Assembly: GCF_014334095.1 (NCBI RefSeq) | Contig: NZ_CP060495.1 | Span: forward strand, 271,001 to 335,000 | Direction of reading: 5' to 3' | Length of the DNA stretch: 64,000 bases | Origin: Novosphingopyxis iocasae | GTDB taxonomy: Bacteria > Pseudomonadota > Alphaproteobacteria > Sphingomonadales > Sphingomonadaceae | The notes under the pieces: generated by a model | Database searches by the model: none | Told to the model about the DNA's origin: nothing | The model's input: only the letters and a program-made list of their open reading frames with translations | Made by a program: the position numbers and the translations under genes | Part shown: one piece after another, positions 1 through 64,000 of the stretch | How the letters are laid out: every line of letters starts with the position of its first letter | Numbering within the stretch: the first letter of the stretch is position 1

Positions 1-1361
1 CGCTCGGCGCCGATCACGATAACCGGCAGAGAACGGGCACGAGCGCTTTTCAGAAAGGAGAGGACTTGGGGCACCCGGAAGCCGATCTGGTCGACGAACA
101 TATAGATGGGCTGGCGGGTCAACTCATACAGTTCCGCAAGGACGTCAAAATGCAGCGCGCCGCCCTCTACGAGCCACAAGGTGATAGCCCCCGAAGCGGT
201 CGCGGCCTCGAACGCGGTTCTCTTCAGAGCAATCGTCTTCCCTGCACCCGCCGCACCACGAAGCATGATAAGCTTTGGTCCTGTAGGCTTCTCGTTTTCG
301 AGCAGCGCCTTAAACAGGAGGTCATCCTCGACCTTACGACGTACATCGTAGCGATTCAGGATGCCACCCCAACCGGTATCATAGCCTTGGAAGAACTGCT
401 CGGGCGATTGCTCCTCGGATGATATGTTCGCATGGATGTATCTGAGGTCCTTTGCGAATGCCCGTCTTAGGTTCTCGCTTTCCGGTTCATTGGTCTGAAA
501 GTGCTTTCGGACCGGAAGGTCGGCCGTCTGCGCGGAATGGGCGAGCTGCCTGAAAAGCGGCGGGATTTCATCCGAGAGCGCTTGCATGAACTCGCCGAAG
601 CGACATTTGATGATGCCGACGTTCTGCGTGCTCCAATAGTCTATATCGTAGTCCTCGGCATCCGGCGTCACCATAAACCATCGAGGGCGCTTATCGATTC
701 CGATGTCGTAAATCAGATTCCTGAGGTGCGGATCGTCTAGCCGATACCCGACGAAAATCAGGGTCGATTCATGAGCATAATCAGCCACTCTGCCGAACAA
801 CCGCGTGCGATTGGCCTTATATCTCGAATAGCTTTCCTTTGTCAGGATGGGCGGAATGTCGCGATCATGGATGTAGTCAAGACATCCGTGCAGTTTCAGG
901 TACGCCACAGGCCGCTCCGTTTCCTGCAGGCGCGCCTCGACTGGTTCATCATCCTTAACGAACCTTACGGGATTCTGCCGTGGAGCCTTTACATCGGCAT
1001 AGGCGTGTTCGATCAAAAGGTCGTAGTTGGTAGTCGCGATCATCCGCCAATTGAAGTCCGCGAGAGCTCGATGCGCATCGCCTGGCTCGAACGGCGCAAG
1101 GATTTTCCGGACCTCCTCAAACACCAGTGATTGCCCGGCACCGTTGCGGATCGCCATCTCAGCGACGGTCATTAAGTCTCTGTTGGGTATCGGCTTGCCG
1201 AAAAATTGCTGCGCCAGAGCGTCACGCAGTTGGTCTGCGTTGGGTGGCCTAGCTCCGTGCGAATCGGTCGCCTCCTTGGAAGCTCCCGCTCCCAAGAAGG
1301 GAATGACGCGAGACCCCTTTACGGCTTCGATAAGTGGCAGCGGCAATTCAATTTTGGACAT
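1..1361 (-). CDS. SIR2-like / STAND-type NTPase, probable anti-phage defence protein (3' end beyond window)
   Basis: I translated this gene by hand on the minus strand. The frame is open from an ATG at 1361 to the left edge (453 codons plus two bases), so the C-terminus is missing. Residues 1-225 look like a SIR2-type NAD-binding domain: FLGAGAS at 22-28, TTNYD at 110-114 with the expected catalytic Asn, KLHG at 156-159 with the expected catalytic His, and FVGYRLDDPHL at 203-213. A P-loop, GAAGAGKT, follows at 369-376, and a Walker B-like strand, IYMFVDQ, has its Asp at 424. A SIR2-like effector joined to a STAND-type ATPase is the plan of known defence proteins (Avs5-like, DSR-like) that deplete NAD on phage sensing. 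The sensor part would be the missing C-terminus. An in-frame stop lies at 1482-1484 and no other ATG or GTG lies between. No clear Shine-Dalgarno is seen. G+C is near 52% in two lines counted, below the neighbours. The domain calls are firm; the defence role is inferred. Confidence 0.85.
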   Translation of the reverse strand, partial: MSKIELPLPLIEAVKGSRVIPFLGAGASKEATDSHGARPPNADQLRDALAQQFFGKPIPNRDLMTVAEMAIRNGAGQSLVFEEVRKILAPFEPGDAHRALADFNWRMIATTNYDLLIEHAYADVKAPRQNPVRFVKDDEPVEARLQETERPVAYLKLHGCLDYIHDRDIPPILTKESYSRYKANRTRLFGRVADYAHESTLIFVGYRLDDPHLRNLIYDIGIDKRPRWFMVTPDAEDYDIDYWSTQNVGIIKCRFGEFMQALSDEIPPLFRQLAHSAQTADLPVRKHFQTNEPESENLRRAFAKDLRYIHANISSEEQSPEQFFQGYDTGWGGILNRYDVRRKVEDDLLFKALLENEKPTGPKLIMLRGAAGAGKTIALKRTAFEAATASGAITLWLVEGGALHFDVLAELYELTRQPIYMFVDQIGFRVPQVLSFLKSARARSLPVIVIGAE

Positions 1362-1624
1362 CTTGAGGACGATGGCACGCTGAGGGTCAGATGGGCAAGA
1401 AAACTTATTATTGCCTGGCAGCGAATATTGGGACGTTGGCGCTTCGTCAAAGTTCCCGCCATCGAACGATACGGTCCGACATCAACGCACGGCCATCGAA
1501 GGACTGGCAGCTTTTGAGGCGGGCGGCCCCCAGCGTGGATGACTGGAATTAGGGCGCAAAGCGGTCTGACGATTTAGACGTCCGCCCTCTTCCAATGTAG
1601 GAACAAAGGTGAAACAAGCGGGGC

Positions 1625-2221
1625 ATGTCCCGTACGCCGCGCCGTCATCGTCTGCCGCATGCCGCCGCCCGCTCGCGCTCTTTGGGGGAGCGGGAAGCGG
1701 TGGTGGCGGCGCCGATCGCGTTCGATCCGGTGCCGATGGTGCGGCGGCGGGCGGGGGGTTGGTCGGCGGAACGGCAGCGTGCGTTCATCGCGGCGTTGCA
1801 GCGCGGGGCGAGTGTGACGCTGGCGGCGCGGTCCGTCGGGCTGTCGCGGCAATCGGCGCTGGCGCTGCGTTCGCGCCCCGGTGGAGAGGGGTTTGCCGAG
1901 GCCTGGGATGTGGCGATCGCCATGGCGCGCGGCGATGCGGAGGAGATTTTGCGCGACATCGCCGTGCACGGGCACCGCGTGCCGCTGGTCCATCGTGGGC
2001 GCAAGCTGGGGGAAATGCGGCGGTTTGATACGCGGCTGCTGCTGCGCTTGCTTGCGGCGTCGGATCGGGTGGCGGATCGCTCTGTGGATCGGGCGGCGGC
2101 GGCGTCTGCCGCTGCGGCTCCGGCGCTGGTTGGCCCGGACGGCAGCGAGGCGCTGAGCGCGTGGGAGCTCGGCATGTTGCGAACGGTTTTGCGCAAAAGC
2201 CGCGCGGGGCGACAAGCGTGA
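1625..2221 (+). CDS. helix-turn-helix domain protein, sphingomonad type
   Basis: This 198-residue basic protein has a helix-turn-helix-like segment at residues 46-85 (GWSAERQRAFIAAL, then SVTLAARSVGLSRQSALAL). Small proteins of this kind, annotated as hypothetical or HTH proteins, recur in sphingomonad genomes, where the segment resembles the DNA-binding part of transposase or AsnC-like HTHs. The remainder is rich in Ala and Arg, with no enzyme motif I recognise. The start at 1625 is the only ATG near the beginning of the frame; an AAAGGTG about 13 bases upstream is a poor ribosome site. The gene stands alone, divergent from the SIR2-like gene and convergent with the response regulator. It may be a regulator, but its target is unknown. 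Confidence 0.7.
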   Translation: MSRTPRRHRLPHAAARSRSLGEREAVVAAPIAFDPVPMVRRRAGGWSAERQRAFIAALQRGASVTLAARSVGLSRQSALALRSRPGGEGFAEAWDVAIAMARGDAEEILRDIAVHGHRVPLVHRGRKLGEMRRFDTRLLLRLLAASDRVADRSVDRAAAASAAAAPALVGPDGSEALSAWELGMLRTVLRKSRAGRQA

Positions 2222-2284
2222 CAGCTTTGGAGGGATCGTTGGCCGCGCTCAGGCGGCGGCGTTGTCGATGCCCCCAAGCGGCTG

Positions 2285-3754
2285 TCAGGCCGCGGCGTTG
2301 TCGATGCCCAGATCGGCCAGCTTGCGGTAGAGCGTGGAGCGGCCGATGCCGAGGCGGCGGGCGACCTCCGTCATGCGTCCGCGATAGTGGCCGATGGCCA
2401 GGCGTATGACGTCCGCCTCGATCGCGTCGAGCGGGCGAAGGTTGCCGTCCGCCTCGTACAGCGTCACGCCGATGCCGTCGGCATGCTGGGTCGGCGGCGC
2501 GGTGGCGACGCCGCTGGCGCGCACCGCCTCGGCAATCAGCGGGAACTCGGCGGCGGTGAGCGCATCGCCCTCGCACAGCACAGAGGCGCGGAAGAGCACG
2601 TCCTGCAGCTGGCGCACATTGCCGGGCCAGTCATATGCCCGCAGCAGGGCCAGCGCCTCGTCGGTGATGCCGAGGCTTCGGAGGCCCGGCTGGGTGGCGA
2701 GTCGGGCGAGGAAATGGCGGGCCAGCGCGCTGAGGTCTCCGGTGCGTTCGCGCAAGGGCGGGATGGCGAGCTGGACCACGTTGATGCGGTAGAACAGGTC
2801 TTCCCGGAAGGTGCCGGCGGCCAGCATCGGCTCCAGCGGCTCGTCCGCGGCGGTGATGAGGCGCACGTCGATACGGTAGCTGTGCGGGCTGCCGAGCGGC
2901 TGGATCTCGTTGTCGGTGACGAGGCGAACGAGCCGCACCTGCGTGGCGCTGGGCAGCTTGTCGATCTCGTCGATGAAGATGGTGCCGCCGTCCGCCTGCT
3001 GGAGGAGGCCGACGCGCCGGTCGAACGCGCCGGTGAAAGCGTTCTTCTCATGCCCGAACAGCACCGAATCGAGCAGGTTCTCGGCAATCGATCCGCAGGA
3101 GACCTTGAGCAGCGGCTGCTTGGCGCGCGGGGAGGCGGCGTGGATCGCGTCGGCCAGCGTCTCTTTGCCCACGCCGCCTTCGCCCTCGATGAAGACCGGC
3201 ACGCGGCTGCGCGCGGCCTTGGCGGCGATGGCGAGCGCGGTGCGGAAGGCGGGGGCTGCGCCGATGATCTCCTCGAAGGCGAGTTCCTGCCCCAGTTTCT
3301 CGCTGAGCGGTTGCAGCTCGCCCGCTTGATTGGTGCTCTCCACCGCCTGATCGAGCGCGGTCATCAGCCGTTCGGGGGCGACGGGCTTGATCAGATAGTC
3401 GGACGCGCCCGCGCGCATGGCGGCGACGGCGCCCTCGGTGGAGCCTGAACTGGTGAGCAGCAGGATGGGTAGCGCGGGGCGTCGGGCCTTGAGTTCGGCG
3501 ATCAGCTCTGCGCTGTCGGAGCCGGGCGCCCATTGATCGAGCAGGATCGCGTCCAGCATCATGCCGTCCTGTGTGCCCAGCATGGCGATCGCGGTCTCCG
3601 AATCGGGCGCGAACACGGTGCGCCATCCGGCACGCGACGCGATCGCGGCAACGAGGCGGCGCTGCGCCGGTTCGTCGTCCACAAGCATGAGCAGGCGCAC
3701 GCGCCCCTCCTCGATGGCCTCGAAAGCCCTGTGCTGGTCCACACCCATAACCAA
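2285..3754 (-). CDS. NtrC-family response regulator with sigma54-activator AAA+ domain and Fis-type HTH
   Basis: This 489-residue protein has the three NtrC domains. The receiver (about 19-135) has VDDE at 25-28, the likely phosphorylated Asp at 73 (LLD) and Lys123 (LIKP). The AAA+ domain (about 160-390) has Walker A GEGGVGKET at 191-199 and Walker B TIFIDEID at 258-265. A Fis-like helix-turn-helix ends the protein (about 440-485, RLGIGRSTLYRKL). Such proteins use ATP to open sigma54 promoters. The loop that contacts sigma54, normally GAFTGA, reads NAFTGA at 238-243, so the first Gly is Asn. The exact start is uncertain because several in-frame Met or Val codons precede the receiver. No histidine kinase gene is adjacent, so the signal is unknown. 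Confidence 0.9.
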   Translation of the reverse strand: MVMGVDQHRAFEAIEEGRVRLLMLVDDEPAQRRLVAAIASRAGWRTVFAPDSETAIAMLGTQDGMMLDAILLDQWAPGSDSAELIAELKARRPALPILLLTSSGSTEGAVAAMRAGASDYLIKPVAPERLMTALDQAVESTNQAGELQPLSEKLGQELAFEEIIGAAPAFRTALAIAAKAARSRVPVFIEGEGGVGKETLADAIHAASPRAKQPLLKVSCGSIAENLLDSVLFGHEKNAFTGAFDRRVGLLQQADGGTIFIDEIDKLPSATQVRLVRLVTDNEIQPLGSPHSYRIDVRLITAADEPLEPMLAAGTFREDLFYRINVVQLAIPPLRERTGDLSALARHFLARLATQPGLRSLGITDEALALLRAYDWPGNVRQLQDVLFRASVLCEGDALTAAEFPLIAEAVRASGVATAPPTQHADGIGVTLYEADGNLRPLDAIEADVIRLAIGHYRGRMTEVARRLGIGRSTLYRKLADLGIDNAAA

Positions 3755-3887
3755 GGCTGGTAGAGCAAAGCGGTAAAGGCCCGATTAAGCAGGACCGGGA
3801 GGGATCGAAATGCAAGGGTGCTTGAGCCTTGCGGCGCTTCGCCCTAGGGAGGAAGAAACGCAACACCCCAGATCAAGAGGGCATATA

Positions 3888-4025
3888 ATGGCTGGTGGCA
3901 CCGAACATCCCAAGGTCGATATCAACAAGGCGTCGGAGAGCTATTCACGCTTCATCGGCATGACGAAGGTCGCCATGGCCGTTGTAGCCGTCGTCGTCGT
4001 CATCGTCATTCTGCTGATCAGCTGA
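3888..4025 (+). CDS. aa3-type cytochrome c oxidase subunit IV, 45 residues
   Basis: A 45-residue protein has a short hydrophilic N-terminus (MAGGTEHPKVDINKA) and one membrane helix at about 24-44 made mostly of Val, Ile and Ala. This is the pattern of the bacterial aa3 oxidase subunit IV family, a single-span accessory subunit of cytochrome c oxidase. In sphingomonads this gene is typically found directly upstream of pntAA, as here, with a 9-base gap. I chose the ATG at 3888 over the longer open frame because family members begin this way and the upstream part looks non-coding. Both neighbours are respiratory-membrane or NAD(P)H genes, but the oxidase itself is not in this window. Confidence 0.8.
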   Translation: MAGGTEHPKVDINKASESYSRFIGMTKVAMAVVAVVVVIVILLIS

Positions 4026-4034
4026 GGCGAGGGC

Positions 4035-5171
4035 ATGGGCTTCAAGATCGCCGTTCTGAAGGAAACCGCAAGCGGAGAACGGCGGGTCGCCGCCGTGCCG
4101 GAGACGGTCAAGAAGCTCTCAGCGCTGGGCGCCACCGTTGCGGTGGAACAGGGCGCGGGTGCGGGAGCGACGGTGAGCGATGAAGCCTATCGCGAAGCCG
4201 GGGCGGAAGTCGGCGATCGCGCCGCCGTCCTGAAGGACGCCGATCTGGTGTTTGCGGTGCAGGGGCCTGATGCCGCCGATCTGGCGGGCGCAAAAGACGG
4301 CGTGATGCTGGCCGCCGCACTCGATCCGTTCGGCAATCGCGATCGGATCGATGGTTATGCGAGCGCCGGTATCGATGCGCTGGCGATGGAGTTCATGCCG
4401 CGCATCACGCGCGCGCAGTCGATGGATATCCTGTCCTCTCAGTCGAACCTCAACGGCTACAAGGCGGTGCTGGATGCCGCGCATCATTATGGCCGCGCTT
4501 TTCCAATGATGATGACGGCAGCGGGCACGGTTTCTGCCGCGCGGGTTTTCGTGATGGGGGTCGGCGTTGCCGGACTGCAGGCGATTGCAACGGCCAAGCG
4601 TCTGGGCGCGCAGGTCAGCGCCACCGATGTGCGCTCGGCCACCAAAGAGCAGATCAAGTCGCTCGGTGCCAAGCCGATCTTCGTCGAATCGGTGGAGGGG
4701 ATCGAGGGAGAAGGCTCCGGCGGCTACGCGACCGAGATGTCCGAGGAATATAAGAAGGCGCAGGCCGAACTTGTTTCCGATCACATCGCTAAGCAGGATA
4801 TTGTTATCACCACCGCGCTCATACCGGGCCGCGCAGCGCCGCGCCTTATTAATGATGCGCAGATCGCAAGCATGCGAGCCGGCAGCGTGATCGTGGACCT
4901 TGCCGCAGAGCAGGGCGGCAATGTGGAAGGCGCGGTTGCCGGAGAGGCGGTGGAGCGTCACGGCGTCACCATTCTGGGCGCCAAAGACATGGCGTCGACG
5001 ATGGCGGCAGATACTTCCGCATTGTTCGCACGCAATCTCTACAATTTCGTCAACGCCTTCTGGGCGGACGATACGGACGCACCCGTTTTCCCAGACGATG
5101 ATGAACTGGTGAAGGGTGTGCGCGTTACCAAAGACGGCAAGGTTGTTAGCGAGCGACTACTCGCTGACTGA
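4035..5171 (+). CDS. pntAA: proton-translocating NAD(P) transhydrogenase, subunit alpha part 1
   Basis: This 378-residue protein is domain I of the transhydrogenase, the peripheral NAD(H)-binding part. The complex passes hydride from NADH to NADP+ while protons re-enter the cell. The N-terminus (GFKIAVLKE) and RVAAVPETV match the AlaDH/PNT N-terminal domain, and GVGVAGLQAIATAKRLGA (about residues 175-192) is the Rossmann dinucleotide fold. The length fits the split form of the alpha subunit found in alphaproteobacteria. The start has a GAGGCGAGGG ribosome site. The membrane genes pntAB and pntB follow only after a fasciclin gene and a terminator about 0.95 kb downstream, so co-transcription is not assured. 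Confidence 0.95.
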   Translation: MGFKIAVLKETASGERRVAAVPETVKKLSALGATVAVEQGAGAGATVSDEAYREAGAEVGDRAAVLKDADLVFAVQGPDAADLAGAKDGVMLAAALDPFGNRDRIDGYASAGIDALAMEFMPRITRAQSMDILSSQSNLNGYKAVLDAAHHYGRAFPMMMTAAGTVSAARVFVMGVGVAGLQAIATAKRLGAQVSATDVRSATKEQIKSLGAKPIFVESVEGIEGEGSGGYATEMSEEYKKAQAELVSDHIAKQDIVITTALIPGRAAPRLINDAQIASMRAGSVIVDLAAEQGGNVEGAVAGEAVERHGVTILGAKDMASTMAADTSALFARNLYNFVNAFWADDTDAPVFPDDDELVKGVRVTKDGKVVSERLLAD

Positions 5172-5221
5172 ATGCGGGCCCATCTAGCTGTTACGTCGCG
5201 GCTAGGTAATTGATGCGGACC

Positions 5222-5237
5222 GAAAATATTTATTTTC
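5222..5237. repeat. AT-rich perfect palindrome upstream of the fasciclin gene
   Basis: GAAAAT, a four-base ATTT spacer and ATTTTC form a perfect 6-bp inverted repeat in a strikingly AT-rich patch of otherwise G+C-rich DNA. It lies 72 bases before the fasciclin start and 50 bases after pntAA. It could be an operator or a promoter element, but I recognise no binding site. The same gap shows no other structure. Confidence 0.3.
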
Positions 5238-5309
5238 AGCGGAGCCGTGCGGGGGTGGAGCGGCGTTATCCTGAGCGAGACTGAAACCAAAATCGCTCAG
5301 GAGATACTG

Positions 5310-5909
5310 ATGAAAAAGACCATGGTTATTGCCGCAGCCGCACTCGCCGCCTCCCTCGCCGGTTGCCAGAATATGGGCATGATGGACGACGGCATGTCGA
5401 CCACCGCCAGCGCGAGCGCCAACAGCACCGTGATGGTGGGCGGCGCTGCGATGTATCCCACCCGCAACATCATTCAGAACGCGGTCAACAGCAACGAGCA
5501 CACCACGCTTGTCGCGGCTGTAAAAGCTGCCGGCCTTGTCGATACCCTGTCCGGCCCTGGTCCGTTCACGGTCTTCGCGCCGACCAACGCCGCATTTGAT
5601 GCGCTTCCCGCCGGTACGGTGGATAACCTCCTGATGCCTTCGAACAAGGCGAAGCTACAGAAGGTGCTTACCTATCATGTGGTGCCAGGTCGCATTACCG
5701 CAGCCGATATTGCCGCAAAGATCCGCGCAGGCGGCGGCACCGCCACCTATACGACCGTCGAGGGTGAGCCGCTCACCTTCCGCATGAACGGCAACGAAAT
5801 TGTCGCGACCGGTGTGGGCGGCGGAACAGCGACCGTCACGCAGCCCGACGTGATGCAGTCTAACGGCGTGATCCACGTTGTGAACGGCGTGGTACTCCCG
5901 CGCATGTAA
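5310..5909 (+). CDS. fasciclin (FAS1) domain lipoprotein
   Basis: This is a 199-residue envelope protein. A lipoprotein signal peptide with lipobox LAGC puts the lipidated Cys at about residue 20. A low-complexity Ser/Thr/Ala spacer follows, then one FAS1 domain with the conserved TLVAAVKAAGLVDTL, GPFTVFAPTNAAFDALP, LTYHVVPG and NGVIHVVNGVVLP. FAS1 domains mediate adhesion or polysaccharide and matrix contacts in bacterial envelopes; the ligand here is unknown. I took the ATG at 5310, preceded by an AGGAG site, not the longer upstream frame, because it starts the signal peptide. The gene sits between pntAA and pntAB and ends in its own terminator, so it looks like an inserted independent unit. 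Confidence 0.9.
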   Translation: MKKTMVIAAAALAASLAGCQNMGMMDDGMSTTASASANSTVMVGGAAMYPTRNIIQNAVNSNEHTTLVAAVKAAGLVDTLSGPGPFTVFAPTNAAFDALPAGTVDNLLMPSNKAKLQKVLTYHVVPGRITAADIAAKIRAGGGTATYTTVEGEPLTFRMNGNEIVATGVGGGTATVTQPDVMQSNGVIHVVNGVVLPRM

Positions 5910-5950
5910 TTCCTTTTCCTTCGGGCGGTTGCCCCATCCCGCCCGCTGGT

Positions 5951-5987
5951 GAGCGCCTGGTCCATAGTGGATCGGGCGCTCTTTTTT
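5951..5987 (+). terminator. Rho-independent terminator after the fasciclin gene
   Basis: GAGCGCCTGGTCC and GGATCGGGCGCTC pair over 13 positions with two G-U pairs and a five-base loop (ATAGT), followed at once by six T. It lies about 40 bases after the fasciclin stop and 130 bases before pntAB. Confidence 0.85.
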
Positions 5988-6116
5988 ATGAGCATGGTTC
6001 AGCCCGTTACGGGGGGTGCGTGGGGGGGAGCTGGCGGCCACGCCGACACATGCCGCTCGACAGCGCTGGCGCGCTTTGCAACAAGGCATGAAGGGAAAGC
6101 ATTCAGCGGGGCAGTC

Positions 6117-6401
6117 ATGGATTTTATTTCAATCCTCTCAATCTTCATATTAGCCTGTTTCGTAGGCTATTATGTCGTCTGGTCGGTTACGCCTGCACTG
6201 CATACGCCGCTCATGGCGGTGACGAATGCGATCTCCTCGGTCATTATCGTCGGCGCGCTCATCGCGAGCGCGGCCGCCGCGGTTCCGGGCGCGAAGTGGC
6301 TGGGCCTGGCCGCCGTCGTTCTCGCTAGCATCAATATCTTCGGCGGGTTTGCGGTTACCGAGCGTATGCTCGCCATGTACAAGAAGAAGGAGCGCAAATA
6401 A
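6117..6401 (+). CDS. pntAB: NAD(P) transhydrogenase, subunit alpha part 2
   Basis: A 94-residue membrane protein with three to four hydrophobic segments (FILACFVGYYVVW, SSVIIVGALIASAAAAV, WLGLAAVVLASINIFGGFAVT) and a basic tail KKKERK. This is the small membrane part of the split alpha subunit, contributing helices to the proton channel. The conserved TPLMAVTNAISSVIIVGAL segment is typical of the family. The ATG at 6117 was chosen over a longer upstream frame, which would run back into the fasciclin terminator. Its stop overlaps the pntB start by one base, so the two are surely translated together. Confidence 0.93.
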   Translation: MDFISILSIFILACFVGYYVVWSVTPALHTPLMAVTNAISSVIIVGALIASAAAAVPGAKWLGLAAVVLASINIFGGFAVTERMLAMYKKKERK

Positions 6402-7855
6402 TGAGCGCGCTTCTGGTTTCCGCATCCGCCGCGCATGGCTCCGTCAACCCATGGGTGGCGCTGGCCTATCTGGTCGCCGGGGTTTTCTTCATTCTGGCAC
6501 TGCGCGGGTTGAGCTCGCCGGTCAGTGCGCGGTCGGGCAATCGCTATGGCATGGCGGGCATGGCCATCGCTGTCGTCACGACGCTTGCGACCCATTTTAA
6601 CGCCGATATCTGGGAAATTGCGATCGCGATCGCGATCGGCGCGGTTATCGGCATCGTGACCGCGCGGCGGATCGCCATGACCGCGATGCCGCAGCTCGTG
6701 GCCGCCTTCCATAGCTTGGTCGGCCTTGCCGCCGTGCTCGTTGCGGGCGCTGCGTTTCTGAATCCGGCCAGTTTCGGAATTATTGGCGCAGACGGCGCCA
6801 TTCTGTCCGTCAGCCGCATCGAAATGGCGCTGGGTGCGGCGATCGGCGCGATCACCTTCTCCGGCTCGGTTATAGCCTTCCTGAAGCTGAACGGCAATAT
6901 GTCCGGATCGCCGATCCTGCTACCTGCGCGGCACGTCATCAATTTGGGCGTGCTGATCGGCATCATTGTGCTCGTTGGCCTCTATGCAGCGGCACCCGGT
7001 ATGGGAGCGGGCGAGGGCTTCTATTTCCCCGTCATCGTCATCCTGGCGTTTGCCATCGGCTTCCTGCTGATCATCCCGATCGGCGGAGCGGACATGCCGG
7101 TCGTCGTTTCGATGCTGAACAGCTATTCCGGCTGGGCGGCCGCGGCGATGGGCTTCACGCTCGGCAACAGCGCGATGATCATCACCGGCGCGCTGGTTGG
7201 CTCCTCGGGCGCGATTCTCAGCTACATCATGTGCCGCGCGATGAACCGCAGCTTCATCAGCGTGATTGCGGGCGGGTTCGGTGCGGAAACCGGTGGAGAC
7301 AGCGGGGGCGGCGAAAAGATCGACCGGCCGTGGAAACGCGGCAGCGCGGACGACGCCGCCTTCCTGATGAAACAGGCCGAGAACGTCATCATCGTGCCCG
7401 GCTACGGCATGGCCGTCGCACAGGCCCAGCATTCGCTGCGCGAAATGGCGGACATGCTGAAGGCCGAGGGGGTGAATGTGAAATACGCGATCCATCCCGT
7501 CGCCGGCCGCATGCCGGGGCATATGAACGTGCTGCTCGCTGAAGCGAACGTGCCTTATGACGAGGTGTTCGAGCTGGAGGATATCAACAGCGAATTTAGC
7601 CAGGCCGATGTCGCTTTCGTGATCGGCGCGAACGACGTTACCAATCCGGCTGCGAAGACCGACAAGACCTCGCCCATCTACGGCATGCCCGTGCTCGATG
7701 TGGAAAAAGCGAAGACCGTCCTGTTCATCAAGCGATCGATGGGCGGCGTGGGCTATGCAGGGGTGGACAACGAAGTCTTCTATCGCGACAACACGATGAT
7801 GTTGCTCTCCGACGCGAAAAAAATGTGCGAGGAGATCGTGAAGGCGCTCGACTGA
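6401..7855 (+). CDS. pntB: NAD(P) transhydrogenase, subunit beta
   Basis: This 484-residue protein joins the membrane domain II (about 1-290, many hydrophobic helices) to the NADP(H)-binding domain III (about 305-484). Domain III carries VIIVPGYGMAVAQAQ, HPVAGRMPGHMNVLLAEA, GANDVTNPAA and KRSMGGVGYAGVDN, all diagnostic. With PntAA and PntAB it forms the proton-pumping complex that supplies NADPH. The length matches the usual 460-485. It overlaps pntAB by one base. The gene is intact, with no odd residues noticed. Confidence 0.97.
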   Translation: MSALLVSASAAHGSVNPWVALAYLVAGVFFILALRGLSSPVSARSGNRYGMAGMAIAVVTTLATHFNADIWEIAIAIAIGAVIGIVTARRIAMTAMPQLVAAFHSLVGLAAVLVAGAAFLNPASFGIIGADGAILSVSRIEMALGAAIGAITFSGSVIAFLKLNGNMSGSPILLPARHVINLGVLIGIIVLVGLYAAAPGMGAGEGFYFPVIVILAFAIGFLLIIPIGGADMPVVVSMLNSYSGWAAAAMGFTLGNSAMIITGALVGSSGAILSYIMCRAMNRSFISVIAGGFGAETGGDSGGGEKIDRPWKRGSADDAAFLMKQAENVIIVPGYGMAVAQAQHSLREMADMLKAEGVNVKYAIHPVAGRMPGHMNVLLAEANVPYDEVFELEDINSEFSQADVAFVIGANDVTNPAAKTDKTSPIYGMPVLDVEKAKTVLFIKRSMGGVGYAGVDNEVFYRDNTMMLLSDAKKMCEEIVKALD

Positions 7856-7892
7856 AGAAGCGGGCGTTCAGGGTTAGGATACACAGATCAGA

Positions 7893-8588
7893 ATGCGTAA
7901 GATCGGTCTCATCGGCGGGATGAGCTGGGTTTCGACCGAGCTCTATTATCGTCGTATCAACACCAAGGTCCAACAGGCGCGCGGCCATGATTTCTCCGCG
8001 CCGATGGTCATTGAAAGTCTTGATTTCAATGGCTTGATCCGCACGACCGACAAGCCGGCTTGGTCGGAAGCGGCGGAGATTATTTCATCCGCCGCAAAGC
8101 GGGTGGAGCAGGCCGGGGCCACGGCCATCCTGATCGCGGCCAACAGCATGCACAAGGTGTATGACGAGGTGGTCGATGCCGTCTCGATCCCGGTGCTGCA
8201 CATCGCCGATGCGGTGGGCGCCAGGATGAAGGCGGATGAAATCGCCAGCGCCGCGCTGATCGGCACGCGCAACGTGATGACCGAACCCTGGTATCGCCAG
8301 CGGCTGATCGAGCACGGCGTCTCCCTGCTTCCGCCGGATATGGACCGGGTCGAGGAGTTGGACCGGATCATCTATGATGAGCTGATGAAGGGCATTGTCC
8401 GCCGTGATGCCGAGCGGACGCTGAAGACGTTCATCACCAATATCGACAAGACCGGTGTCAAAGCAGTGGTGCTGGGCTGCACCGAGCTGGATCTAATCGT
8501 CGATGTGAACGCCAACATCCTGCCGATTTACGACAGCACGACGATCCACGCCGATGCTGGCGTGGAATGGATTCTCGGCGCCGACTGA
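7893..8588 (+). CDS. aspartate/glutamate racemase-family protein
   Basis: A 231-residue protein of the Asp/Glu racemase superfamily, with the N-terminal KIGLIGGMSWVST typical of the YgeA/RacX-like branch. These enzymes use two facing thiols (or one Thr and one Cys) to invert the alpha carbon of amino acids. The second site is intact (LGCTEL, Cys196). At the first site, usually Cys or Thr before Asn, the sequence is AANSMH, so residue 83 is Ala with Ser85 nearby. Activity as a racemase is therefore uncertain. The gene lies 37 bases after pntB on the same strand and could be read through from it. A role in making D-amino acids would be consistent with the family but is not shown. Confidence 0.85.
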   Translation: MRKIGLIGGMSWVSTELYYRRINTKVQQARGHDFSAPMVIESLDFNGLIRTTDKPAWSEAAEIISSAAKRVEQAGATAILIAANSMHKVYDEVVDAVSIPVLHIADAVGARMKADEIASAALIGTRNVMTEPWYRQRLIEHGVSLLPPDMDRVEELDRIIYDELMKGIVRRDAERTLKTFITNIDKTGVKAVVLGCTELDLIVDVNANILPIYDSTTIHADAGVEWILGAD

Positions 8589-8622
8589 ACCGGATCGGGC
8601 AGGCGGCGCCGCGTAGATTTCC

Positions 8623-8640
8623 TTCCCCTTTGTAGGGGAG
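8623..8640. terminator. possible bidirectional terminator between convergent genes
   Basis: CCCCT-TTGT-AGGGG flanked by TT and AG forms a short hairpin in the 65-base gap between two convergent genes. There is no good T tract on either side, so it is a weak candidate. Confidence 0.3.
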
Positions 8641-8653
8641 AGGAGAGTGTGGT

Positions 8654-9073
8654 TCAGCCTGCGCGGTTCCAGGTCTGAGTCTTGCAGAACGGCCCGATGC
8701 AACCCTTAACCTGAAGCTGGCCCGCCGACTTGCGCTGTAGCAGTGAACGGTAGGTCTTGCCGGTCTTCGGATCGTAGATTTCGCCGCGCCATTCGTCGCC
8801 GTCCTCGTTGAAACCCGTCAGCACCGGCAAGCCCATAAGCTTGCGCGAGCGCAGCGATTTGTCGGGATTGTGAATGTCGCGCTGGTCGACGCCGCGTGGT
8901 GGGGTCTTCAGAAACTTGACGATCTTACCGCACAGCTTCTGACCGCAAGGCGCGATTTCAACCACCGCAGCCTTGTCTTCGGTGACCCAGCGACCGGTGA
9001 CCGGCTGCGCAGCGAATGCCGGCGCTGTGACGGCGACGAGGGCGGCGGCAGCGAAAGCCTTGATAGGTTTCAC
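8654..9073 (-). CDS. DUF2147 family secreted protein
   Basis: A 139-residue exported protein: a signal peptide (MKPIKAFAAAALVAVTAPAFAA) followed by the DUF2147 pattern GRWVTEDKAAVVEI, CGQKLCGKIV, NPDKSLRSRKLMGLPVL, and a C-terminal GCIGPFCKTQTW. Family members are periplasmic proteins of unknown function, about 120-150 residues long, with paired Cys residues as seen here. I start it at the GTG at 9073 because AGGAG lies nine bases upstream; a TTG two codons earlier is too close to that site. It stands alone between convergent and upstream genes. Confidence 0.85.
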   Translation of the reverse strand: MKPIKAFAAAALVAVTAPAFAAQPVTGRWVTEDKAAVVEIAPCGQKLCGKIVKFLKTPPRGVDQRDIHNPDKSLRSRKLMGLPVLTGFNEDGDEWRGEIYDPKTGKTYRSLLQRKSAGQLQVKGCIGPFCKTQTWNRAG

Positions 9074-9137
9074 GGGCAAAATCTCCTAATGACTGTTTCC
9101 GCGATTATTGCGGATGCGCGATGTCTTAGGGCTGAAC

Positions 9138-9164
9138 GGAGCGAACGGATAGCCGTTTCGCTCC
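9138..9164. repeat. inverted repeat between tadC and the DUF2147 gene
   Basis: GGAGCGAACGG and CCGTTTCGCTCC pair over 11 bases with one bulged base and a four-base loop (ATAG). It lies 45 bases past the tadC stop and upstream of the DUF2147 gene on the same strand. It could be a weak terminator for the pilus operon (no T tract follows) or an operator. Confidence 0.4.
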
Positions 9165-9209
9165 GCCGCAGCATTTGCGCTTTTCCCTAATTCCGAAGCT
9201 TGGCAGCTG

Positions 9210-10202
9210 TCAGAGGCTGAAGGCGTCGGCGATCGAGCAAGCCGCCGGGCCCAGGATCACGATGAACAGCACCGGCAGAATGAACAGGATCAGCGGCACC
9301 GTCATGATCGCAGGAAGGCGCGCTGCCTTTTCCTCGGCGCGCATCATGCGCTCGTTGCGAAATTCGGCGGACAATACCCGCAGGGCCGAAGCGAGCGGGG
9401 TGCCGTATTTCTCGGTCTGGATCATGGTGGTGACCACGCCCCGGACCGCATCGAGATTGACGCGGTAGGCAAGGTTTTCGAATGCCATGCGCCGCTCGGT
9501 AAGGAAGCCGAGTTCGATCGCGGTCAGCGCAAATTCGTCGCCCAGTTCCGGATAACCCCGGCCCAGCTCACGCGCGACGCGGCCAAAGGCTGCATCGACC
9601 GTGAGGCCGGCTTCGGCGCAAATGACGAGCAGGTCGAGCGCGTCGGGCAGCCCCTTGCGGATCGCGTCGGAACGCTTGGTGATCGCGTTCTTCACGAAGA
9701 TATCCGGTGCCTTATAGCTTCCGATAAGCGCGAAGGCGAACGTGCCGAAACGCTTCAGCTCGGACCAGTCGCCCAATCCACCGAAACCGTAAATGAACAG
9801 CGCCGCGCCGCCGCCGATCACGATGGGGAGGACCATACGCGCGAAAATGACGGCCACGGCGAGTTCCTTGGAACGCCAGCCGGCCTGAGCCAGCTTCTGC
9901 TGGACCTCTTTCAGCTGGCTGTCCTGCAGCACCTGGAGGCGCGAGAGAATCGCGCGCATCTGATCGGTCGTCTCGTTCTTTTTCACGAGCGAGGCGCGCT
10001 TCTTGGCGGTGGACGCCGTGATGCCTGCTTTCAGCTGCTCACGCCGTTCATTCAGCGCCTTGACGCGCTTTGCCATGGGATCGCTAACGGTGACGGCAGC
10101 GTAGATGGCCAGAAATACGGCAGCCGCCGCCACGCCCGCCAGAATGGTGGCGACGTAGAACACATCGATGCCGAGGAGCGTGGGGCCGCTATTGGGTTCC
10201 AT
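9210..10202 (-). CDS. tadC: Tad pilus assembly inner-membrane protein TadC
   Basis: A 330-residue membrane protein of the type II secretion F family. The N-terminal helix is at about 18-38, a charged cytoplasmic stretch follows, and the T2SSF domain (about 175-305) has KGLPDALDLLVICAEAGLTVDAA. C-terminal hydrophobic segments at 290-320 (TVPLILFILPVLFIVIL) complete the platform. With TadB it forms the inner-membrane base on which the CpaF ATPase acts to build Flp pili. It is the last gene of the minus-strand operon, 15 bases after tadB. Confidence 0.93.
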   Translation of the reverse strand: MEPNSGPTLLGIDVFYVATILAGVAAAAVFLAIYAAVTVSDPMAKRVKALNERREQLKAGITASTAKKRASLVKKNETTDQMRAILSRLQVLQDSQLKEVQQKLAQAGWRSKELAVAVIFARMVLPIVIGGGAALFIYGFGGLGDWSELKRFGTFAFALIGSYKAPDIFVKNAITKRSDAIRKGLPDALDLLVICAEAGLTVDAAFGRVARELGRGYPELGDEFALTAIELGFLTERRMAFENLAYRVNLDAVRGVVTTMIQTEKYGTPLASALRVLSAEFRNERMMRAEEKAARLPAIMTVPLILFILPVLFIVILGPAACSIADAFSL

Positions 10203-10217
10203 GGATCGTCTGGCTCC

Positions 10218-11177
10218 TCAGATCTCGAAATTGACCATTTTGGCCATGATGAAGCCGCCGATCGACATCCAGATAAGGCCGCCCATACCGGCGATGATCA
10301 GCCGGTCTTCGCTGAAGAAGCCCGAAAGATATTCCGGGTTCATCCAGTAGACGATACCGAACACGAAAAAGGGCAGGGATCCCACAATGTAGGCGGACGC
10401 CTTGGATTCGGAGCTCATCGCCTTGATCTTCAGTTTCATCTGCGCGCGCTTGCGCAGCACATCGGCGAGATTGCCGAGCGTCTCCGCCAGATTGCCGCCG
10501 GTCTCACGCTGGATGGCCAGCGTGATGACGAAGAACTGAAACTCCGCCGTGCCGAGCCGTTCCGCCACTTCCTGCAATGCATCTTCCATCGCGTGCCCGA
10601 TCTTGATCTTTTCCGTGACGCGCTTGAATTCCTCGCCCACCGGGCCGGGAACTTCCTTGGCGACAACTGCAAGGGTCTCGCCAATCGGAAGGCCTGATTT
10701 CAGGCCACGAACCAAAAGCTCGAGTGCATCGGGGAAGCGCGCGGTGAACTTGTTAATTCGCCGGGTAATCATCTTGCCGACCACCAGATGCGGCAGGCCG
10801 AAGCCGATGATGCCGCCTAGAAGAAGACTGAAGATCAGCGGCGCGCCCTTGGCCATCAGCCCCAGAAAAACGAACGCGAACAGGCCACCGCAAATGGCCA
10901 GATATTTCTGGACCGAGATGACCTTGCCGGTCTGTTGCAGTCGCAGGATCAGCTTTTCGGTCCGGCTGCCGCTTCTGGCATTGCGGGGCCGCTGGGCGGC
11001 AACCGCCTTGCGCATCTGCTTTTCGACCAGAGCAGCGTCGCTGTCGCTATGACGCAGCTTCACGGCGGTAAGCCGCCGGCTGCTGGCCTTGCTGACATTC
11101 GGCCCGGCGAACGCCATCACCACCATGCCGAGCATGATCACGATCGTCGCGATGAACATCAGCATTTGTACGTTCAT
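10218..11177 (-). CDS. tadB: Tad pilus assembly inner-membrane protein TadB
   Basis: A 319-residue T2SSF-family protein: N-terminal helix (LMFIATIVIMLGMVVMAF), a basic linker, two helices around 90-130, then the F domain with RFPDALELLVRGLKSGLPIGETL and RETGGNLAETLGNLADVL, and two C-terminal helices. It pairs with TadC as the pilus assembly platform. In the usual order cpaF lies between cpaE and tadB, but here only 61 bases separate the cpaE stop from the tadB start and no ATPase gene fits. Confidence 0.93.
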   Translation of the reverse strand: MNVQMLMFIATIVIMLGMVVMAFAGPNVSKASSRRLTAVKLRHSDSDAALVEKQMRKAVAAQRPRNARSGSRTEKLILRLQQTGKVISVQKYLAICGGLFAFVFLGLMAKGAPLIFSLLLGGIIGFGLPHLVVGKMITRRINKFTARFPDALELLVRGLKSGLPIGETLAVVAKEVPGPVGEEFKRVTEKIKIGHAMEDALQEVAERLGTAEFQFFVITLAIQRETGGNLAETLGNLADVLRKRAQMKLKIKAMSSESKASAYIVGSLPFFVFGIVYWMNPEYLSGFFSEDRLIIAGMGGLIWMSIGGFIMAKMVNFEI

Positions 11178-11238
11178 CGGACAAACTCCGCTTGCGCGTT
11201 AGATGGGTGAAGGCCGTTCGCTGACATTGCTGCGGCGA

Positions 11239-12513
11239 TCAGGCCTTCGCCTTGGCTTTCGAAGGCAGCAGGGATGAGAAGGAGAAGCTGCTCTTGCCAG
11301 ACTTCTTCGATTTGCCTGCTTCGACACCATCGGTCTGCTCATCCTCTTCGGCCTGACCTACGATCATGTCGGCAATGCCCTTGATCGCAGCGGATGCCTT
11401 GCTGGATCGGACAGCCTCGACAATCGGCTTGCCCAGCTTGGACGCCTGCGCGGCCGACTTGGGATCGGCTGGTACCATGAAATCGATCTTGTGCTCGATC
11501 GAGGACTCGAAATCCTTGCGACTGATCTCCAGCGCGGAGCTCTGCACCTTGTTGGCCACCAGGATCGGGCGGCTCTGCGGCGCATTTGCCTTCAGCCAGG
11601 CGAGAAGGCGGATGGTGTCGCGCGCAGCCGCGAGCGACAGTTCGGTCACGATGACGTGCACCTGCAGATCGTGCACAAGATGCGGATAGTTGATCAGCAT
11701 ATTGCGCGGCAGATCGATCACGGTCGCCTCGAACGCTCCGCGGAACTCCTCCTGCAACTGGAAGAAGGCGGTGCCGTCGGTCATGATCGGATTGCTGATC
11801 GGTGCCTCGGCCGACAGCAGCGAAAGCTTGTCGTTTGCCTTGATCATAGCGCGTTCGATGAACAGCCCGTCGATACGGCTGGGATTATCGATCGCGTCCG
11901 TCAGCCCTCGGCCAGGCTCCAGATCGAGTGACAGCGCACCGGTGCCGAAATGAACATCCAAGTCGAGAAGTGCCGTGAGGCGGCCAAGACGGTCGCTCAA
12001 AAGCCAGGCGAGCGAAGTGGCAACGGTCGATGCGCCGACGCCGCCGCGTACGCCGATAACGGCGGTGCTGATGTGGCTACGGATACCTCCGTCGTCCTCG
12101 GCCCTCGGTGCGTTCATCATCGCCTGCGCCTGCGCAATGGAATCGCGCAGGGCATCGGGGCCGAATGGCTTCAGCAGATAGTCGTGCAGACCGCTCACCA
12201 TCAGATCACGGTAAAGACGTACATCGTTGATCTGGCCGACCGCGATTACCATCGTGCCGGGCTCGCACACTTCTGCGAGGCCGTTGATATCGTTCAGCGG
12301 ATCTCCGGACTCGGACAGGTCGACCAGAAGAATGTTGGGGCTGGCCGAAACGGAGAGCGACTGGATGGCGTTGCGCAGCCCGCCTTTGCTGACCTTTTCC
12401 GGTGCCCAGCCCATGTCGTCGCAGACGGAGCGGACGATGTCATAGGTGTTCACATCGCAAACATACGCCTCGAACGGATCACGCGAGCCGCCGGCTTTCC
12501 AGGGTGCGTTCAT
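11239..12513 (-). CDS. cpaE: Tad pilus localisation protein CpaE/TadZ
   Basis: A 424-residue protein with an atypical receiver-like N-terminus (about 20-130, NILLVDLSESGDP and DYLLKPFGPDAL) and a MinD/ParA-type ATPase domain (about 150-390). CpaE/TadZ places the Tad machine at a cell pole. The P-loop reads GVRGGVGASTVATSL: the signature Lys is Arg and the second Lys is Ala, so ATP hydrolysis is probably weak or absent, as proposed for several TadZ proteins. The C-terminal tail is rich in Lys and Ser. Its start codon meets the cpaD stop, so the two are translationally linked. Confidence 0.93.
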   Translation of the reverse strand: MNAPWKAGGSRDPFEAYVCDVNTYDIVRSVCDDMGWAPEKVSKGGLRNAIQSLSVSASPNILLVDLSESGDPLNDINGLAEVCEPGTMVIAVGQINDVRLYRDLMVSGLHDYLLKPFGPDALRDSIAQAQAMMNAPRAEDDGGIRSHISTAVIGVRGGVGASTVATSLAWLLSDRLGRLTALLDLDVHFGTGALSLDLEPGRGLTDAIDNPSRIDGLFIERAMIKANDKLSLLSAEAPISNPIMTDGTAFFQLQEEFRGAFEATVIDLPRNMLINYPHLVHDLQVHVIVTELSLAAARDTIRLLAWLKANAPQSRPILVANKVQSSALEISRKDFESSIEHKIDFMVPADPKSAAQASKLGKPIVEAVRSSKASAAIKGIADMIVGQAEEDEQTDGVEAGKSKKSGKSSFSFSSLLPSKAKAKA

Positions 12514-13112
12514 CAGTTGTCTCCCGTTTCGCCGCTGCGATAGGCCTCGACGGGGCGAACGGCACGGGTGCTGTCATGGCCGTGCGCATCCTGACCGCGG
12601 ACCAGATCCTCGGGATCGGCGATCATCGCGGCGAGGTTGCTGTTCGTGGCGCAGCCATAATTGGTGTGATTGCCGCCGGTATAATTCGCCTCGCTCTTCT
12701 TGCTCCAGTCGGGGCAGGAGGGAACGGACGCACGCGACCGCGTAAGCACGACGCGCACCGTCCCCGGCACGACAGCACCTGCGGTTACCGGTGCGGTATC
12801 AACAACGGCCACGTCGTAGTTGGCGGCGATGTTCGAGACCTCAGTCGCGGTGCCGGCATCGGCGAAGCCGCCGCCATAATCGATCGCGATACGATCCCCA
12901 TAGCCTGCGTCCAGGGCCGTCATCCATTCGCCCAGACGCTGACGTTCGCCCGGTGCCAGGCCGTTTGCGCCTGCGTTAAGGTCGATCGCGTAATTGGCGC
13001 GCGTCACCACTGGCTGGTGAACCGAATACATAGTGCGATTGACGTGGCTGCCGGTACAACCCGCCAGCGACAGGCCGATAGCGGCGATCATAAGCTTTGC
13101 TGAAATATGCAT
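12513..13112 (-). CDS. cpaD: Tad pilus assembly lipoprotein CpaD
   Basis: A 199-residue lipoprotein: signal peptide with lipobox LAGC (Cys at about 19), then the CpaD domain with GLAPGERQRLGEWM, VRVVLTRSRA, CPDWS, and the conserved Cys-containing YGCATNSNLAAMIADPEDLVRG. CpaD helps the CpaC secretin in the outer membrane. I start it at the ATG at 13112, which opens the signal peptide and has an AAAGG upstream; the longer frame would run into the cpaC gene. It overlaps cpaE by one base. Confidence 0.92.
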   Translation of the reverse strand: MHISAKLMIAAIGLSLAGCTGSHVNRTMYSVHQPVVTRANYAIDLNAGANGLAPGERQRLGEWMTALDAGYGDRIAIDYGGGFADAGTATEVSNIAANYDVAVVDTAPVTAGAVVPGTVRVVLTRSRASVPSCPDWSKKSEANYTGGNHTNYGCATNSNLAAMIADPEDLVRGQDAHGHDSTRAVRPVEAYRSGETGDN

Positions 13113-13143
13113 GGAAGCTGACCTTTCTGGCTGTCCGGGCGCG

Positions 13144-14733
13144 TTAATAGCTGAAGCCGGGAGCGGCGGTGTCGTTGCTGGCGCGCGCTTTGGAGTTGGC
13201 CGGTGCAGCATTGCCGATCGCCGGACCCGCAGGCTCTTCCGGCGCGATCGTTGGCATCGGGCGGGTTCCGCCGCTGACACCGTCGCTCTGCCGGTTCAGG
13301 AGCAGCCTCTGGGCATCGTTCGGGCTCTGATAGCCATCGGTCGGCAGCACGATCTCGTTATCCGAAACAGGCTCCACCAGATAGGGCGTGACGATGATCA
13401 TCAGCTCGGTTTCATTGCGCCGCCAGCCGTTCGATTTGAATAGATTGCCGAGGATCGGGATGTCGCCCGCGCCAGGCATCTTCTCGACAGAACTGGTCGA
13501 TGCGTTGCTCAGAAGGCCTGCGATCATGAAGCTCTGGCCGGAGCCAAGTTCCACGGTCGTTTCGGCACGCCGCGTGATCACCGCGGGAATCTCGGTTCCG
13601 CCGAAACGGACCGCGCCTACGCTGGAGATATCGGAGACTTCGGGGCGAACGCGCAGGGAGATGCGGCCATTGGCCAGCACTGTGGGCGTATATTGCAACT
13701 GCACGCCGTAATTGCGGAATTCGACCGTGGTGGCACCCAGGCCGTTTGCGATGGGGATTGGGAACTCACCGCCCGCCAGAAATTCCGCGGTTTCGCCGGA
13801 GACGGTCGTCAGATTAGGCTCCGCTAATGTCGAGATGAGACCTGCGGTTTCCGAAAGATCGAACGCGGCAGCCACGTCCAGACCGAACAGGCGCCCAGCG
13901 GCCTGAATCACGTTTGCGCCGCTTGGAATGTTGAACTTGTACTGCGTGCCGCTGGTCACGAACTGGCCGGTTGCCGGGTCGAAGGGCAGGCTGATGCTGC
14001 CCGGCGGCAGGCCGAATTGCGACGACGCGTCGAGCACCGGCAGGCCCTTGGTGGGCGTGCCCGAGATGTTCACAAAGTCACGGCCGCGGGCGACACCGAA
14101 CAGAAAGCCGCCGCTCGTGTCGCGCGTGGCCAGGTTGCCGTTGATTTCCTTGGCGAGCGAACGGCTCACTTCGGCGATCCGCACGCGCAGGTTCACTTGC
14201 AGCGGCGTTTTGGTGCGTACTCGGCTGATTACCTTCGTGCTGTCGCCGACGAACGCCTGGACCAGGCGCTCGGCCTCGGCTGCGTCCTCGGGATTGGCGA
14301 CGGTGCCGGTCAGCAAGGTCACGCCGTTCAAGCTGTTGGTCCGCAAATTGGCCTCGGGCATGGCCAATGTAAGCATCTGATCGATCGTCTCGATATTGCG
14401 GCCGGTGCGGATGATCGCGCTGTAAACGGTCTTGCCCGCACCATTGGTGGCGTAGAAGGTGGTCTCGCCCGGCGCTTTACCAAACAGGTAAATCTGCCGC
14501 GGGTTGGTCACCTGAACGTCGGCCACCGAGGGATCGGCGACGAAGACGTCGGTAATGCTGGAGGGCAAATTGATCTGCTCACCCCTGCCGACGGAAAGGG
14601 TAAGGGTGCGGCTGGGCCGATCGGTCTGCTGTGCAGCGGCCGGGGTGGCGGCGATCATCGCCGGGGCGATTGCCGTAGCCGCGGCCAGTGCGAACAGCGC
14701 GGCTCCCGGCTTGATGCGAAGAAACTTCTTCAT
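13144..14733 (-). CDS. cpaC: Tad pilus outer-membrane secretin CpaC
   Basis: A 529-residue secretin. Signal peptide 1-35 (ending AAAQ); N-terminal secretin/BON region with QINLPSSITDVFVADPSVADVQV and the later VTLLTGTVANPEDAAEAERL; secretin domain about 270-460 with NVIQAAGRLFGL, LAEPNLTTVSGETAEFLAGGEFPIP, VELGSGQSFMIAGL and LGNLFKSNGWRRNETELMIIVTPYLV. It forms the outer-membrane ring through which the Flp pilus passes. The tail (about 480-529) is Pro/Ala-rich and variable. It lies four bases after cpaB and 31 before cpaD in one operon. Confidence 0.95.
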   Translation of the reverse strand: MKKFLRIKPGAALFALAAATAIAPAMIAATPAAAQQTDRPSRTLTLSVGRGEQINLPSSITDVFVADPSVADVQVTNPRQIYLFGKAPGETTFYATNGAGKTVYSAIIRTGRNIETIDQMLTLAMPEANLRTNSLNGVTLLTGTVANPEDAAEAERLVQAFVGDSTKVISRVRTKTPLQVNLRVRIAEVSRSLAKEINGNLATRDTSGGFLFGVARGRDFVNISGTPTKGLPVLDASSQFGLPPGSISLPFDPATGQFVTSGTQYKFNIPSGANVIQAAGRLFGLDVAAAFDLSETAGLISTLAEPNLTTVSGETAEFLAGGEFPIPIANGLGATTVEFRNYGVQLQYTPTVLANGRISLRVRPEVSDISSVGAVRFGGTEIPAVITRRAETTVELGSGQSFMIAGLLSNASTSSVEKMPGAGDIPILGNLFKSNGWRRNETELMIIVTPYLVEPVSDNEIVLPTDGYQSPNDAQRLLLNRQSDGVSGGTRPMPTIAPEEPAGPAIGNAAPANSKARASNDTAAPGFSY

Positions 14734-14737
14734 GACC

Positions 14738-15751
14738 CTATCTCCGGTCGAACGTAACGGTGGTGGAGTTATTGCCCCGGGCGACGTTCACGACGGGCCC
14801 TTTGGCTTCCTCCTCTGCCTTTTCCTCGATCGCCTTTTTCTCAGGCGCGGTCTGCGGCGGGATGCTGCGGCGCTGGAAGCGCGAGACGTCTCCGCCGGTC
14901 GAATAGCTGGACTTGCCGTCGATCGGTCGCTGCGCGAGACTGCGCAGCACGCGCTCCTCTTCCTCGGGATCGCTGGTGGCGGGCACCTTGATCGCGCCCG
15001 AAGCGATCGCTTCTTCCAGATCGGCGGAGCTGTCGGCGAGCGAGCGTAGCGACAGGCTGATCGTGCCGATGGTTTGCGCCACGGTGATTTTTTCCGCGAT
15101 GCGCGGCGTGGCTTCCAGCGTTACCAGTTGATAGCCGGTGGCAACGGTTTTGCCGCTTTCGTCCACCTGCGGCTCGGTACGCTGGTCGGTCGCCAGAACG
15201 CGCAGGTTGCGGATGATCGTTTCCGAAACCTTCAGCGGCTTGTTGGTCGAGTTCTCGACAGCAACGCCGTCTACATTCTGAGTCAGCACGAGATCGACCC
15301 GGTCTCCCGGAAAAACAAATCCTGCAACGCCGGTAAGGCCGGAAACCGGCACGGTAACGGCACGCATGCCAGGGCCGAGCGCGGCGGCAAGGAAGCCGCG
15401 ATCGCCGGGGGAGACCAGCGCACCATGCGTCAGCGGTTCGCCCGCCGTAATGGCGTGGCGAACGACGGTGCCTTGCAATTTGGTGATATCGACGGCGCCC
15501 TCTACACCTTCGATGAAATAGGCATCGGTCACCATTTCAGCGGGCCAGGGCTGATAGCGAAGGCTGTCCGCGGTAATGATTGTACCTACGGGAAGGCCGC
15601 GTGTGGCGACCAGAACCTTGGGCCCTGTCGGCTGCGCCGCGGCCTGGGTTTCAGGAGCCGCGGAACCCATGAACAGGCTGCGCGCCATGAACGCGGCGAT
15701 GGCGGCGATGAACAGCGCCCCCACGAGCAGAATGAGTTTTCTCTTGTCCAT
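14738..15751 (-). CDS. cpaB: Flp pilus assembly protein CpaB
   Basis: A 337-residue periplasmic protein with an N-terminal membrane anchor (LILLVGALFIAAIAAFMA). A SAF domain (about 45-115, VLVATRGLPVGTIITADSLRYQPWP, GTVVRHAITAGEPL) and the CpaB C-terminal region (VPVSGLTGVAGFVFPGDRVDLVLT) follow. CpaB is thought to guide or stabilise the secretin. The C-terminal 70 residues are charged and low in complexity (KKAIEEKAEEEAKG). It is the second gene of the operon, 47 bases after cpaA. Confidence 0.92.
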   Translation of the reverse strand: MDKRKLILLVGALFIAAIAAFMARSLFMGSAAPETQAAAQPTGPKVLVATRGLPVGTIITADSLRYQPWPAEMVTDAYFIEGVEGAVDITKLQGTVVRHAITAGEPLTHGALVSPGDRGFLAAALGPGMRAVTVPVSGLTGVAGFVFPGDRVDLVLTQNVDGVAVENSTNKPLKVSETIIRNLRVLATDQRTEPQVDESGKTVATGYQLVTLEATPRIAEKITVAQTIGTISLSLRSLADSSADLEEAIASGAIKVPATSDPEEEERVLRSLAQRPIDGKSSYSTGGDVSRFQRRSIPPQTAPEKKAIEEKAEEEAKGPVVNVARGNNSTTVTFDRR

Positions 15752-15798
15752 GACGCCTGTTGTCTCCCTGAAGGCCCCTTTTGGTCAGCGTGGATCAA

Positions 15799-16272
15799 TC
15801 AGCCATATTGGTTAAAATATCGTTCACTGCAGATGATGAGCCCGGCGATAGCGATCGCCACGCCATAGGGTATCTGGGCAAATCCCTGACGCTTCGCGAA
15901 GCGATGCTCCATCCAGAAAACCACGGTTACAATCGCGCCCAGAATTGCGGTGTAGAAAAGCATCCGCGTCGTGGTGGTCCAATCGAACCAGAGCGCCATG
16001 GCGGTGAACAGCTTCACGTCCCCGCCGCCCATCGCGCGCAGATAGAAGAACAGCGAAAACAGCAGGAACACGATCACGCCGGTGATCAGGTGCAGCGCCA
16101 TGTCCGGCCAGACGGGTTCTCCATTGGCGATCCACCATAATGGCGCGCCGATCGCGATCGGCAGCACGATCTTGTTGTAGATCTTTCGATCCTTGATGTC
16201 GGTATAGACAGTCACCAGCAGCAAGATTGCCAAGGCGGCGAGCAGCCCGTAAGCGAAGGGGTTCCCAGTCAT
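15799..16272 (-). CDS. cpaA: prepilin peptidase CpaA/TadV
   Basis: A 157-residue membrane aspartyl protease of the A24 family that trims the leader of Flp prepilins. The two catalytic Asp motifs are visible: YTDIKDRKI (Asp25) and GGGDVKL (Asp85), with about five membrane segments. I start it at the ATG at 16272, which has a GAGGGGG site just upstream; a longer frame would run over the divergent hydrolase start at 16304. It opens the minus-strand Tad operon. No Flp pilin gene, its substrate, is seen upstream or in the 47-base gap to cpaB. Confidence 0.92.
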   Translation of the reverse strand: MTGNPFAYGLLAALAILLLVTVYTDIKDRKIYNKIVLPIAIGAPLWWIANGEPVWPDMALHLITGVIVFLLFSLFFYLRAMGGGDVKLFTAMALWFDWTTTTRMLFYTAILGAIVTVVFWMEHRFAKRQGFAQIPYGVAIAIAGLIICSERYFNQYG

Positions 16273-16303
16273 AGCCCCCTCGTTAACCAGCATTGCTTGC
16301 CAA

Positions 16304-17239
16304 ATGGTAACCATAGACCGCAGAGCCATTCCGGACGCCGCCACGGAGAGCCACTGGCAAGCCGAAGACGGCTGGTCGATCCGCCGGATCGACTGGCGCG
16401 CGGATGCGCCGAAAGGATCGATCCTGTTCCTTCCCGGACGCGGCGATATCTACGAGAAATATCTCGAGACATTGCACGGCTTCTGGACCGACGGTTGGAA
16501 TGTCACCGCCAGCGACTGGCGCGGGCAGGCCGGTTCGGGACGTTTCTCCGAAGAACCCAATGTCGGCCATGTAGATGATTTCGCGACCTGGATCGCGGAC
16601 CTGGCCTGGTTCTGGAAAATTTGGGCTACGCAGACGCCCGGACCGCATATTCTGATGGGCCATAGCATGGGCGGCCATCTGGTCCTGCGGGCGTTGGCGG
16701 AACGGGCCGTCGATCCCGACGCTGCAATTCTGAGTGCGCCGATGCTGGGTATTCACGCGGGCGGCGTTCCCTATTGGGTGGGCCATGCTTATGCGCGGCT
16801 GATGACGCGGATCGGCAATCCGGCGCGGGCGGCTTGGAAGGATAGCGAGAAGCCCGGTTCGCGTGCCAGCGAACGTCATAAACTGCTGACGCATGACAAG
16901 GCGCGCTATGATGATGAGCCGGGCTGGTGGGCGCTTCGTCCCGAATTGAAAATGGGGCCGGCGAGCTGGGGCTGGGTTGAACGGGCGATGGAATCCATCC
17001 GCGGGCTGGAGCGAACGGGCACGTTGGAAGCGATCGACACCCCGATGCTGATCGTGGCGACAACGGCGGATCAGCTGGTGGACACCCGGCGGATCATAAC
17101 CGATGCAAAACGTCTGCCCAATGTCGAATTGGTGCTGTACGGCGGTGAGGCAGCGCACGAGCTTTTGCGTGAGGCCGATCCGGTGCGCGATCAGGTAATG
17201 GCAACCATCGGCGCGTTCCTGGAACGGCAGACGCAGTGA
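16304..17239 (+). CDS. alpha/beta hydrolase, lysophospholipase-like
   Basis: A 311-residue alpha/beta hydrolase of the serine lysophospholipase/monoacylglycerol lipase type. The nucleophile elbow is GHSMGG at 119-124 (Ser121), after the strand LFLPGRGD and the DWRGQAGSGR oxyanion region. An Asp in TPMLIVATTADQLVD and a His in GGEAAHELL are likely triad members. It would cleave an acyl ester, perhaps from lysophospholipids; the substrate is not known. It is divergent from cpaA with a 31-base gap, and overlaps the next gene by four bases (GTGA). Confidence 0.9.
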   Translation: MVTIDRRAIPDAATESHWQAEDGWSIRRIDWRADAPKGSILFLPGRGDIYEKYLETLHGFWTDGWNVTASDWRGQAGSGRFSEEPNVGHVDDFATWIADLAWFWKIWATQTPGPHILMGHSMGGHLVLRALAERAVDPDAAILSAPMLGIHAGGVPYWVGHAYARLMTRIGNPARAAWKDSEKPGSRASERHKLLTHDKARYDDEPGWWALRPELKMGPASWGWVERAMESIRGLERTGTLEAIDTPMLIVATTADQLVDTRRIITDAKRLPNVELVLYGGEAAHELLREADPVRDQVMATIGAFLERQTQ

Positions 17240-18324
17240 GCGATTTCGACATTGCGATCACTGGCGCCGGAATGGCGGGCGCCAGCCTTGCCGCCGCGCT
17301 CGCACCGCATCGCTCGGTCCTGCTGCTCGAGGGCGAGGACCAGCCGGGCTATCATAGCACCGGCAGGTCGGCCGCCTTCTGGGATGAGAGTTATGGTGGC
17401 CCAGGGGTGCAGCCGCTTACCAGCGCCTCTTTTCCCGCGCTTTCCGAGGGCGGGTTCCTGCGCCCGCGCGGCGCGCTGCATATCGCGCAAAGCGGTCACC
17501 AGCAGGACGTGGCCGCTATGTTGGATGCCTTTGCGGATAGCCCGGTGCGCATGGAAGAACTCGATCGCGGCGGGATCGAAGAGCGGGTGCCCGGCATCCG
17601 TGCGGGCTGGGATCATGGGGTGTGGGAGCCCGATTGCCGCGATATCGACGTGGGCAGCCTCCATGCGCATTATCTTTCGGCATCGGCGCGCGCAGGGGCC
17701 ACGCTGCAGACCCGCGCATCGCTGCGTCAGGCCCGCTGGTCGGGCGGCGAGTGGCTCATCGAAACCGCGGCCGGCGCGTTTTCGGCGACGCTGCTGGTCA
17801 ACGCGGCTGGCGCGTGGGCGGATGCCGTAGCCCTATCGAGCGGCGTGCGCCCTTGCGGCATTCGTCCTTTCCGCCGCTCGATCGCTCAGATCCGAACGCG
17901 CCCGGCGGCGAGCGCCGATCTTCCACTGATCCTTGGCCTCGACGGCAGTTTCTATTTCAAGCCGGACGCTGGCGGGCGTTTGTGGCTCAGTCCGCATGAC
18001 GAGGTGCCGAGCGATCCCTGCGACGCTGCGCCTGAGGAAATCGCCGTCGCGACTGCCATTGCGCGGTTCGAAGAGGTGGTCGACTGGACGGTCGAGGCCG
18101 TGGAACGTCGCTGGGCGGGACTGCGCAGCTTCGCGCCCGATCGGCTGCCGGTCATCGGCCGCGCGCCGGACAATGATGCCTTTTTCTGGTTCGCCGGGCA
18201 GGGCGGTTTCGGCATACAGACCGCGCCGGCGGCGGCCGCGCTAGCCGCCTATCTTATTCTGGGATCGGGGAAAATGCCGGACGCAATAGAGCCGGCACGT
18301 TATTCGCCTGTGCGCTTCGCCTGA
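17236..18324 (+). CDS. FAD-dependent oxidoreductase, DAO family
   Basis: A 362-residue protein of the D-amino-acid oxidase/glycerol-3-phosphate dehydrogenase fold. GAGMAGASLAAAL near the N-terminus is the dinucleotide-binding motif, GYHSTGRSAAFWDESYGG is the second FAD contact, and a C-terminal FAGQGGFGIQTAPAAA closes the site. Members oxidise secondary amines or amino acids; which one cannot be told. The GTG start is set by the four-base overlap with the hydrolase stop. Neither neighbour points to a pathway. Confidence 0.9.
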   Translation: MSDFDIAITGAGMAGASLAAALAPHRSVLLLEGEDQPGYHSTGRSAAFWDESYGGPGVQPLTSASFPALSEGGFLRPRGALHIAQSGHQQDVAAMLDAFADSPVRMEELDRGGIEERVPGIRAGWDHGVWEPDCRDIDVGSLHAHYLSASARAGATLQTRASLRQARWSGGEWLIETAAGAFSATLLVNAAGAWADAVALSSGVRPCGIRPFRRSIAQIRTRPAASADLPLILGLDGSFYFKPDAGGRLWLSPHDEVPSDPCDAAPEEIAVATAIARFEEVVDWTVEAVERRWAGLRSFAPDRLPVIGRAPDNDAFFWFAGQGGFGIQTAPAAAALAAYLILGSGKMPDAIEPARYSPVRFA

Positions 18325-18792
18325 TCAGTCTTCGGCATCGTAATCGGGCGGGGGCGGTCCGGCGGCCTGTTCCGCTGCATCGCTCGCCAGACGATCGACC
18401 CGCTCGTTCTCGGGATGGCCGGCATGGCCCTTCACCCACACCCATTCGATATGATGCTGCGCGCAAGCGTCGAGCAATGCGCGCCACAGATCCTCGTTAC
18501 GGACCGGCTTCTTCTGGCTGTTCTTCCAACCGTTTTTTTGCCAGCCGATCACCCAGCGGGTGATCCCGTCGAGAACATATTTGCTATCGGTGGTCACAAC
18601 GACATTGCACGGCTCGATGAGCAGCTTCAGCGCCTCGATCGCGGCGGTGAGCTCCATGCGGTTGTTGGTGGTGTTCGCCTCGCCGCCTGACAGTTCCTTC
18701 TCATGGCCCTTGAAGCGCAGCAGCGCTCCCCAGCCGCCAGGCCCCGGATTGCCCTTGCACGCGCCGTCGGTGAAAATTTCGACCGTCTTCAT
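18325..18792 (-). CDS. rnhA: ribonuclease HI
   Basis: A 155-residue type 1 RNase H, which cuts the RNA strand of RNA-DNA hybrids left by replication and transcription. All four catalytic carboxylates are visible: Asp9 ([11 protein letters not shown]), Glu47 (NNRMELTA), Asp69 (TTDSKYV) and Asp133 (ERVDRLA), plus the His-containing [10 protein letters not shown] loop. Its ATG at 18792 overlaps the thrB stop by four bases (ATGA). The order ispH-thrB-rnhA is common in alphaproteobacteria. Confidence 0.97.
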
Positions 18793-19790
18793 GCCGGGCG
18801 TTCTCCTGAATTGCTGTGATGCGCGAACGGGTTGCCGTGCTCCCCGTCCATCACGGCGCGATAAAAGTCCAGCCGCCGCAGGAAGGCAAGAGGGTCCTTC
18901 CGGGTTACCAGCGCGTCCGGCGGGGTCGCGATCCAGTCGTAAGCGCGGGTAAGCAGGAAGCGCAGGCATGCGCCGCGCGCCAGCAAGGGCAGCGTTTGTT
19001 CTTCAGCTTCTGTAAGCCCGAAACCGGCGCGATAGGCGCAAATCAGCGCCTGCGAGACATCCTCGTCGAAGCCCGTGCCGTCCGGCTTGAAGCACCAGGC
19101 CGCATGCGTGACCGCCAGATCGTAAGCGCGGATATCCGTGCAGGCGAAGTAGAAATCGATAATTCCGGTGACCGCGCCGTCCAGCATCAGGACATTATCG
19201 GGAAAAAGATCGGCATGGATCGGTGCCGCTTCGAGATGAGCCGGCCATTGCTCTTTAACCAGTTTCAGCTCCGCCTCGATCCGCGGCCCCAAATCGGGAG
19301 CGATCGCCCTGAGCCCGTCGCGGTCGCACCGGGCGGCGAGGGCCTGCCATCCTTCAGGCCCCAGGCTGTTGGGTCGCTGGCCGTCAAAGTCCGCCCAAGC
19401 GGCATGCATCTGCGCCAGCGCCGTTCCGACGCTCGCCGCCTGGTCTGCATTGGGCCGCTCCGGCGATATGCCGTTTAGGAACGCGATGAGGCATGCGGGA
19501 CGACCGGCCACTTCCTGCACCACGCGGCCCTCTTGATCTCCGATGAACGCAGGGACGGGCAGGCCGCGCGCGGCGAGATGGCCGACGAGATCGATAAAAT
19601 AAGGCAGATCGCTTTCATCCACCCTGTTCTCGTAGAGCGTCAGGATGAATTGCGCGCTGGTGGTCTCGACGAGATAATTGCTGTTTTCCACCCCCTCGGC
19701 AATACCCTTGCAGGCACGCGGCGCGCCGACGTCATAACGCGCCAGCAGCCGGGCGAGCGCATCCGGCGAAACCTGCGTATAGACCGCCAA
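18789..19790 (-). CDS. thrB: homoserine kinase, APH-fold type
   Basis: A 333-residue kinase of the aminoglycoside-phosphotransferase fold, the alphaproteobacterial kind of homoserine kinase, making O-phosphohomoserine for threonine synthesis. The N-terminus [27 protein letters not shown], the catalytic loop [10 protein letters not shown] and the metal-binding IIDFYFA match the family. It lies four bases after ispH and overlaps rnhA by four, so the three are one operon. Assignment to homoserine rather than another small alcohol rests on family resemblance and context. Confidence 0.93.
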
Positions 19791-19794
19791 GACG

Positions 19795-20751
19795 TCAGGC
19801 CGCTTCCAGGCTCCGCGGAAGCTTGAAGACCATCCGCTCCTTGGCGCTTTCGATCACTTCCTCCTGTACGTCGAACCGCTCTGAAAGCTTATCGACAAGT
19901 TCGCGAACAAGCAGCTCGGGGGCCGAAGCGCCCGCGGTCAGGCCAAGGGTGCCAACGCCATCCAGCCATGTGAAATCGATGTCATCGGCGCGCTGCACCA
20001 GCTTGGCGGGCGTTCCCTCGCGTTCGGCTACTTCCACCAGACGCACCGAATTGGAGCTATTGGTGGCCCCGATCACGAGCACGAGATCGCAGGATGAGGC
20101 AATTGCCTTGACGGCCTGCTGGCGGTTTGACGTCGCATAGCAGATATCCTCGCCGCGTGGCCCGACGATCGAGGGGAAGCGGCGCTGGAGGATGTCGGTG
20201 ATCGCTTTGGTATCGTCCACGGAGAGCGTCGTCTGGGTCAGAAAAGCTAGATTGTCCGGCTCGGCAGGTTGCAGCGCTTCGGCATCCGCTTCCGTTTCAA
20301 CCAGCGTCATGCACCCCTCCGGTACCTGACCGAAAGTGCCGATCACCTCCGGATGTCCGCGGTGGCCGATGAAGATGATATGCCGACCTGCATCGACCTG
20401 CCGCTCGGCCTGGCGATGCACCTTGGAAACGAGCGGGCAGGTGGCATCGATATAGTCGAGCCCGCGCTCGGCTGCCTTGTGAGGGACGGCCTTCGGAACG
20501 CCGTGAGCGGAAAAGACCACCGGAACGCCGTCCGGTACGTCATCGACCGTCTCGACGAAAACCGCGCCCTTTTCCTTCAATGTATCCACGACGTATTTGT
20601 TGTGGACGATCTCGTGACGGACATAGACCGGCCTGCCATAGATCTCGAGCGCACGCTCGACGATGGTGATGGCCCGGTCCACGCCGGCGCAGAAGCCGCG
20701 CGGCGCGGCGACAAGCAGGCGCAGCGGCAGGCGATCGGTGGTTTCGGGCAT
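19795..20751 (-). CDS. ispH: 4-hydroxy-3-methylbut-2-enyl diphosphate reductase
   Basis: A 318-residue iron-sulfur enzyme that makes IPP and DMAPP in the last step of the MEP isoprenoid pathway. The three cluster Cys are visible at about 21 (GFCAGV), 105 (DATCPLV) and 204 (DICYATSN), with the substrate-contacting His motifs VHNKYVV, SAHGVP and GHRGHPE. I start it at the ATG at 20751, which gives a normal N-terminus; the frame runs open far upstream but there opposes other genes. It is the first gene of the ispH-thrB-rnhA operon. Confidence 0.96.
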
Positions 20752-20889
20752 GGCGGGGATCCTCGGCTCATCGCAGGGCGTCCGGCCCGATGGGCCAGCA
20801 CGGTTGCACCCTATATATTGCGGGGATAAGGCGGCGTGAACCCCGGAACGGCGCGAATCTTGTCCGCGCCGCCATGAAAGGATCGACCG

Positions 20890-21534
20890 TTGAAGAAATT
20901 CCTGTTCGCTGCCGCCGGCCTGGCTCTTGCGCTTGGCGGTTGCTCCAAAGAGGGCGATCTCGACCTTTCGAGCGGGGTTGGCGTCAATGTCGTACGCTCC
21001 GGCTGCCCCATCGTCGGCGTGCCCGAGGGGCTGGGCGATATCACCACTTTCCGCACCGCTGGATCGCAGAACTTTTCCGATCTGGACGTGGTGGCGGACA
21101 TCACAAACGTGCGCGGAAGCTGCAATGAAAGCGGTGCGAAAATTTACAGCCAGGTGGATTTCGACGTGCAGGCGCGTCGCTACGACACCCGGCAGGCGCG
21201 CCAAGTGACGCTGCCCTATTTCTCCGTCATCACGCAGGGCGGTACCGCCGTCGTCGCTAAGCGCGTGGGTGAGGTAACGCTGAATTTTGCCGCTGGACAG
21301 GAACGCGCTTCGGCAAAAGCAAGCGCTGCCGGTTATATCGACCGCGCAGCTGCCACGCTGCCCGATGACATTCGCCGCCAGATTACGCGTGAGCGCAAGG
21401 CCGGCGATGCCGACGCGGCGCTCGATCCGCTGGCGCAGCCGGAAGTGCGCGCCGCAATCGCGCGGGCCACGTTCGAACATCTCGTCGGGTTCCAGCTGAG
21501 CCAGGATCAGCTGCGCTACAACGTCACGCGTTAA
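20890..21534 (+). CDS. conserved lipoprotein of unknown function
   Basis: A 214-residue lipoprotein: signal peptide [17 protein letters not shown] with lipobox LGGC (Cys at about 18). Then a globular part with two more Cys (SGCPIVG and RGSCNES), possibly a disulfide. I know similar proteins only as hypothetical in sphingomonads. The start is a TTG at 20890, supported by AAAGGA seven bases upstream and because it opens the signal peptide. It is divergent from ispH across a 138-base gap and 28 bases before the next membrane-protein gene. Confidence 0.8.
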
Positions 21535-21562
21535 AGCCGCGCCGAGAGGGAATGGGTCTGCC

Positions 21563-23026
21563 ATGGGGGGGAAGGTTTGGCCGGTAGGCGGGCGCACCGC
21601 GCTGCTGCTGTTTGCATTCGTCTGGATAAGCTGCGGCTATTTCGGTTCCTGGGCCTTTAATCCCAACAACACCACCCGCCTGTTCGCAGCGGTATCGCTC
21701 GTTGAAGAAGGCGATGCGACAATCGACCAATATGCGGAACTCGCATCGGATCATGCGAAGTTCGGCGATCATTATTACACCGACAAGGCGCCCGGCATGA
21801 CGCTGATGGCGGTACCGGCAGTCTGGTTATTGGATCGGATCACGGATGACGAGGCGATGTTTCATTCGCCGAGCCTGGGGGACCGGGGCTTTGTTGATTA
21901 TGTGGTGCTGCGCGTCTGGCTTTCCGCTTTTCTATCGTCAGGGCTGCTCGTCGCGCTTGGCGCTGTCGCACTCTATTGGACGGGCATTTCGCTGACGGGC
22001 AATCGCGGCGCTGCCATGTTCGGGGCGCTGTCCTATGCCGTTGCCACGCCCACCTGGGGCTGGGCCACCACCATATTTGGCCATGCCGCAGTGGGCGCGC
22101 TGCTGCTGATCGGTCTGGCGGGACTGCGCTATATTGCGGTGAGCGGCCCCGATCAGGGGGTAAGGCCCGGGCGGCTCTTCACGGCAGCGGCAATTGCCGC
22201 CTTCGCGCTCGGCTGGGCGCTGGTGGTCGAGCATCAGTCCGTTTTCGGCGTGCTGGCACTGCTGCTCTATGGCCTGTGGGAGGCGCGCAGACTTCCGGTC
22301 GCGCTCAGGCTTAAGCTGCTGGGCGTGGGCGTGGCCGCGGGTCTCGCCGCGTTGGCCCCGCTCGTCATCTACAACCTCATCGCCTTCGGGACGCCGTTCA
22401 AGGTAGGCTATGAGGGCGTGGAAGGGTTCGAAGGGATGCAGCAGGGTGTGATGGGGCTGACTTATCCCAAAGCCCATGTGATGTACGAAATCCTGTTCGG
22501 TGAGCGCCGCGGTATCCTCTGGCTTTCGCCTTTGCTCGTGCTCGCTCCGGTGGGTCTGTTCCGCATGATCGGCCGGGAGAATTTACGGGCCGCCGGCTGG
22601 CTGGCCATCGCGGGCACGGCCATCTATTTCCTGCTGAACGCAGCTTATGTGTACTGGACCGGTGGCAACAGCACCGGGCCCCGTCATGCAATGCCCGCCA
22701 TGGCTTTTCTTGGGCTTGGCTTGACCGGATACTGGGCGCTGTGTCGCGGCCTCTTCTGGAAGACGCTGGGCGCAGCGCTGTTCGCCGTCAGCGCCATTAT
22801 CGCCTCGATGATCGCCGCCGCCAATGTCACCGCTTATGAAGGCGAAACGCAGGCGCTGAAGGTGGAGGTCTGGCAGCGTTTCATCGAAGGCAATATCCGC
22901 ACCGTGCCGATGGAGTGGTTCGACTGGGCCTGGATCCCATCGCTCACTCTCTATTGGGCGTTTGCGGGCGTTATGGCGCTGTTGATCTGGCTTTCGCTGC
23001 GCCGGGATGCCAAGGCGACCGCCTGA
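21563..23026 (+). CDS. polytopic membrane protein, possible GT-C glycosyltransferase
   Basis: A 487-residue protein with about ten to twelve membrane helices. After the first helix comes [25 protein letters not shown] and then [18 protein letters not shown]. This layout (an acidic first loop, then a Tyr/Asp/Lys loop before a helix) resembles polyprenyl-phosphate-sugar glycosyltransferases of the GT-C fold, but I see no decisive motif. A later loop, [15 protein letters not shown], is also of the kind seen in such proteins. It is probably co-transcribed with the lipoprotein before and argS after (20-base gap). Function is uncertain. Confidence 0.75.
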
Positions 23027-23046
23027 ATTTTATCGCGAGTGAAGCC

Positions 23047-24774
23047 ATGACGATTTTTGAAACCTATTCCGCACGCGTTGGCGAGGCGCTGGATGCGCTG
23101 AGCGCCGATGGCGTGATCCCGGCCGATCTGCCGCGCGACAAGTTGGCGGTGGAGCCGCCCCGCGATCCCTCGCACGGAGACCTCGCCTGCAATGCCGCGA
23201 TGGTGCTGGCAAAGCCCGCTGGCATGAAGCCGCGCGATCTGGCTGAGAAGCTGGCGGAAAAATTGCGCGCCGCGGACGGCGTGGAATCGGTCGAGATCGC
23301 CGGCCCCGGTTTCCTCAACCTCCGCTTAAAAGATGGTGTCTGGCTCGGCGAGCTGCGCGAGATTGCCTCGCGCGGGGACGATTATGGGCGTTCCGCAGCG
23401 GGCAAGGGCGTTACCGTCAATATCGAATATGTTTCCGCGAACCCGACCGGGCCGATGCATATGGGGCATTGCCGCGGCGCCGTGGTGGGCGATGCGCTGG
23501 CATCCGTGCTCGAAGCGGCGGGCCATAAGGTCATCCGCGAATATTATGTGAACGATGCCGGCGGCCAGGTCGATACGCTCGCCCGCTCCGCGCATCTGCG
23601 CTACCGCGAGGCGCTGGGCGAGGATATCGGCGCCATTCCCGAAGGCCTCTATCCGGGCGATTATCTGATATCAACCGGCGAGCGGTTGGCGAAGGAATAT
23701 GGCGACCGCTATGTCGTCGCGCCGGAGAGTGAATGGCTGGTGCTGTTCCGCAAGGAAGCCGTCGCCGACATGATGGAGATGATCCGCGCCGATCTCGCCT
23801 TGCTCGGCATCCATCACGATCTGTTCTCATCGGAAGCGGCGCTGCACGAAGAGGGTAAGGCGGATGCCGCCGAGGCAGACTTGCGCGCCCGCGGCCTCGT
23901 TTATGACGGCGTGCTCGAGCAGCCCAAGGGCAAGACGCTGGACGATTGGGAGCCGGTGGAGCTGCCCCTGTTCCGCTCCACCCAGTTCGGTGACGATCAG
24001 GATCGCCCGATCAAGAAATCTAACGGTGCCTGGACCTATTTCGGTGCCGATCTCGCTTATCATTACCAGAAGGCCCAGAGCGCCGATCAACTGATCGACA
24101 TCTGGGGCGCGGACCATGCCGGCACCGTCAAGCGGATTAAGGCCGCCGTCGCCGCGCTGACCGACGGCAAGACTGCGTTCGACGTGAAGCTGGTGCAGAT
24201 GGTCAAGCTGCTGCGCGGCGGTGAGCCGGTGAAGATGTCCAAGCGATCGGGCAGCTTCGTGACGCTGGCCGAGGTGGTGGAAGAAGTCGGCAAGGATGTT
24301 GTGCGCTTCACCATGCTCACACGCAAAGCCGATGCCCAGATGGATTTCGACTTCCAGCAGGTTGTCGAGGCGTCGAAAGACAATCCGGTCTTTTACGTGC
24401 AATATGCCCATGCCCGCATCTGCTCCACCTTGCGCAAGGCAGAGGCCGAGATGGGGGTGACGCCGTCCGACGCGCAGCTCGATCGGCTGGGCGAGGAAGA
24501 ACAGGAGCTTATCAAGCTCGCCGCGCAATTCCCGCGCATTGTCGAAAGCGCGGCGGCAGCGCGCGAGCCGCATCGTATCGCCTTCTATCTCGGCGATCTG
24601 GCGGCGGCGTTCCACGCGTTCTGGAATCTCGGCAATGATCGTCCGGACAAGCGCATCATTATGACACAGGACGAAGAGACCACGGCGGCGAGGCTTTATC
24701 TTGCCGCGCAAATCGGGCAAATTATCCGCAACGGGCTGGCTCTCATGGGGGTGGAAGCCGCGACGAGCATGTGA
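23047..24774 (+). CDS. argS: arginyl-tRNA synthetase
   Basis: A 575-residue class I synthetase that charges tRNA-Arg. The additional N-terminal domain (about 1-110, with NLRL), the HIGH-type motif HMGH at 138-141 and the KMSKRSG motif at 396-402 are visible, followed by the helical anticodon-binding domain to the C-terminus. I use the ATG at 23047, not the longer frame, which would overlap the preceding gene by over 100 bases. It heads the block argS-SPOR-nagZ-scpA-scpB-tatABC. Confidence 0.97.
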   Translation: MTIFETYSARVGEALDALSADGVIPADLPRDKLAVEPPRDPSHGDLACNAAMVLAKPAGMKPRDLAEKLAEKLRAADGVESVEIAGPGFLNLRLKDGVWLGELREIASRGDDYGRSAAGKGVTVNIEYVSANPTGPMHMGHCRGAVVGDALASVLEAAGHKVIREYYVNDAGGQVDTLARSAHLRYREALGEDIGAIPEGLYPGDYLISTGERLAKEYGDRYVVAPESEWLVLFRKEAVADMMEMIRADLALLGIHHDLFSSEAALHEEGKADAAEADLRARGLVYDGVLEQPKGKTLDDWEPVELPLFRSTQFGDDQDRPIKKSNGAWTYFGADLAYHYQKAQSADQLIDIWGADHAGTVKRIKAAVAALTDGKTAFDVKLVQMVKLLRGGEPVKMSKRSGSFVTLAEVVEEVGKDVVRFTMLTRKADAQMDFDFQQVVEASKDNPVFYVQYAHARICSTLRKAEAEMGVTPSDAQLDRLGEEEQELIKLAAQFPRIVESAAAAREPHRIAFYLGDLAAAFHAFWNLGNDRPDKRIIMTQDEETTAARLYLAAQIGQIIRNGLALMGVEAATSM

Positions 24775-24814
24775 GCTGGATGCCTCCCATGCCCGTATAT
24801 CGGGGACGAAAATA

Positions 24815-25474
24815 ATGACCGACGACGTAAGGCGCGATCTGGATCTGGGCGAGGACGACAGCCTCCCCTGGCTGGAGACGGCGGACGATTACGACAAGCC
24901 GGACGGTCCTTCCACCGGCAAGGTCGTGCTGCTCGTAGTCGCGGGCCTTGCGCTGATCGCGGTGATTTTCGGCGGTATTTTCGCCTATCATAACAATAGT
25001 CAGGAACAGAGCGGCAATGGCGAACTGATCGCCGCGCAGGAGGGCGACTACAAGGTCGCGCCCGAGGACCCTCAGGGCAAGCAGTTCGAAGGGGAGGGCG
25101 ATGCCGCCTTCGCCGCGAGCGAGGGCAAATCGCGCGAGAGCAACGCCATGCCTGCCAAGCCCGCGCCTCCTGAGCCGAAGGCCACACCGGCCGCTGCCGC
25201 TTCATCTGCCGCTGCAGGCGCCAACGCACCGGCTTCGGGCGGGGTGCTGGTGCAGCTGGCCGCGCTGAACAGCGAGGCCGCGGCAGAGCAGCAGTGGAGC
25301 AAGCTGTCCGGCCAGTATGAATATCTGAAGGACATGCGCCACCGCGTCGTGAAGGCAGAGGTGGAGGGGCGCACGGTCTATCGCCTCAGTGCCGTTTCGT
25401 CCGACCGGGCCAATGCGAACACCTTGTGCAATCGCATCAAGAGCGATGGCGGCAGTTGCCTGATCGCAGGCTGA
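24815..25474 (+). CDS. SPOR domain membrane protein
   Basis: A 219-residue protein with a short cytoplasmic N-terminus, one membrane helix at about 34-56 (VVLLVVAGLALIAVIFGGIFAY), an Ala/Pro/Glu-rich linker, and a C-terminal SPOR domain (about 140-219, VLVQLAALNSEAAAEQQW, YRLSAVSSDRANANTLCNRIK). SPOR domains bind denuded glycan strands at the division site, so this is probably a septal protein. The gene order argS-SPOR-nagZ is common in alphaproteobacteria and fits a role in peptidoglycan turnover next to nagZ. Confidence 0.9.
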   Translation: MTDDVRRDLDLGEDDSLPWLETADDYDKPDGPSTGKVVLLVVAGLALIAVIFGGIFAYHNNSQEQSGNGELIAAQEGDYKVAPEDPQGKQFEGEGDAAFAASEGKSRESNAMPAKPAPPEPKATPAAAASSAAAGANAPASGGVLVQLAALNSEAAAEQQWSKLSGQYEYLKDMRHRVVKAEVEGRTVYRLSAVSSDRANANTLCNRIKSDGGSCLIAG

Positions 25475-25478
25475 GCGG

Positions 25479-25503
25479 GCGGGGAAGTCCACGGCTTTCC
25501 CGC
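25479..25503 (+). other. hairpin just after the SPOR gene, weak terminator candidate
   Basis: GCGGGGAAG and CTTTCCCGC pair over nine bases (one G-U) with a seven-base loop, starting five bases after the SPOR stop. No T tract follows, so it may only slow or stabilise transcripts into nagZ. Confidence 0.3.
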
Positions 25504-25597
25504 CGTCCATCCACAGAGTTTTCCACCGCCCGCTTGCTCGCGATTCCGGCGCGGTCTAAGCTTACTGCCTGATGAGGCGAACCAGGTTCAGGACGGC

Positions 25598-26607
25598 ATG
25601 CTAGCGGCGATTTTCGGACTATCCGGGCTGGAACTGACCGACGCGGAGCGCGGCTTTTTTCGCGAGGCGGATCCTGCGGGTTACATCCTGTTTGGCCGGA
25701 ATTTCGAAAGCAAGGATCAGGTCCGCGCGCTGACCGATGATCTGCGGGGCGCTGCATGGCCGCGATGATGTGCCGATCATGGTGGATCAGGAGGGCGGGC
25801 GCGTTCAGCGGATGAAGCCCCCGGTCTGGCCGCAATTTCCCGCGGGCGAGCGCTTTGCGGAGCTTTACCGGCTGGCCCCCATTTCCGCCATGCAGGCCGC
25901 GCTGTTGAACGCGGAGGCGATCGGGCGTTTCGCTGGCCGAAGTCGGCATCAATGTCGACTGCCTCCCGCTGCTCGATGTACGCGCGTCGGGCGCCCACGA
26001 TGTCATTGGTGACCGGGCACTGGGCGAAGAGCCGATGCAAGTGGCGGCGCTGGGCCGCGCTGTGCTAAATGGACTGGCCGCCGCCGGGGTGGGCGGGATC
26101 GTAAAGCATATTCCCGGCCACGGCCGCGCCATGGCGGACAGCCACAAGTCGCTCCCCGTGGTAGACGCCAGCGTCGATGAACTGGAGCGCGACATCGCGC
26201 CGTTCGCCACGCTCTCGCACGCCACCATGGCGATGACCGCGCATATCGTCTTCACGGCGTGGGACGCAGCCCGGCCTGCCACGCTTTCGCCGACCGTGAT
26301 CGAAGATGTCATTCGCGGCCGGATCGGCTTTGACGGGCTGCTGTTCAGCGATGATCTGGACATGGAAGCGCTTGACGGCAGCGTGCCGGAGCGCGCCGAG
26401 GCGGCGGTGGCGGCCGGGTGCGATATCGCGCTCAACTGCTGGGCGAAAATGGACGACATGACCGGCATTGCACAGCGCCTCGGTACGATGAAGCCCCAAA
26501 CCAAGCGGCGTTACGAAGCTGCCTGTGCGGCCTTGGGCAACCCTGGCGGGCAGGGGCGGCTGGACGAACTCGTGGCCAAGCGCGACGAGCTGCTGGCGCT
26601 GGTGTGA
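25598..26607 (+). pseudogene. nagZ: beta-N-acetylhexosaminidase gene, frame broken twice by single-base insertions
   Basis: Read in pieces, this is a full NagZ (family 3 glycoside hydrolase), which frees GlcNAc from recycled muropeptides. MLAAIFGLSG and YILFGRNFES lie in the first frame, VPIMVDQEGGRVQRM in the second, and KHIPGHGRAMADSH (general acid/base dyad) and LLFSDDLDM (nucleophile Asp) in the third. The breaks are one extra G in the GGGG run at 25746-25749 and one extra T in the TTT run at 25928-25930. Removing both gives exactly 336 codons including stop, with every family motif in frame. All three pieces keep coding character. I think sequence error more likely than a true pseudogene, but cannot settle it. 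It overlaps scpA by four bases. Confidence 0.85.
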
Positions 26608-27372
26608 GCGCGGACGCTCAAGACGGTTTCGAGGAAGCGGCCTATCGCGAACCGGAGCAGCTGACCCTCGACATCGATGGCTGGGAAGGGCCGCTCGACC
26701 TCTTGTTGTCGCTCGCGCGCGGGCAAAAGGTCGATCTGCGGCAGATATCTATTCTGGAGCTGGCTGAGCAATATCTCGCCTTTATAGACCGCTCGCGCTC
26801 CCTGAAGCTCGAACTTGCCGCGGATTACCTGGTGATGGCCGCCTGGCTTGCCTTCCTCAAATCGGCGCTGCTCCTGCCGAAGGAGGAGCAGGCGGACCCC
26901 AGCCCCGAAGAGCTGGCGCTGCGCCTGCAATTGCGGCTCGAACGTCTCAATGCGATGCGCGAAGCCGGTGCACGGTTGATGGCGCGGGACCGTGAGGGGC
27001 GCGATGTCTTTGCACGCGGAGCGCCCGAGGGGCTCCCGGGTCATCCATGAGCGCGCATGGGATTGCGATTATTTCACGCTGATCAACGCCTATGGTCAGT
27101 TACGCGCGCGCACCGAGCCGGCGCTCCACATCGTCAAGCGCCGCGCGGTGGTGACGCTGGAGGAGGCGATCGACAGGCTTTCGCGGTTGATCTCCCATGC
27201 CGTCGAATGGACGCGGATTGAGCATTTTCTGGCCAAGTCCGAAAATCCGGAGCTGCGCAAATCCTCGCTCGCATCCGGTTTCGTCGCTGCGCTGGAACTG
27301 GCCCGGCAAGGGCGCGTGGCGCTGGATCAGGAAGGCACATTTGCGCCGCTGCGGCTGCGGAAGCGGTCATGA
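26604..27372 (+). pseudogene. scpA: segregation and condensation protein A gene, frame broken by one inserted C
   Basis: ScpA (kleisin) bridges SMC heads and, with ScpB, drives chromosome compaction. The N-terminal part has LDIDGWEGPLDLLLSLARGQKVDL and LEFAEQ-like ILELAEQYLAFID, as in the family. The C-terminal part, in another frame, has RVIHERAWDCDYFTLINAYGQL and the winged-helix end. The break is one extra C in the CCC run at 27035-27037. Without it the gene is 256 codons including stop, a normal length. The GTG start at 26604 overlaps the nagZ stop (GTGA), and its stop overlaps scpB. As with nagZ, a homopolymer error is the simplest explanation. Confidence 0.85.
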
Positions 27373-28007
27373 GTGCTCTGGCCGACGACGTCCGCGCGGT
27401 GGAGGCCTGCCTGTTCGCGGCGGAGGACGCGATGACGGTGGAGCAAATTCGCGCTTATGTCGGCGAGGCAATCGACATCGGGGCGGCGCTAGCCGCGCTT
27501 GAAGACCATTATCGCGGGCGGGGAATCGAGCTGGTGAAGCGCGGGCGCGCCTGGCGCTTTCAGACCGCGCCCGATCTGGGCAGAATGCTGCGGCGCGAAC
27601 GCACACAGCTGCGGCGCCTCAGCCGGGCAGGCGTCGAGACGCTCGCCATTATCGCTTATCATGAGCCGGTCAGCCGCGCGGAGATCGAATCCATTCGCGG
27701 AGTGCAGATATCGAAGGGCACGCTCGATGTGCTGATGGAAGCGGGTTGGGTGCGCCCGGCCGGACGACGCGAGGTGCCGGGGCGGCCGCTGATCTATGCA
27801 ACGACGCCGGAATTCCTGGTCCACTTCGGGCTGGAAAGTCGGCGCGATCTGCCCGGAATCGACGAATTAAAGGCGGCAGGGCTGCTCGATCCGGTGGACG
27901 AAGTCTTTGATGCACTGGAGGAAGAGGCCGAGGCGCGCGCGGATGCCGTTAATGAATCGGACGTGCCAAATGAGGATTGGGTGGCAAGCGGCCGCGGGAA
28001 CGTTTAG
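27369..28007 (+). CDS. scpB: segregation and condensation protein B
   Basis: A 212-residue ScpB with two winged-helix domains (about 1-80 and 85-160): VRAVEACLFAAEDAMTVEQI, YRGRGIELVKRGRAWRFQT, LSRAGVETLAIIAYHEPVSRAEIESIRGV and GRREVPGRPLIYATTPEFLVHFGL. It binds ScpA on the SMC complex. The acidic C-terminal tail is variable. Its ATG overlaps the scpA stop by four bases, and tatA follows after 33 bases. The intact frame here argues that scpA is also expressed. Confidence 0.95.
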   Translation: MSALADDVRAVEACLFAAEDAMTVEQIRAYVGEAIDIGAALAALEDHYRGRGIELVKRGRAWRFQTAPDLGRMLRRERTQLRRLSRAGVETLAIIAYHEPVSRAEIESIRGVQISKGTLDVLMEAGWVRPAGRREVPGRPLIYATTPEFLVHFGLESRRDLPGIDELKAAGLLDPVDEVFDALEEEAEARADAVNESDVPNEDWVASGRGNV

Positions 28008-28040
28008 ATAGCGGGGAAACAGGCCTTCGGAGATTCTGTA

Positions 28041-28310
28041 ATGCAACCGAGTATCTGGCAACTTCTGATCGTCGCCGCACTGGTGCTCATCCTGTTCGGC
28101 CGCGGCCGCATTTCCGAGATGATGGGCGATGTCGGCAAGGGCATCAAGAGCTTCAAGAAAGGCATCACGGACGAGGATTCCGACCAGCGCGAGCGTGAAC
28201 AAAGCCGCCGTGACCGTGCACCCGAGGAGCCCCGCCGGATAGAGGGTGCGCCGGCTGAGCCCCGTACGGATGCCGAGCGTGAGCGTGACCGGGATTATAC
28301 CTCCAACTGA
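28041..28310 (+). CDS. tatA: twin-arginine translocase subunit TatA
   Basis: An 89-residue protein with a short N-terminal membrane helix ([15 protein letters not shown]), the hinge [23 protein letters not shown] amphipathic helix, and a very polar, charged tail. TatA oligomers form the pore for folded proteins. The first tat gene of a tatA-tatB-tatC set, 33 bases after scpB. Confidence 0.95.
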
Positions 28311-28335
28311 TCGCGTCTGACGCGGCGGAGTATCG

Positions 28336-28719
28336 ATGTTCGATCTCGGCATTTCCGAGATGGCGGTGATCGCGGTGATCGCCATCGTCGCCATTGGACC
28401 CAAGCAATTGCCGGATGCGCTGATGACCGCAGGCCGCTGGGTCGCGCGCATTCGCGGCGTGATGCGGCAAGTGCGCGAAGGCTTCGACGAAATGGTTCGC
28501 GAGGCCGAGCTAAAGGATCTCGAGAAAAAATGGGCGGACGAGAATGCCCGCATCATGCGCGAACACCCTGAAGGCGCGCTGACGCCGGAGCAGCAGCGCG
28601 GGGACGAGCCGCAGATGCGGCCCCTGCCGCCGCCCGAAGCGCCCGCAGCGACGTTCCCTCCGCCGGACGAGTCCGCGCCCGCACCTGCGGAGCCGGACCG
28701 CAAGGACGATAGCGCGTGA
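28336..28719 (+). CDS. tatB: twin-arginine translocase subunit TatB
   Basis: A 127-residue protein: N-terminal MFDLGISEMAVIAVIAIVAIGPKQLPDAL is the TatB helix and hinge (with the conserved Glu8 and GPKQLP), followed by the amphipathic helix (AGRWVARIRGVMRQVREGF) and a Pro/Glu-rich tail. TatB and TatC bind twin-arginine signal peptides. It overlaps tatC by four bases (GTGA). Confidence 0.95.
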   Translation: MFDLGISEMAVIAVIAIVAIGPKQLPDALMTAGRWVARIRGVMRQVREGFDEMVREAELKDLEKKWADENARIMREHPEGALTPEQQRGDEPQMRPLPPPEAPAATFPPPDESAPAPAEPDRKDDSA

Positions 28720-29498
28720 ACGATATCGATGAGAGCACAGCGCCGCTGCTCGATCACCTTATCGAACTGCGTGGCCGCCTGATAAAGTGCATGATCGCGC
28801 TCGTGATCGGCTTCGCGATCGGCGCTTATTTCGCCGAAGATATCTTTGCGCTGCTTGTGCGGCCCCTGACGGATGCCTTTCCGCCGGGGCAAGGCAAGCT
28901 GATCTATACGAAGCTCTACGAAGCCTTTTTCGTTGAGATCAAGGTGGCGCTGTTCACGGCCTTCCTGCTCGCCTTCCCGGTGATCGCGCTGCAGCTATGG
29001 CGCTTTGTCGCACCCGGTCTTTACGCGCGCGAAAAGAAGGCTTTTCTGCCGTTTCTTTTCGCTTCACCGATACTGTTCATTGCAGGCGCGTCGCTGGCTT
29101 ATTTCATGGTCATGCCGCTCGCATTTCAATTTTTCCTTGGATATGCGGGCAGTTCGGGCGGCCTCAATGTCGAGGCGCTTCCGGCGGTCGGCGATTATCT
29201 GGATTTGGTGATGCGCTTCGTGCTGGCCTTCGGAGTCGCGTTCCAGCTGCCGATCCTGCTACTGTTGTTGCACCGTGCGGGACTGGTAACCCGCGAACAG
29301 CTTATCGGCTTTCGCCGCTACATGCTGGTGATCAGCTTTCTGGTCGCGGCAATACTGACGCCGCCCGACATCATCTCGCAGTTCATGCTCGGGATCCCGC
29401 TCGTGCTTCTTTATGAAGGATCGCTGATCCTGATGCTGATTACGGACCGGAAGACGGCAAAAGAAAAGGCGACCGAAGACCTTCGATCGCCTCTATAA
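28716..29498 (+). CDS. tatC: twin-arginine translocase subunit TatC
   Basis: A 260-residue protein with six membrane helices. The family signatures are DHLIELRGRLIKCM at the N-terminus, PLTDAF, FKVALFTAFLLAFPVIALQLWRFVAPGLYAREKK-type (here EIKVALFTAFLL), and the FGVAFQLPILLLLLHRAGLV helix. It is the signal-peptide receptor of the Tat system. The GTG start is fixed by overlap with tatB. Its last codons lie inside a terminator for the convergent entericidin-like gene. Confidence 0.96.
   Translation: MNDIDESTAPLLDHLIELRGRLIKCMIALVIGFAIGAYFAEDIFALLVRPLTDAFPPGQGKLIYTKLYEAFFVEIKVALFTAFLLAFPVIALQLWRFVAPGLYAREKKAFLPFLFASPILFIAGASLAYFMVMPLAFQFFLGYAGSSGGLNVEALPAVGDYLDLVMRFVLAFGVAFQLPILLLLLHRAGLVTREQLIGFRRYMLVISFLVAAILTPPDIISQFMLGIPLVLLYEGSLILMLITDRKTAKEKATEDLRSPL
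29461..29492 (-). terminator. Rho-independent terminator of the entericidin-like gene, inside the tatC 3' end
   Basis: On the minus strand AGGCGATCGAAG and CTTCGGTCGCCT pair over 11 of 12 positions, then TTTTCTT follows. The hairpin at 29467-29492 covers the last tatC codons; the same hairpin on the plus strand has no T tract. Confidence 0.75.
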
Positions 29499-29525
29499 AC
29501 CCGGATGGGCCTGGATGCGGAGCGA

Positions 29526-29651
29526 TCAGTCGATCGCGTCTTCTCCAGCCTGACCGACCGAACGAATGTCTTCGCCTGCGCCCTTGACGGTGTTGCACCC
29601 GGCAACAAGGAAGGTCGCCGCAACGAGGCTCGCCAAAACAATTTTACGCAT
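29526..29651 (-). CDS. entericidin-like small lipoprotein, 41 residues
   Basis: A 41-residue protein: signal peptide MRKIVLASLVAATFLVAGC with a lipobox (Cys19), then NTVKGAGEDIRSVGQAGEDAID. This is the entericidin A/B (EcnAB) pattern of tiny envelope lipoproteins tied to stationary-phase or stress responses. GGAGG lies six bases before the ATG. It is convergent with tatC and has a long leader with an EcfG-type promoter (29775-29800). Cell-killing activity is known only for the enterobacterial toxin form, so none is claimed here. Confidence 0.9.
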   Translation of the reverse strand: MRKIVLASLVAATFLVAGCNTVKGAGEDIRSVGQAGEDAID

Positions 29652-29674
29652 GTTAATCCTCCAAACGCTGGACA

Positions 29675-29766
29675 AAAATGAGGCCCGGATGGCTGGGTTG
29701 GGAGGAGCGCATCCGGGCCTTAATACAGAACAGCGGCAAAGGGGGGGAGGGAGTTCCGCTGCTCTG
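29675..29766 (-). promoter_or_regulatory. structured leader of the entericidin-like gene, possible short RNA
   Basis: Downstream of the EcfG-type promoter two strong hairpins are encoded. The first has arms 29726-29736 and 29756-29766 (11 bp, one G-U). The second has arms 29681-29691 and 29710-29720, a perfect 11-bp stem (AGGCCCGGATG with CATCCGGGCCT), and on the minus strand TCATTTTT follows it. The first hairpin would start almost at the expected transcript 5' end. The second looks like an intrinsic terminator 24 bases before the gene, so a roughly 90-base RNA, or attenuation of the lipoprotein gene, is possible. Confidence 0.45.
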
Positions 29767-29774
29767 ACCATCCA

Positions 29775-29800
29775 AACGGACGCTTGTCGAAAAGGGTTCC
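29775..29800 (-). promoter_or_regulatory. EcfG-type general stress promoter
   Basis: On the minus strand GGAAC (29796-29800) and CGTT (29775-29778) are 17 bases apart. This equals the alphaproteobacterial EcfG consensus, GGAAC with 16-17 bases to CGTT. It points at the entericidin-like gene, a typical stress-induced class. The -35 overlaps a CCGAGA/TCTCGG palindrome at 29799-29814. Confidence 0.7.
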
Positions 29801-29939
29801 GAGAAAAATCTCGGCAAGCGAAAAAAATGACAAGTCATTGATTTCTAAAGTGACTTTTCGCCAATCTTTCTGAACCGATCATGCAGTGCGTTGTTTCTCC
29901 GCTGTTGCCCAGCCCATCGCCAATATCTAGAATGGGTCG

Positions 29940-30938
29940 ATGGAAACGCTTCACACTACATTGGACCTTATCGGTAACACGCCGCTCGTGCGCCTCAAGG
30001 GGCCGAGCGAGGCGGCGGGCTGCGACATTTTCGGCAAATGCGAATTCACCAACCCTGGCGCGTCGGTGAAGGATCGTGCGGCGCTTTATATCGTGCGCGA
30101 TGCCGAGGAGCGCGGGGCGCTGAAACCGGGCGGGACGATTGTGGAAGGTACGGCGGGCAATACCGGTATCGGCCTTGCGCTGGTCGCCAACGCTCTGGGC
30201 TATCGCACGATCATCGTGATGCCGGAGACGCAGAGCCGGGAAAAGATGGACACGCTGCGCGCGCTGGGGGCGGAGCTGATCACCGTGCCCGCCGCTCCAT
30301 TCTCCAACCCTGGCCATTTCGTGCACACCTCCCGCCGGATCGCGGAAGAAACCGAAAATGCGATCTGGGCGAACCAGTTCGACAATATCGCCAATCGCCG
30401 CGCGCATATCGAGACGACCGCGGAAGAAATCTGGACGCAGATGGACGGGCGGGTCGACGGCTTCACCTGCGCGGCGGGCACGGGCGGCACCATCGCGGGC
30501 GTAGGCATGGGCCTGAAGCAGAAGAGCGAGGACGTCCAGATCGCGCTGACCGATCCGCACGGTGCGGCGCTGTACGAATATTTCGCGCATGGTGAGCTGA
30601 AATCCGAGGGCAGTTCGGTCGCCGAAGGGATTGGCCAGGGGCGGATCACGGCCAATCTCGAAGGCGCGCCGATCGACGATCAGTTTCGCATCTCCGACGA
30701 AGAGGGGATGGAGTGGGTTCGCCGCCTCCTCGCCGAAGAAGGCCTGTGCCTTGGGTTGTCGTCGGGCATCAATGTGGCCGGTGCTGTCGCGCTGGGTCGC
30801 AAGCTGGGTTCAGGCAAGCGGATCGCGACGATCCTTTGCGACACCGGTTTTCGCTATCTCTCCACGCTCTACAATCCGGAGTGGATGCGCTCCAAAAATC
30901 TCGAACCGATGCCCTGGCAGGTCGAGGCGACCCGGTGA
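29940..30938 (+). CDS. cysK: cysteine synthase
   Basis: A 332-residue PLP enzyme of the O-acetylserine sulfhydrylase family, making cysteine from O-acetylserine and sulfide. The PLP Lys is Lys44 in NPGASVKDRAAL, the substrate loop is GTAGNTGIGLAL, the phosphate-binding Gly/Thr loop is AGTGGTIAGV, and LCDTGFRYLSTLYN closes the fold. It starts near 29940 with no strong ribosome site. It overlaps the next small gene by four bases (GTGA). Confidence 0.95.
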   Translation: METLHTTLDLIGNTPLVRLKGPSEAAGCDIFGKCEFTNPGASVKDRAALYIVRDAEERGALKPGGTIVEGTAGNTGIGLALVANALGYRTIIVMPETQSREKMDTLRALGAELITVPAAPFSNPGHFVHTSRRIAEETENAIWANQFDNIANRRAHIETTAEEIWTQMDGRVDGFTCAAGTGGTIAGVGMGLKQKSEDVQIALTDPHGAALYEYFAHGELKSEGSSVAEGIGQGRITANLEGAPIDDQFRISDEEGMEWVRRLLAEEGLCLGLSSGINVAGAVALGRKLGSGKRIATILCDTGFRYLSTLYNPEWMRSKNLEPMPWQVEATR

Positions 30939-31189
30939 CCCAGCGGCGCGAGAATGTTCAGCGCTTGCAGATCGGCGTTCTCGGTCTGGTCGCGGTCATT
31001 CTGCTCGTCGGGCTGGCGGGGATCGCCAATGACCGCGCGAGCAACGAGGTGCCGGTGACCGAAGAGATCGCGGAAACCGGCTCTCCTGTTGCGGAGGCGG
31101 CCCCTAAAACCGAAGCGCCGAAGGAGCCGCTCGCTGAACTCGGGGCCGTTCCTGCGCCGGAGGAGACCTCCGTGGCCAAAGCGAAGTAG
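30935..31189 (+). CDS. small single-span membrane protein, unknown
   Basis: An 84-residue protein: 12 polar residues, one membrane helix (IGVLGLVAVILLVGLAGIA), and an acidic Glu/Pro/Ala-rich tail. The GTG start overlaps the cysK stop by four bases, and a lipoprotein gene follows after four bases, so it is likely a real operon member. I do not recognise the family. Confidence 0.65.
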   Translation: MTQRRENVQRLQIGVLGLVAVILLVGLAGIANDRASNEVPVTEEIAETGSPVAEAAPKTEAPKEPLAELGAVPAPEETSVAKAK

Positions 31190-31193
31190 ATTC

Positions 31194-31943
31194 GTGTCCA
31201 TACGGTCGCTCGCCACGGCGTTTGGCGCGATTCTCATGCTGGCAGCGTGCGCCGCGGGAAAGCCGACAGGGCCGCGCAGCGATCTGATGCTGATGACCAG
31301 CCTGCCGCTACGCAGTGGAGAGGCGTCTATTCAGGAGCAACTGAGCGGAGGTGGTTCACCTGCACCTGCCTATGTCGATCTGCAGAGAAACTATGACATC
31401 CGGACGCTGGACGATCTGGACGTGTTGAAACCGGAGGGTGCCAGAAGTGCCCCCACCGGCATTCTGCTGCTCGCACAGCCAAGGGCGCTCGATCCGGCGG
31501 AACTGGTGGCGCTGGACGGTTGGCTGAGGGCAGGGGGCAAGGCGCTGATCCTCGCCGATCCCGCTTTGCATTGGGAGAGCCGCTATCCGATCGGCGATGC
31601 ACGCCGGCCATTGTTCACCTCGCTTCTGTCTCCGCTTTTTTCCCATTGGGGCATAGAGCTGGTGATGCCGATGGACCGAACCGGTCAGGCACCGGCGCTG
31701 GACGTGCGGGGAGAGCGGATCGAGACCCGGTCGCCTGGGGCCTTTGCAGCGCTGGCGGATGTCCCCGACCCCGCGGCGAAATGCGCGATCGACGCCTCCA
31801 GGCTGATTGCCGACTGCGCTGTCGGCAAGGGCAGGGCGCTGCTGCTGGCGGACGCCGATGTACTGCAACCGGGCCTGTGGAGGCGCGAGGGTAATGGCGC
31901 GCTGATCACAGGGCTTCTCGCCGAACTCGGTGGTGCTGAGTGA
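31194..31943 (+). CDS. lipoprotein with a GldG-like (ABC-transport auxiliary) domain
   Basis: A 249-residue protein with a signal peptide ending LMLAAC (lipobox). The body has GILLLAQPRALDPAELVALDGWLRAGGKALILADPALHW and a following strand, the fold pattern of the periplasmic GldG/DUF4350-type domain associated with some ABC transporters. Two Cys (KCAID and ADCAVG) lie near the C-terminus. The GTG at 31194 starts the signal peptide. No ABC permease or ATPase lies nearby, so it may be an orphan. It ends just before the MraZ-box region. Confidence 0.7.
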   Translation: MSIRSLATAFGAILMLAACAAGKPTGPRSDLMLMTSLPLRSGEASIQEQLSGGGSPAPAYVDLQRNYDIRTLDDLDVLKPEGARSAPTGILLLAQPRALDPAELVALDGWLRAGGKALILADPALHWESRYPIGDARRPLFTSLLSPLFSHWGIELVMPMDRTGQAPALDVRGERIETRSPGAFAALADVPDPAAKCAIDASRLIADCAVGKGRALLLADADVLQPGLWRREGNGALITGLLAELGGAE

Positions 31944-31956
31944 CGAGCCGGCATCT

Positions 31957-32013
31957 TGGGCGCGTTCTGGGAAATTCTGGGGCGACCGGGGATTCTGCGG
32001 GTGAAAATGTGGG
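31957..32013 (+). promoter_or_regulatory. MraZ-box-like array, TGGG-type repeats
   Basis: On the plus strand TGGG at 31957, 31968 and 31978, GGGG at 31988, CGGG at 31998 and TGGG at 32010 recur at 11, 10, 10, 10 and 12 bases. MraZ of E. coli binds TGGGN direct repeats with five-base spacers. This set begins 14 bases after the upstream gene. Confidence 0.6.
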
Positions 32014-32111
32014 TCTGATGCTGCAAATCCGGAACAGAAAAAGAACCTTCGGCCCATGCGACTGACGCCGAGAAAGTGAAAGCCTAGGATTTCCGCGCGC
32101 CCCCCGGACAA

Positions 32112-32168
32112 TCCCATGGATATCCCCAAAATTCCCTTGTTGTCCCATGAAATCCCATGCTATGCCCG
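32112..32168 (-). promoter_or_regulatory. MraZ-box-like array, TGGG-type repeats on the opposite strand
   Basis: CCCA or CCCN begins at 32113, 32124, 32134, 32144, 32154 and 32165, steps of 11, 10, 10, 10 and 11. Read on the minus strand these are TGGGN repeats, three of them ATGGGA. The array ends about 107 bases before the mraZ start and is the more likely operator for the dcw promoter. Between the two arrays (32014-32111) I see no other structure; from 32169 to 32274 only the leader. Confidence 0.7.
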
Positions 32169-32274
32169 TGGGCAATCGGGGTGTCTGCTTTGCCGTTGCA
32201 AAGACCGACGTCGGAATTGCTGAATTCCGGCGCGGGACGCGTATTGCCCCGCGAAGAAAGGGGTTCGGCAAATC

Positions 32275-32766
32275 GTGGCAGGGGGGTTCGTATATGGCGG
32301 CTCGGGCCTGTCGACGATCGACGGCAAGGGCCGGTGCACGATCCCGTCCGAGCTGCGCTCGACCGTGGAAAGCAGCAGCGGCGGCAACGTCGTCTGCCTC
32401 GCCCGCCACCCTGAATTACCCTGCCTGATGGGCTTCGGCACCACCGAGCGGGACCGTCTTGCAACCGATCTGGACAAGCAATGGGACTATGCGCAGCAGC
32501 GCGGCGAACAGTTCGACCGGCAGGCCGCCGGCGGACCGATCGCGTCCTCGCTGATGGAAGTGGGCTTCGAGGCGAGTGGCCGCTTCGTCATGCCGCCGAT
32601 GCTGCGCTTCTTCGGCAAGCTGGACGGCCAGGCCTTTTTTCACGGCAACATCACGAATTTTTACATCTGGAACCCGTCGATCCTCATGGAACAGCAGACG
32701 GGCTTCGAAATGCAGAAGGAAATCGCGGAATATTTCCTGAGCGAAGCCGAGAGGAAGCGCAAATGA
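32275..32766 (+). CDS. mraZ: transcriptional regulator MraZ
   Basis: A 163-residue protein with two SpoVT/AbrB-like MraZ repeats, seen as [16 protein letters not shown] and [15 protein letters not shown], which together form a ring that binds direct repeats. It is the first gene of the dcw cluster and usually represses it. The GTG at 32275, with AAAGGGG about 11 bases upstream, gives a fitting N-terminus. Its stop overlaps the rsmH start by three bases. The two arrays upstream are its probable targets. Confidence 0.93.
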
Positions 32767-33713
32767 GCGCGCCCGAGGCTCCTCACATTCCCGTCCTTCT
32801 CGAAGAGGTCGTCCACGCCGCCGCCATCACCCCTGGCGCGCGCATCGTGGACGGCACATTCGGCGCCGGCGGCTATAGCTCCGCCTTCCTGGCCCAGGGG
32901 GCGAACGTTTATGCGTTCGATCGCGACCCCTCGGCAATCGCGCAGGGCGCCGGACTGGCGGGCGGGAGCAAGGGGCGTCTGCGCCTCTTCCCCGCCCGCT
33001 TTTCAGACATGGCTTCCATATTGGCGGCCGAAGGCATCGAGGCGGTGGACGCCGTGGTGCTCGACATCGGTGTTTCCTCAATGCAGCTGGACGAGGCGGC
33101 GAGGGGCTTTTCCTTCCGCGCCGATGGTCCGCTCGACATGCGCATGGGGCAGGACGGCCCGAGCGCCGCCGACTTCCTGAATGAAGCGGATGAGGAAGAA
33201 ATTGCCGACGTCATTTATCTCTATGGCGAAGAACGCCGCTCGCGCCGGATCGCCAAGGCCATTGTCGCCGCGCGTCCGCTGACGCGCACCGGTGAGCTGG
33301 CGGCGATCGTGCGCAAGGCGCTCGGCCACCGCGAAGGCATGCCGAAGGATCCGGCGACCCGCACTTTTCAGGCCATTCGCATCCATGTGAACGCGGAACT
33401 GGACGAGCTGCGCGAAGGCCTGGCCGCCGCGGAAAAGCTGCTGCGCCCCGGCGGCCGGCTGGTCGTGGTCAGTTTCCACAGTCTGGAGGACCGGATCGTA
33501 AAACAGTTCCTGCGCGTGCGCAGCGGGCAAGCGGGCGGTGGATCACGCCATCTGCCGCTCCAGGATAGCGGCCCGGCGCCCAGTTTCGCCCGTCCATCGA
33601 AGGCGATCCGTGCGGGCGAGGACGAGCTCGACCGAAATCCGCGCGCCCGTTCGGCGGTGCTGCGCTGGGCGGAGCGGACCGACGCTTCGCCGTGGCAGGA
33701 GCAGGCGGCATGA
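32763..33713 (+). CDS. rsmH: 16S rRNA (cytosine(1402)-N(4))-methyltransferase
   Basis: A 316-residue SAM-dependent methyltransferase acting on the ribosome decoding site. [10 protein letters not shown], the SAM motif [46 protein letters not shown] and [16 protein letters not shown] are all present. It lies second in the dcw cluster and overlaps mraZ by four and ftsL by four bases. Confidence 0.97.
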
Positions 33714-34324
33714 CCATGGGTCTGAAGCGCATGCAGGGTCTTGGCTGGGTGGCGTTGGTCTTCCTCGTTGCCATCTCGCTCTATCCGCTGTCGCTGAAGG
33801 TCGGCGCGATGCACGCCAAGCTGGTGCGCGCGGACCATCAGATCGTCGAGGCCCGGCGTGAGATCAGCTATCTTCAGGCGGAAATCCGGGCGCGCGCCAG
33901 CCTCGATCAGCTCGAAAAGTGGAACGACCTTCTCTACGGTTACGACGCGCCGCGCCCCGGCCAATATGTCGACGGCGTGCGCGAACTGGCCGATTTCAGC
34001 GGCGAGGACCTTGGCCCCCAATCGCCCGTGATGGTGTCCGCCGCTTATGGCCTGGACGCCGCGCCGATCGGCACGGTCGGCAATGGCGGGCGCGTTTCGT
34101 CTGCGGAAGCCGATACGACGTCTGCTGCTCCGGTTGCCACGGCGGCGAATGACGGTGTCGTGGCCAAGGCGGGCAAGCCTGACGGATCGCCGGAAAATGC
34201 CGCGCCTAAGATGGCTGCCGCGGACCGCGCCAAGCGCGTGGCGCAGTTGGAAAACAGCCTGCTCGGCGCGTCCACCCTGCGCGATCTGCAAGCCCGCGCC
34301 GCTGCCGAGAAATCGAAACAATGA
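33710..34324 (+). CDS. ftsL: cell division protein FtsL
   Basis: A 204-residue protein with a short N-terminus, one membrane helix ([18 protein letters not shown]), then a coiled-coil segment ([40 protein letters not shown]) as in FtsL. The C-terminal half is long and Ala/Ser-rich, an extension beyond the roughly 120-residue E. coli form. FtsL with FtsB and FtsQ activates the FtsWI synthase. Position between rsmH and ftsI and overlap with both support the call. Confidence 0.85.
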
Positions 34325-36018
34325 CGGCGTTCGCCGCCACCAACCCCACGCGCATGCGGCTGGGCGAATATGGTGGCCATGTAGGCACGGCCACGTACCA
34401 GCGGCTGATGATCCTGGCGCTGATCTTCACCGCTGCGGTGCTTCTGATCGTTCTGCGTCTTGGCAGCTTCGCGATCTTCGAAAATCAGAAGAGCTACAGC
34501 GCGATTTCCTCCGCTTATGTGCCCGAGCGCGGTGACATCGTGGACCGCAATGGCATACCGCTGGCGCGCACGATCGCGGCTTATGCCATCTGGGTGAAGC
34601 CGGATGAAATTCGCGGCGACAAGCGGCAGCTCGCCAATCAGTTGCAGGCCATTTTCCCCGATGAGCCCGCCGGTGAATTCTACGCCAAGTTGACCGGCAA
34701 GCGCCCGACCTATCTGCGTCGCCGTGCCCTTCCGCGCGAAGTGAGCGAAGTGCATGCGCTGGGTGAGATCGGCATCGAATTCCCGCGTGAGCCAGAGCGT
34801 CTCTATCCCGAATATGATCTTGCGGCGCATGTACTGGGCTTCACCGACATGAGCGGTCATGGCCGCATGGGCATGGAGCGGGTGCTTGAGAAGCGGCTGA
34901 CGGACCCCAATCTGCGAGGCGAGCCTGTAGCGCTTTCGATCGACAGCCGGGTGCAGGGCGCGCTGCGCAACGAACTGATGCGCGCGATGACAAGCACGCA
35001 TGCGATCGGCGCAGCGGGTGTGGTGCTGGACGCGAACACGGGTGAGATTGTCGCGCTGAGTTCACTGCCAAGCTTCAATCCCAACAAGCTGGATGCCGAG
35101 GGAGTGAAGAACCAGGCCAATGGCGTCACGCAGAGCGTTTATGAACTGGGCTCCACGTTCAAACCGATCACGGTGGCCGCCGCGCTGGATGCCGGGACGG
35201 TGCGCGACCTCTCGCGGCGTTACGACGCCACTGCGCCGCTCAAGATCGCGGGCTTCAAGATCCATGACGATCACCCGATGGGCCGCTGGATCAACGTGCC
35301 CGAAGCGCTGGTCAACAGCTCCAACATCGTTACCGCGCGCATTGCAGACGATCTGGGGCGTGAGCGTATGGAAAAGACGCTGCGCAGCCTGGATTTCGAC
35401 AAGCGTCCGGAAATCGAGATCGCCGAAAAGGGCCTTCCGATCTGGCCGAAGGATTGGGGCCGCCTCACCAACATGACCATCGGTTACGGCCACGGTATTG
35501 CGGTCACACCGCTGCACCTCGCCACCGCTTACGCCTCGCTCGTCAATGGCGGTATCTATCGTCCGAGCACCCTCTTGAAGGTGGACGCCGACAAGGAACC
35601 CAAGGGGCGGCGGGTATTCAGTGCGGCGACAAGTGCGCGGATGCGTCAGCTGCTGCGCATGATCGTGCTCGACGGCACCGGCCGCAACGCCGATGCCGAG
35701 GGCTTCCGTATCGGCGGCAAGACCGGATCGGCCGAGAAGCCGCGTGCGGGTGGTTATGCGCATAATTCGCTCGTCTCGACCTTTGCGGCGGCCTTCCCCA
35801 TGGACAACCCGCAATATGTTGTGGTTGTGTCGCTGGACGAGCCGCAGGGCACCGCCGCTACCTCGTTCCAGCGCACCGCGGGCTGGGTTGCGGCGCCGAT
35901 CGTCAAGCGGCTGGTGCCGCGCATCGGCCCGATGCTCGGCGTGCTGCCCGATACGGGCCGCGACGTGGATGTGAGCGAACTGATGCCGCTGCTTTGGCGC
36001 AACGGCGGGGATCATTGA
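34321..36018 (+). CDS. ftsI: peptidoglycan transpeptidase FtsI (PBP3)
   Basis: A 565-residue monofunctional class B penicillin-binding protein that crosslinks septal peptidoglycan. One N-terminal membrane helix (about 28-47), a pedestal region, then the transpeptidase motifs: Ser278-Thr-Phe-Lys281 (SxxK), SSN at about 338-340 and KTGS at 467-470. Length and motifs are normal. Works with FtsW. Overlaps ftsL and murE by four and one bases. Confidence 0.96.
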   Translation: MTAFAATNPTRMRLGEYGGHVGTATYQRLMILALIFTAAVLLIVLRLGSFAIFENQKSYSAISSAYVPERGDIVDRNGIPLARTIAAYAIWVKPDEIRGDKRQLANQLQAIFPDEPAGEFYAKLTGKRPTYLRRRALPREVSEVHALGEIGIEFPREPERLYPEYDLAAHVLGFTDMSGHGRMGMERVLEKRLTDPNLRGEPVALSIDSRVQGALRNELMRAMTSTHAIGAAGVVLDANTGEIVALSSLPSFNPNKLDAEGVKNQANGVTQSVYELGSTFKPITVAAALDAGTVRDLSRRYDATAPLKIAGFKIHDDHPMGRWINVPEALVNSSNIVTARIADDLGRERMEKTLRSLDFDKRPEIEIAEKGLPIWPKDWGRLTNMTIGYGHGIAVTPLHLATAYASLVNGGIYRPSTLLKVDADKEPKGRRVFSAATSARMRQLLRMIVLDGTGRNADAEGFRIGGKTGSAEKPRAGGYAHNSLVSTFAAAFPMDNPQYVVVVSLDEPQGTAATSFQRTAGWVAAPIVKRLVPRIGPMLGVLPDTGRDVDVSELMPLLWRNGGDH

Positions 36019-37445
36019 TGCGCCTTGGCGATATACTGCAAAACCTTACCGGCGAAGATGCCCTGAAGCCCATCACCGGCTTCGCGATAGACCACCGCCA
36101 GATTGCCCCCGGCAATATCTTTGGGGCCTTCCAGGGTGCCAAGTTCAATGCCGAAGAGGTGATCCCGCAGGCCATCGCCGCCGGCGCTGTCGCCGTGGTA
36201 GCGCGCGAGGGGGTGAACGTGGACGGTGCGCACCTGATCGCGGACGCGGTGCCGCGCCGCCGGTTCGCGCAGATTGCCGCGCAATTTTTCCGCCCATTCC
36301 CGCAGGCGACCGTCGCGGTCACCGGCACGAACGGAAAGACATCTACGGTTGAGCTGACGCGTCAGCTGTGGCGGCTTGCCGGGCATAATGCGGCTTCGAT
36401 CGGCACGCTTGGCATCACTACGGGCTCAGAGAATGTCCGTACCGGCCTGACCTCGCCCGATATCGTCACCTTCCTCTCCAATATGGCCGGGCTGGCGCGC
36501 GAAGGCGTGAGCCACGCAGCGTTTGAGGCATCGAGCCACGGGCTGGACCAGTATCGCAGCGAAGGACTGCCGATCCGCGCCGCCGCTTTCACCAATTTGA
36601 GCCGCGATCACCTCGATTATCATGAAAGCATGGAGGCCTATTTCGAGGCGAAGATGCGTTTGTTCGACGAGGTGCTGGACGAAAACGGCACCGCCGTCAT
36701 CTGGGCGGACGATGAATGGTCCGACGCGGTGTTCGACCGGGTAGCCAAGCGATCGCTGCGCCGCATCACGGTCGGGCGGCGCGGGGAGGGTTTACGGCTG
36801 ATCGCCCAGACGCCCACGCAGCTTGGCCAGATGCTGGAAGTCGAGGCGCAGGGACGGCTCAAGAAAATCAACCTCCCGCTGATCGGTGCCTATCAGGCGA
36901 ATAACGCGCTGACGGCTGCGGGTCTCGTCATCGCGACGGGCGGGGACTGGGATGATGTCAGCGAGCATCTCTCCCGCCTTCAGCCGGTGCGCGGCCGCTT
37001 GGAGCGCGCGGTGATCAGCCGAAGCGGCGCGCCTGTGTATATCGATTACGCCCATACGCCCGATGCGCTGGTGGCTGCCTGCGAAGCGCTGCGTGCGCAT
37101 TGCAAGGGGCGGCTCATCACCGTTTTCGGTGCGGGCGGGGACCGCGACACCGGCAAGCGCGCCGAGATGGGCGCAGCCGCCGTAGGGTTGTCCGATGAAG
37201 TTATCGTGACTGACGACAATCCGCGCAGCGAAGATCCCGCTGCCATTCGCAAGGCGGTGCGCGGTGGCGCTCCCGATGCGCAGGAGATCGGCGATCGGCG
37301 CGAAGCCATTGCCGCCGCGATCGCGATGGCGAAGCCGGACGATATCGTCCTCGTCGCCGGCAAGGGGCATGAGCAGGGCCAGATCGTCGGCGATCAGGTG
37401 CTGCCCTTCGACGATGTGCAGGTGGCACGGGAGGTTTCCGCATGA
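36018..37445 (+). CDS. murE: UDP-MurNAc-L-Ala-D-Glu:meso-diaminopimelate ligase
   Basis: A 475-residue Mur ligase adding the third residue of the stem peptide. The P-loop is GTNGKTS, ASSHGLDQYR and NLSRDHLDYHES are the usual central motifs, and DNPRSEDP (Asn-Pro-Arg) is the diagnostic meso-diaminopimelate-binding motif. The ATG at 36018 overlaps the ftsI stop, which fixes the start. Followed by murF with a four-base overlap. Confidence 0.97.
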   Translation: MRLGDILQNLTGEDALKPITGFAIDHRQIAPGNIFGAFQGAKFNAEEVIPQAIAAGAVAVVAREGVNVDGAHLIADAVPRRRFAQIAAQFFRPFPQATVAVTGTNGKTSTVELTRQLWRLAGHNAASIGTLGITTGSENVRTGLTSPDIVTFLSNMAGLAREGVSHAAFEASSHGLDQYRSEGLPIRAAAFTNLSRDHLDYHESMEAYFEAKMRLFDEVLDENGTAVIWADDEWSDAVFDRVAKRSLRRITVGRRGEGLRLIAQTPTQLGQMLEVEAQGRLKKINLPLIGAYQANNALTAAGLVIATGGDWDDVSEHLSRLQPVRGRLERAVISRSGAPVYIDYAHTPDALVAACEALRAHCKGRLITVFGAGGDRDTGKRAEMGAAAVGLSDEVIVTDDNPRSEDPAAIRKAVRGGAPDAQEIGDRREAIAAAIAMAKPDDIVLVAGKGHEQGQIVGDQVLPFDDVQVAREVSA

Positions 37446-38827
37446 GCGCGCTCTGGACCGCCGATGAGATCGCACAGGCTACCGGCGGAACTGTGCATGG
37501 CGAGTTTCAGGCGAACGGCGTCGCCTTCGATTCGCGCGAAGTGGGTCCGGGCGATCTATTCGTGGCGCTTTCCGGCGAAAGCACCGACGGCCACCGCTTC
37601 GTTGATGGCGCTTTCGCAAGCGGCGCCGCGGGCGCGATTACCGATCGCGCCGTCGATCATCCGCATGTTCTGGTAGGAGACACCGCTGAGGCGCTGCGCG
37701 CGCTGGCGCGGGCCTCGCGCGGTCGAACGGGCGCCAAGATCATCGGGGTCACCGGATCGGCAGGCAAGACCGGCACCAAGGAAATGCTGTTTCTCGGGCT
37801 CGATCGGGGCTCGCGCGGCCATGCGCACCGATCGCTCAAGAGCTACAACAACCATGTCGGTGTTCCGCTCAGCCTTGCGCGCATGCCGCGCGAGACCGCT
37901 TTCGGTGTTTTCGAGATGGGCATGAACCATGCCGGCGAACTGTCCGATCTGACGCGACTTGTACGTCCCGATGTCGCCATCGTCACAACCATCGCGCCTG
38001 CCCATGTCGAGTTTTTCCCGGATGAAGCGGCGATTGCCCGCGCGAAGTCCGAAATCTTCGAAGGCCTCGTGGAGGGCGGCACCGCCATCGTGCCGCGCGA
38101 TAACCCGCATTACGAGTTGCTGCGCGATGCTGCACTGGAACATACCGATCGCGTGATCAGCTTCGGTTTCCACGAAGAGGCCGACGCGCGCGCCGTCGAG
38201 GCGCTGGACCGGCATGGCGGCTCGCTCGTAACCGCGCAGATCGGCGCGGCCATGCTGTGTTACCGAATTGCTCAGCCCGGACGCCATATCGTCGCCAATT
38301 CGCTTGCCGTGCTGGCGGCGGTCGACGCGGTGGTTGGCGATCTCGCCTCGGCGGGGCTGGCGCTCGCCGAACTGCCCGGCCTTGCCGGACGCGGGGCGCG
38401 GCACCTGATCGAACATGTCGGCGGGCCGCTTCTGCTGATCGATGAGAGCTACAATGCCAATCCCGCCTCGATGAAGGCGGCGATTGCCGGGCTCGCCGCC
38501 GCACCGCACAGCCGCCGCGTCGCGGTGCTCGGTGCGATGAAGGAACTGGGCGAGAAATCCGACGGCTATCACGCCGATATCGGGCCGCTGCTGGCGGATG
38601 CGAAGGTGGACGAGGCGATTTTCGTCGGCCCGGAATTCGAAAATCTGGTGGAAAAGCTGGGGAGCGGGCTTGAGGGTCCGGCCCGCTTCGCCCATTGCGG
38701 AACCGCGGACGAGGCGCTGGCCCTGCTCCGCGGGACAATCGAGGGCGGCGAAGCGGTGCTCGTCAAGGGCTCCAACTCCGTGGGGCTTTCGAAGCTGGTA
38801 AGCGCTCTCGTCGACGGAGAAGTTTGA
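37442..38827 (+). CDS. murF: UDP-MurNAc-tripeptide:D-Ala-D-Ala ligase
   Basis: A 461-residue Mur ligase that adds the D-Ala-D-Ala dipeptide. It has the P-loop [49 protein letters not shown] and [17 protein letters not shown], all MurF signatures. Start overlaps murE by four bases. Ends two bases before the mraY start. Confidence 0.96.
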
Positions 38828-38829
38828 GA

Positions 38830-39900
38830 ATGTTCTACCTGCTCGCCGAATGGTTCGGGTTCGAAGGACCGTTCAACCTGCTGCGTTACCAGAGCGTCCG
38901 CTCCGGCGCGGCGGTGGCGACCGCCTTGTTTCTCGGCCTGATCATCGGTCCGCGCTTTATCCTCATGCTGCGCATGCGCCAGGGCAAGGGCCAGCCGATC
39001 CGCAGCGACGGCCCGCAGACGCATCTTGCCAAGGTCGGCACGCCGACGATGGGGGGGTTGCTTATTCTGATCTCGCTCGCCGTAGCGGTGCTGCTGTGGA
39101 TGGACCCGCGCAACGTCTATGTCTGGGCCTGCCTGTTCGTCACATTCGGCTTCGCGATCATCGGGTTTCTCGATGATTTCGACAAGGTGTCGAAGTCCAG
39201 CCACAAAGGTGTTCCTGGCCGTATCCGCCTGCTTGCGGAGTTTGCCATTGCCGGCGTCGCCGCCTGGCTGATCACCGATCAGAACGGCACGCATCTCTAT
39301 CTGCCCTTCCTCAGCGGCGTTTCGATCGATCTGGGCTGGTTCTACATCCTGTTCGCGATGTTCGTGATCGTGGGTGCGGGCAATGCGGTGAACCTCACCG
39401 ATGGGCTCGATGGCCTTGCCACAATGCCGGTCGTTATCGCAGCGGTGACCTTCTTCATCATCGTGTACCTCGTCGGCAACGCAATCTACGCCAATTACCT
39501 CGGCATCCCGCATGTGCCTGGCGCTGGCGAACTGACCATCCTGTGCGGCGCGATCATCGGATCGGGGCTCGCCTTCCTCTGGTATAATGCGCCGCCAGCA
39601 GCCGTTTTCATGGGCGATACCGGCAGCCTCGCGCTCGGCGGAGCGCTAGGCGCGCTGGCCGTTTCCACCCATCACGAGATCGTGCTGGGTGTCGTCGGCG
39701 GGCTGTTCGTGATCGAGGCGCTGTCCGTCATCATCCAGGTTTTCTTCTTCAAGCGCACAGGCAAGCGCGTCTTCAAGATGGCGCCGATCCACCATCATTT
39801 CGAGCAGCTTGGCTGGGCCGAGCCGACCGTTGTGATCCGCTTCTGGATCGTCAGCCTCGTGCTCGCGCTCGCCGGTCTGTCCACGCTCAAGCTCAGATGA
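38830..39900 (+). CDS. mraY: phospho-MurNAc-pentapeptide transferase
   Basis: A 356-residue integral membrane enzyme that makes lipid I on undecaprenyl phosphate. Ten hydrophobic segments; active-site Asp pair in [34 protein letters not shown] and the His-rich [11 protein letters not shown] are all present. I use the ATG at 38830, just after murF, not the earlier open frame that would overlap murF. Overlaps murD by four. Confidence 0.97.
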
Positions 39901-41210
39901 TCGTCAGCCCCGCCTTCGCCGACAAGCATTATGCGCTGCTCGGCCTGGCTCGGTCCGGGCTGGCGACGCTGGATGCGCTGGTGGCCAGCGGTGCGAAGGT
40001 CACCGCTTGGGACGGCCAGCCCGAACCGCGCGCCCGCGCCGAGGGCAAGGCGGAAATCGCCGATCTGCTGGAGGCGGATCTGTCGCAGTTCGATGCGATC
40101 ATCCTTTCGCCCGGTGTGCCGCTGAACAGCAGCCCGATCGCCGAAAGGGCCCGCGCTGCCAATTTGCCCATCATCGGCGATGTCGAGCTGTTCGCGCAGG
40201 CCCGCACCGCGCTGCCGCCGCACAAGGTCGTCGGCATCACCGGCACCAACGGCAAATCGACCACCACGGCGCTGATCGCTCATATCCTGAAGACCGCGGG
40301 CCGTCCCAGCCTGATGGCCGGCAATATCGGTCTGCCGATCCTCTCGCGCGATCCGCTGGAGCCGAATGAAGCGGGCGAGGGCGTCTATGTGCTGGAGCTG
40401 TCGAGCTATCAGATCGATCTGACGGAAAGCCTCGCCTGCGATATCGCGGTGCTGCTCAACATCACGCCCGATCATCTCGACCGCTACGAGAACTTTGAAG
40501 CCTATGCCGCGTCCAAGGCGCGGCTTTTCGAGATGCAGCATGGGAAGGGCGAGGCGGTGATCGGCATCGGCGATACGCCGTCTGCGCTGATCGCCCAGGG
40601 CCTCAAGCGTCCCTCGCGCCAGATCACCAAGATTGCACCGGGTGTGTGCATGGACCAATCCCGCTGGCCTTCGCTGCAGGGCCCGCACAATGCGCAGAAC
40701 GCGCTCGCCGCCATCGCGGCCTGCGAGGCGCTCGGCGTGCCGCAGCAGTCGATCGACGCAGGGCTGGAAAGCTTTAGCGGTCTGCCGCACCGCCTGGAAC
40801 GTCTCGGCACCTTCGGCGGGGTCGCTTTCGTGAACGACAGCAAGGCCACGAACCCCGCCTCCGCCGCCCCGGCGCTGGCTGCGTTCGAGCGTATCCGCTG
40901 GATCGTCGGCGGCCTGCCTAAGGACGACAATCTCGACGAATGCGCCCCCAATTTCAGCCATGTCGTCAAGGCCTATACCATCGGCGATGCCGGGCCCACC
41001 TATGCCCGCCAGCTCGCCGAGCATATGGAAGTGGACGAGAGCGAAATGCTGGCCACCGCCGTGCGCCGCGCCGTGCGCGATGCGCAGCCGGGCGATACCG
41101 TGCTGCTTTCGCCCGCCTGCGCCAGTTTCGATCAGTTCCGCGATTTCGAGGCGCGGGGCGAATGCTTCCGCGAGGCGGTGTCGATCTATGCCGGAGGCGC
41201 GCATGGCTGA
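39897..41210 (+). CDS. murD: UDP-MurNAc-L-alanine:D-glutamate ligase
   Basis: A 437-residue Mur ligase adding D-Glu. P-loop [42 protein letters not shown] and [17 protein letters not shown] match the family. Starts with a four-base overlap on mraY. The C-terminal end overlaps the ftsW start by eight bases. Confidence 0.97.
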
Positions 41211-42426
41211 ACATGGTCCGCGCCATCTGGCCGGCGCGATCGCGGCGCGCGGGCGTGAAACGATGGAAAACCGGCTCGGCCGCGCCGACCGTTCGGCCAT
41301 CGGCATCTGGTTCTGGGAGCTGGACCGCGTGCTGCTCGGCCTTATCGTGGTGCTCGTCGCCATCGGGCTGCTCGCGGTGGCCGCAGCGTCGCCCGCCACC
41401 GCGCAGCGCCTTTCGACCAGCAGCGTGACGCTTGATCCGCTATATTTCTTCTATCGCCAGTTGATGTGGGTCAGCGTTTCGGTCCCGATCATGCTGCTCG
41501 TTTCGATGCTGCCCAAGGACGAAGCGCGGCGGTTTGCGATCGTGTCCTTCGCGATCTTCCTTGCGCTTCTCATTCTGGTGCCCGTTTTCGGGAGCGAAGT
41601 GAACGGATCGAAGCGCTGGATCGGCCCCGGCTTTGCAAATGTCCAGCCGAGCGAGTTTTTGAAGCCCTTCTACGCGGTCACGATGGCCTGGATCCTCAGT
41701 TGGAAGGGTAAAGAACCGAATATTCCCGTGGTTCCGCTGTCGCTCGGCATCACCGGGCTGATTGCGGTGCTGCTGATGAACCAGCCGGACCTTGGCCAGA
41801 CGATTATCTTCTGTGGCATCTGGTTCACGCTCATGCTGGTCGGCGGGCTGTCGGTGCGGTTGCTTGCGGCGCTGGTGATCGGCGGGATCGCGTTGATGCT
41901 CGCGGCCTATGTCTTTTATCCGGTGGCAACGCAGCGGATCGATACCTGGCTGTTCGGCGGAGAGACCAACAACCAGATTATGCTGGCCTACAAGACCATC
42001 ACGGCAGGCGGGCTGATCGGCGTCGGCCCCGGGCTGGGATCGGCCAAATTCCATCTGCCCGAAGCGCATACCGACTATATTTTCTCGGTGATCGGGGAGG
42101 AGTTCGGCGTGCTCGCCTGCATCGTCATCGCGCTGACCTTCCTCGCCATCATCATCCGGGTGCTGGTGCGGCTGCTGGACGAAGAGGATCGGTTCACGAT
42201 CCTGGCCGCGACCGGGCTCGTCGCGCAATTCGGCGGGCAGGCGCTGATCAACATGGCGGTGAACCTGCAGCTTTTCCCGTCCAAGGGCATGACGTTGCCG
42301 TTCATCAGCTATGGCGGCTCCTCGCTGATCGCGATCGGCATCGGCATGGGGCTGCTGCTGGCTTTTACGAAGCGAAACCCGTATCTTGACCGCTCCCGCT
42401 ATATCATGAAGGGCGCTGGCGGATGA
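41203..42426 (+). CDS. ftsW: peptidoglycan glycosyltransferase FtsW
   Basis: A 407-residue SEDS polymerase for septal glycan strands. About ten membrane helices, with GSEVNGSKRWI, QPSEFLKPFYAV, QPDLGQ, LPEAHTDYIFSVIGEEFG and LFPSKGMTLPFISYGGSS as conserved blocks. I start it at the ATG at 41203, which has GGAGG nine bases before; it overlaps murD by eight bases. The partner FtsI lies upstream. Confidence 0.96.
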   Translation: MAEHGPRHLAGAIAARGRETMENRLGRADRSAIGIWFWELDRVLLGLIVVLVAIGLLAVAAASPATAQRLSTSSVTLDPLYFFYRQLMWVSVSVPIMLLVSMLPKDEARRFAIVSFAIFLALLILVPVFGSEVNGSKRWIGPGFANVQPSEFLKPFYAVTMAWILSWKGKEPNIPVVPLSLGITGLIAVLLMNQPDLGQTIIFCGIWFTLMLVGGLSVRLLAALVIGGIALMLAAYVFYPVATQRIDTWLFGGETNNQIMLAYKTITAGGLIGVGPGLGSAKFHLPEAHTDYIFSVIGEEFGVLACIVIALTFLAIIIRVLVRLLDEEDRFTILAATGLVAQFGGQALINMAVNLQLFPSKGMTLPFISYGGSSLIAIGIGMGLLLAFTKRNPYLDRSRYIMKGAGG

Positions 42427-43607
42427 GCATCACCAAGCATTTCGTCCTCGCTGCCGGCGGTACCGGCGGCCACATGGTGCCCGCGCATGCGCTGGCGCAA
42501 GAGCTGGAACAGCGCGGCCACCGGGTGGCGCTGATCACCGACGCGCGCGGCGCCAAGATTCCCGGCATTTTCGAAGATGCCGAGGTGCATGTGCTGCCCG
42601 CCGGGCGCCTCACCAAAAACCCGATGAGCTGGCCCGGCGCGATGAAGGCGATCCTGCAGGGGCGGGCGATGGCGCGGCAGCTCTATTCCACTTTCCGCCC
42701 GACCAGCGTTGTCGGTTTCGGCGGCTATCCCGCCTTCCCGGCGCTGCTCGGCGCCTTCGCCGACGATATCCCCACCGTGATCCACGAACAGAATGCCGTG
42801 CTGGGCCGCGTCAACCGGCTTGCCGCGCGCAAGGTGAACGCGATCGCGACCAGCTATCCGGAGATCAAGCGCCTGCCGGACAGCCAGAAGGACAAGGTCC
42901 ATCTGATCGGCAATCCGGTGCGGGAGGAAGTGCTGGCGATCCGCGAGGAGCCGTTCCCGCCCTTGTTCGAAGACGGCATCTTCCGCGTACTCGTGACCGG
43001 TGGCAGCCAGGGCGCGACGGTGCTGAGTGAAGTGGTGCCCAAGGCACTTGCCATGCTGCCGCCGCAGCTGCGCCGCCGCCTTCAGGTGACGCAGCAGTGC
43101 CGGGCAGAGGATATCGAGCGGGTGCGCGCCGCCTATGCGGAAAACGAAATTCCCGCCCAACTGGCCACTTATCTGCCCGATTTGCCCGAACGGCTTGGCT
43201 GGGCGCATCTCGTGATCGGGCGCGCGGGCGCCTCGACCATCGCGGAACTGACCGCCGCGGGTCGCCCGGCGATCCTGGTGCCATTGCCGATCGCAACCGA
43301 TGATCACCAGACCTACAATGTGCGCGAGATGGTGGAGGCGGGCGGTGCTCGCTCGATCCAGCAGCCGCGTTTCACGGCCAAGGAAGTGGCGAAGCAAATC
43401 CAGAAGATGGCGCTGAAACCCGGCAGCCTGGAAAACGCCGCCAAGGCCGCGCGCAGCTGCGGCCGACCCAAGGCGGTGCAGGAGCTTGCCGATCTGGTCG
43501 AAAGCTTCGGCGGGGCTCCACTGGTCGAACCGATGACCGTAAAAGCCGCCGCTCCGGCACGCGGTAGCGCCGTCGCAGGGCCTGCTTTCGCGAAGGACGC
43601 CGGCTGA
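42423..43607 (+). CDS. murG: UDP-GlcNAc:lipid I N-acetylglucosaminyltransferase
   Basis: A 394-residue GT-B glycosyltransferase forming lipid [21 protein letters not shown] near the N-terminus, [32 protein letters not shown] and [17 protein letters not shown] are the family blocks. The C-terminal roughly 40 residues extend past the usual end and look low in complexity. Overlaps ftsW by four bases and murC by one. Confidence 0.96.
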
Positions 43608-45037
43608 TGCGCGAAGTTCCCAAGGATATCGGCACCGTCCATTTCGTCGGCATTGGCGGCATCGGCATGTCCGGCATTGCCGAGGTGATGAGCGATCTGG
43701 GCTATAGCGTGCAGGGCTCCGACATGGCCGAAGGCTCGACGGTGAAACGCCTGCGCTCAATCGGCATTCCGGTGTCGATCGGACATGAGCCTGAAAATGT
43801 CGCGAATGCCTCCGTCGTCGTTACGTCCACGGCGGTGAAGCGCGACAATCCGGAAGTGAAAGCCGCGCTCGATGCGCGCATCCCCGTGGTGCGCCGCGCG
43901 GAGATGCTGGCAGAGCTGATGCGGCTGAAATATTGCGTCGCGGTGGCCGGTACGCATGGCAAGACGACCACCACCTCGCTTGTAGCCTGTTTGCTCGATG
44001 CCGGCGGGATCGACCCGACGGTGATCAACGGCGGCATCATCAATCGCTACGGCTCCAACGCGCGCATCGGCAGCGGGGACTGGATGGTGGTGGAGGCCGA
44101 TGAGAGCGACGGCAGCTTCCTGCGGCTCGATGGCACCTATTCCATCGTCACCAATATCGATCCCGAACATTTGGATCATTATGGCGATTTCGATGCGATC
44201 AAGGCGGCGTTCGTCGAGTTCATCGAGAATGTGCCGTTCTACGGCGCGGCGATCCTGTGCGTGGATCATGACGAAGTGCAGGCGCTGCTGCCCAAGATCC
44301 GTGACCGCCGCACGGTAACCTACGGCTTCAGCGCGCAGGCCGATGTGCGCGGTGAGAATGTGCGCCCCTATCCCGGCGGCAACCTGTTCGACATCGCGAT
44401 CCGCGCGCGTGATGGATCGGTGCGACACATCGCCGATATCGATCTGCCGATGGCGGGGCGCCACAATGTGCAGAACGCGCTCGCCGCGATCGCCGTGGCG
44501 CTGCAAATGGGAATGGACGATGCGGCCATTGCCGCAGGGTTCAGCAATTTCGGCGGCGTGCGCAGGCGCTTCACCAAGGTGGGAACCGTGGAGATGGAGG
44601 GCGGCGACGTCATCGTGATCGATGATTACGGCCACCATCCTGTCGAGATCCGCGCTGTGCTCAATGCCGCGCGGGAGGGCGCTTCGGGCCGCGTCATCGC
44701 GGTGATGCAGCCGCATCGCTTCACCCGTCTGCGCGATCATATGGAGGCCTTCCAATCGAGCTTCAACGATGCAGATATGGTGATGGTCACGCCCGTCTAC
44801 ACCGCCAATGAAGCGCCGATCGAGGGGGTGGATTCCGCAGCGCTAGTCTCCGGCATCCGCGACCGCGGGCATCGCGATGCGCAGTTGGTGGAGGACGAAA
44901 CCAAGCTGGCAGCGGAACTCAGCAAGGTCGTGCAGCCCAATGATATGATCGTGTGCCTGGGCGCGGGCGATATCACCGTTTGGGCGGCCGAACTGGCCGC
45001 TGCGATCTCCGACCGGTTGGAGCGCGCCGATGTTTGA
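43607..45037 (+). CDS. murC: UDP-N-acetylmuramate:L-alanine ligase
   Basis: A 476-residue Mur ligase adding the first stem residue, L-Ala. [17 protein letters not shown] at the N-terminus, the P-loop [37 protein letters not shown] and [15 protein letters not shown] are typical. The ATG overlaps the murG stop. Followed by a 59-residue gene with an overlap, then murB. Confidence 0.97.
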
Positions 45038-45209
45038 GATGATGGAACTGGGCATCGAAATGCAGAAAGCGGTGCGCGAGGTGCAGCTGAAACAGCTCGA
45101 TGCGGCAAGCGAAGCGCTGGACGCGATGCAGCGCGGTGCCGAGGAAACGATGCAGCGGCAGGCGCGGGCGTGGAACCGCTGGCGCCGCTTCTGGAGCGGG
45201 GGCGAATGA
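45030..45209 (+). CDS. 59-residue protein between murC and murB, unknown
   Basis: A 59-residue protein, [20 protein letters not shown] at the start, mostly one long helix with charged faces ([27 protein letters not shown]) and a Trp/Arg-rich end ([12 protein letters not shown]). Its ATG overlaps murC by eight bases and its stop overlaps the murB ATG by four, so it fills the gap exactly, as a real operon gene would. The basic aromatic end could touch membrane or nucleic acid. I do not recognise the family, and its length puts it below many gene-finder cut-offs. Confidence 0.6.
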
Positions 45210-46102
45210 GCACCGCCAGCATGCCCCGCCTCGACGGCAAGCTGACCGAGAAGGGCAGCCTGGCCGATTTCATCTGGTTCCGTACCGGCGGCCCGGCCGA
45301 CTGGCTGGCGCGTCCCGAAAGCGTGGAAGATCTGGCGCGCTTCCTGTCCGCGCTTGACCCGGAGGTGCCGGTGATGCCGGTGGGCGTCGGATCGAACCTG
45401 ATCGTGCGCGATGGCGGTGTGCCCGGCGTGGTCGTGCGGCTTCCCAAGGCGATGGGGAAGATCGCGATCGAGGGCGAGACGCGAGTGCGTGCGGGCGCGG
45501 CGGCGATGGGCATCACCGTGGCCAGCGCGGCGCGCGATGCGGGGATTGCAGGCCTGGAATTTCTGCGCGGCATTCCCGGCACAGCGGGCGGCGCGGTGCG
45601 GATGAATGCGGGCGCCTATGGCCGCGAGTGCGCCGACATTCTGATCGAGGCCACCGTGGTGCGGCGCGACGGCACGGTCGAAGTGTGGCCTGCCGAGCGG
45701 TTCGAGTACAGCTATCGCCACAGCGCGTTGCCCGAGGGTGCGATCGTGGCCGAAGCGCTGTTCCAGGGCGTTCCCGGCGATCCCGAATCGATCGGTTCGG
45801 AGATGGACCGGATCGCCGAAGAACGCGAGGCATCGCAGCCTTTACGCAGTCGCACCGGCGGCTCCACCTTCAAGAACCCGCCCGGCGAAAAAGCCTGGGC
45901 GCTGGTCGATAAAGCGGGCTGCCGTGGCCTCATGATCGGCGATGCGCAGGTGAGCGAGAAGCACACCAATTTCCTCCTCAACACCGGCGAGGCGACAAGC
46001 GCGGACATCGAGGCGCTGGGCGAGGAGGTGCGCGCGCGCGTCAAGGCGGACAGCGGAATAGAGCTCGAATGGGAAATCCAGCGCGTGGGAAGGGCGACAT
46101 GA
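45206..46102 (+). CDS. murB: UDP-N-acetylenolpyruvoylglucosamine reductase
   Basis: A 298-residue FAD flavoenzyme that makes UDP-MurNAc from the enolpyruvyl intermediate. FRTGGPADWLA, PVGVGSNLIVRDGG, GLEFLRGIPGTAGGAVRMNAGAYG, RTGGSTFKNPPGEKAW (Ser in the proton-donor site) and the C-terminal VSEKHTNFLLN are all family blocks. The ATG at 45206 overlaps the preceding small gene. The gap that follows carries a REP-like element. Confidence 0.96.
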   Translation: MSTASMPRLDGKLTEKGSLADFIWFRTGGPADWLARPESVEDLARFLSALDPEVPVMPVGVGSNLIVRDGGVPGVVVRLPKAMGKIAIEGETRVRAGAAAMGITVASAARDAGIAGLEFLRGIPGTAGGAVRMNAGAYGRECADILIEATVVRRDGTVEVWPAERFEYSYRHSALPEGAIVAEALFQGVPGDPESIGSEMDRIAEEREASQPLRSRTGGSTFKNPPGEKAWALVDKAGCRGLMIGDAQVSEKHTNFLLNTGEATSADIEALGEEVRARVKADSGIELEWEIQRVGRAT

Positions 46103-46132
46103 TCCGCCGTTGCGCTGATACCCCAACCGTCA

Positions 46133-46199
46133 GTCCTGAGCTTGTCGAAGGACGTTTCTCGAACGCAGAGCCGGGCTTCGACAAGCTCAGCCCTTACGG
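46133..46199. repeat. REP-like palindromic element, copy 1
   Basis: Arms CTGAGCTTGTCGAAG (46136-46150) and CTTCGACAAGCTCAG (46176-46190) form a perfect 15-bp inverted repeat around a 25-base centre. It lies between murB and ddl. A degenerate copy is at 56099-56166. Short palindromes with this GCTTGTCGAAG core recur in sphingomonad and other proteobacterial genomes; the cause here is not clear. Confidence 0.7.
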
Positions 46200-46225
46200 A
46201 ATTGTGGGCCATCGCGGAATTTTGA

Positions 46226-47161
46226 ATGTCTGATCGTAAACTCCACGTCGCCGTTTTGATGGGTGGTTGGTCCGCCGAACGTGAGGTGTCGCTGATGAGC
46301 GGCAAGGGCGTGGCGGACGCGCTGGAATCGCGCGGGCACACCGTCACGCGGATCGATATGGACCGCAATGTTGCCGCGGTGATTGCGGAGGTGCGGCCCG
46401 ATGTCGTGTTCAACGCGCTACACGGCACGCCGGGCGAGGACGGGCGCGTGCAAGGCATGCTCGATCTGATGCAGGTCCCTTATACGCATAGTGGCATGAC
46501 GACCTCCGTCATCGCGATCGACAAGCAGCTCACCAAGAACGAACTGCTGCCCCACGGCATTCCCATGCCGGAGGGCCGTATCGTCGATAGCGAAGGCCTG
46601 TATTCAGGAGATCCGTTCCCGCGGCCCTATGTGCTGAAGCCGGTGAACGAAGGCAGCTCGGTCGGTGTCGCCATCGTCCGCGAAGGCGGCAATTATGGCA
46701 ATCCCATCGGCCGCGATATGAAGGGCCCGTGGCAGGAGTTCGATCAACTCCTCGCCGAACCGTTCATCAAGGGACGCGAGCTGACGACGGCAGTGGTCGG
46801 CGGGGAGCCGTTGATGGTGACCGAACTCGTCACATCCAGCGGCTTCTACGATTACGACGCGAAATATACCGAAGGCGTCACGCGCCACATCTGCCCCGCC
46901 GAAATCCCTCAGGATATTGCGGAGTATTGCAAGGAACTGGCGCTCAAGGCGCATCACATTCTCGGCTGCAAGGGTCCCTCGCGCTCCGACTTCCGGTGGG
47001 ATGACGAGCTGGGCCGCGACGGTCTGTTCCTGCTGGAAGTGAACACTCAGCCCGGCATGACACCGCTCAGCCTAGTGCCTGAACAGGCCAAGGCTGCAGG
47101 TATCGACTATGCCGAGCTGGTGGAGCGCATCGTACGCGAGGCGCTGGAGCAGGCCGCATGA
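46226..47161 (+). CDS. ddl: D-alanine:D-alanine ligase
   Basis: A 311-residue ATP-grasp enzyme that makes the D-Ala-D-Ala used by MurF. GGWSAEREVSLMSG, HGTPGEDGRVQGMLDL, YVLKPVNEGSSVGVAIV, GCKGPSRSDFRWD and LLEVNTQPGMTPLSLVPEQA are typical. It starts after the REP-like gap and overlaps ftsQ by four bases, so it belongs to the same transcript as ftsQAZ, unless the REP gap splits it. Confidence 0.96.
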   Translation: MSDRKLHVAVLMGGWSAEREVSLMSGKGVADALESRGHTVTRIDMDRNVAAVIAEVRPDVVFNALHGTPGEDGRVQGMLDLMQVPYTHSGMTTSVIAIDKQLTKNELLPHGIPMPEGRIVDSEGLYSGDPFPRPYVLKPVNEGSSVGVAIVREGGNYGNPIGRDMKGPWQEFDQLLAEPFIKGRELTTAVVGGEPLMVTELVTSSGFYDYDAKYTEGVTRHICPAEIPQDIAEYCKELALKAHHILGCKGPSRSDFRWDDELGRDGLFLLEVNTQPGMTPLSLVPEQAKAAGIDYAELVERIVREALEQAA

Positions 47162-48099
47162 CACGCGCCGCCACCAAGGCCAGCATCAAGCGCGGGTCCA
47201 GGCCGGTCAAGGCACGCAAGAAGCAGTCCAGCCGCAAGGTGAAGCGCGTTTCCGCGCTGGACCGGATGATCAAGCTGCTGCCCTTCACGCAGGAGCAAAT
47301 GCAGCGCGCGCTCACATGGGCGATCGTGGCGCTGACCGCCATCGCGCTGATCGTGGCGGCCAATCTCAGCGGTTTCAGCGCACAGGTTTACCAGCAATAT
47401 GCCCATATGGCGGCGAAGGCCGGGTTCGAGGTTAAGAATGTCGAGGTAAGCGGCATCCGCCGGGTCGACGAGCTCAAGGTGTATGACATCGTACTGGCGC
47501 AGAAGGACCGTGCGATGCCGCTGGTCGACGTCGGTGAGATCCGGCGCGATCTAATGCAGAATGGCTGGATTGGAGAGGCGCGGGTGTCGCGGCGTCTGCC
47601 GGATACGCTGGTGGTGGACCTTAGCGAACGCAGCCCTGCCGCTGTCTGGAAAAATGGCGATCGGCTGGCGCTTATCGACGCGCAGGGCCATGTGCTGGAG
47701 CCGATCGTGCCGGAGCACAAGCCAAACCTGCCGATGCTGATCGGTCCGGATGCCAATCTGAAAGCCGTCGCACTATCGAAGTTGCTCGATGCCGCGCCGG
47801 CTCTGAAACCCCAGATTGCCGGGGCCGAATGGATCGGCAACCGTCGCTGGAACCTTCAGTTCAAGACCGGTGAAACGCTGGCGCTGCCGGAGGGACGGGA
47901 CGTTTCGGCCGGGGCGCTGGTGAAGTTCGCCAAGATGGACGGTAAGAACCGCCTGCTCGGCAGTCGCTTTACCTATTTCGATTTTCGCGACCCGACCAAG
48001 GGCTATATGCGGTTGAAGTCCGGCGATGATCTCTCCGAAGACGCGGTCACGGGCAAGGCGGGGCAGGGGGAAGCCTCCGGCGAAGGGGAGAATGGCTGA
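47158..48099 (+). CDS. ftsQ: cell division protein FtsQ
   Basis: A 313-residue divisome protein: a strongly basic cytoplasmic N-terminus (about 1-45), one membrane helix (about 51-70, WAIVALTAIALIVAANL), a POTRA domain (about 91-160, VKNVEVSGIRRVDELKVYDIV, LPDTLVVDLSERSP) and the FtsQ beta domain. It links FtsL/FtsB to the early ring. The long basic tail before the helix is typical in alphaproteobacteria. Overlaps ftsA by one base. Confidence 0.93.
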   Translation: MTRAATKASIKRGSRPVKARKKQSSRKVKRVSALDRMIKLLPFTQEQMQRALTWAIVALTAIALIVAANLSGFSAQVYQQYAHMAAKAGFEVKNVEVSGIRRVDELKVYDIVLAQKDRAMPLVDVGEIRRDLMQNGWIGEARVSRRLPDTLVVDLSERSPAAVWKNGDRLALIDAQGHVLEPIVPEHKPNLPMLIGPDANLKAVALSKLLDAAPALKPQIAGAEWIGNRRWNLQFKTGETLALPEGRDVSAGALVKFAKMDGKNRLLGSRFTYFDFRDPTKGYMRLKSGDDLSEDAVTGKAGQGEASGEGENG

Positions 48100-49361
48100 T
48101 GCCAGCGCCTAAGGTGGAGCGGCTGATTACCGCGCTCGATATCGGATCTTCCAAGATTTCCGCCCTCATCGCCGGGGTGACCGAAGAAGGCAAACTCACC
48201 GTTCTCGGCACCGGCCAGCGCGAAAGCCGTGGTGTGAAGCGCGGATATGTCACCGACGTTCAGGCCGCCGAGCTCGCCGTGCGCACCGCGGTAGAACAGG
48301 CGGAGCGCATGGCCGGCATCAATATCGACCGTGTCCATGTTGCCTTCAGCGCAGGGGGGCTGACGAGCCGCGTCACGACCATGGAGGTCGATCTGTCCGG
48401 CCACCGCGTTGCGCAGGAGCATGTCGATTATCTGTTGGCGAGTGGCCAGCAGGGCATCGACCCGGAAGGCAAGTTGATCCTGCATGCGCAGCCCGCGCTT
48501 TACACGCTGGACGGAGTCGAGGGCATCCGCAATCCCAAGGGGCTGCACGCCGATCAGCTGAGCGTGGATATCCACGTTCTGCTCGGCGATCCGGCGCCGG
48601 TCCGCAATATCGACATGACGGTGCGCGCCGCGCATCTGGAAGTGGATGCGGTGGTGGCGGCGCCGATTGCCGCGGGCATGGCCTGCCTGACCGAGGAAGA
48701 GCGCGAACTGGGCGTTGCGCTGGTGGAGCTTGGTGCATCGGTCACCAACGTTGCGCTGTTTGCGGGCGGCATGCTGGTCGATCTCGCCACCATTCCCTTC
48801 GGCGCGGCCGACATTACCGACGATATTGCCAGCGCCTTTGGTATCCGCCGGATGCAGGCCGAGCGGATGAAATGTTTCCACGGCTCCGCGCTTACCAATC
48901 CGCGCGACAATCATGATGTGATCGATGTCGATCGCGGCCAGAACGAAGAGGAGCCAGCAGAGGGCGGGCGCGTCACCAAGGCGCAGCTGAACAGTGTCAT
49001 CCGGCAGCGACTCGACCATCTGATCGGCGAGATACGCGGCGCCCTGAAGGATCTCGGCTTCTCCGGCCCGGTTGGACGTCAAGTGGTGCTGACCGGCGGC
49101 GGCGCTGAACTGAAGGGGATCGCAGACTACGCGCAGTCGGCGCTGGGGCGCACCGTGCGCATCGGCAAGCCTGCCGGACTTCGCGGCCTGCCGGAGGCGC
49201 ATGCCGGCCCCGCCTTCGGAACGCTGGCGGGCCTTATCCTTTACGCAAAAAACGAGCCGCTGGATCTGCGCTCGCTAAGCACGATGACGCAGCAAAGCTA
49301 TCGGCAGGCTTCGCCGGGTCTGGTCCAGCGTCTTGTCCACGCATTTCGAGCGAATTTCTGA
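48099..49361 (+). CDS. ftsA: cell division protein FtsA
   Basis: A 420-residue actin-like protein that tethers FtsZ to the membrane. TALDIGSSKISALIAGV, RGVKRGYVTDVQAAE, AVEQAERMAG and VELGASVTNVALFAGG (nucleotide site) match the family, and VLTGGGAELKGIADYA lies in the C-terminal lobe. A C-terminal amphipathic end (LVQRLVHAFRANF) fits the membrane-targeting helix. Overlaps ftsQ by one base. Confidence 0.96.
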   Translation: MPAPKVERLITALDIGSSKISALIAGVTEEGKLTVLGTGQRESRGVKRGYVTDVQAAELAVRTAVEQAERMAGINIDRVHVAFSAGGLTSRVTTMEVDLSGHRVAQEHVDYLLASGQQGIDPEGKLILHAQPALYTLDGVEGIRNPKGLHADQLSVDIHVLLGDPAPVRNIDMTVRAAHLEVDAVVAAPIAAGMACLTEEERELGVALVELGASVTNVALFAGGMLVDLATIPFGAADITDDIASAFGIRRMQAERMKCFHGSALTNPRDNHDVIDVDRGQNEEEPAEGGRVTKAQLNSVIRQRLDHLIGEIRGALKDLGFSGPVGRQVVLTGGGAELKGIADYAQSALGRTVRIGKPAGLRGLPEAHAGPAFGTLAGLILYAKNEPLDLRSLSTMTQQSYRQASPGLVQRLVHAFRANF

Positions 49362-49487
49362 CCATATGTTGCCGCGCAGACCTTTATCCGCCTCGACAAG
49401 CTTAATAAGGGGATGCGAGCGCACGGCTTTTATGCCAAGTAACAGCAATGTCATGACAGGGCCGATCGGCCGAGGGGACCTTAAACG

Positions 49488-51011
49488 ATGAGTATCAATA
49501 TCGGACCGCCCTCCGTGGACGAATTGAAGCCGAAAATTGCCGTGATCGGCGTAGGCGGCGCAGGCGGCAATGCGATCGCGAACATGATCGCCGCCAATGT
49601 TGAAGGCGTCGATTTCGTCGTCGCCAATACCGACGCGCAGGCGCTGAACAGCTCGGTGGCCGAACATCGCATTCAGCTGGGCCCGGACATCACGCAGGGT
49701 CTTGGTGCCGGATCGCGCCCCGAAGTCGGCCGCGCTGCCGCCGAAGAGACGCTGGACCAGGTCAAGTCCGCGCTGGAAGGCGCGCATATGTGCTTCATCG
49801 CCGCCGGTATGGGCGGGGGCACCGGCACGGGCGCCGCACCGGTGATCGCGCAGGCCGCGCGTGAGATGAACATCCTGACCGTCGGCGTTGTCACCAAGCC
49901 CTTTACCTTCGAAGGCACGCGCCGCATGCGCTCGGCCGATGCGGGGATCGAGGAGCTGCAAAAGAATGTCGACACGCTGATCGTCATTCCGAACCAGAAC
50001 CTGTTCCTGGTCGCCAACCCGAACACCACGTTCAAGGAAGCCTTCCTGCTGGCCGACGAAGTGCTGCAGCAGGGCGTACGCGGAATCACCGACCTCATGG
50101 TCATGCCCGGCCTCATCAACCTCGACTTTGCCGACGTTCGCTCGGTGATGCACGAGATGGGCAAGGCGATGATGGGCACCGGCGAAGCCGAGGGCGATGG
50201 CCGTGCGCTGGAAGCGGCGGAAAAGGCAATTGCCAACCCGCTGCTCGACGGTGTGTCGATGCAAGGTGCCAAGGGCGTCATCGTTTCCATCACGGGCGGC
50301 GAGGATATGCGCCTGATGGAAGTGGACGAGGCCGCGAACCACATTCGCGAGCTGGTCGATCCGGATGCGAACATCATCTGGGGTTCGGCATTCAACGAAA
50401 ATCTGGACGGCAAAATTCGCGTGTCCGTGGTAGCCACCGGCATCGATAGCGAGGGCAGCAACGCCGCGCCGAGCCGCAGCTTCGCATTCCCGAACTCGCG
50501 TCCCGCCCAGGCGGCGGCTCCTGAACGGGTCGAGGCACCCGAACCTGCTGCCGAAGAACCTGCTCCGCGCAAGGACGTTTTTGCGGACGTACCGCAGCCG
50601 CAGGCAGAAGCGCCCGAGGCGGAAGAGCCGCTCGACCTGTCTTCCGATCAGCAGGCAGATGAGCCCGTGGCGGAAGAGCCCGCTCCTGCGCCCGAAGCCA
50701 AGCCGATCTTCGGCCGCCGCGAAGAGCCGAAGCCGGCAGAAGACACGCTCGAGCTGAGCGGTGGTACTGCACCGGAAGCCGAGAAGGACGAGGAAGCTGC
50801 GCGGAAGCCTGTGCTGCGTCCCGGTGGCAGCGATGCGCCTGCGCGTCCGGCACCGCGCATCGGAAGCGGTGGCGGCGGTACGCTATTCGAACGGATGTCC
50901 AACCTCTCGCGTGGTCTGGGCAAAGAAGAAGATTCGCAGGAATCGGACGGCGATGACGGTGATCCGCTGAATATTCCACGATTCCTGGGGCGCCAGAACA
51001 ACCAGCGCTGA
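49488..51011 (+). CDS. ftsZ: cell division GTPase FtsZ
   Basis: A 507-residue tubulin homologue that forms the division ring. The GTPase core (about 1-325) has [14 protein letters not shown] and the tubulin signature GGGTGTG at 109-115. A long, Pro/Glu/Ala-rich linker (about 330-490) follows, then a short conserved tail [16 protein letters not shown] at 492-507 that binds FtsA and other partners. The linker is long even for alphaproteobacteria. It lies 126 bases after ftsA, so may have its own promoter, though I see none to name. Confidence 0.97.
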
Positions 51012-51079
51012 TACCGAATGGTGGCGGAGGCAATCTGGGTTGCGGTTCAACCGGCGCCTCCGTCGCCTCGCCGCCTTGC

Positions 51080-51107
51080 GGGGCCGGATGATTTGCGTGC
51101 CGGCCCC
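51080..51107. other. inverted repeat after ftsZ
   Basis: GGGGCCGG and CCGGCCCC form a perfect eight-base palindrome with a 12-base loop 70 bases past the ftsZ stop. A second GGCGGAGGC/GCCTCCGTC pair lies just before it (from about 51024). No T tract follows either, so termination is doubtful. Confidence 0.3.
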
Positions 51108-51128
51108 GAACGCGCGATATAGCATCAC

Positions 51129-53039
51129 ATGAAAGCATTCTGGATTTCCGCGGCCATGGCTCTGCTCGCCGTGTCCGCTCCTGCCGCCGCGCAGGATTAT
51201 GGTGATGATCAGGCGGCCGCCACCGAACTGCGTAATGCGATCGAGCGGCTGGCACGCTCGCCCACCGACGGCGATGCGCTTCTCGATGCGGGCAATGCCG
51301 CGCTGATCCTGCGCGATTATGATAGCGCGCTGCGTTTCTTTTCGCGGGCCGAGGCGATCCAGCCTTCGAGCGGGCGGGTGAAAGCCGGACTCGCTACTGC
51401 GCAGCTCTACAACGAAAACCCGGTGGAAGCGCTGAAGCTCTACGATCAGGCAATCGCACTCGGCATATCGGAACGCTCGATCGCGGCGGACCGTGGCCTG
51501 GCCATGGATCTTGTCGGCAACAACGCGCAGGCGCAGGCCGAATATGCGCTCGGGTCCACGGCGATTAGCACCGATAATCTGATCATTCGGCAGGCGGTAT
51601 CGTTCGGCCTGTCCGGCGATCAGAAGCGCGCCGAGGCCTTGCTTAACCCGCTCTTGTCGCAGAACAACCCGCTCGCCTGGCGCGCGCGCGCCTTCATTTT
51701 GGCGTCCAATGGCGATGTGTCGGAAGCAACCCGGATCGTGCGCGGATTTCTCGATGCCCGCTCGACCGCGGCCATGCAGTCCTATCTCGAACGCATGCCG
51801 CAGCTTACCCGCGCGCAGCAGGCGGCGGTGATCCATTACGGGCATTTTCCCGCCGACGCGCAGGTGGGCCGGGACAGCGCGGCGGTGCGTGCAATCGCCT
51901 CCGCCAACAGCGCAGCGCGTCCCGGCGCGGCGACGCAGGATAGCGGGCTCATCCCGTCCGGTGAGCCATTGGGCCGACGCACCCGCACGCGCGCAGAGGC
52001 ATCGGTCCCGGCTAAGCCCACGCGTGCGGAACGCCGCGCTGCCGCGCAGGCCCAGCGCGAGGCAGCGCGAACGGCCCGCGCTGCAACCGCGCCGCGCGAA
52101 TTGCCGGCGGTTGCGACGCGCACGGCTGCGCCGGCGCAGCCCCGGACTGCCAATGCAGCGCCCGCGCCCAGCGAGCAATCGGCCGTTTCCGCGGAAACTT
52201 CCATGGCTGCGAAGACCAGCACGGCGGGCGAGCTTCCCGCAATTTCTCAGCCCGTCGCGACCAGCGCGGCGGCTGCGACGCAGCCTCCTGCCGCCGAGGT
52301 ACAGACCGCGGCGGTTGGGCCTGGCTTCGAAGCGCTCGGTAATCCCGAAGGACTGGCCGAATGGAACGCCCAGCAGAGCGCTCCTGCTGCCGCGACTGCG
52401 CAGCCCACGGTTGTCGCATCTATCGACAGCAATGAACCGGCCGCCGCGTCGCAGTCCGCTGTCGCCGACACGGCAGGCAGCCGCGAAAGCCTGAACGCCA
52501 TCGTTCGCGCCATCGATATTCCGGCACAGGAGCGGACGCGCAACGTCTTCGCAGAAGATCTTGCGCGCTTGGAGCAGTACAAGAATGCCAAGCCGCTCGG
52601 CCCCGCGCCGACCCAGAGCAAGGCGGCTGAACCGTCACCTTTTGCCAGCCTCAAAAAGATCCCGGAGGGCGCCAAGCCCCTGGACGCGGCGGACAAGAAG
52701 GCCGCCAACAAGGCGGAGAAACCGGCTGCCTCCTCGACCAAATCGGCAGAGAAGAAGCCGGCGGCGAAGGAAGAGCCTGCGCGCAACTGGGTGCAGATCG
52801 CCACGGGCGCTAGCGGCGCGATGAAAGGCGAATATCGCCGCCTGTCGCGCGGCAAGACCGAACTGTTCAAAGGGCAGAAGGGTTGGACGTCTCCGTTCAA
52901 GACACAGGAGCGCCTTCTCGTCGGACCATTTGATTCGATCGGCGCTGCACGCGACTGGCTGAAGAAATTTCAAGACGCCGGCGGCGACGGTTTTGCATGG
53001 AACAGCGGGGCGGGAACCGCCGTCACGCCGCTGCCCTGA
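51129..53039 (+). CDS. TPR and SPOR domain envelope protein
   Basis: A 636-residue exported protein: signal peptide (ending AAAQDYG), a TPR-like helical region (about 30-220, e.g. [31 protein letters not shown]), a very long Ala/Pro/Thr/Gln-rich linker (about 240-540), and a C-terminal SPOR domain (about 555-636, [32 protein letters not shown]). SPOR domains bind septal glycans, so this is likely a divisome or peptidoglycan accessory protein, fitting its place next to ftsZ. Which partner it has is unknown. Confidence 0.85.
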
Positions 53040-53044
53040 CGGTC

Positions 53045-54205
53045 ATGACCGGGGCGAGCTATGCCAGCGATCCGGCGGCCAGCCGTGGGCGCCTTCATGC
53101 CGAAGAAGGCGGGCTGCTGCGCGGACCGCGCGATCCGTTCCAGCGAGACCGCGATCGGATCATCCACTCGATCGCCTTCCGCCGCCTGCGCCACAAGACA
53201 CAGGTTTTCGTGTCGCCCGATGGCGATCATTTCCGCGTTCGGTTGACGCACAGCCTGGAGGTGGCGCAGATCGGGCGAACCATCGCCCGCGCGCTGGGGC
53301 TGAACGAAGATCTGACCGAGGCGCTCTGCCTTGCCCATGATATTGGCCATCCGCCTTTCGGCCATGCCGGGGAAGATGCGCTGCAGGCGGCGCTCGAAGG
53401 CCATGGCGGGTTCGATCACAACGCGCACACGATCCGCGTGCTAACCGAACTCGAATCGCCTTATCCGCGCTGGAACGGCCTCAATCTCGGTTGGGAGTTG
53501 CTGGAAGGGCTGGCCAAGCATAACGGCCCGGTGGCGCAGCCTAGCTGGGCGCTGGCGCAGGCGAATGCGGCTTTCGATCTTGAGCTGGATCGCTGGCCCT
53601 CGCTGGAAGCGCAAGTGGCGGCGATTGCGGACGATATCGCTTATGACAATCACGACATCGACGACGGCATCCGCGCGGGCATCCTGTCGGTCGAGCAGCT
53701 GACCGAACTGCCCTTCGTCGCGCAGCGCTGGGCCACCATTCAAAAGAAGTTCGCGGACGTTCCGGCCGATCGCCTCGTCTCCGAACTCGTTCGCCAGCAG
53801 ATCGGTGCGATGGTGAACGACGTGATCGAGCGCGCCCGCGCCAATATCGCGGCTGAGCGGATCGAAAGCGTGGCCGATGTGCGCGGCGCGGACAGGGTGC
53901 TTGTGGAATTCTCCCCCGCAATGACCGAGCGGGAGCGGACGCTAAAGAAGTTCATGTACGCCAATCTCTACCATCACCGGACGCAATTGCGTGCGGCGGA
54001 GGCGGCGCGGCGCATCGTGGCCGATCTGTTCGCAGCATACCGTGCCGATCCGTCGCTGATGACGGGCGGCTGGGCGGAGAGCGTTCCGGCAGAGGAGCCG
54101 GCACGCAGCCGGCACATCGCCGATTATCTGGCGGGTATGACCGATCGCTTCGCCGAGACCCAGGCCCTGCGCATATATGGGGATAAGCCGCGCGGGGCCG
54201 ATTGA
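53045..54205 (+). CDS. dgt: deoxyguanosinetriphosphate triphosphohydrolase-like protein
   Basis: A 386-residue HD-domain protein that splits dNTPs into nucleoside and triphosphate. [41 protein letters not shown] and [18 protein letters not shown] (HD pair) are diagnostic, with [12 protein letters not shown] next. I prefer the ATG at 53045, as a start further up would overlap the previous gene by over 40 bases. No strong ribosome site is visible. Followed by the glycine riboswitch. Confidence 0.9.
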
Positions 54206-54257
54206 CTCCGCGCGCTGCATGCGTCACTCCGCGCTTGCTACCGCTTTCAGCGGACGT

Positions 54258-54452
54258 CGCTACGGGAGAGCACCGGCCATCACGGCCCGGTCACCGAAGG
54301 AGCAACCGCCCCGGAATCTCTCAGGTCAGTCGGACCGTAGCGATGGATCAGGCACTCTGGAAAGCGCGCGCTCCTTATGGAGCTCGCCACCGAAGGGGTA
54401 AGCGTGGACAGGCAAAGGCCGCCCGCGAAAGCTCTCAGGTTCCGTGACAGAG
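54258..54452 (+). promoter_or_regulatory. tandem glycine riboswitch upstream of gcvT
   Basis: Two glycine aptamers lie in tandem in the 311-base gap before gcvT. Aptamer 1 has P1 arms CGCTACGG (54258-54265) and CCGTAGCG (54335-54342). Aptamer 2 has P1 arms CTCTG (54355-54359) and CAGAG (54448-54452). The conserved blocks recur in both: CACCGAAGGAGCAA (54292-54305) and CACCGAAGGGGTAA (54388-54401), then ATCTCTCAGGT (54316-54326) and GCTCTCAGGT (54431-54440). It would turn on glycine cleavage when glycine is high. The linker between aptamers is only about a dozen bases. Confidence 0.93.
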
Positions 54453-54516
54453 GGGGTAGGTGGATGCGCCGTCATCGGCGATCCGTCTGCATTCGACCCC
54501 TTGGAAGGAGCCGGCG

Positions 54517-55707
54517 ATGAGTGAAGAACTGGACGATATCGAACAGCCCGAAGAGCCGCAGACGCTGCCGCTCGATGCCTGGCATCGCGCCGCGGGCGGG
54601 CGGATGGTGCCGTTCGCCGGTTATCACATGCCGGTGCAATATGAAGGGATCATGGCCGAACATCTGTGGACGCGTGAGCGCGCCGGATTGTTCGACGTCA
54701 GCCATATGGGGCAGGTGCTTCTGACCGGCGAGGACGTGGCGGGCGCGCTCGAAAAGCTGTTGCCCGGCGATCTGCACGGCCTGAAGGCGGGCCGCATGCG
54801 CTACTCGCTGCTGCTGGCCGAAGATGGCGGCATCCTGGACGATCTGATGGTCACCCGGCTGCCTTCCGCCGAGGCGTTCGGCGGCGAAGAGGGCGACAGC
54901 GAATCGAATGGCGGCGAGGCCTTTTACATCGTCGTCAACGGCGCGGTGAAATATGACGATATCGGCTTCATGCGCGAGCATCTGCCCGATGAGGTGACGA
55001 TCAATCATCTGGAAGATCACGCGTTGCTGGCGCTGCAGGGCCCGGCTGCCGGCGAGGCGCTGGCGGAAATCCTGAGCGGCACCGATCAGCTGTATTTCAT
55101 GCAAGCAGCTGCGTTCGACTGGGATAGCGTGCCGCTATGGATCAGCCGCTCGGGCTATACCGGCGAGGACGGGTTCGAAATCAGCCTGCCCGCGAGCGAA
55201 GCCGAGCGCTTCGCTTCGGCGCTGACGGCGCTGGACCAGGTGAAACCTGTCGGTCTCGGCGCGCGCGATTCGCTGCGGCTTGAGGCGGGTTTGCCGCTTT
55301 ACGGCCACGACCTGACGCCCGAGACCACGCCGATGGCGGGCGATCTTGGTTTTGCGCTGTCCAAGCGGCGGCGCGAAGAAGGCGGCTTCCACGGCGCGGA
55401 ACGGGTGCTTGGCGAGCATCGCGACGGCCCCGCCACCAAGCGCGTCGGAATTCGCGTCGAAGGGCGCCAGCCGGTGCGCGAGGGCGCCGAGGTGGTGGAC
55501 GCAGACGGCGCGGTCGTCGGTCATGTAACCAGCGGCGGCCATGCCCCGACGCTCGGAACGCCGATCGCGATGGCTATGGTGCCCGCGGCGCTGGCGGAGC
55601 CGGAAACGCGCATCATTATTCGCCAGCGCGGCAAGGATTTCACGGGCACGGTTGCCAAAATGCCCTTCGTCCCCCAGCGCTATCGCCGACCATCGAAAGG
55701 GAGCTGA
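54517..55707 (+). CDS. gcvT: glycine cleavage system T protein (aminomethyltransferase)
   Basis: A 396-residue tetrahydrofolate enzyme that transfers the methylene group from the H protein. [61 protein letters not shown] and [21 protein letters not shown] are typical. The ATG at 54517 follows GGAAGGAG by six bases. First gene of the riboswitch-controlled gcvT-gcvH unit; gcvPA/PB follow after a REP-like gap. Confidence 0.97.
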
Positions 55708-55708
55708 G

Positions 55709-56080
55709 ATGAAACGTTACTTTACCGAAGATCATGAGTGGATCGCCGTCGAAGGCGACGAGGCGACGGTCGGCATCACCGATTATGCGCAGCAGCAGTT
55801 GGGCGATGTGGTGTTCGTCGAAGTGCCGGACAGCGGCGCGATGCTGAAAAAGGGCAATGACGCCGCCGTGGTCGAATCGGTAAAGGCGGCGTCCGATGTC
55901 TATGCGCCGGTGAGCTGCGAAGTGCTGGAAGGCAATGACGCGCTGGGCGATGAGCCGGGGCTCGTCAATTCGGACCCGGAGGGTGAGGGCTGGTTCTTCA
56001 AGCTGCGCTTGGAGAACAAGGACGAACTTGACGACTTGATGGATGAGGCTGCGTACAAGGAATATGTCGCAGGCCTCTAA
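55709..56080 (+). CDS. gcvH: glycine cleavage system H protein
   Basis: A 123-residue lipoyl carrier. The lipoyl Lys is Lys59 in [40 protein letters not shown], and the C-terminal [12 protein letters not shown] are family blocks. It shuttles the aminomethyl group between P, T and L proteins. It begins one base after the gcvT stop. Confidence 0.97.
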
Positions 56081-56098
56081 AATTTAACGAAAACCGAA

Positions 56099-56166
56099 GT
56101 CCTGAGTTTGTCGACCGGCGTTTTTCGAACACGAGAGACGCCATTCGACAGGTTCGGGGCTCACGG
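56099..56166. repeat. REP-like palindromic element, copy 2 (degenerate)
   Basis: GTCCTGAGTTTGTCGA at its left end, TTTTTCGAAC in the middle and TTCGACAGGTTCG with CTCACGG at its right align with copy 1 at 46133-46199 over the full length. The arms pair less well than in copy 1. It lies between gcvH and gcvPA, as copy 1 lies between murB and ddl. Confidence 0.6.
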
Positions 56167-56181
56167 GCTTTGGGAGCATTC

Positions 56182-57540
56182 ATGCGCTATCTTCCGCAAA
56201 CCGATCATGACCGCGAAGCCATGCTGGCCCGTATCGGCGCCAGCTCGATCGACGACTTGTTCGTTGACGTGCCCGAGGAGGCACGGCTCGACGGGCCGAT
56301 CCAGGACCTGCCGATGCACGCCAGCGAAATGGCGGTGGAACGGCATATGTCACGGCTGGCGGCGCAGAACCTGGCGGCGGGCAGCGGCCCGTTCTTTCTG
56401 GGCGCAGGTGCCTATCGCCATCATGTTCCGGCCAGCGTCGATCATCTGATCCAGCGCGGCGAGTTACTGACGGCCTATACGCCCTATCAGCCCGAAATCG
56501 CGCAGGGCACGTTGCAGGTCCTGTTCGAATTTCAGACGCAGGTTGCTCGCCTGTTCGGCATGGATGTGGCCAACGCGTCGATGTACGACGGCTCGACCGC
56601 CTGCTGGGAAGCGATCACCATGGCGCGGCGCGTCACCAAGCGCGCCACTGCGCTGGTGAGCAGCGGCGTCCATCCGCATTATGTCTCGGTCGCCAAGACC
56701 ATGGCGCGCTTTACCAAGGACAAGATCGTCTACCGTGCGCCGGAACTGCAAGCCCGAACCGACTGGGCCCAGTTGGCCGATCAGGTGGACGGCGACACCA
56801 ATTGCGTGGTCGTGCAATATCCCGACATCCTCGGCCGGATCGAGGATATGCGTGCGCTCGCCAAGACCTGCGCGGAACACAAGGCGCTGCTGATCGCGGT
56901 CGTGACCGAGCCGGTCGCGATGGGCGCGGTCGTATCGCCCGGTGAAATGGGCGCCGACATCGTCGTCGGTGAGGGGCAGTCGATCGGCGTCGGCCTGCAA
57001 TTCGGCGGTCCCTATGTCGGCCTGTTCGCCTGTAAGCAGAAATATGTGCGCCAGATGCCTGGACGCCTGTGCGGCGAGACGGTGGACGCTGACGGCAAGC
57101 GCGGCTTCGTGCTGACGCTGTCGACGCGCGAACAGCATATCCGCCGCGAGAAGGCGACGAGCAATATTTGCACGAATTCAGGGCTTTGCGCGCTGGCCTT
57201 CTCAATCCACATGACGTTACTGGGTGAAAAAGGCATCCGCCAGATCGCTGCGATCAATCATGAAAAGGCGGTGATCTGCGCCAACCGGCTTTCCAAGATC
57301 CCCGGCGTCCGTGTGGTCAACGATCTGTTTTTCAACGAGTTCGCTATCGAACTTCCCAAAGACTCGCGCGAAATCGTGCGCGATCTGGCAGATCAGGGCG
57401 TGCTGGCGGGCGTATCGCTGAGCCGCCTTTATGCGGATGAGCCGGGCCTCTCCAAAGGTCTGCTCGTCGCGGTCACCGAGATGGTGGACGAAGAGGATAT
57501 CGAGGCGCTGGCCAAGGCGCTGGAAGGAGCACTGGCATGA
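56182..57540 (+). CDS. gcvPA: glycine dehydrogenase (decarboxylating) subunit 1
   Basis: A 452-residue half of the split P protein. MRYLPQTDHDREAMLARIG, FLGAGAYRHHVPASVDHLI, ELLTAYTPYQPEIAQGTLQ and FEFQTQVARLFGMDVANASMYDG match the N-terminal homologue. With GcvPB it decarboxylates glycine and loads the H protein. The ATG follows the REP-like element by 15 bases and the stop overlaps gcvPB by four. Confidence 0.97.
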   Translation: MRYLPQTDHDREAMLARIGASSIDDLFVDVPEEARLDGPIQDLPMHASEMAVERHMSRLAAQNLAAGSGPFFLGAGAYRHHVPASVDHLIQRGELLTAYTPYQPEIAQGTLQVLFEFQTQVARLFGMDVANASMYDGSTACWEAITMARRVTKRATALVSSGVHPHYVSVAKTMARFTKDKIVYRAPELQARTDWAQLADQVDGDTNCVVVQYPDILGRIEDMRALAKTCAEHKALLIAVVTEPVAMGAVVSPGEMGADIVVGEGQSIGVGLQFGGPYVGLFACKQKYVRQMPGRLCGETVDADGKRGFVLTLSTREQHIRREKATSNICTNSGLCALAFSIHMTLLGEKGIRQIAAINHEKAVICANRLSKIPGVRVVNDLFFNEFAIELPKDSREIVRDLADQGVLAGVSLSRLYADEPGLSKGLLVAVTEMVDEEDIEALAKALEGALA

Positions 57541-59108
57541 GCATGAACAAGCAGGGCCGCCAGACGCAGCCGCGTGATAGCGCCGCCTCCGATCCGCATC
57601 CCACCGCCACCGGCAACCGTGCGTTGATGCTGGAAGAGCCGCTGATCTTCGAGATCGGCGACAGCGAGCGGACCGGCGTCGATTGGCCCGCCGATTGCTG
57701 GGGCGAATCGCGCCTCGGCGATCTGGCGCGCAAGGAGCCGTTCGATCTGCCCGGCCTCTCCGAGCCGGAGACGATCCGCCATTACACCCGGCTCAGCCGT
57801 CAGAATTACGGCATCGATCTGGGCCTGTTCCCGCTCGGCAGCTGCACGATGAAGCACAATCCGCGGCTGAACGAAAAGGTCGCCCGGCTGCCCGGTTTCG
57901 CGGATATCCATCCGCTGCAGCCGGTGGCCAGCGTGCAGGGCGCGCTCGGCGTTATTCACGAGCTTGCCGACTGGCTGAAGAAGCTGACCGGCATGCCCGC
58001 CGTCGCGATGAGCCCCAAAGCGGGCGCGCATGGCGAGCTGTGCGGCATTCTTGCGATCCGTGCAGCGCTCGAAAAGCGAGGCGATGCGCGCGAAGTGATC
58101 CTGGTGCCGGAGAGCGCGCACGGCACCAATCCCGCCACCGCCGCCTTCGCCGGCTATGCGGTGGAGGATATTCCGGCGACCGAGGACGGCCGCGTCGATT
58201 TCGATGCGCTAGTCGAAAGGCTCGGTCCGGATGTCGCGGGCGTCATGATTACCAACCCCAATACCTGCGGGCTGTTCGAGCGCGACATGAAGCGCATTTC
58301 GGATGCGGTCCACGAGGCCGGCGGTTTCGTCTATTGCGACGGCGCCAACTTCAACGCCATCGTCGGGCGCGTGCGTCCGGGCGATCTCGGCATCGACGCG
58401 ATGCACATCAATCTGCACAAAACCTTCTCCACCCCCCATGGCGGCGGCGGCCCCGGTTCGGGCCCCGTGGTATTCTCCGAAGCGCTGGCGCCGTTCGCGC
58501 CGTTGCCCTTCGTCGAGCAGGCCAAGGACGGCAGCTTCCGCCTGGTCGAGGAAGAAACCGCCGAGGATCATCACGCCGATAGCTTCGGCCGGATGACGGC
58601 ATTCCACGGCCAGATGGGCATGTTCACCCGCGCGCTTGCGTACATCATGAGCCACGGTGCGGATGGCCTGCGCCAGGTTTCCGAGGATGCGGTATTGAAC
58701 GCCAACTATGTTCTGCGTTCGATGGAAGACATGCTCGAAGCGCCGTTCGCGAAGAGCGGCCCGTGCATGCACGAGGCCCTGTTCAGCGACAAGGGCGTGG
58801 CCGAGGGCTTCTCCACCGTCGACATCGCCAAGGCGCTGATCGACGAGGGTTTCCACCCGATGACCATGTATTTCCCGCTGGTGGTCCACGGCGCGATGCT
58901 GATCGAGCCGACCGAGACCGAGAGCAAGGCCGGGCTGGACGAGTTCCTCCATGCGCTCCGTTCGGTGGTGGAGCGGGCGAAGGCGGGCGACGAAAGCCTG
59001 CACGGCGCGCCCTATCACGCGCCGCGCCGCCGCCTCGACGAAACCATGGCGGCGCGCAAGCCCGTGCTGACCTATGAGAAGCCGGAAGGGGCAATCGCGG
59101 CGGAATGA
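57537..59108 (+). CDS. gcvPB: glycine dehydrogenase (decarboxylating) subunit 2
   Basis: A 523-residue half of the split P protein bearing the PLP Lys: Lys295 in NLHKTFSTPHGGGGPGSG. FPLGSCTMKHNPRLNE, ESAHGTNPATAAFAGY, and ITNPNTCGLFE are also diagnostic. Forms a heterodimer with GcvPA. The ATG is set by the four-base overlap. Confidence 0.97.
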   Translation: MSMNKQGRQTQPRDSAASDPHPTATGNRALMLEEPLIFEIGDSERTGVDWPADCWGESRLGDLARKEPFDLPGLSEPETIRHYTRLSRQNYGIDLGLFPLGSCTMKHNPRLNEKVARLPGFADIHPLQPVASVQGALGVIHELADWLKKLTGMPAVAMSPKAGAHGELCGILAIRAALEKRGDAREVILVPESAHGTNPATAAFAGYAVEDIPATEDGRVDFDALVERLGPDVAGVMITNPNTCGLFERDMKRISDAVHEAGGFVYCDGANFNAIVGRVRPGDLGIDAMHINLHKTFSTPHGGGGPGSGPVVFSEALAPFAPLPFVEQAKDGSFRLVEEETAEDHHADSFGRMTAFHGQMGMFTRALAYIMSHGADGLRQVSEDAVLNANYVLRSMEDMLEAPFAKSGPCMHEALFSDKGVAEGFSTVDIAKALIDEGFHPMTMYFPLVVHGAMLIEPTETESKAGLDEFLHALRSVVERAKAGDESLHGAPYHAPRRRLDETMAARKPVLTYEKPEGAIAAE

Positions 59109-59109
59109 T

Positions 59110-59571
59110 ATGAGCTGGGAGACGCTCTTCTCGCTCGCCAATATCCTCGCTCTGGGCGGCTGGGCGCTCCTCATTTTCGCGCCGCGCGCAGCGCTGACCT
59201 TTTCGGCGATCACCTATCTGGGCGTCGGTCTGCTCTGCCTGATCTACGTCGTCGGTCTGGGCGGCCTTTTGAGCGGTCTGATCGATCCGGGCGGTCCAAA
59301 TGTGCCGCTGACCGACTATAGCGTCGCGGGGCTACAGGCGGCGATGTTCAAGAACCCGGGCGGCACGGTGATCGGTTGGACGCATTATCTCGCGTTCGAT
59401 CTGTTCATCGGCATGTGGATTGCGCGCGACGCCGATGCGAAGGGCTTCGGCCGGATCTGGCAGGCGCCGATTCTGCTGCTCACCTTTCTGGCCGGCCCGC
59501 TGGGGCTGCTGATCTGGCTGGCGCTGCGTGAACCGGCCGCGCGCAGGGCCCAGCCGAGGCGCAAGAAATGA
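59110..59571 (+). CDS. ABA4-like (DUF4281) membrane protein
   Basis: A 153-residue membrane protein with four helices. ALGGWALLIFAP, MFKNPGGTVIGWTHYLAFDLFIGMWIARDA and LTFLAGPLGLLIWL match the ABA4-like family, whose plant member is needed for neoxanthin synthesis; bacterial members are of unknown role, perhaps in carotenoid metabolism. The ATG lies one base after gcvPB, and its end overlaps the next gene by four bases. Confidence 0.85.
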   Translation: MSWETLFSLANILALGGWALLIFAPRAALTFSAITYLGVGLLCLIYVVGLGGLLSGLIDPGGPNVPLTDYSVAGLQAAMFKNPGGTVIGWTHYLAFDLFIGMWIARDADAKGFGRIWQAPILLLTFLAGPLGLLIWLALREPAARRAQPRRKK

Positions 59572-60208
59572 GCGGCCCGGAACCCTGGGTGCCCGAACCG
59601 GGCGAGGCGCAGGGCAAACAGCATGCGCCCGCCACGCTGCGCAACCGCGCCGCGATTGCCGAGGTGCTGGCCGAATGGCTACCGGAAACCGGCCGCGTGC
59701 TGGAAGTGGCCAGCGGATCGGGCGAGCATATCGTTTATTTCGCCAGCCATTTCCCTGCGCTCCGCTGGCAACCGAGCGACCCCCAGCCCGCGGCGCAGCG
59801 CTCGATCGCGGCCTGGACGGGCGAGGCGCGACTGGCGAATGTAGAGCCGCCGATCGCGCTCGATGCGCGCGCCGAGCATTGGGATGTCGCCCACATCGAT
59901 GCCGTGCTTTGCATCAACATGGTCCATATCAGCCCATGGGAAGCGACCGAGGGCCTATTCGCGGGCGCCGCGCGGTGCTGCCGCCGGGCGCCCCCTTGAT
60001 CCTCTACGGTCCGTTCCTGGAGACCGACGTCGAAACGGCCGACAGCAACCTGTCTTTCGGCGCCTCGCTCAAGGCTCGCGATCCGCGCTGGGGCTTGCGC
60101 GATCTGGGCGAGATCACCGCACTGGCGCAGCAGCACGGATTTGCGGCGCCCGACCGCCGTGCCATGCCCGCCAACAATCTGATGCTGCGGTTCGTGCGGG
60201 AAGCTTAG
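59568..60208 (+). pseudogene. DUF938 SAM-dependent methyltransferase-like gene, frame broken by a one-base deletion
   Basis: The first part has RNRAAIAEVLAEWLPETGRVLEVASGSGEHIVYFA, a Rossmann-type SAM motif in the DUF938 family. It stops at 59999 after GLFAGAAR. In another frame the rest continues with GAPLILYGPFLETDVETADSNLSFGASLKARDPRWGLRDL and ends at 60208. A missing G near 59975 (GCGCGGTGCTG for an expected GCGCGGGTGCTG) explains it. Adding that base gives 214 codons including stop, a usual length. As in nagZ and scpA, I suspect a homopolymer sequence error. Confidence 0.8.
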
Positions 60209-60226
60209 ACCCCCGCGCGTTCGCGA

Positions 60227-61156
60227 TCAGCGCACCGGCGGGCGAATTGCGGCGGCGCGGCGGGCGAGCCGGTGTTCGCGCCAGACGATATAAATCCCGC
60301 TCGCGATAATCAGCGGCGCACCGAACCAGGTGGCCGTGGCGGGAATTTCGGCAAACAGCCAATAGCCGTAGAGCGCGGACCAGATGAGGCCGGTATAATC
60401 CATCGGCAGCACGATCGCGACGGGCGCCATTCGCAGCGCACCGGTCAGGCAAAGTTGCCCGATCGCGCCGAGCAGGCCGATCCCGGCAATGATCGCCCAG
60501 GTCAGCGGATCGTGAACCGTCCCGATGAACAGCATGGCGATGCCCAGCGGGAGAAGCGATGTCAGGCTGAACCAGAACACGATGGTCAGCGTCGGCTCCG
60601 TCCGGCCGAGCTGTCGGATCTGGATCGTCACCGCCGCCGTCATCAGCGCGCCGAAAACGCCGGCTGCCACCCCCAGCACGGGCAACGCGCCGCCGCCGGG
60701 CTGCACCACGATTAACACGCCGATGAACCCGACGACCACCGCGCTCCAGCGGTGGCGGCCGGTCGGCTCTTTGAGCACCAGCGCGGCGAGAACGGTGGTA
60801 AGGATCGGCACGGCGAAGAAGATCGTCGTCGCCTCGGCCAGCGGCAGCAGCGTCATGGTCCAGAAATTCAGGCTCATGGCGGCGATACCGAGCAGCATGC
60901 GGACGCCATGGCCGAGCGGGCGGGCGGTGCGTAGACTTTCCCAGCGGCCGCTACGTGCCAGCAGAAGAAGGATCGCCGGCACCGCAAACAGCTGCCGATA
61001 GAACACGCTCTCGAAAATACTCACGCCGCGCGTCTGGGCCAGCTTCACCAGCGCCAGCATGGCAGAAATCGCGGCCATCGAGACTAAGCGCAGCGCCGCC
61101 CCGGCGATCGCGCGCTGTTCGGGCTGCTGGTCGGTGGGGGGTGGGGGCGCGTTCAC
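60227..61156 (-). CDS. EamA/DMT-family transporter
   Basis: A 309-residue membrane protein with about ten helices and two EamA repeats. FYRQLFAVPAILLLLARSG, LPLAEATTIFFAVPILTTVLAALVLKEPTGRHRW is typical of the first repeat, and ALRMAPVAIVLPMDYTGLIWSALYGYWLFAEIP of the second. Exporters of metabolites or amino acids belong here; the substrate is unknown. Starts from a GTG at 61156. Faces the DUF938 gene at its 3' end. Confidence 0.88.
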   Translation of the reverse strand: MNAPPPPTDQQPEQRAIAGAALRLVSMAAISAMLALVKLAQTRGVSIFESVFYRQLFAVPAILLLLARSGRWESLRTARPLGHGVRMLLGIAAMSLNFWTMTLLPLAEATTIFFAVPILTTVLAALVLKEPTGRHRWSAVVVGFIGVLIVVQPGGGALPVLGVAAGVFGALMTAAVTIQIRQLGRTEPTLTIVFWFSLTSLLPLGIAMLFIGTVHDPLTWAIIAGIGLLGAIGQLCLTGALRMAPVAIVLPMDYTGLIWSALYGYWLFAEIPATATWFGAPLIIASGIYIVWREHRLARRAAAIRPPVR

Positions 61157-61229
61157 GTCGCCGCCCTAGAGCAGGCTCGCCTTCGATCAAACCTTGAAAC
61201 CGGCCGTGCCATCCGCATCTGTACCGCCG

Positions 61230-61430
61230 ATGGAGCTATTCAGCTGGAACCCTTGGGCGCTGGTCGCCGCAATCGCGCTCGGTCTGTTACTGATTTCGAT
61301 CGTGGGCGATCATCGGCGTCGGAAGCGCCGCGATTTCAACCGACCGGGCTTCATGCCCTGGCCGTTCATCACGGTGATGAGCGGGATCGTCTTCCTGTTC
61401 GGTACCGCGCTGGCAATCAAACTCGGCTGA
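61230..61430 (+). CDS. small two-helix membrane protein, unknown
   Basis: A 66-residue protein from the ATG at 61230: a helix (WALVAAIALGLLLISIVG), a basic loop (DHRRRKRRDFNRPG) and a second helix (FITVMSGIVFLFGTALAI). A TTG 36 bases upstream is possible but weaker. It lies between convergent cpaF and the divergent EamA gene. No family recognised. Confidence 0.6.
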   Translation: MELFSWNPWALVAAIALGLLLISIVGDHRRRKRRDFNRPGFMPWPFITVMSGIVFLFGTALAIKLG

Positions 61431-61447
61431 AAGGAGTTGGAGCCGGT

Positions 61448-62977
61448 CTAGAGGCAGGCTTCCAGATAGGGCTGGTCGAACCCGAACTGCTTGGCCTTGT
61501 CCAGCGTATAGGGGCGAAGGCCCGAACTGGCATATTCGCCCACGATCATGCCTTCGGCATCCTCGTCCAGATAGTTGAACTTAAACAGATCCTGCGTGAC
61601 GATGACGTCGCCTTCCATGCCGATCACCTCGGTGATCTGCGTGGTGCGGCGGCTGCCGTCGCGAAGGCGCTTCACCTGCACGATCAAATCGACCGATTCG
61701 GCGATCTGGCGGCTGATCGCCTCTTTCGGAATCTTGATGTCGCCCATCAGGATCATGTTCTCCATACGCGCCAGGCATTCGCGCGGGGAGTTGGCGTGGA
61801 GCGTACACATGGAGCCGTCATGGCCCGTGTTCATGGCGGCGAGCAGATCGAAGCACTCGCTGCCGCGAATTTCGCCCAGAATGATGCGATCGGGGCGCAT
61901 ACGCAGTGCGTTCTTGACGAGATCGCCAATGGTGATCGCGCCGTCGCCCTCCAGATTCGGCGGACGGGTTTCCAGCGGCAGCCAATGCGGCTGCTGCAGG
62001 CGAAGTTCGGCTGCGTCCTCGATCGTCAATACGCGCTCGCCCGGATCGATCATCTTGGACAGGGCGTTCAGCATCGTCGTCTTACCGGAGCCGGTACCGC
62101 CGGAAATCACCACGTTCATGCGGCTGGCGCCCGCGATCTTGAGCGCGGTGCACATCTTCTCGTTCATCGACCCGTAGCCCTTCAGCATATCGAGCGTGAT
62201 CGGCTTTTCGGAGAATTTACGAATTGAGATGGCGGTGCCACGAAGGCTGAGCGGCGGCACGATGACGTTGACACGGCTGCCGTCCTTAAGGCGCGCGTCG
62301 GCCAGCGGCGTGGTCTGGTCAACGCGGCGGCCGACCTGGTTCACGATGCGCTGTGCGATCTGGAACAGATGCTCCTCATCGCGGAACTGCGTGGGGGCGA
62401 GGGTAAGCTTGCCCTTCTTTTCGATGTAGGTCTGGAACGGGCCGTTCACCATGATGTCCGAGACATCCGGATCGGACAGAAGCTCTTCCAGCGGACCGAA
62501 GCCCAGAAGCTCATCGACCAGCACTTTTTCCAGCGCGAACTGTTCGCGCCGGTTGAGGGTAAGCTTGAGTTCGGCCAGCACTTCCAGGATGATCGGCCGG
62601 AATTCCTCCGTCAGTTCTTCCTTGTTGAGCGTAGAGGCGGCTTCCGGATCGACGCGTTCAAGAAGGCGCGGCAGCACCTGTTCCTTGATGCGGTGAACGG
62701 ACGCTTCGAAGCCTTCGCCCTGTTTGCCGGTTTCGGAAACCGAGGTGGCCCGCTCGGTGAGCCGGTTCATGGCATCCATCGATGCGGTAGGCGGCGAGGT
62801 GCCGATATCCAGCGAATCGAGCGGCGGAAACTGTTCCCCACCTACAGGGGGCGCAGGCGGCGGGGGCGGCGGGGCATCAGTCCCGCGCGGGTGCGGTGCG
62901 CCGCCGCTCATCGGCCTTGCTACGCCGAAGCTGGGTCGCCCGCCGGAGGGGCCGTTGCGTTTGCCGAAAGCGCTCAT
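61448..62977 (-). CDS. cpaF: Tad pilus assembly ATPase CpaF
   Basis: A 509-residue secretion ATPase that powers Flp pilus assembly. After a Pro/Gly-rich N-terminus (about 1-75), a helical segment and the N-terminal domain (VDELLGFGPLEELLSDPDVSDIMVNGP, the CpaF/TadA signature). The ATPase domain has Walker A GGTGSGKTTML with Lys299, ASP/Glu box TIEDAAELRL, and Walker B RMRPDRIILGEIRG, and HANSPRECLARMENM for the His box. It lies 45 kb away from cpaE (11239-12513) and tadB, between which it is usually found. Divergent from the last gene of the window. Confidence 0.95.
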   Translation of the reverse strand: MSAFGKRNGPSGGRPSFGVARPMSGGAPHPRGTDAPPPPPPAPPVGGEQFPPLDSLDIGTSPPTASMDAMNRLTERATSVSETGKQGEGFEASVHRIKEQVLPRLLERVDPEAASTLNKEELTEEFRPIILEVLAELKLTLNRREQFALEKVLVDELLGFGPLEELLSDPDVSDIMVNGPFQTYIEKKGKLTLAPTQFRDEEHLFQIAQRIVNQVGRRVDQTTPLADARLKDGSRVNVIVPPLSLRGTAISIRKFSEKPITLDMLKGYGSMNEKMCTALKIAGASRMNVVISGGTGSGKTTMLNALSKMIDPGERVLTIEDAAELRLQQPHWLPLETRPPNLEGDGAITIGDLVKNALRMRPDRIILGEIRGSECFDLLAAMNTGHDGSMCTLHANSPRECLARMENMILMGDIKIPKEAISRQIAESVDLIVQVKRLRDGSRRTTQITEVIGMEGDVIVTQDLFKFNYLDEDAEGMIVGEYASSGLRPYTLDKAKQFGFDQPYLEACL

Positions 62978-63094
62978 CGATCAATGCTCGGATATTGCGT
63001 CATGGATGACGGGAGCTAAGCGAAAAGGGTAAACAAATCCGAAAGCATATCGCGCTTTGCCAAGTCGATCCGCGCGTTCTAAAGCGCCGCGGTC

Positions 63095-64000
63095 ATGACA
63101 TCAGGATCATCCGGAAACCGCGACGATGCGCGCGCAGGCATGCTGTTCGCGCTCGTCGGATTCGCGAGTCTTTCGATCGGCGACGGGATAATCAAGTCGA
63201 TCGCCGGCGAATGGCCGGGGACGGCAGTGGCCGCGCTGCGTTACAGCTTCGGTGCGATCGGTCTCGCGACAATTCTTTTCTTGAAGGAAGGGCGCGCAGG
63301 ATTTCGACTGCCAATGTGGAAGGCGCAGGTCGCGCGCGGCTTCTTCGTCGCGATGGCAACGGTCTGCTTCTTCTCCGCCATCTTCCTCATGCCGCTGGCC
63401 GAAGCGACAGCAATTCAGTTCACCAGCCCCATGCTGACGGGCCTGCTTTCCGCCCTGTTGCTGAAGGAACGGGCTTCGAAACGGATCTGGATTGCCACTG
63501 TGGTGGCCTTTGCCGGCGTGCTGGTGGTGCTACGCCCCAATATCGCGCTGCTTGGCTGGGCGGCGCTGCTACCGCTCGGATCGGCCTTGGGCATGGCCTT
63601 CCTGATGATTTTTAACCGGAAGGTTTCAAACAGCGGTTCGGGTTTGTTGATGCAAGTGCTGGTGGCGGGGTTTGCCGCACCGTTCCTGATCCTGGCGGCC
63701 ACCATCGGCCATTTCAGCGGCTTCGCGCCGCTGCAGGTCGGCTGGCCCGAAACGAGCGTGATCGCGCGCTGCGCCTTTGTCGCCGTGACGGCCAGCACCG
63801 CTCACTGGATCGTCTATACTGCGACCACCAAGGCTTCTGCGGCGACAATCGCGCCGATGGTGTATGTGCAGCTCATCATGGCGCTGGGCATCGGGATGAT
63901 CTTCTACGGCGATTTTCCCGATGCGGTTTCGATCGCGGGATCGGCGCTTATCGTGGCGGCCGGCCTGTGGCTCTGGCGCCAACGCCAGATCAAGCCGCGC
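63095..64000 (+). CDS. EamA/DMT-family transporter (3' end beyond window)
   Basis: From the ATG at 63095 the frame is open to the right edge, 302 codons with no stop, so only the last few residues are missing for a typical 300-320 residue member. Two EamA repeats are visible: GMLFALVGFASLSIGDGIIKSIAGEW and MPLAEATAIQFTSPMLTGLLSALLLKERASKRIW in the first, TASTAHWIVYTATTKASAATIAPMVYVQLIMALGIGMIFYGDFPD in the second. A second EamA gene lies at 60227-61156. Substrate unknown. Confidence 0.85.
   Translation, partial: MTSGSSGNRDDARAGMLFALVGFASLSIGDGIIKSIAGEWPGTAVAALRYSFGAIGLATILFLKEGRAGFRLPMWKAQVARGFFVAMATVCFFSAIFLMPLAEATAIQFTSPMLTGLLSALLLKERASKRIWIATVVAFAGVLVVLRPNIALLGWAALLPLGSALGMAFLMIFNRKVSNSGSGLLMQVLVAGFAAPFLILAATIGHFSGFAPLQVGWPETSVIARCAFVAVTASTAHWIVYTATTKASAATIAPMVYVQLIMALGIGMIFYGDFPDAVSIAGSALIVAAGLWLWRQRQIKPR

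Follow-up and report, generated by a model that had tools for sequence, protein, structure and literature searches.

The region described here is the beginning of the dcw cluster of Novosphingopyxis iocasae, contained in a stretch of 64 kb that was analyzed as a whole (the window from here on). Its first gene is mraZ, placed directly before rsmH and overlapping it at position 32763, which is the situation expected for a member of the MraZ family. The intergenic region upstream of mraZ contains two arrays of short G runs that point towards each other. The one farthest from mraZ (distal array) has its GGG units on the sense strand, while the one closest to it (proximal array) has them on the opposite strand (Table 1). 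In both, the units follow each other in steps of ~9–12 bases. The gap between the arrays (32013 to 32113) is 99 bases long, or 86 if an extra C run next to the proximal array is counted.

Table 1. Genes and sequence features around the start of the dcw cluster in the window (positions in the window).
Feature	Position	Strand	Description
Upstream co-directional gene	31089..31943	+	Similarity to ABC_transp_aux / DUF4350; start uncertain
Distal array	31958..32013	+	Six GGG units, sense; starts 14 bases past the upstream stop codon; auxiliary MraZ operator (proposed)
Distal G runs	31958-31960, 31969-31971, 31979-31982, 31988-31991, 31999-32001, 32011-32013	+	
Spacer	32014..32099	.	Proposed loop or wrap DNA between the arrays
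Candidate seventh proximal unit (C run)	32100..32105	-	Possible
Proximal array	32113..32167	-	Six GGG units; proposed main MraZ operator
Proximal C runs (minus-strand GGG)	32113-32115, 32124-32127, 32134-32136, 32144-32146, 32154-32156, 32165-32167	-	
Candidate mraZ promoter	32137..32166	+	TTGTTG (32137-32142), 18-base spacer, TATGCC (32161-32166); inside the proximal array
mraZ	32275..32766	+	Heads the dcw cluster; encodes a divergent MraZ; assumed GTG start
rsmH (mraW)	32763..33713	+	Overlaps the end of mraZ

The initial annotation had described six units on the plus strand facing six on the minus strand before the dcw cluster, and this is confirmed by the coordinates, by shuffling and by the rarity of such arrays along the genome. 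Allowing steps of 9–12 bases, the only GGG chains of at least four units in the 64 kb are the distal array (six units) and one of five units at 22414, and the sole CCC chain of at least four is the proximal array, which by this rule has seven. In 60 shuffles of the window, chains of four and of five units appeared on average 0.82 and 0.12 times per shuffle, and chains of six never did. When the 331-base intergenic region was shuffled 20,000 times, a six-unit chain never appeared on either strand, nor did chains of at least four units ever appear on both. The exact pattern GGG-N7-GGG-N7-GGG-N7-GGG has three matches in the 3.19 Mb genome, two of which correspond to the distal and the proximal array and are oppositely oriented. 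Isolated pairs of units are not uncommon, with 17 matches of the looser two-unit pattern GGGAWWTNNNNGGG in the genome. What characterizes an MraZ-box operator, i.e., at least three direct repeats with a GGG core, ~10 bp apart and upstream of mraZ, is thus found at this locus. The third exact four-unit array of the genome is located at G000:C1:2917669-2917701 (plus strand). The five-unit chain at 22414 (plus strand) is inside a long ORF (21563-23026) and is probably due to chance or to coding. The segment 31500-33700 had no match in the plasmid collection, and the sole Rfam match along the 64 kb was a glycine riboswitch far from the arrays (RF00504, 60.7 bits, 54253-54347, plus strand). It precedes an ORF (54460-55707) that we take to be the T protein of glycine cleavage, which would be an ordinary arrangement.

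The MraZ encoded in the window falls below all the curated cut-offs (TIGR00242, 33.2 vs. 98.35; NF001477, 48.8 vs. 162; PF02381, 20.7 vs. 23). The TIGR00242 cut-off was passed by none of 143 genomes of the class, although 128 of them match the model, and therefore this threshold shuts out the whole branch and does not define the family. The signature of MraZ is a pair of DxxxR motifs. The first copy is DGKGR in the window protein and the second is EASGR, with E replacing D, and the residues K18, R20, G102 and R103 are invariant across 37 sequences. A structure model obtained from an alignment of 37 sequences had a pLDDT of 94, and the predicted fold was that of MraZ in each of the first 16 PDB matches (best E 2.6e-10). 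Two of these entries are, by their titles, MraZ on promoter DNA (9r4j, promoter; 9sz7, 4-box promoter). Both correspond to Mycoplasma genitalium and, again by title, share with our case the MraZ fold and an operator of tandem boxes, but they name one promoter array and make no mention of an opposed pair. In Mollicutes the MraZ boxes are repeats of AAAGTG[T/G], according to the available portion of one report (PMC8475190).

The comparison with relatives covered 160 of the 241 genomes of the family (Sphingomonadaceae) with a match, 120 in a first set and 40 in a later one. The later genomes came from the better-scoring rows among the matches listed and represent mostly genera already present in the first set. 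Since the genera are shared, the later set has to be taken as a replication within the same clades and not as an independent sample. From the class, 70 of the 128 genomes with a match were examined, one of them belonging to the same family. Rows L001 and L032 (duplicates of G000 and G001) and G082 (with no upstream sequence) were dropped. The proximal array is widespread: 96/120 genomes of the first set and 36/40 of the later one have a CCC chain of at least three units no farther than 300 bp from mraZ; the 28 genomes out of 160 without it were excluded from the phase counts. The same type of antisense array was found before mraZ in 49 of the 69 Alphaproteobacteria of other families. A promoter matching TTGA[CA]-N16-19-TAT was located in or beside the array in 34 of these 49, compared to none in 350 control windows. 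Within the family this strict form is kept in only two of 132 genomes (0/800 control windows) and consequently the place of the promoter rests partly on analogy; a looser form appeared in 19/132 genomes vs. 23/800 control windows. In the window, the candidate sequence is TTGTTG-N18-TATGCC, weak by the E. coli consensus and rejected by a generic promoter scan, and its position is the one suggested by the other Alphaproteobacteria; transcription is expected to begin near 32173. By the same analogy, the proximal array most likely covers the mraZ promoter in antisense. It is located ~108–162 bases before the gene, and does not have the sense orientation beside the start that is found in E. coli. 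We propose that it is an old MraZ-type operator, i.e., the ancestral site of autorepression, with MraZ as its putative binder.

The distal array has a much narrower distribution. We defined a strict distal pair as GGG[AG]WWW-N3-4-GGG upstream of the proximal array, and this was present in 51/96 genomes of the first set and 28/36 of the later one, i.e., in 79 of the 132 family genomes that have a proximal array. Over the distal interval of the first 120 genomes, there were 108 matches in 55 genomes on the sense strand against four in three genomes on the other; the equivalent figures for the stretch further upstream, used as control, were 11 matches in seven genomes vs. three in two. In the later set, the other strand had the pair in only one of the 36. 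Among the 49 genomes of other families with a proximal array none had the pair on the sense strand, and three had it on the other strand. A GGG chain of at least three units was found in the distal interval of two of these genomes (G315 and G331), and a CCC chain also in two. Judging from this sequence comparison, the distal opposed array is a trait of the family. The search for the same pair in other sphingomonads, suggested in the initial annotation, gave therefore a positive answer in those 79 genomes. The accompanying expectation that the pair would be kept in relatives holds only in part, as it is absent from the only other genome of the genus in the collection (G001).

This genome is probably that of Novosphingopyxis baekryungensis, the one locus retrieved by scanning genome contigs with the window MraZ (88% identical). 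The intergenic region of G001 can be aligned and contains a proximal array of four units; in the aligned stretch the distal array is missing and the G runs are broken. Since the closest of the other genera (G136, G191) has distal arrays, a loss is favored over a new gain. Altogether, 53 of the 132 family genomes have a proximal array without the strict distal pair. When mapped on a tree built from 59 MraZ proteins, the distal label required seven changes, vs. 14.2 when shuffled, and 13 of the 16 rows with the strict label were found in one clade of 16 rows. The label is actually too strict, since G136 and G232 (proximal chain of less than three units) and G187 (looser pair) were counted as lacking the array. 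Four genomes (G025, G109, G169 and G215; L241, L240, L237 and L239) had no detected mraZ, and no GGG or CCC array was found before their rsmH on either strand. All belong to a single genus of the family, whose genomes are ca. 2 Mb in size. The missing arrays fit with MraZ being the user of these sites, although this is a single lineage with visibly AT-rich DNA. In genus g94, mraZ likewise went undetected in G094 and G205. Three CCC units nevertheless stand in a chain at -697 to -677 from rsmH in G205, and G094 carries three GGG units in a chain near -1075 and two CCC units at -703 and -692. These chains are perhaps next to an mraZ that is too divergent to be found.

The two arrays are also related through their helical phase. 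Distances between the ends of G runs in the distal interval peak at 10, 20–22, 30–33, 41–43, 52–53 and 62–63 bases, so that the distal units keep a phase of 10.5 bp even across gaps. Beyond 12 bases, the periodogram has a peak of 20.3 at 10.5 bp, where the upstream control reaches only 1.6 (the control has its own maximum, 8.9 at 11.7, and also an excess at 10 bases). The same applies from one array to the other. Measured between the first proximal unit and the nearest distal pair, distances cluster around 99, 110, 121, 131, 142, 153 and 163 bp, which means that they change by whole turns of the helix. The Rayleigh R at 10.5 bp was 0.74 (n = 51), and it remained at 0.72 when each sequence cluster contributed a single genome (n = 46) and at 0.64 when only distinct distances were counted (n = 26). 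With the same scoring rules, the later set gave R = 0.81 (n = 28) and a phase of 5.7 bp, compared to the 5.3 predicted from the first set. The nominal p-values, between 1e-8 and 1e-13, take no account of kinship among the genomes, which makes them too small. Among the 64 trinucleotides, GGG was the most phased to the proximal array over the 50–200 bp upstream (nR2 of 165.7, median 5.0), followed by TTT, GGA, CGG and ATT (89–62), all of which occur in the unit, and the scan of periods had its maximum at 10.5. The value for GGG dropped to 4.6 in the other Alphaproteobacteria and to 6.4 in the 53 family genomes without the strict pair. The inter-array phase of the window is 7.4 bp when calculated over all unit pairs, vs. 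8.5 in the other 78 genomes, where nearest pairs were used. The two arrays are therefore at integral-turn spacing, as in pairs of operators that form loops. If the contacts are centered on the TGGG core, as the same-face reading assumes, phase arithmetic puts both arrays on the same side of the DNA within roughly 35–70 degrees.

In many relatives there is another element beside the proximal array. The consensus for IHF is WATCAANNNNTTR, and a site resembling it starts 22 bases before the first proximal unit (-22), with an A-rich stretch 9–13 bases before it. Exact matches were found in 9/96 family genomes (0.3 in shuffles), matches with up to one mismatch in 28/96 (5.1 in shuffles; 4/96 on the other strand), 18 of them exactly at -22, and matches with up to two mismatches in 56/96 (35.3 in shuffles). 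Considering positions -24 to -20 and up to two mismatches, the site accompanies the proximal array in 48 of the 79 genomes with the distal pair vs. 12 of the 53 without it (Fisher p 1.7e-5, kinship uncorrected). A gene for IHF-alpha scored above cut-off in the six genomes searched, including that of the window. However, the stretch in the window has no match to the consensus within two mismatches (the best has three), and the pair of arrays is independent of the IHF-like site, because here it is found without it. A palindrome (TAAAT-N4-6-ATTTA) before the proximal array looked striking in single genomes; it was found in 7/132 only and the IHF-like reading was preferred.

To explain these observations we lean, with modest confidence, towards considering both arrays as MraZ operators that are bound jointly in one repression complex, looped or wrapped. 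MraZ at the proximal array would cover the mraZ promoter, giving autorepression, and the distal array would act as an auxiliary operator situated at a near-integral number of DNA turns. MraZ oligomers sitting on both arrays would face approximately the same side and could join, with the 86–99 bases of DNA between them in the window looped or wrapped. The promoter within the proximal array would then be shut more tightly than by one array, strengthening the repression of the division operon. The IHF-like bend beside the proximal array may assist in many relatives, and the window would do without it. A wrap along one face with no free loop would give the same phasing and is included in this reading. 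The initial annotation had mentioned that facing arrays might allow MraZ rings to form a loop, and to this extent the comparison with relatives backs it: the arrays resemble MraZ boxes and the distance between them follows the turns of the helix, which a loop or joint complex would require. What the sequences show is the arrays with their motif, orientation, spread and helical phasing; the binder, the joining of the arrays and the tighter repression are what we infer. Going one step further, with odds slightly short of even, in Sphingomonadaceae the MraZ oligomers on opposed and phased arrays, often beside an IHF bend, might lock the promoter of the division operon in a closed micro-loop. In the boldest form, one ring would clamp both arrays. 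The E. coli MraZ ring has twelve subunits, and the 6 + 6 units of the window would fill a ring of this size.

The two arrays could also be independent MraZ operators that never come together in a joint complex. The proximal one would shut the promoter, and the distal one would raise the local amount of MraZ, block read-through from the upstream gene or serve a second, unseen promoter. We see this as unlikely, albeit with some arguments behind it. The distal array begins just 14 bases past the stop of the upstream gene, and lone proximal arrays are common, both in the family (53/132) and outside it, where the 49 Alphaproteobacteria all lack the forward distal pair. However, arrays acting separately would not keep the helical phase between them. 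As for the second promoter, an action on two promoters had been suggested before and found no backing here: the generic scan of 31500-32500 detected no promoter-like site, a weak test that misses the proximal promoter too.

It is less probable still that the distal array is the target of another protein, either a nucleoid protein or some other regulator. The distal consensus is certainly more uniform, the second GGG being preceded by C in 78% of 105 distal units vs. 31% of 535 proximal ones, and there are IHF-like sites nearby in the relatives. On the other hand, the distal array has the same GGG core and the same 10–11 step as the proximal, and the second GGG is followed by A in 70% of the distal and 69% of the proximal units. 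This last likeness is not forced by the search pattern, which does impose what follows the first GGG (the A and an A/T-rich spacer). Besides, arrays of four units hardly occur elsewhere in the genome, and those four genomes with no detected mraZ have no arrays before rsmH.

We give very little weight to the G runs acting as G-quadruplexes in DNA or RNA. Such a structure has been reported at the mraZ promoter region of Staphylococcus aureus, and similar motifs are said to be conserved at mraZ across bacteria, in the available portion of that article (PMC11796246). The distal array of the window contains four tracts separated by loops of 7, 5 and 7 bases (31969-32001) and, because it fits the motif, this explanation has been retained among the alternatives. 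Scoring the distal regions, a four-tract motif was found in 17 of 79 and was absent from the other 62, and a phase that spans gaps and opposed strands is not expected from G-quadruplexes, for which reasons it was rejected as the main explanation. Equally hard to believe is that the distal array is a decaying relic with no function in N. iocasae: it is indeed missing from the sister species, with broken G runs in the alignment, but in the window six units are in phase and form the joint-longest distal chain of the first 120 genomes (six, together with G238).

The arrangement shares features with several known systems. The MraZ operator of E. coli, reportedly the subject of Eraso et al. 2014, is said to consist of direct repeats with a GGG core ~10 bp apart upstream of mraZ, and MraZ is said to repress its own expression. 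In the E. coli sequence we found one array, sense-oriented, at -42 to -11. The repeats, their step and their place upstream of mraZ are shared with N. iocasae, but here the array at the promoter lies farther up and in antisense, and a second one, opposed and phased, has been added. The other Alphaproteobacteria have a single antisense array with the same orientation and place over the promoter, and none of the 49 has the forward distal pair. The E. coli layout is therefore not general, since the alphaproteobacterial operator lies antisense over the promoter. The lac, gal and lambda CI systems combine a main operator at the promoter with an auxiliary operator at integral-turn spacing. The present pair is similar in its spacing, and differs in being made of multi-unit arrays, in the AbrB-like, ring-forming nature of the protein and in that the loop is predicted. 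The paired array is real, is present in much of the family and is a new arrangement of a known operator. A partial literature search, most subscription journals being outside it, turned up nothing on a second MraZ array opposed to the first, and novelty is to that extent unproven. MraZ, encoded at the start of the division operon, is a widely conserved protein, and distances between arrays that vary in whole-turn steps make the bridging of two DNA segments by MraZ directly testable.

Finally, the leader is another point in which these loci can be compared. In Rhodobacter sphaeroides an extended mraZ leader of 268 nt, with UpsM and a terminator, has been described (PMC5089854). The dcw promoter is there, likewise, well upstream of mraZ, the leader predicted for N. 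iocasae being shorter (~100 nt), and the available portion of that text does not discuss an MraZ array. The leader region of the family also contains an element of its own, CCATCGGACA, found with up to one mismatch in 56/132 family genomes, vs. 2/132 in a control stretch and 0/49 among the other Alphaproteobacteria. It appears at ~+59 from the first proximal CCC (for example in L016, L030 and L031), close to the expected transcription start, and in 40 of the 56 genomes the distance is exactly +59.
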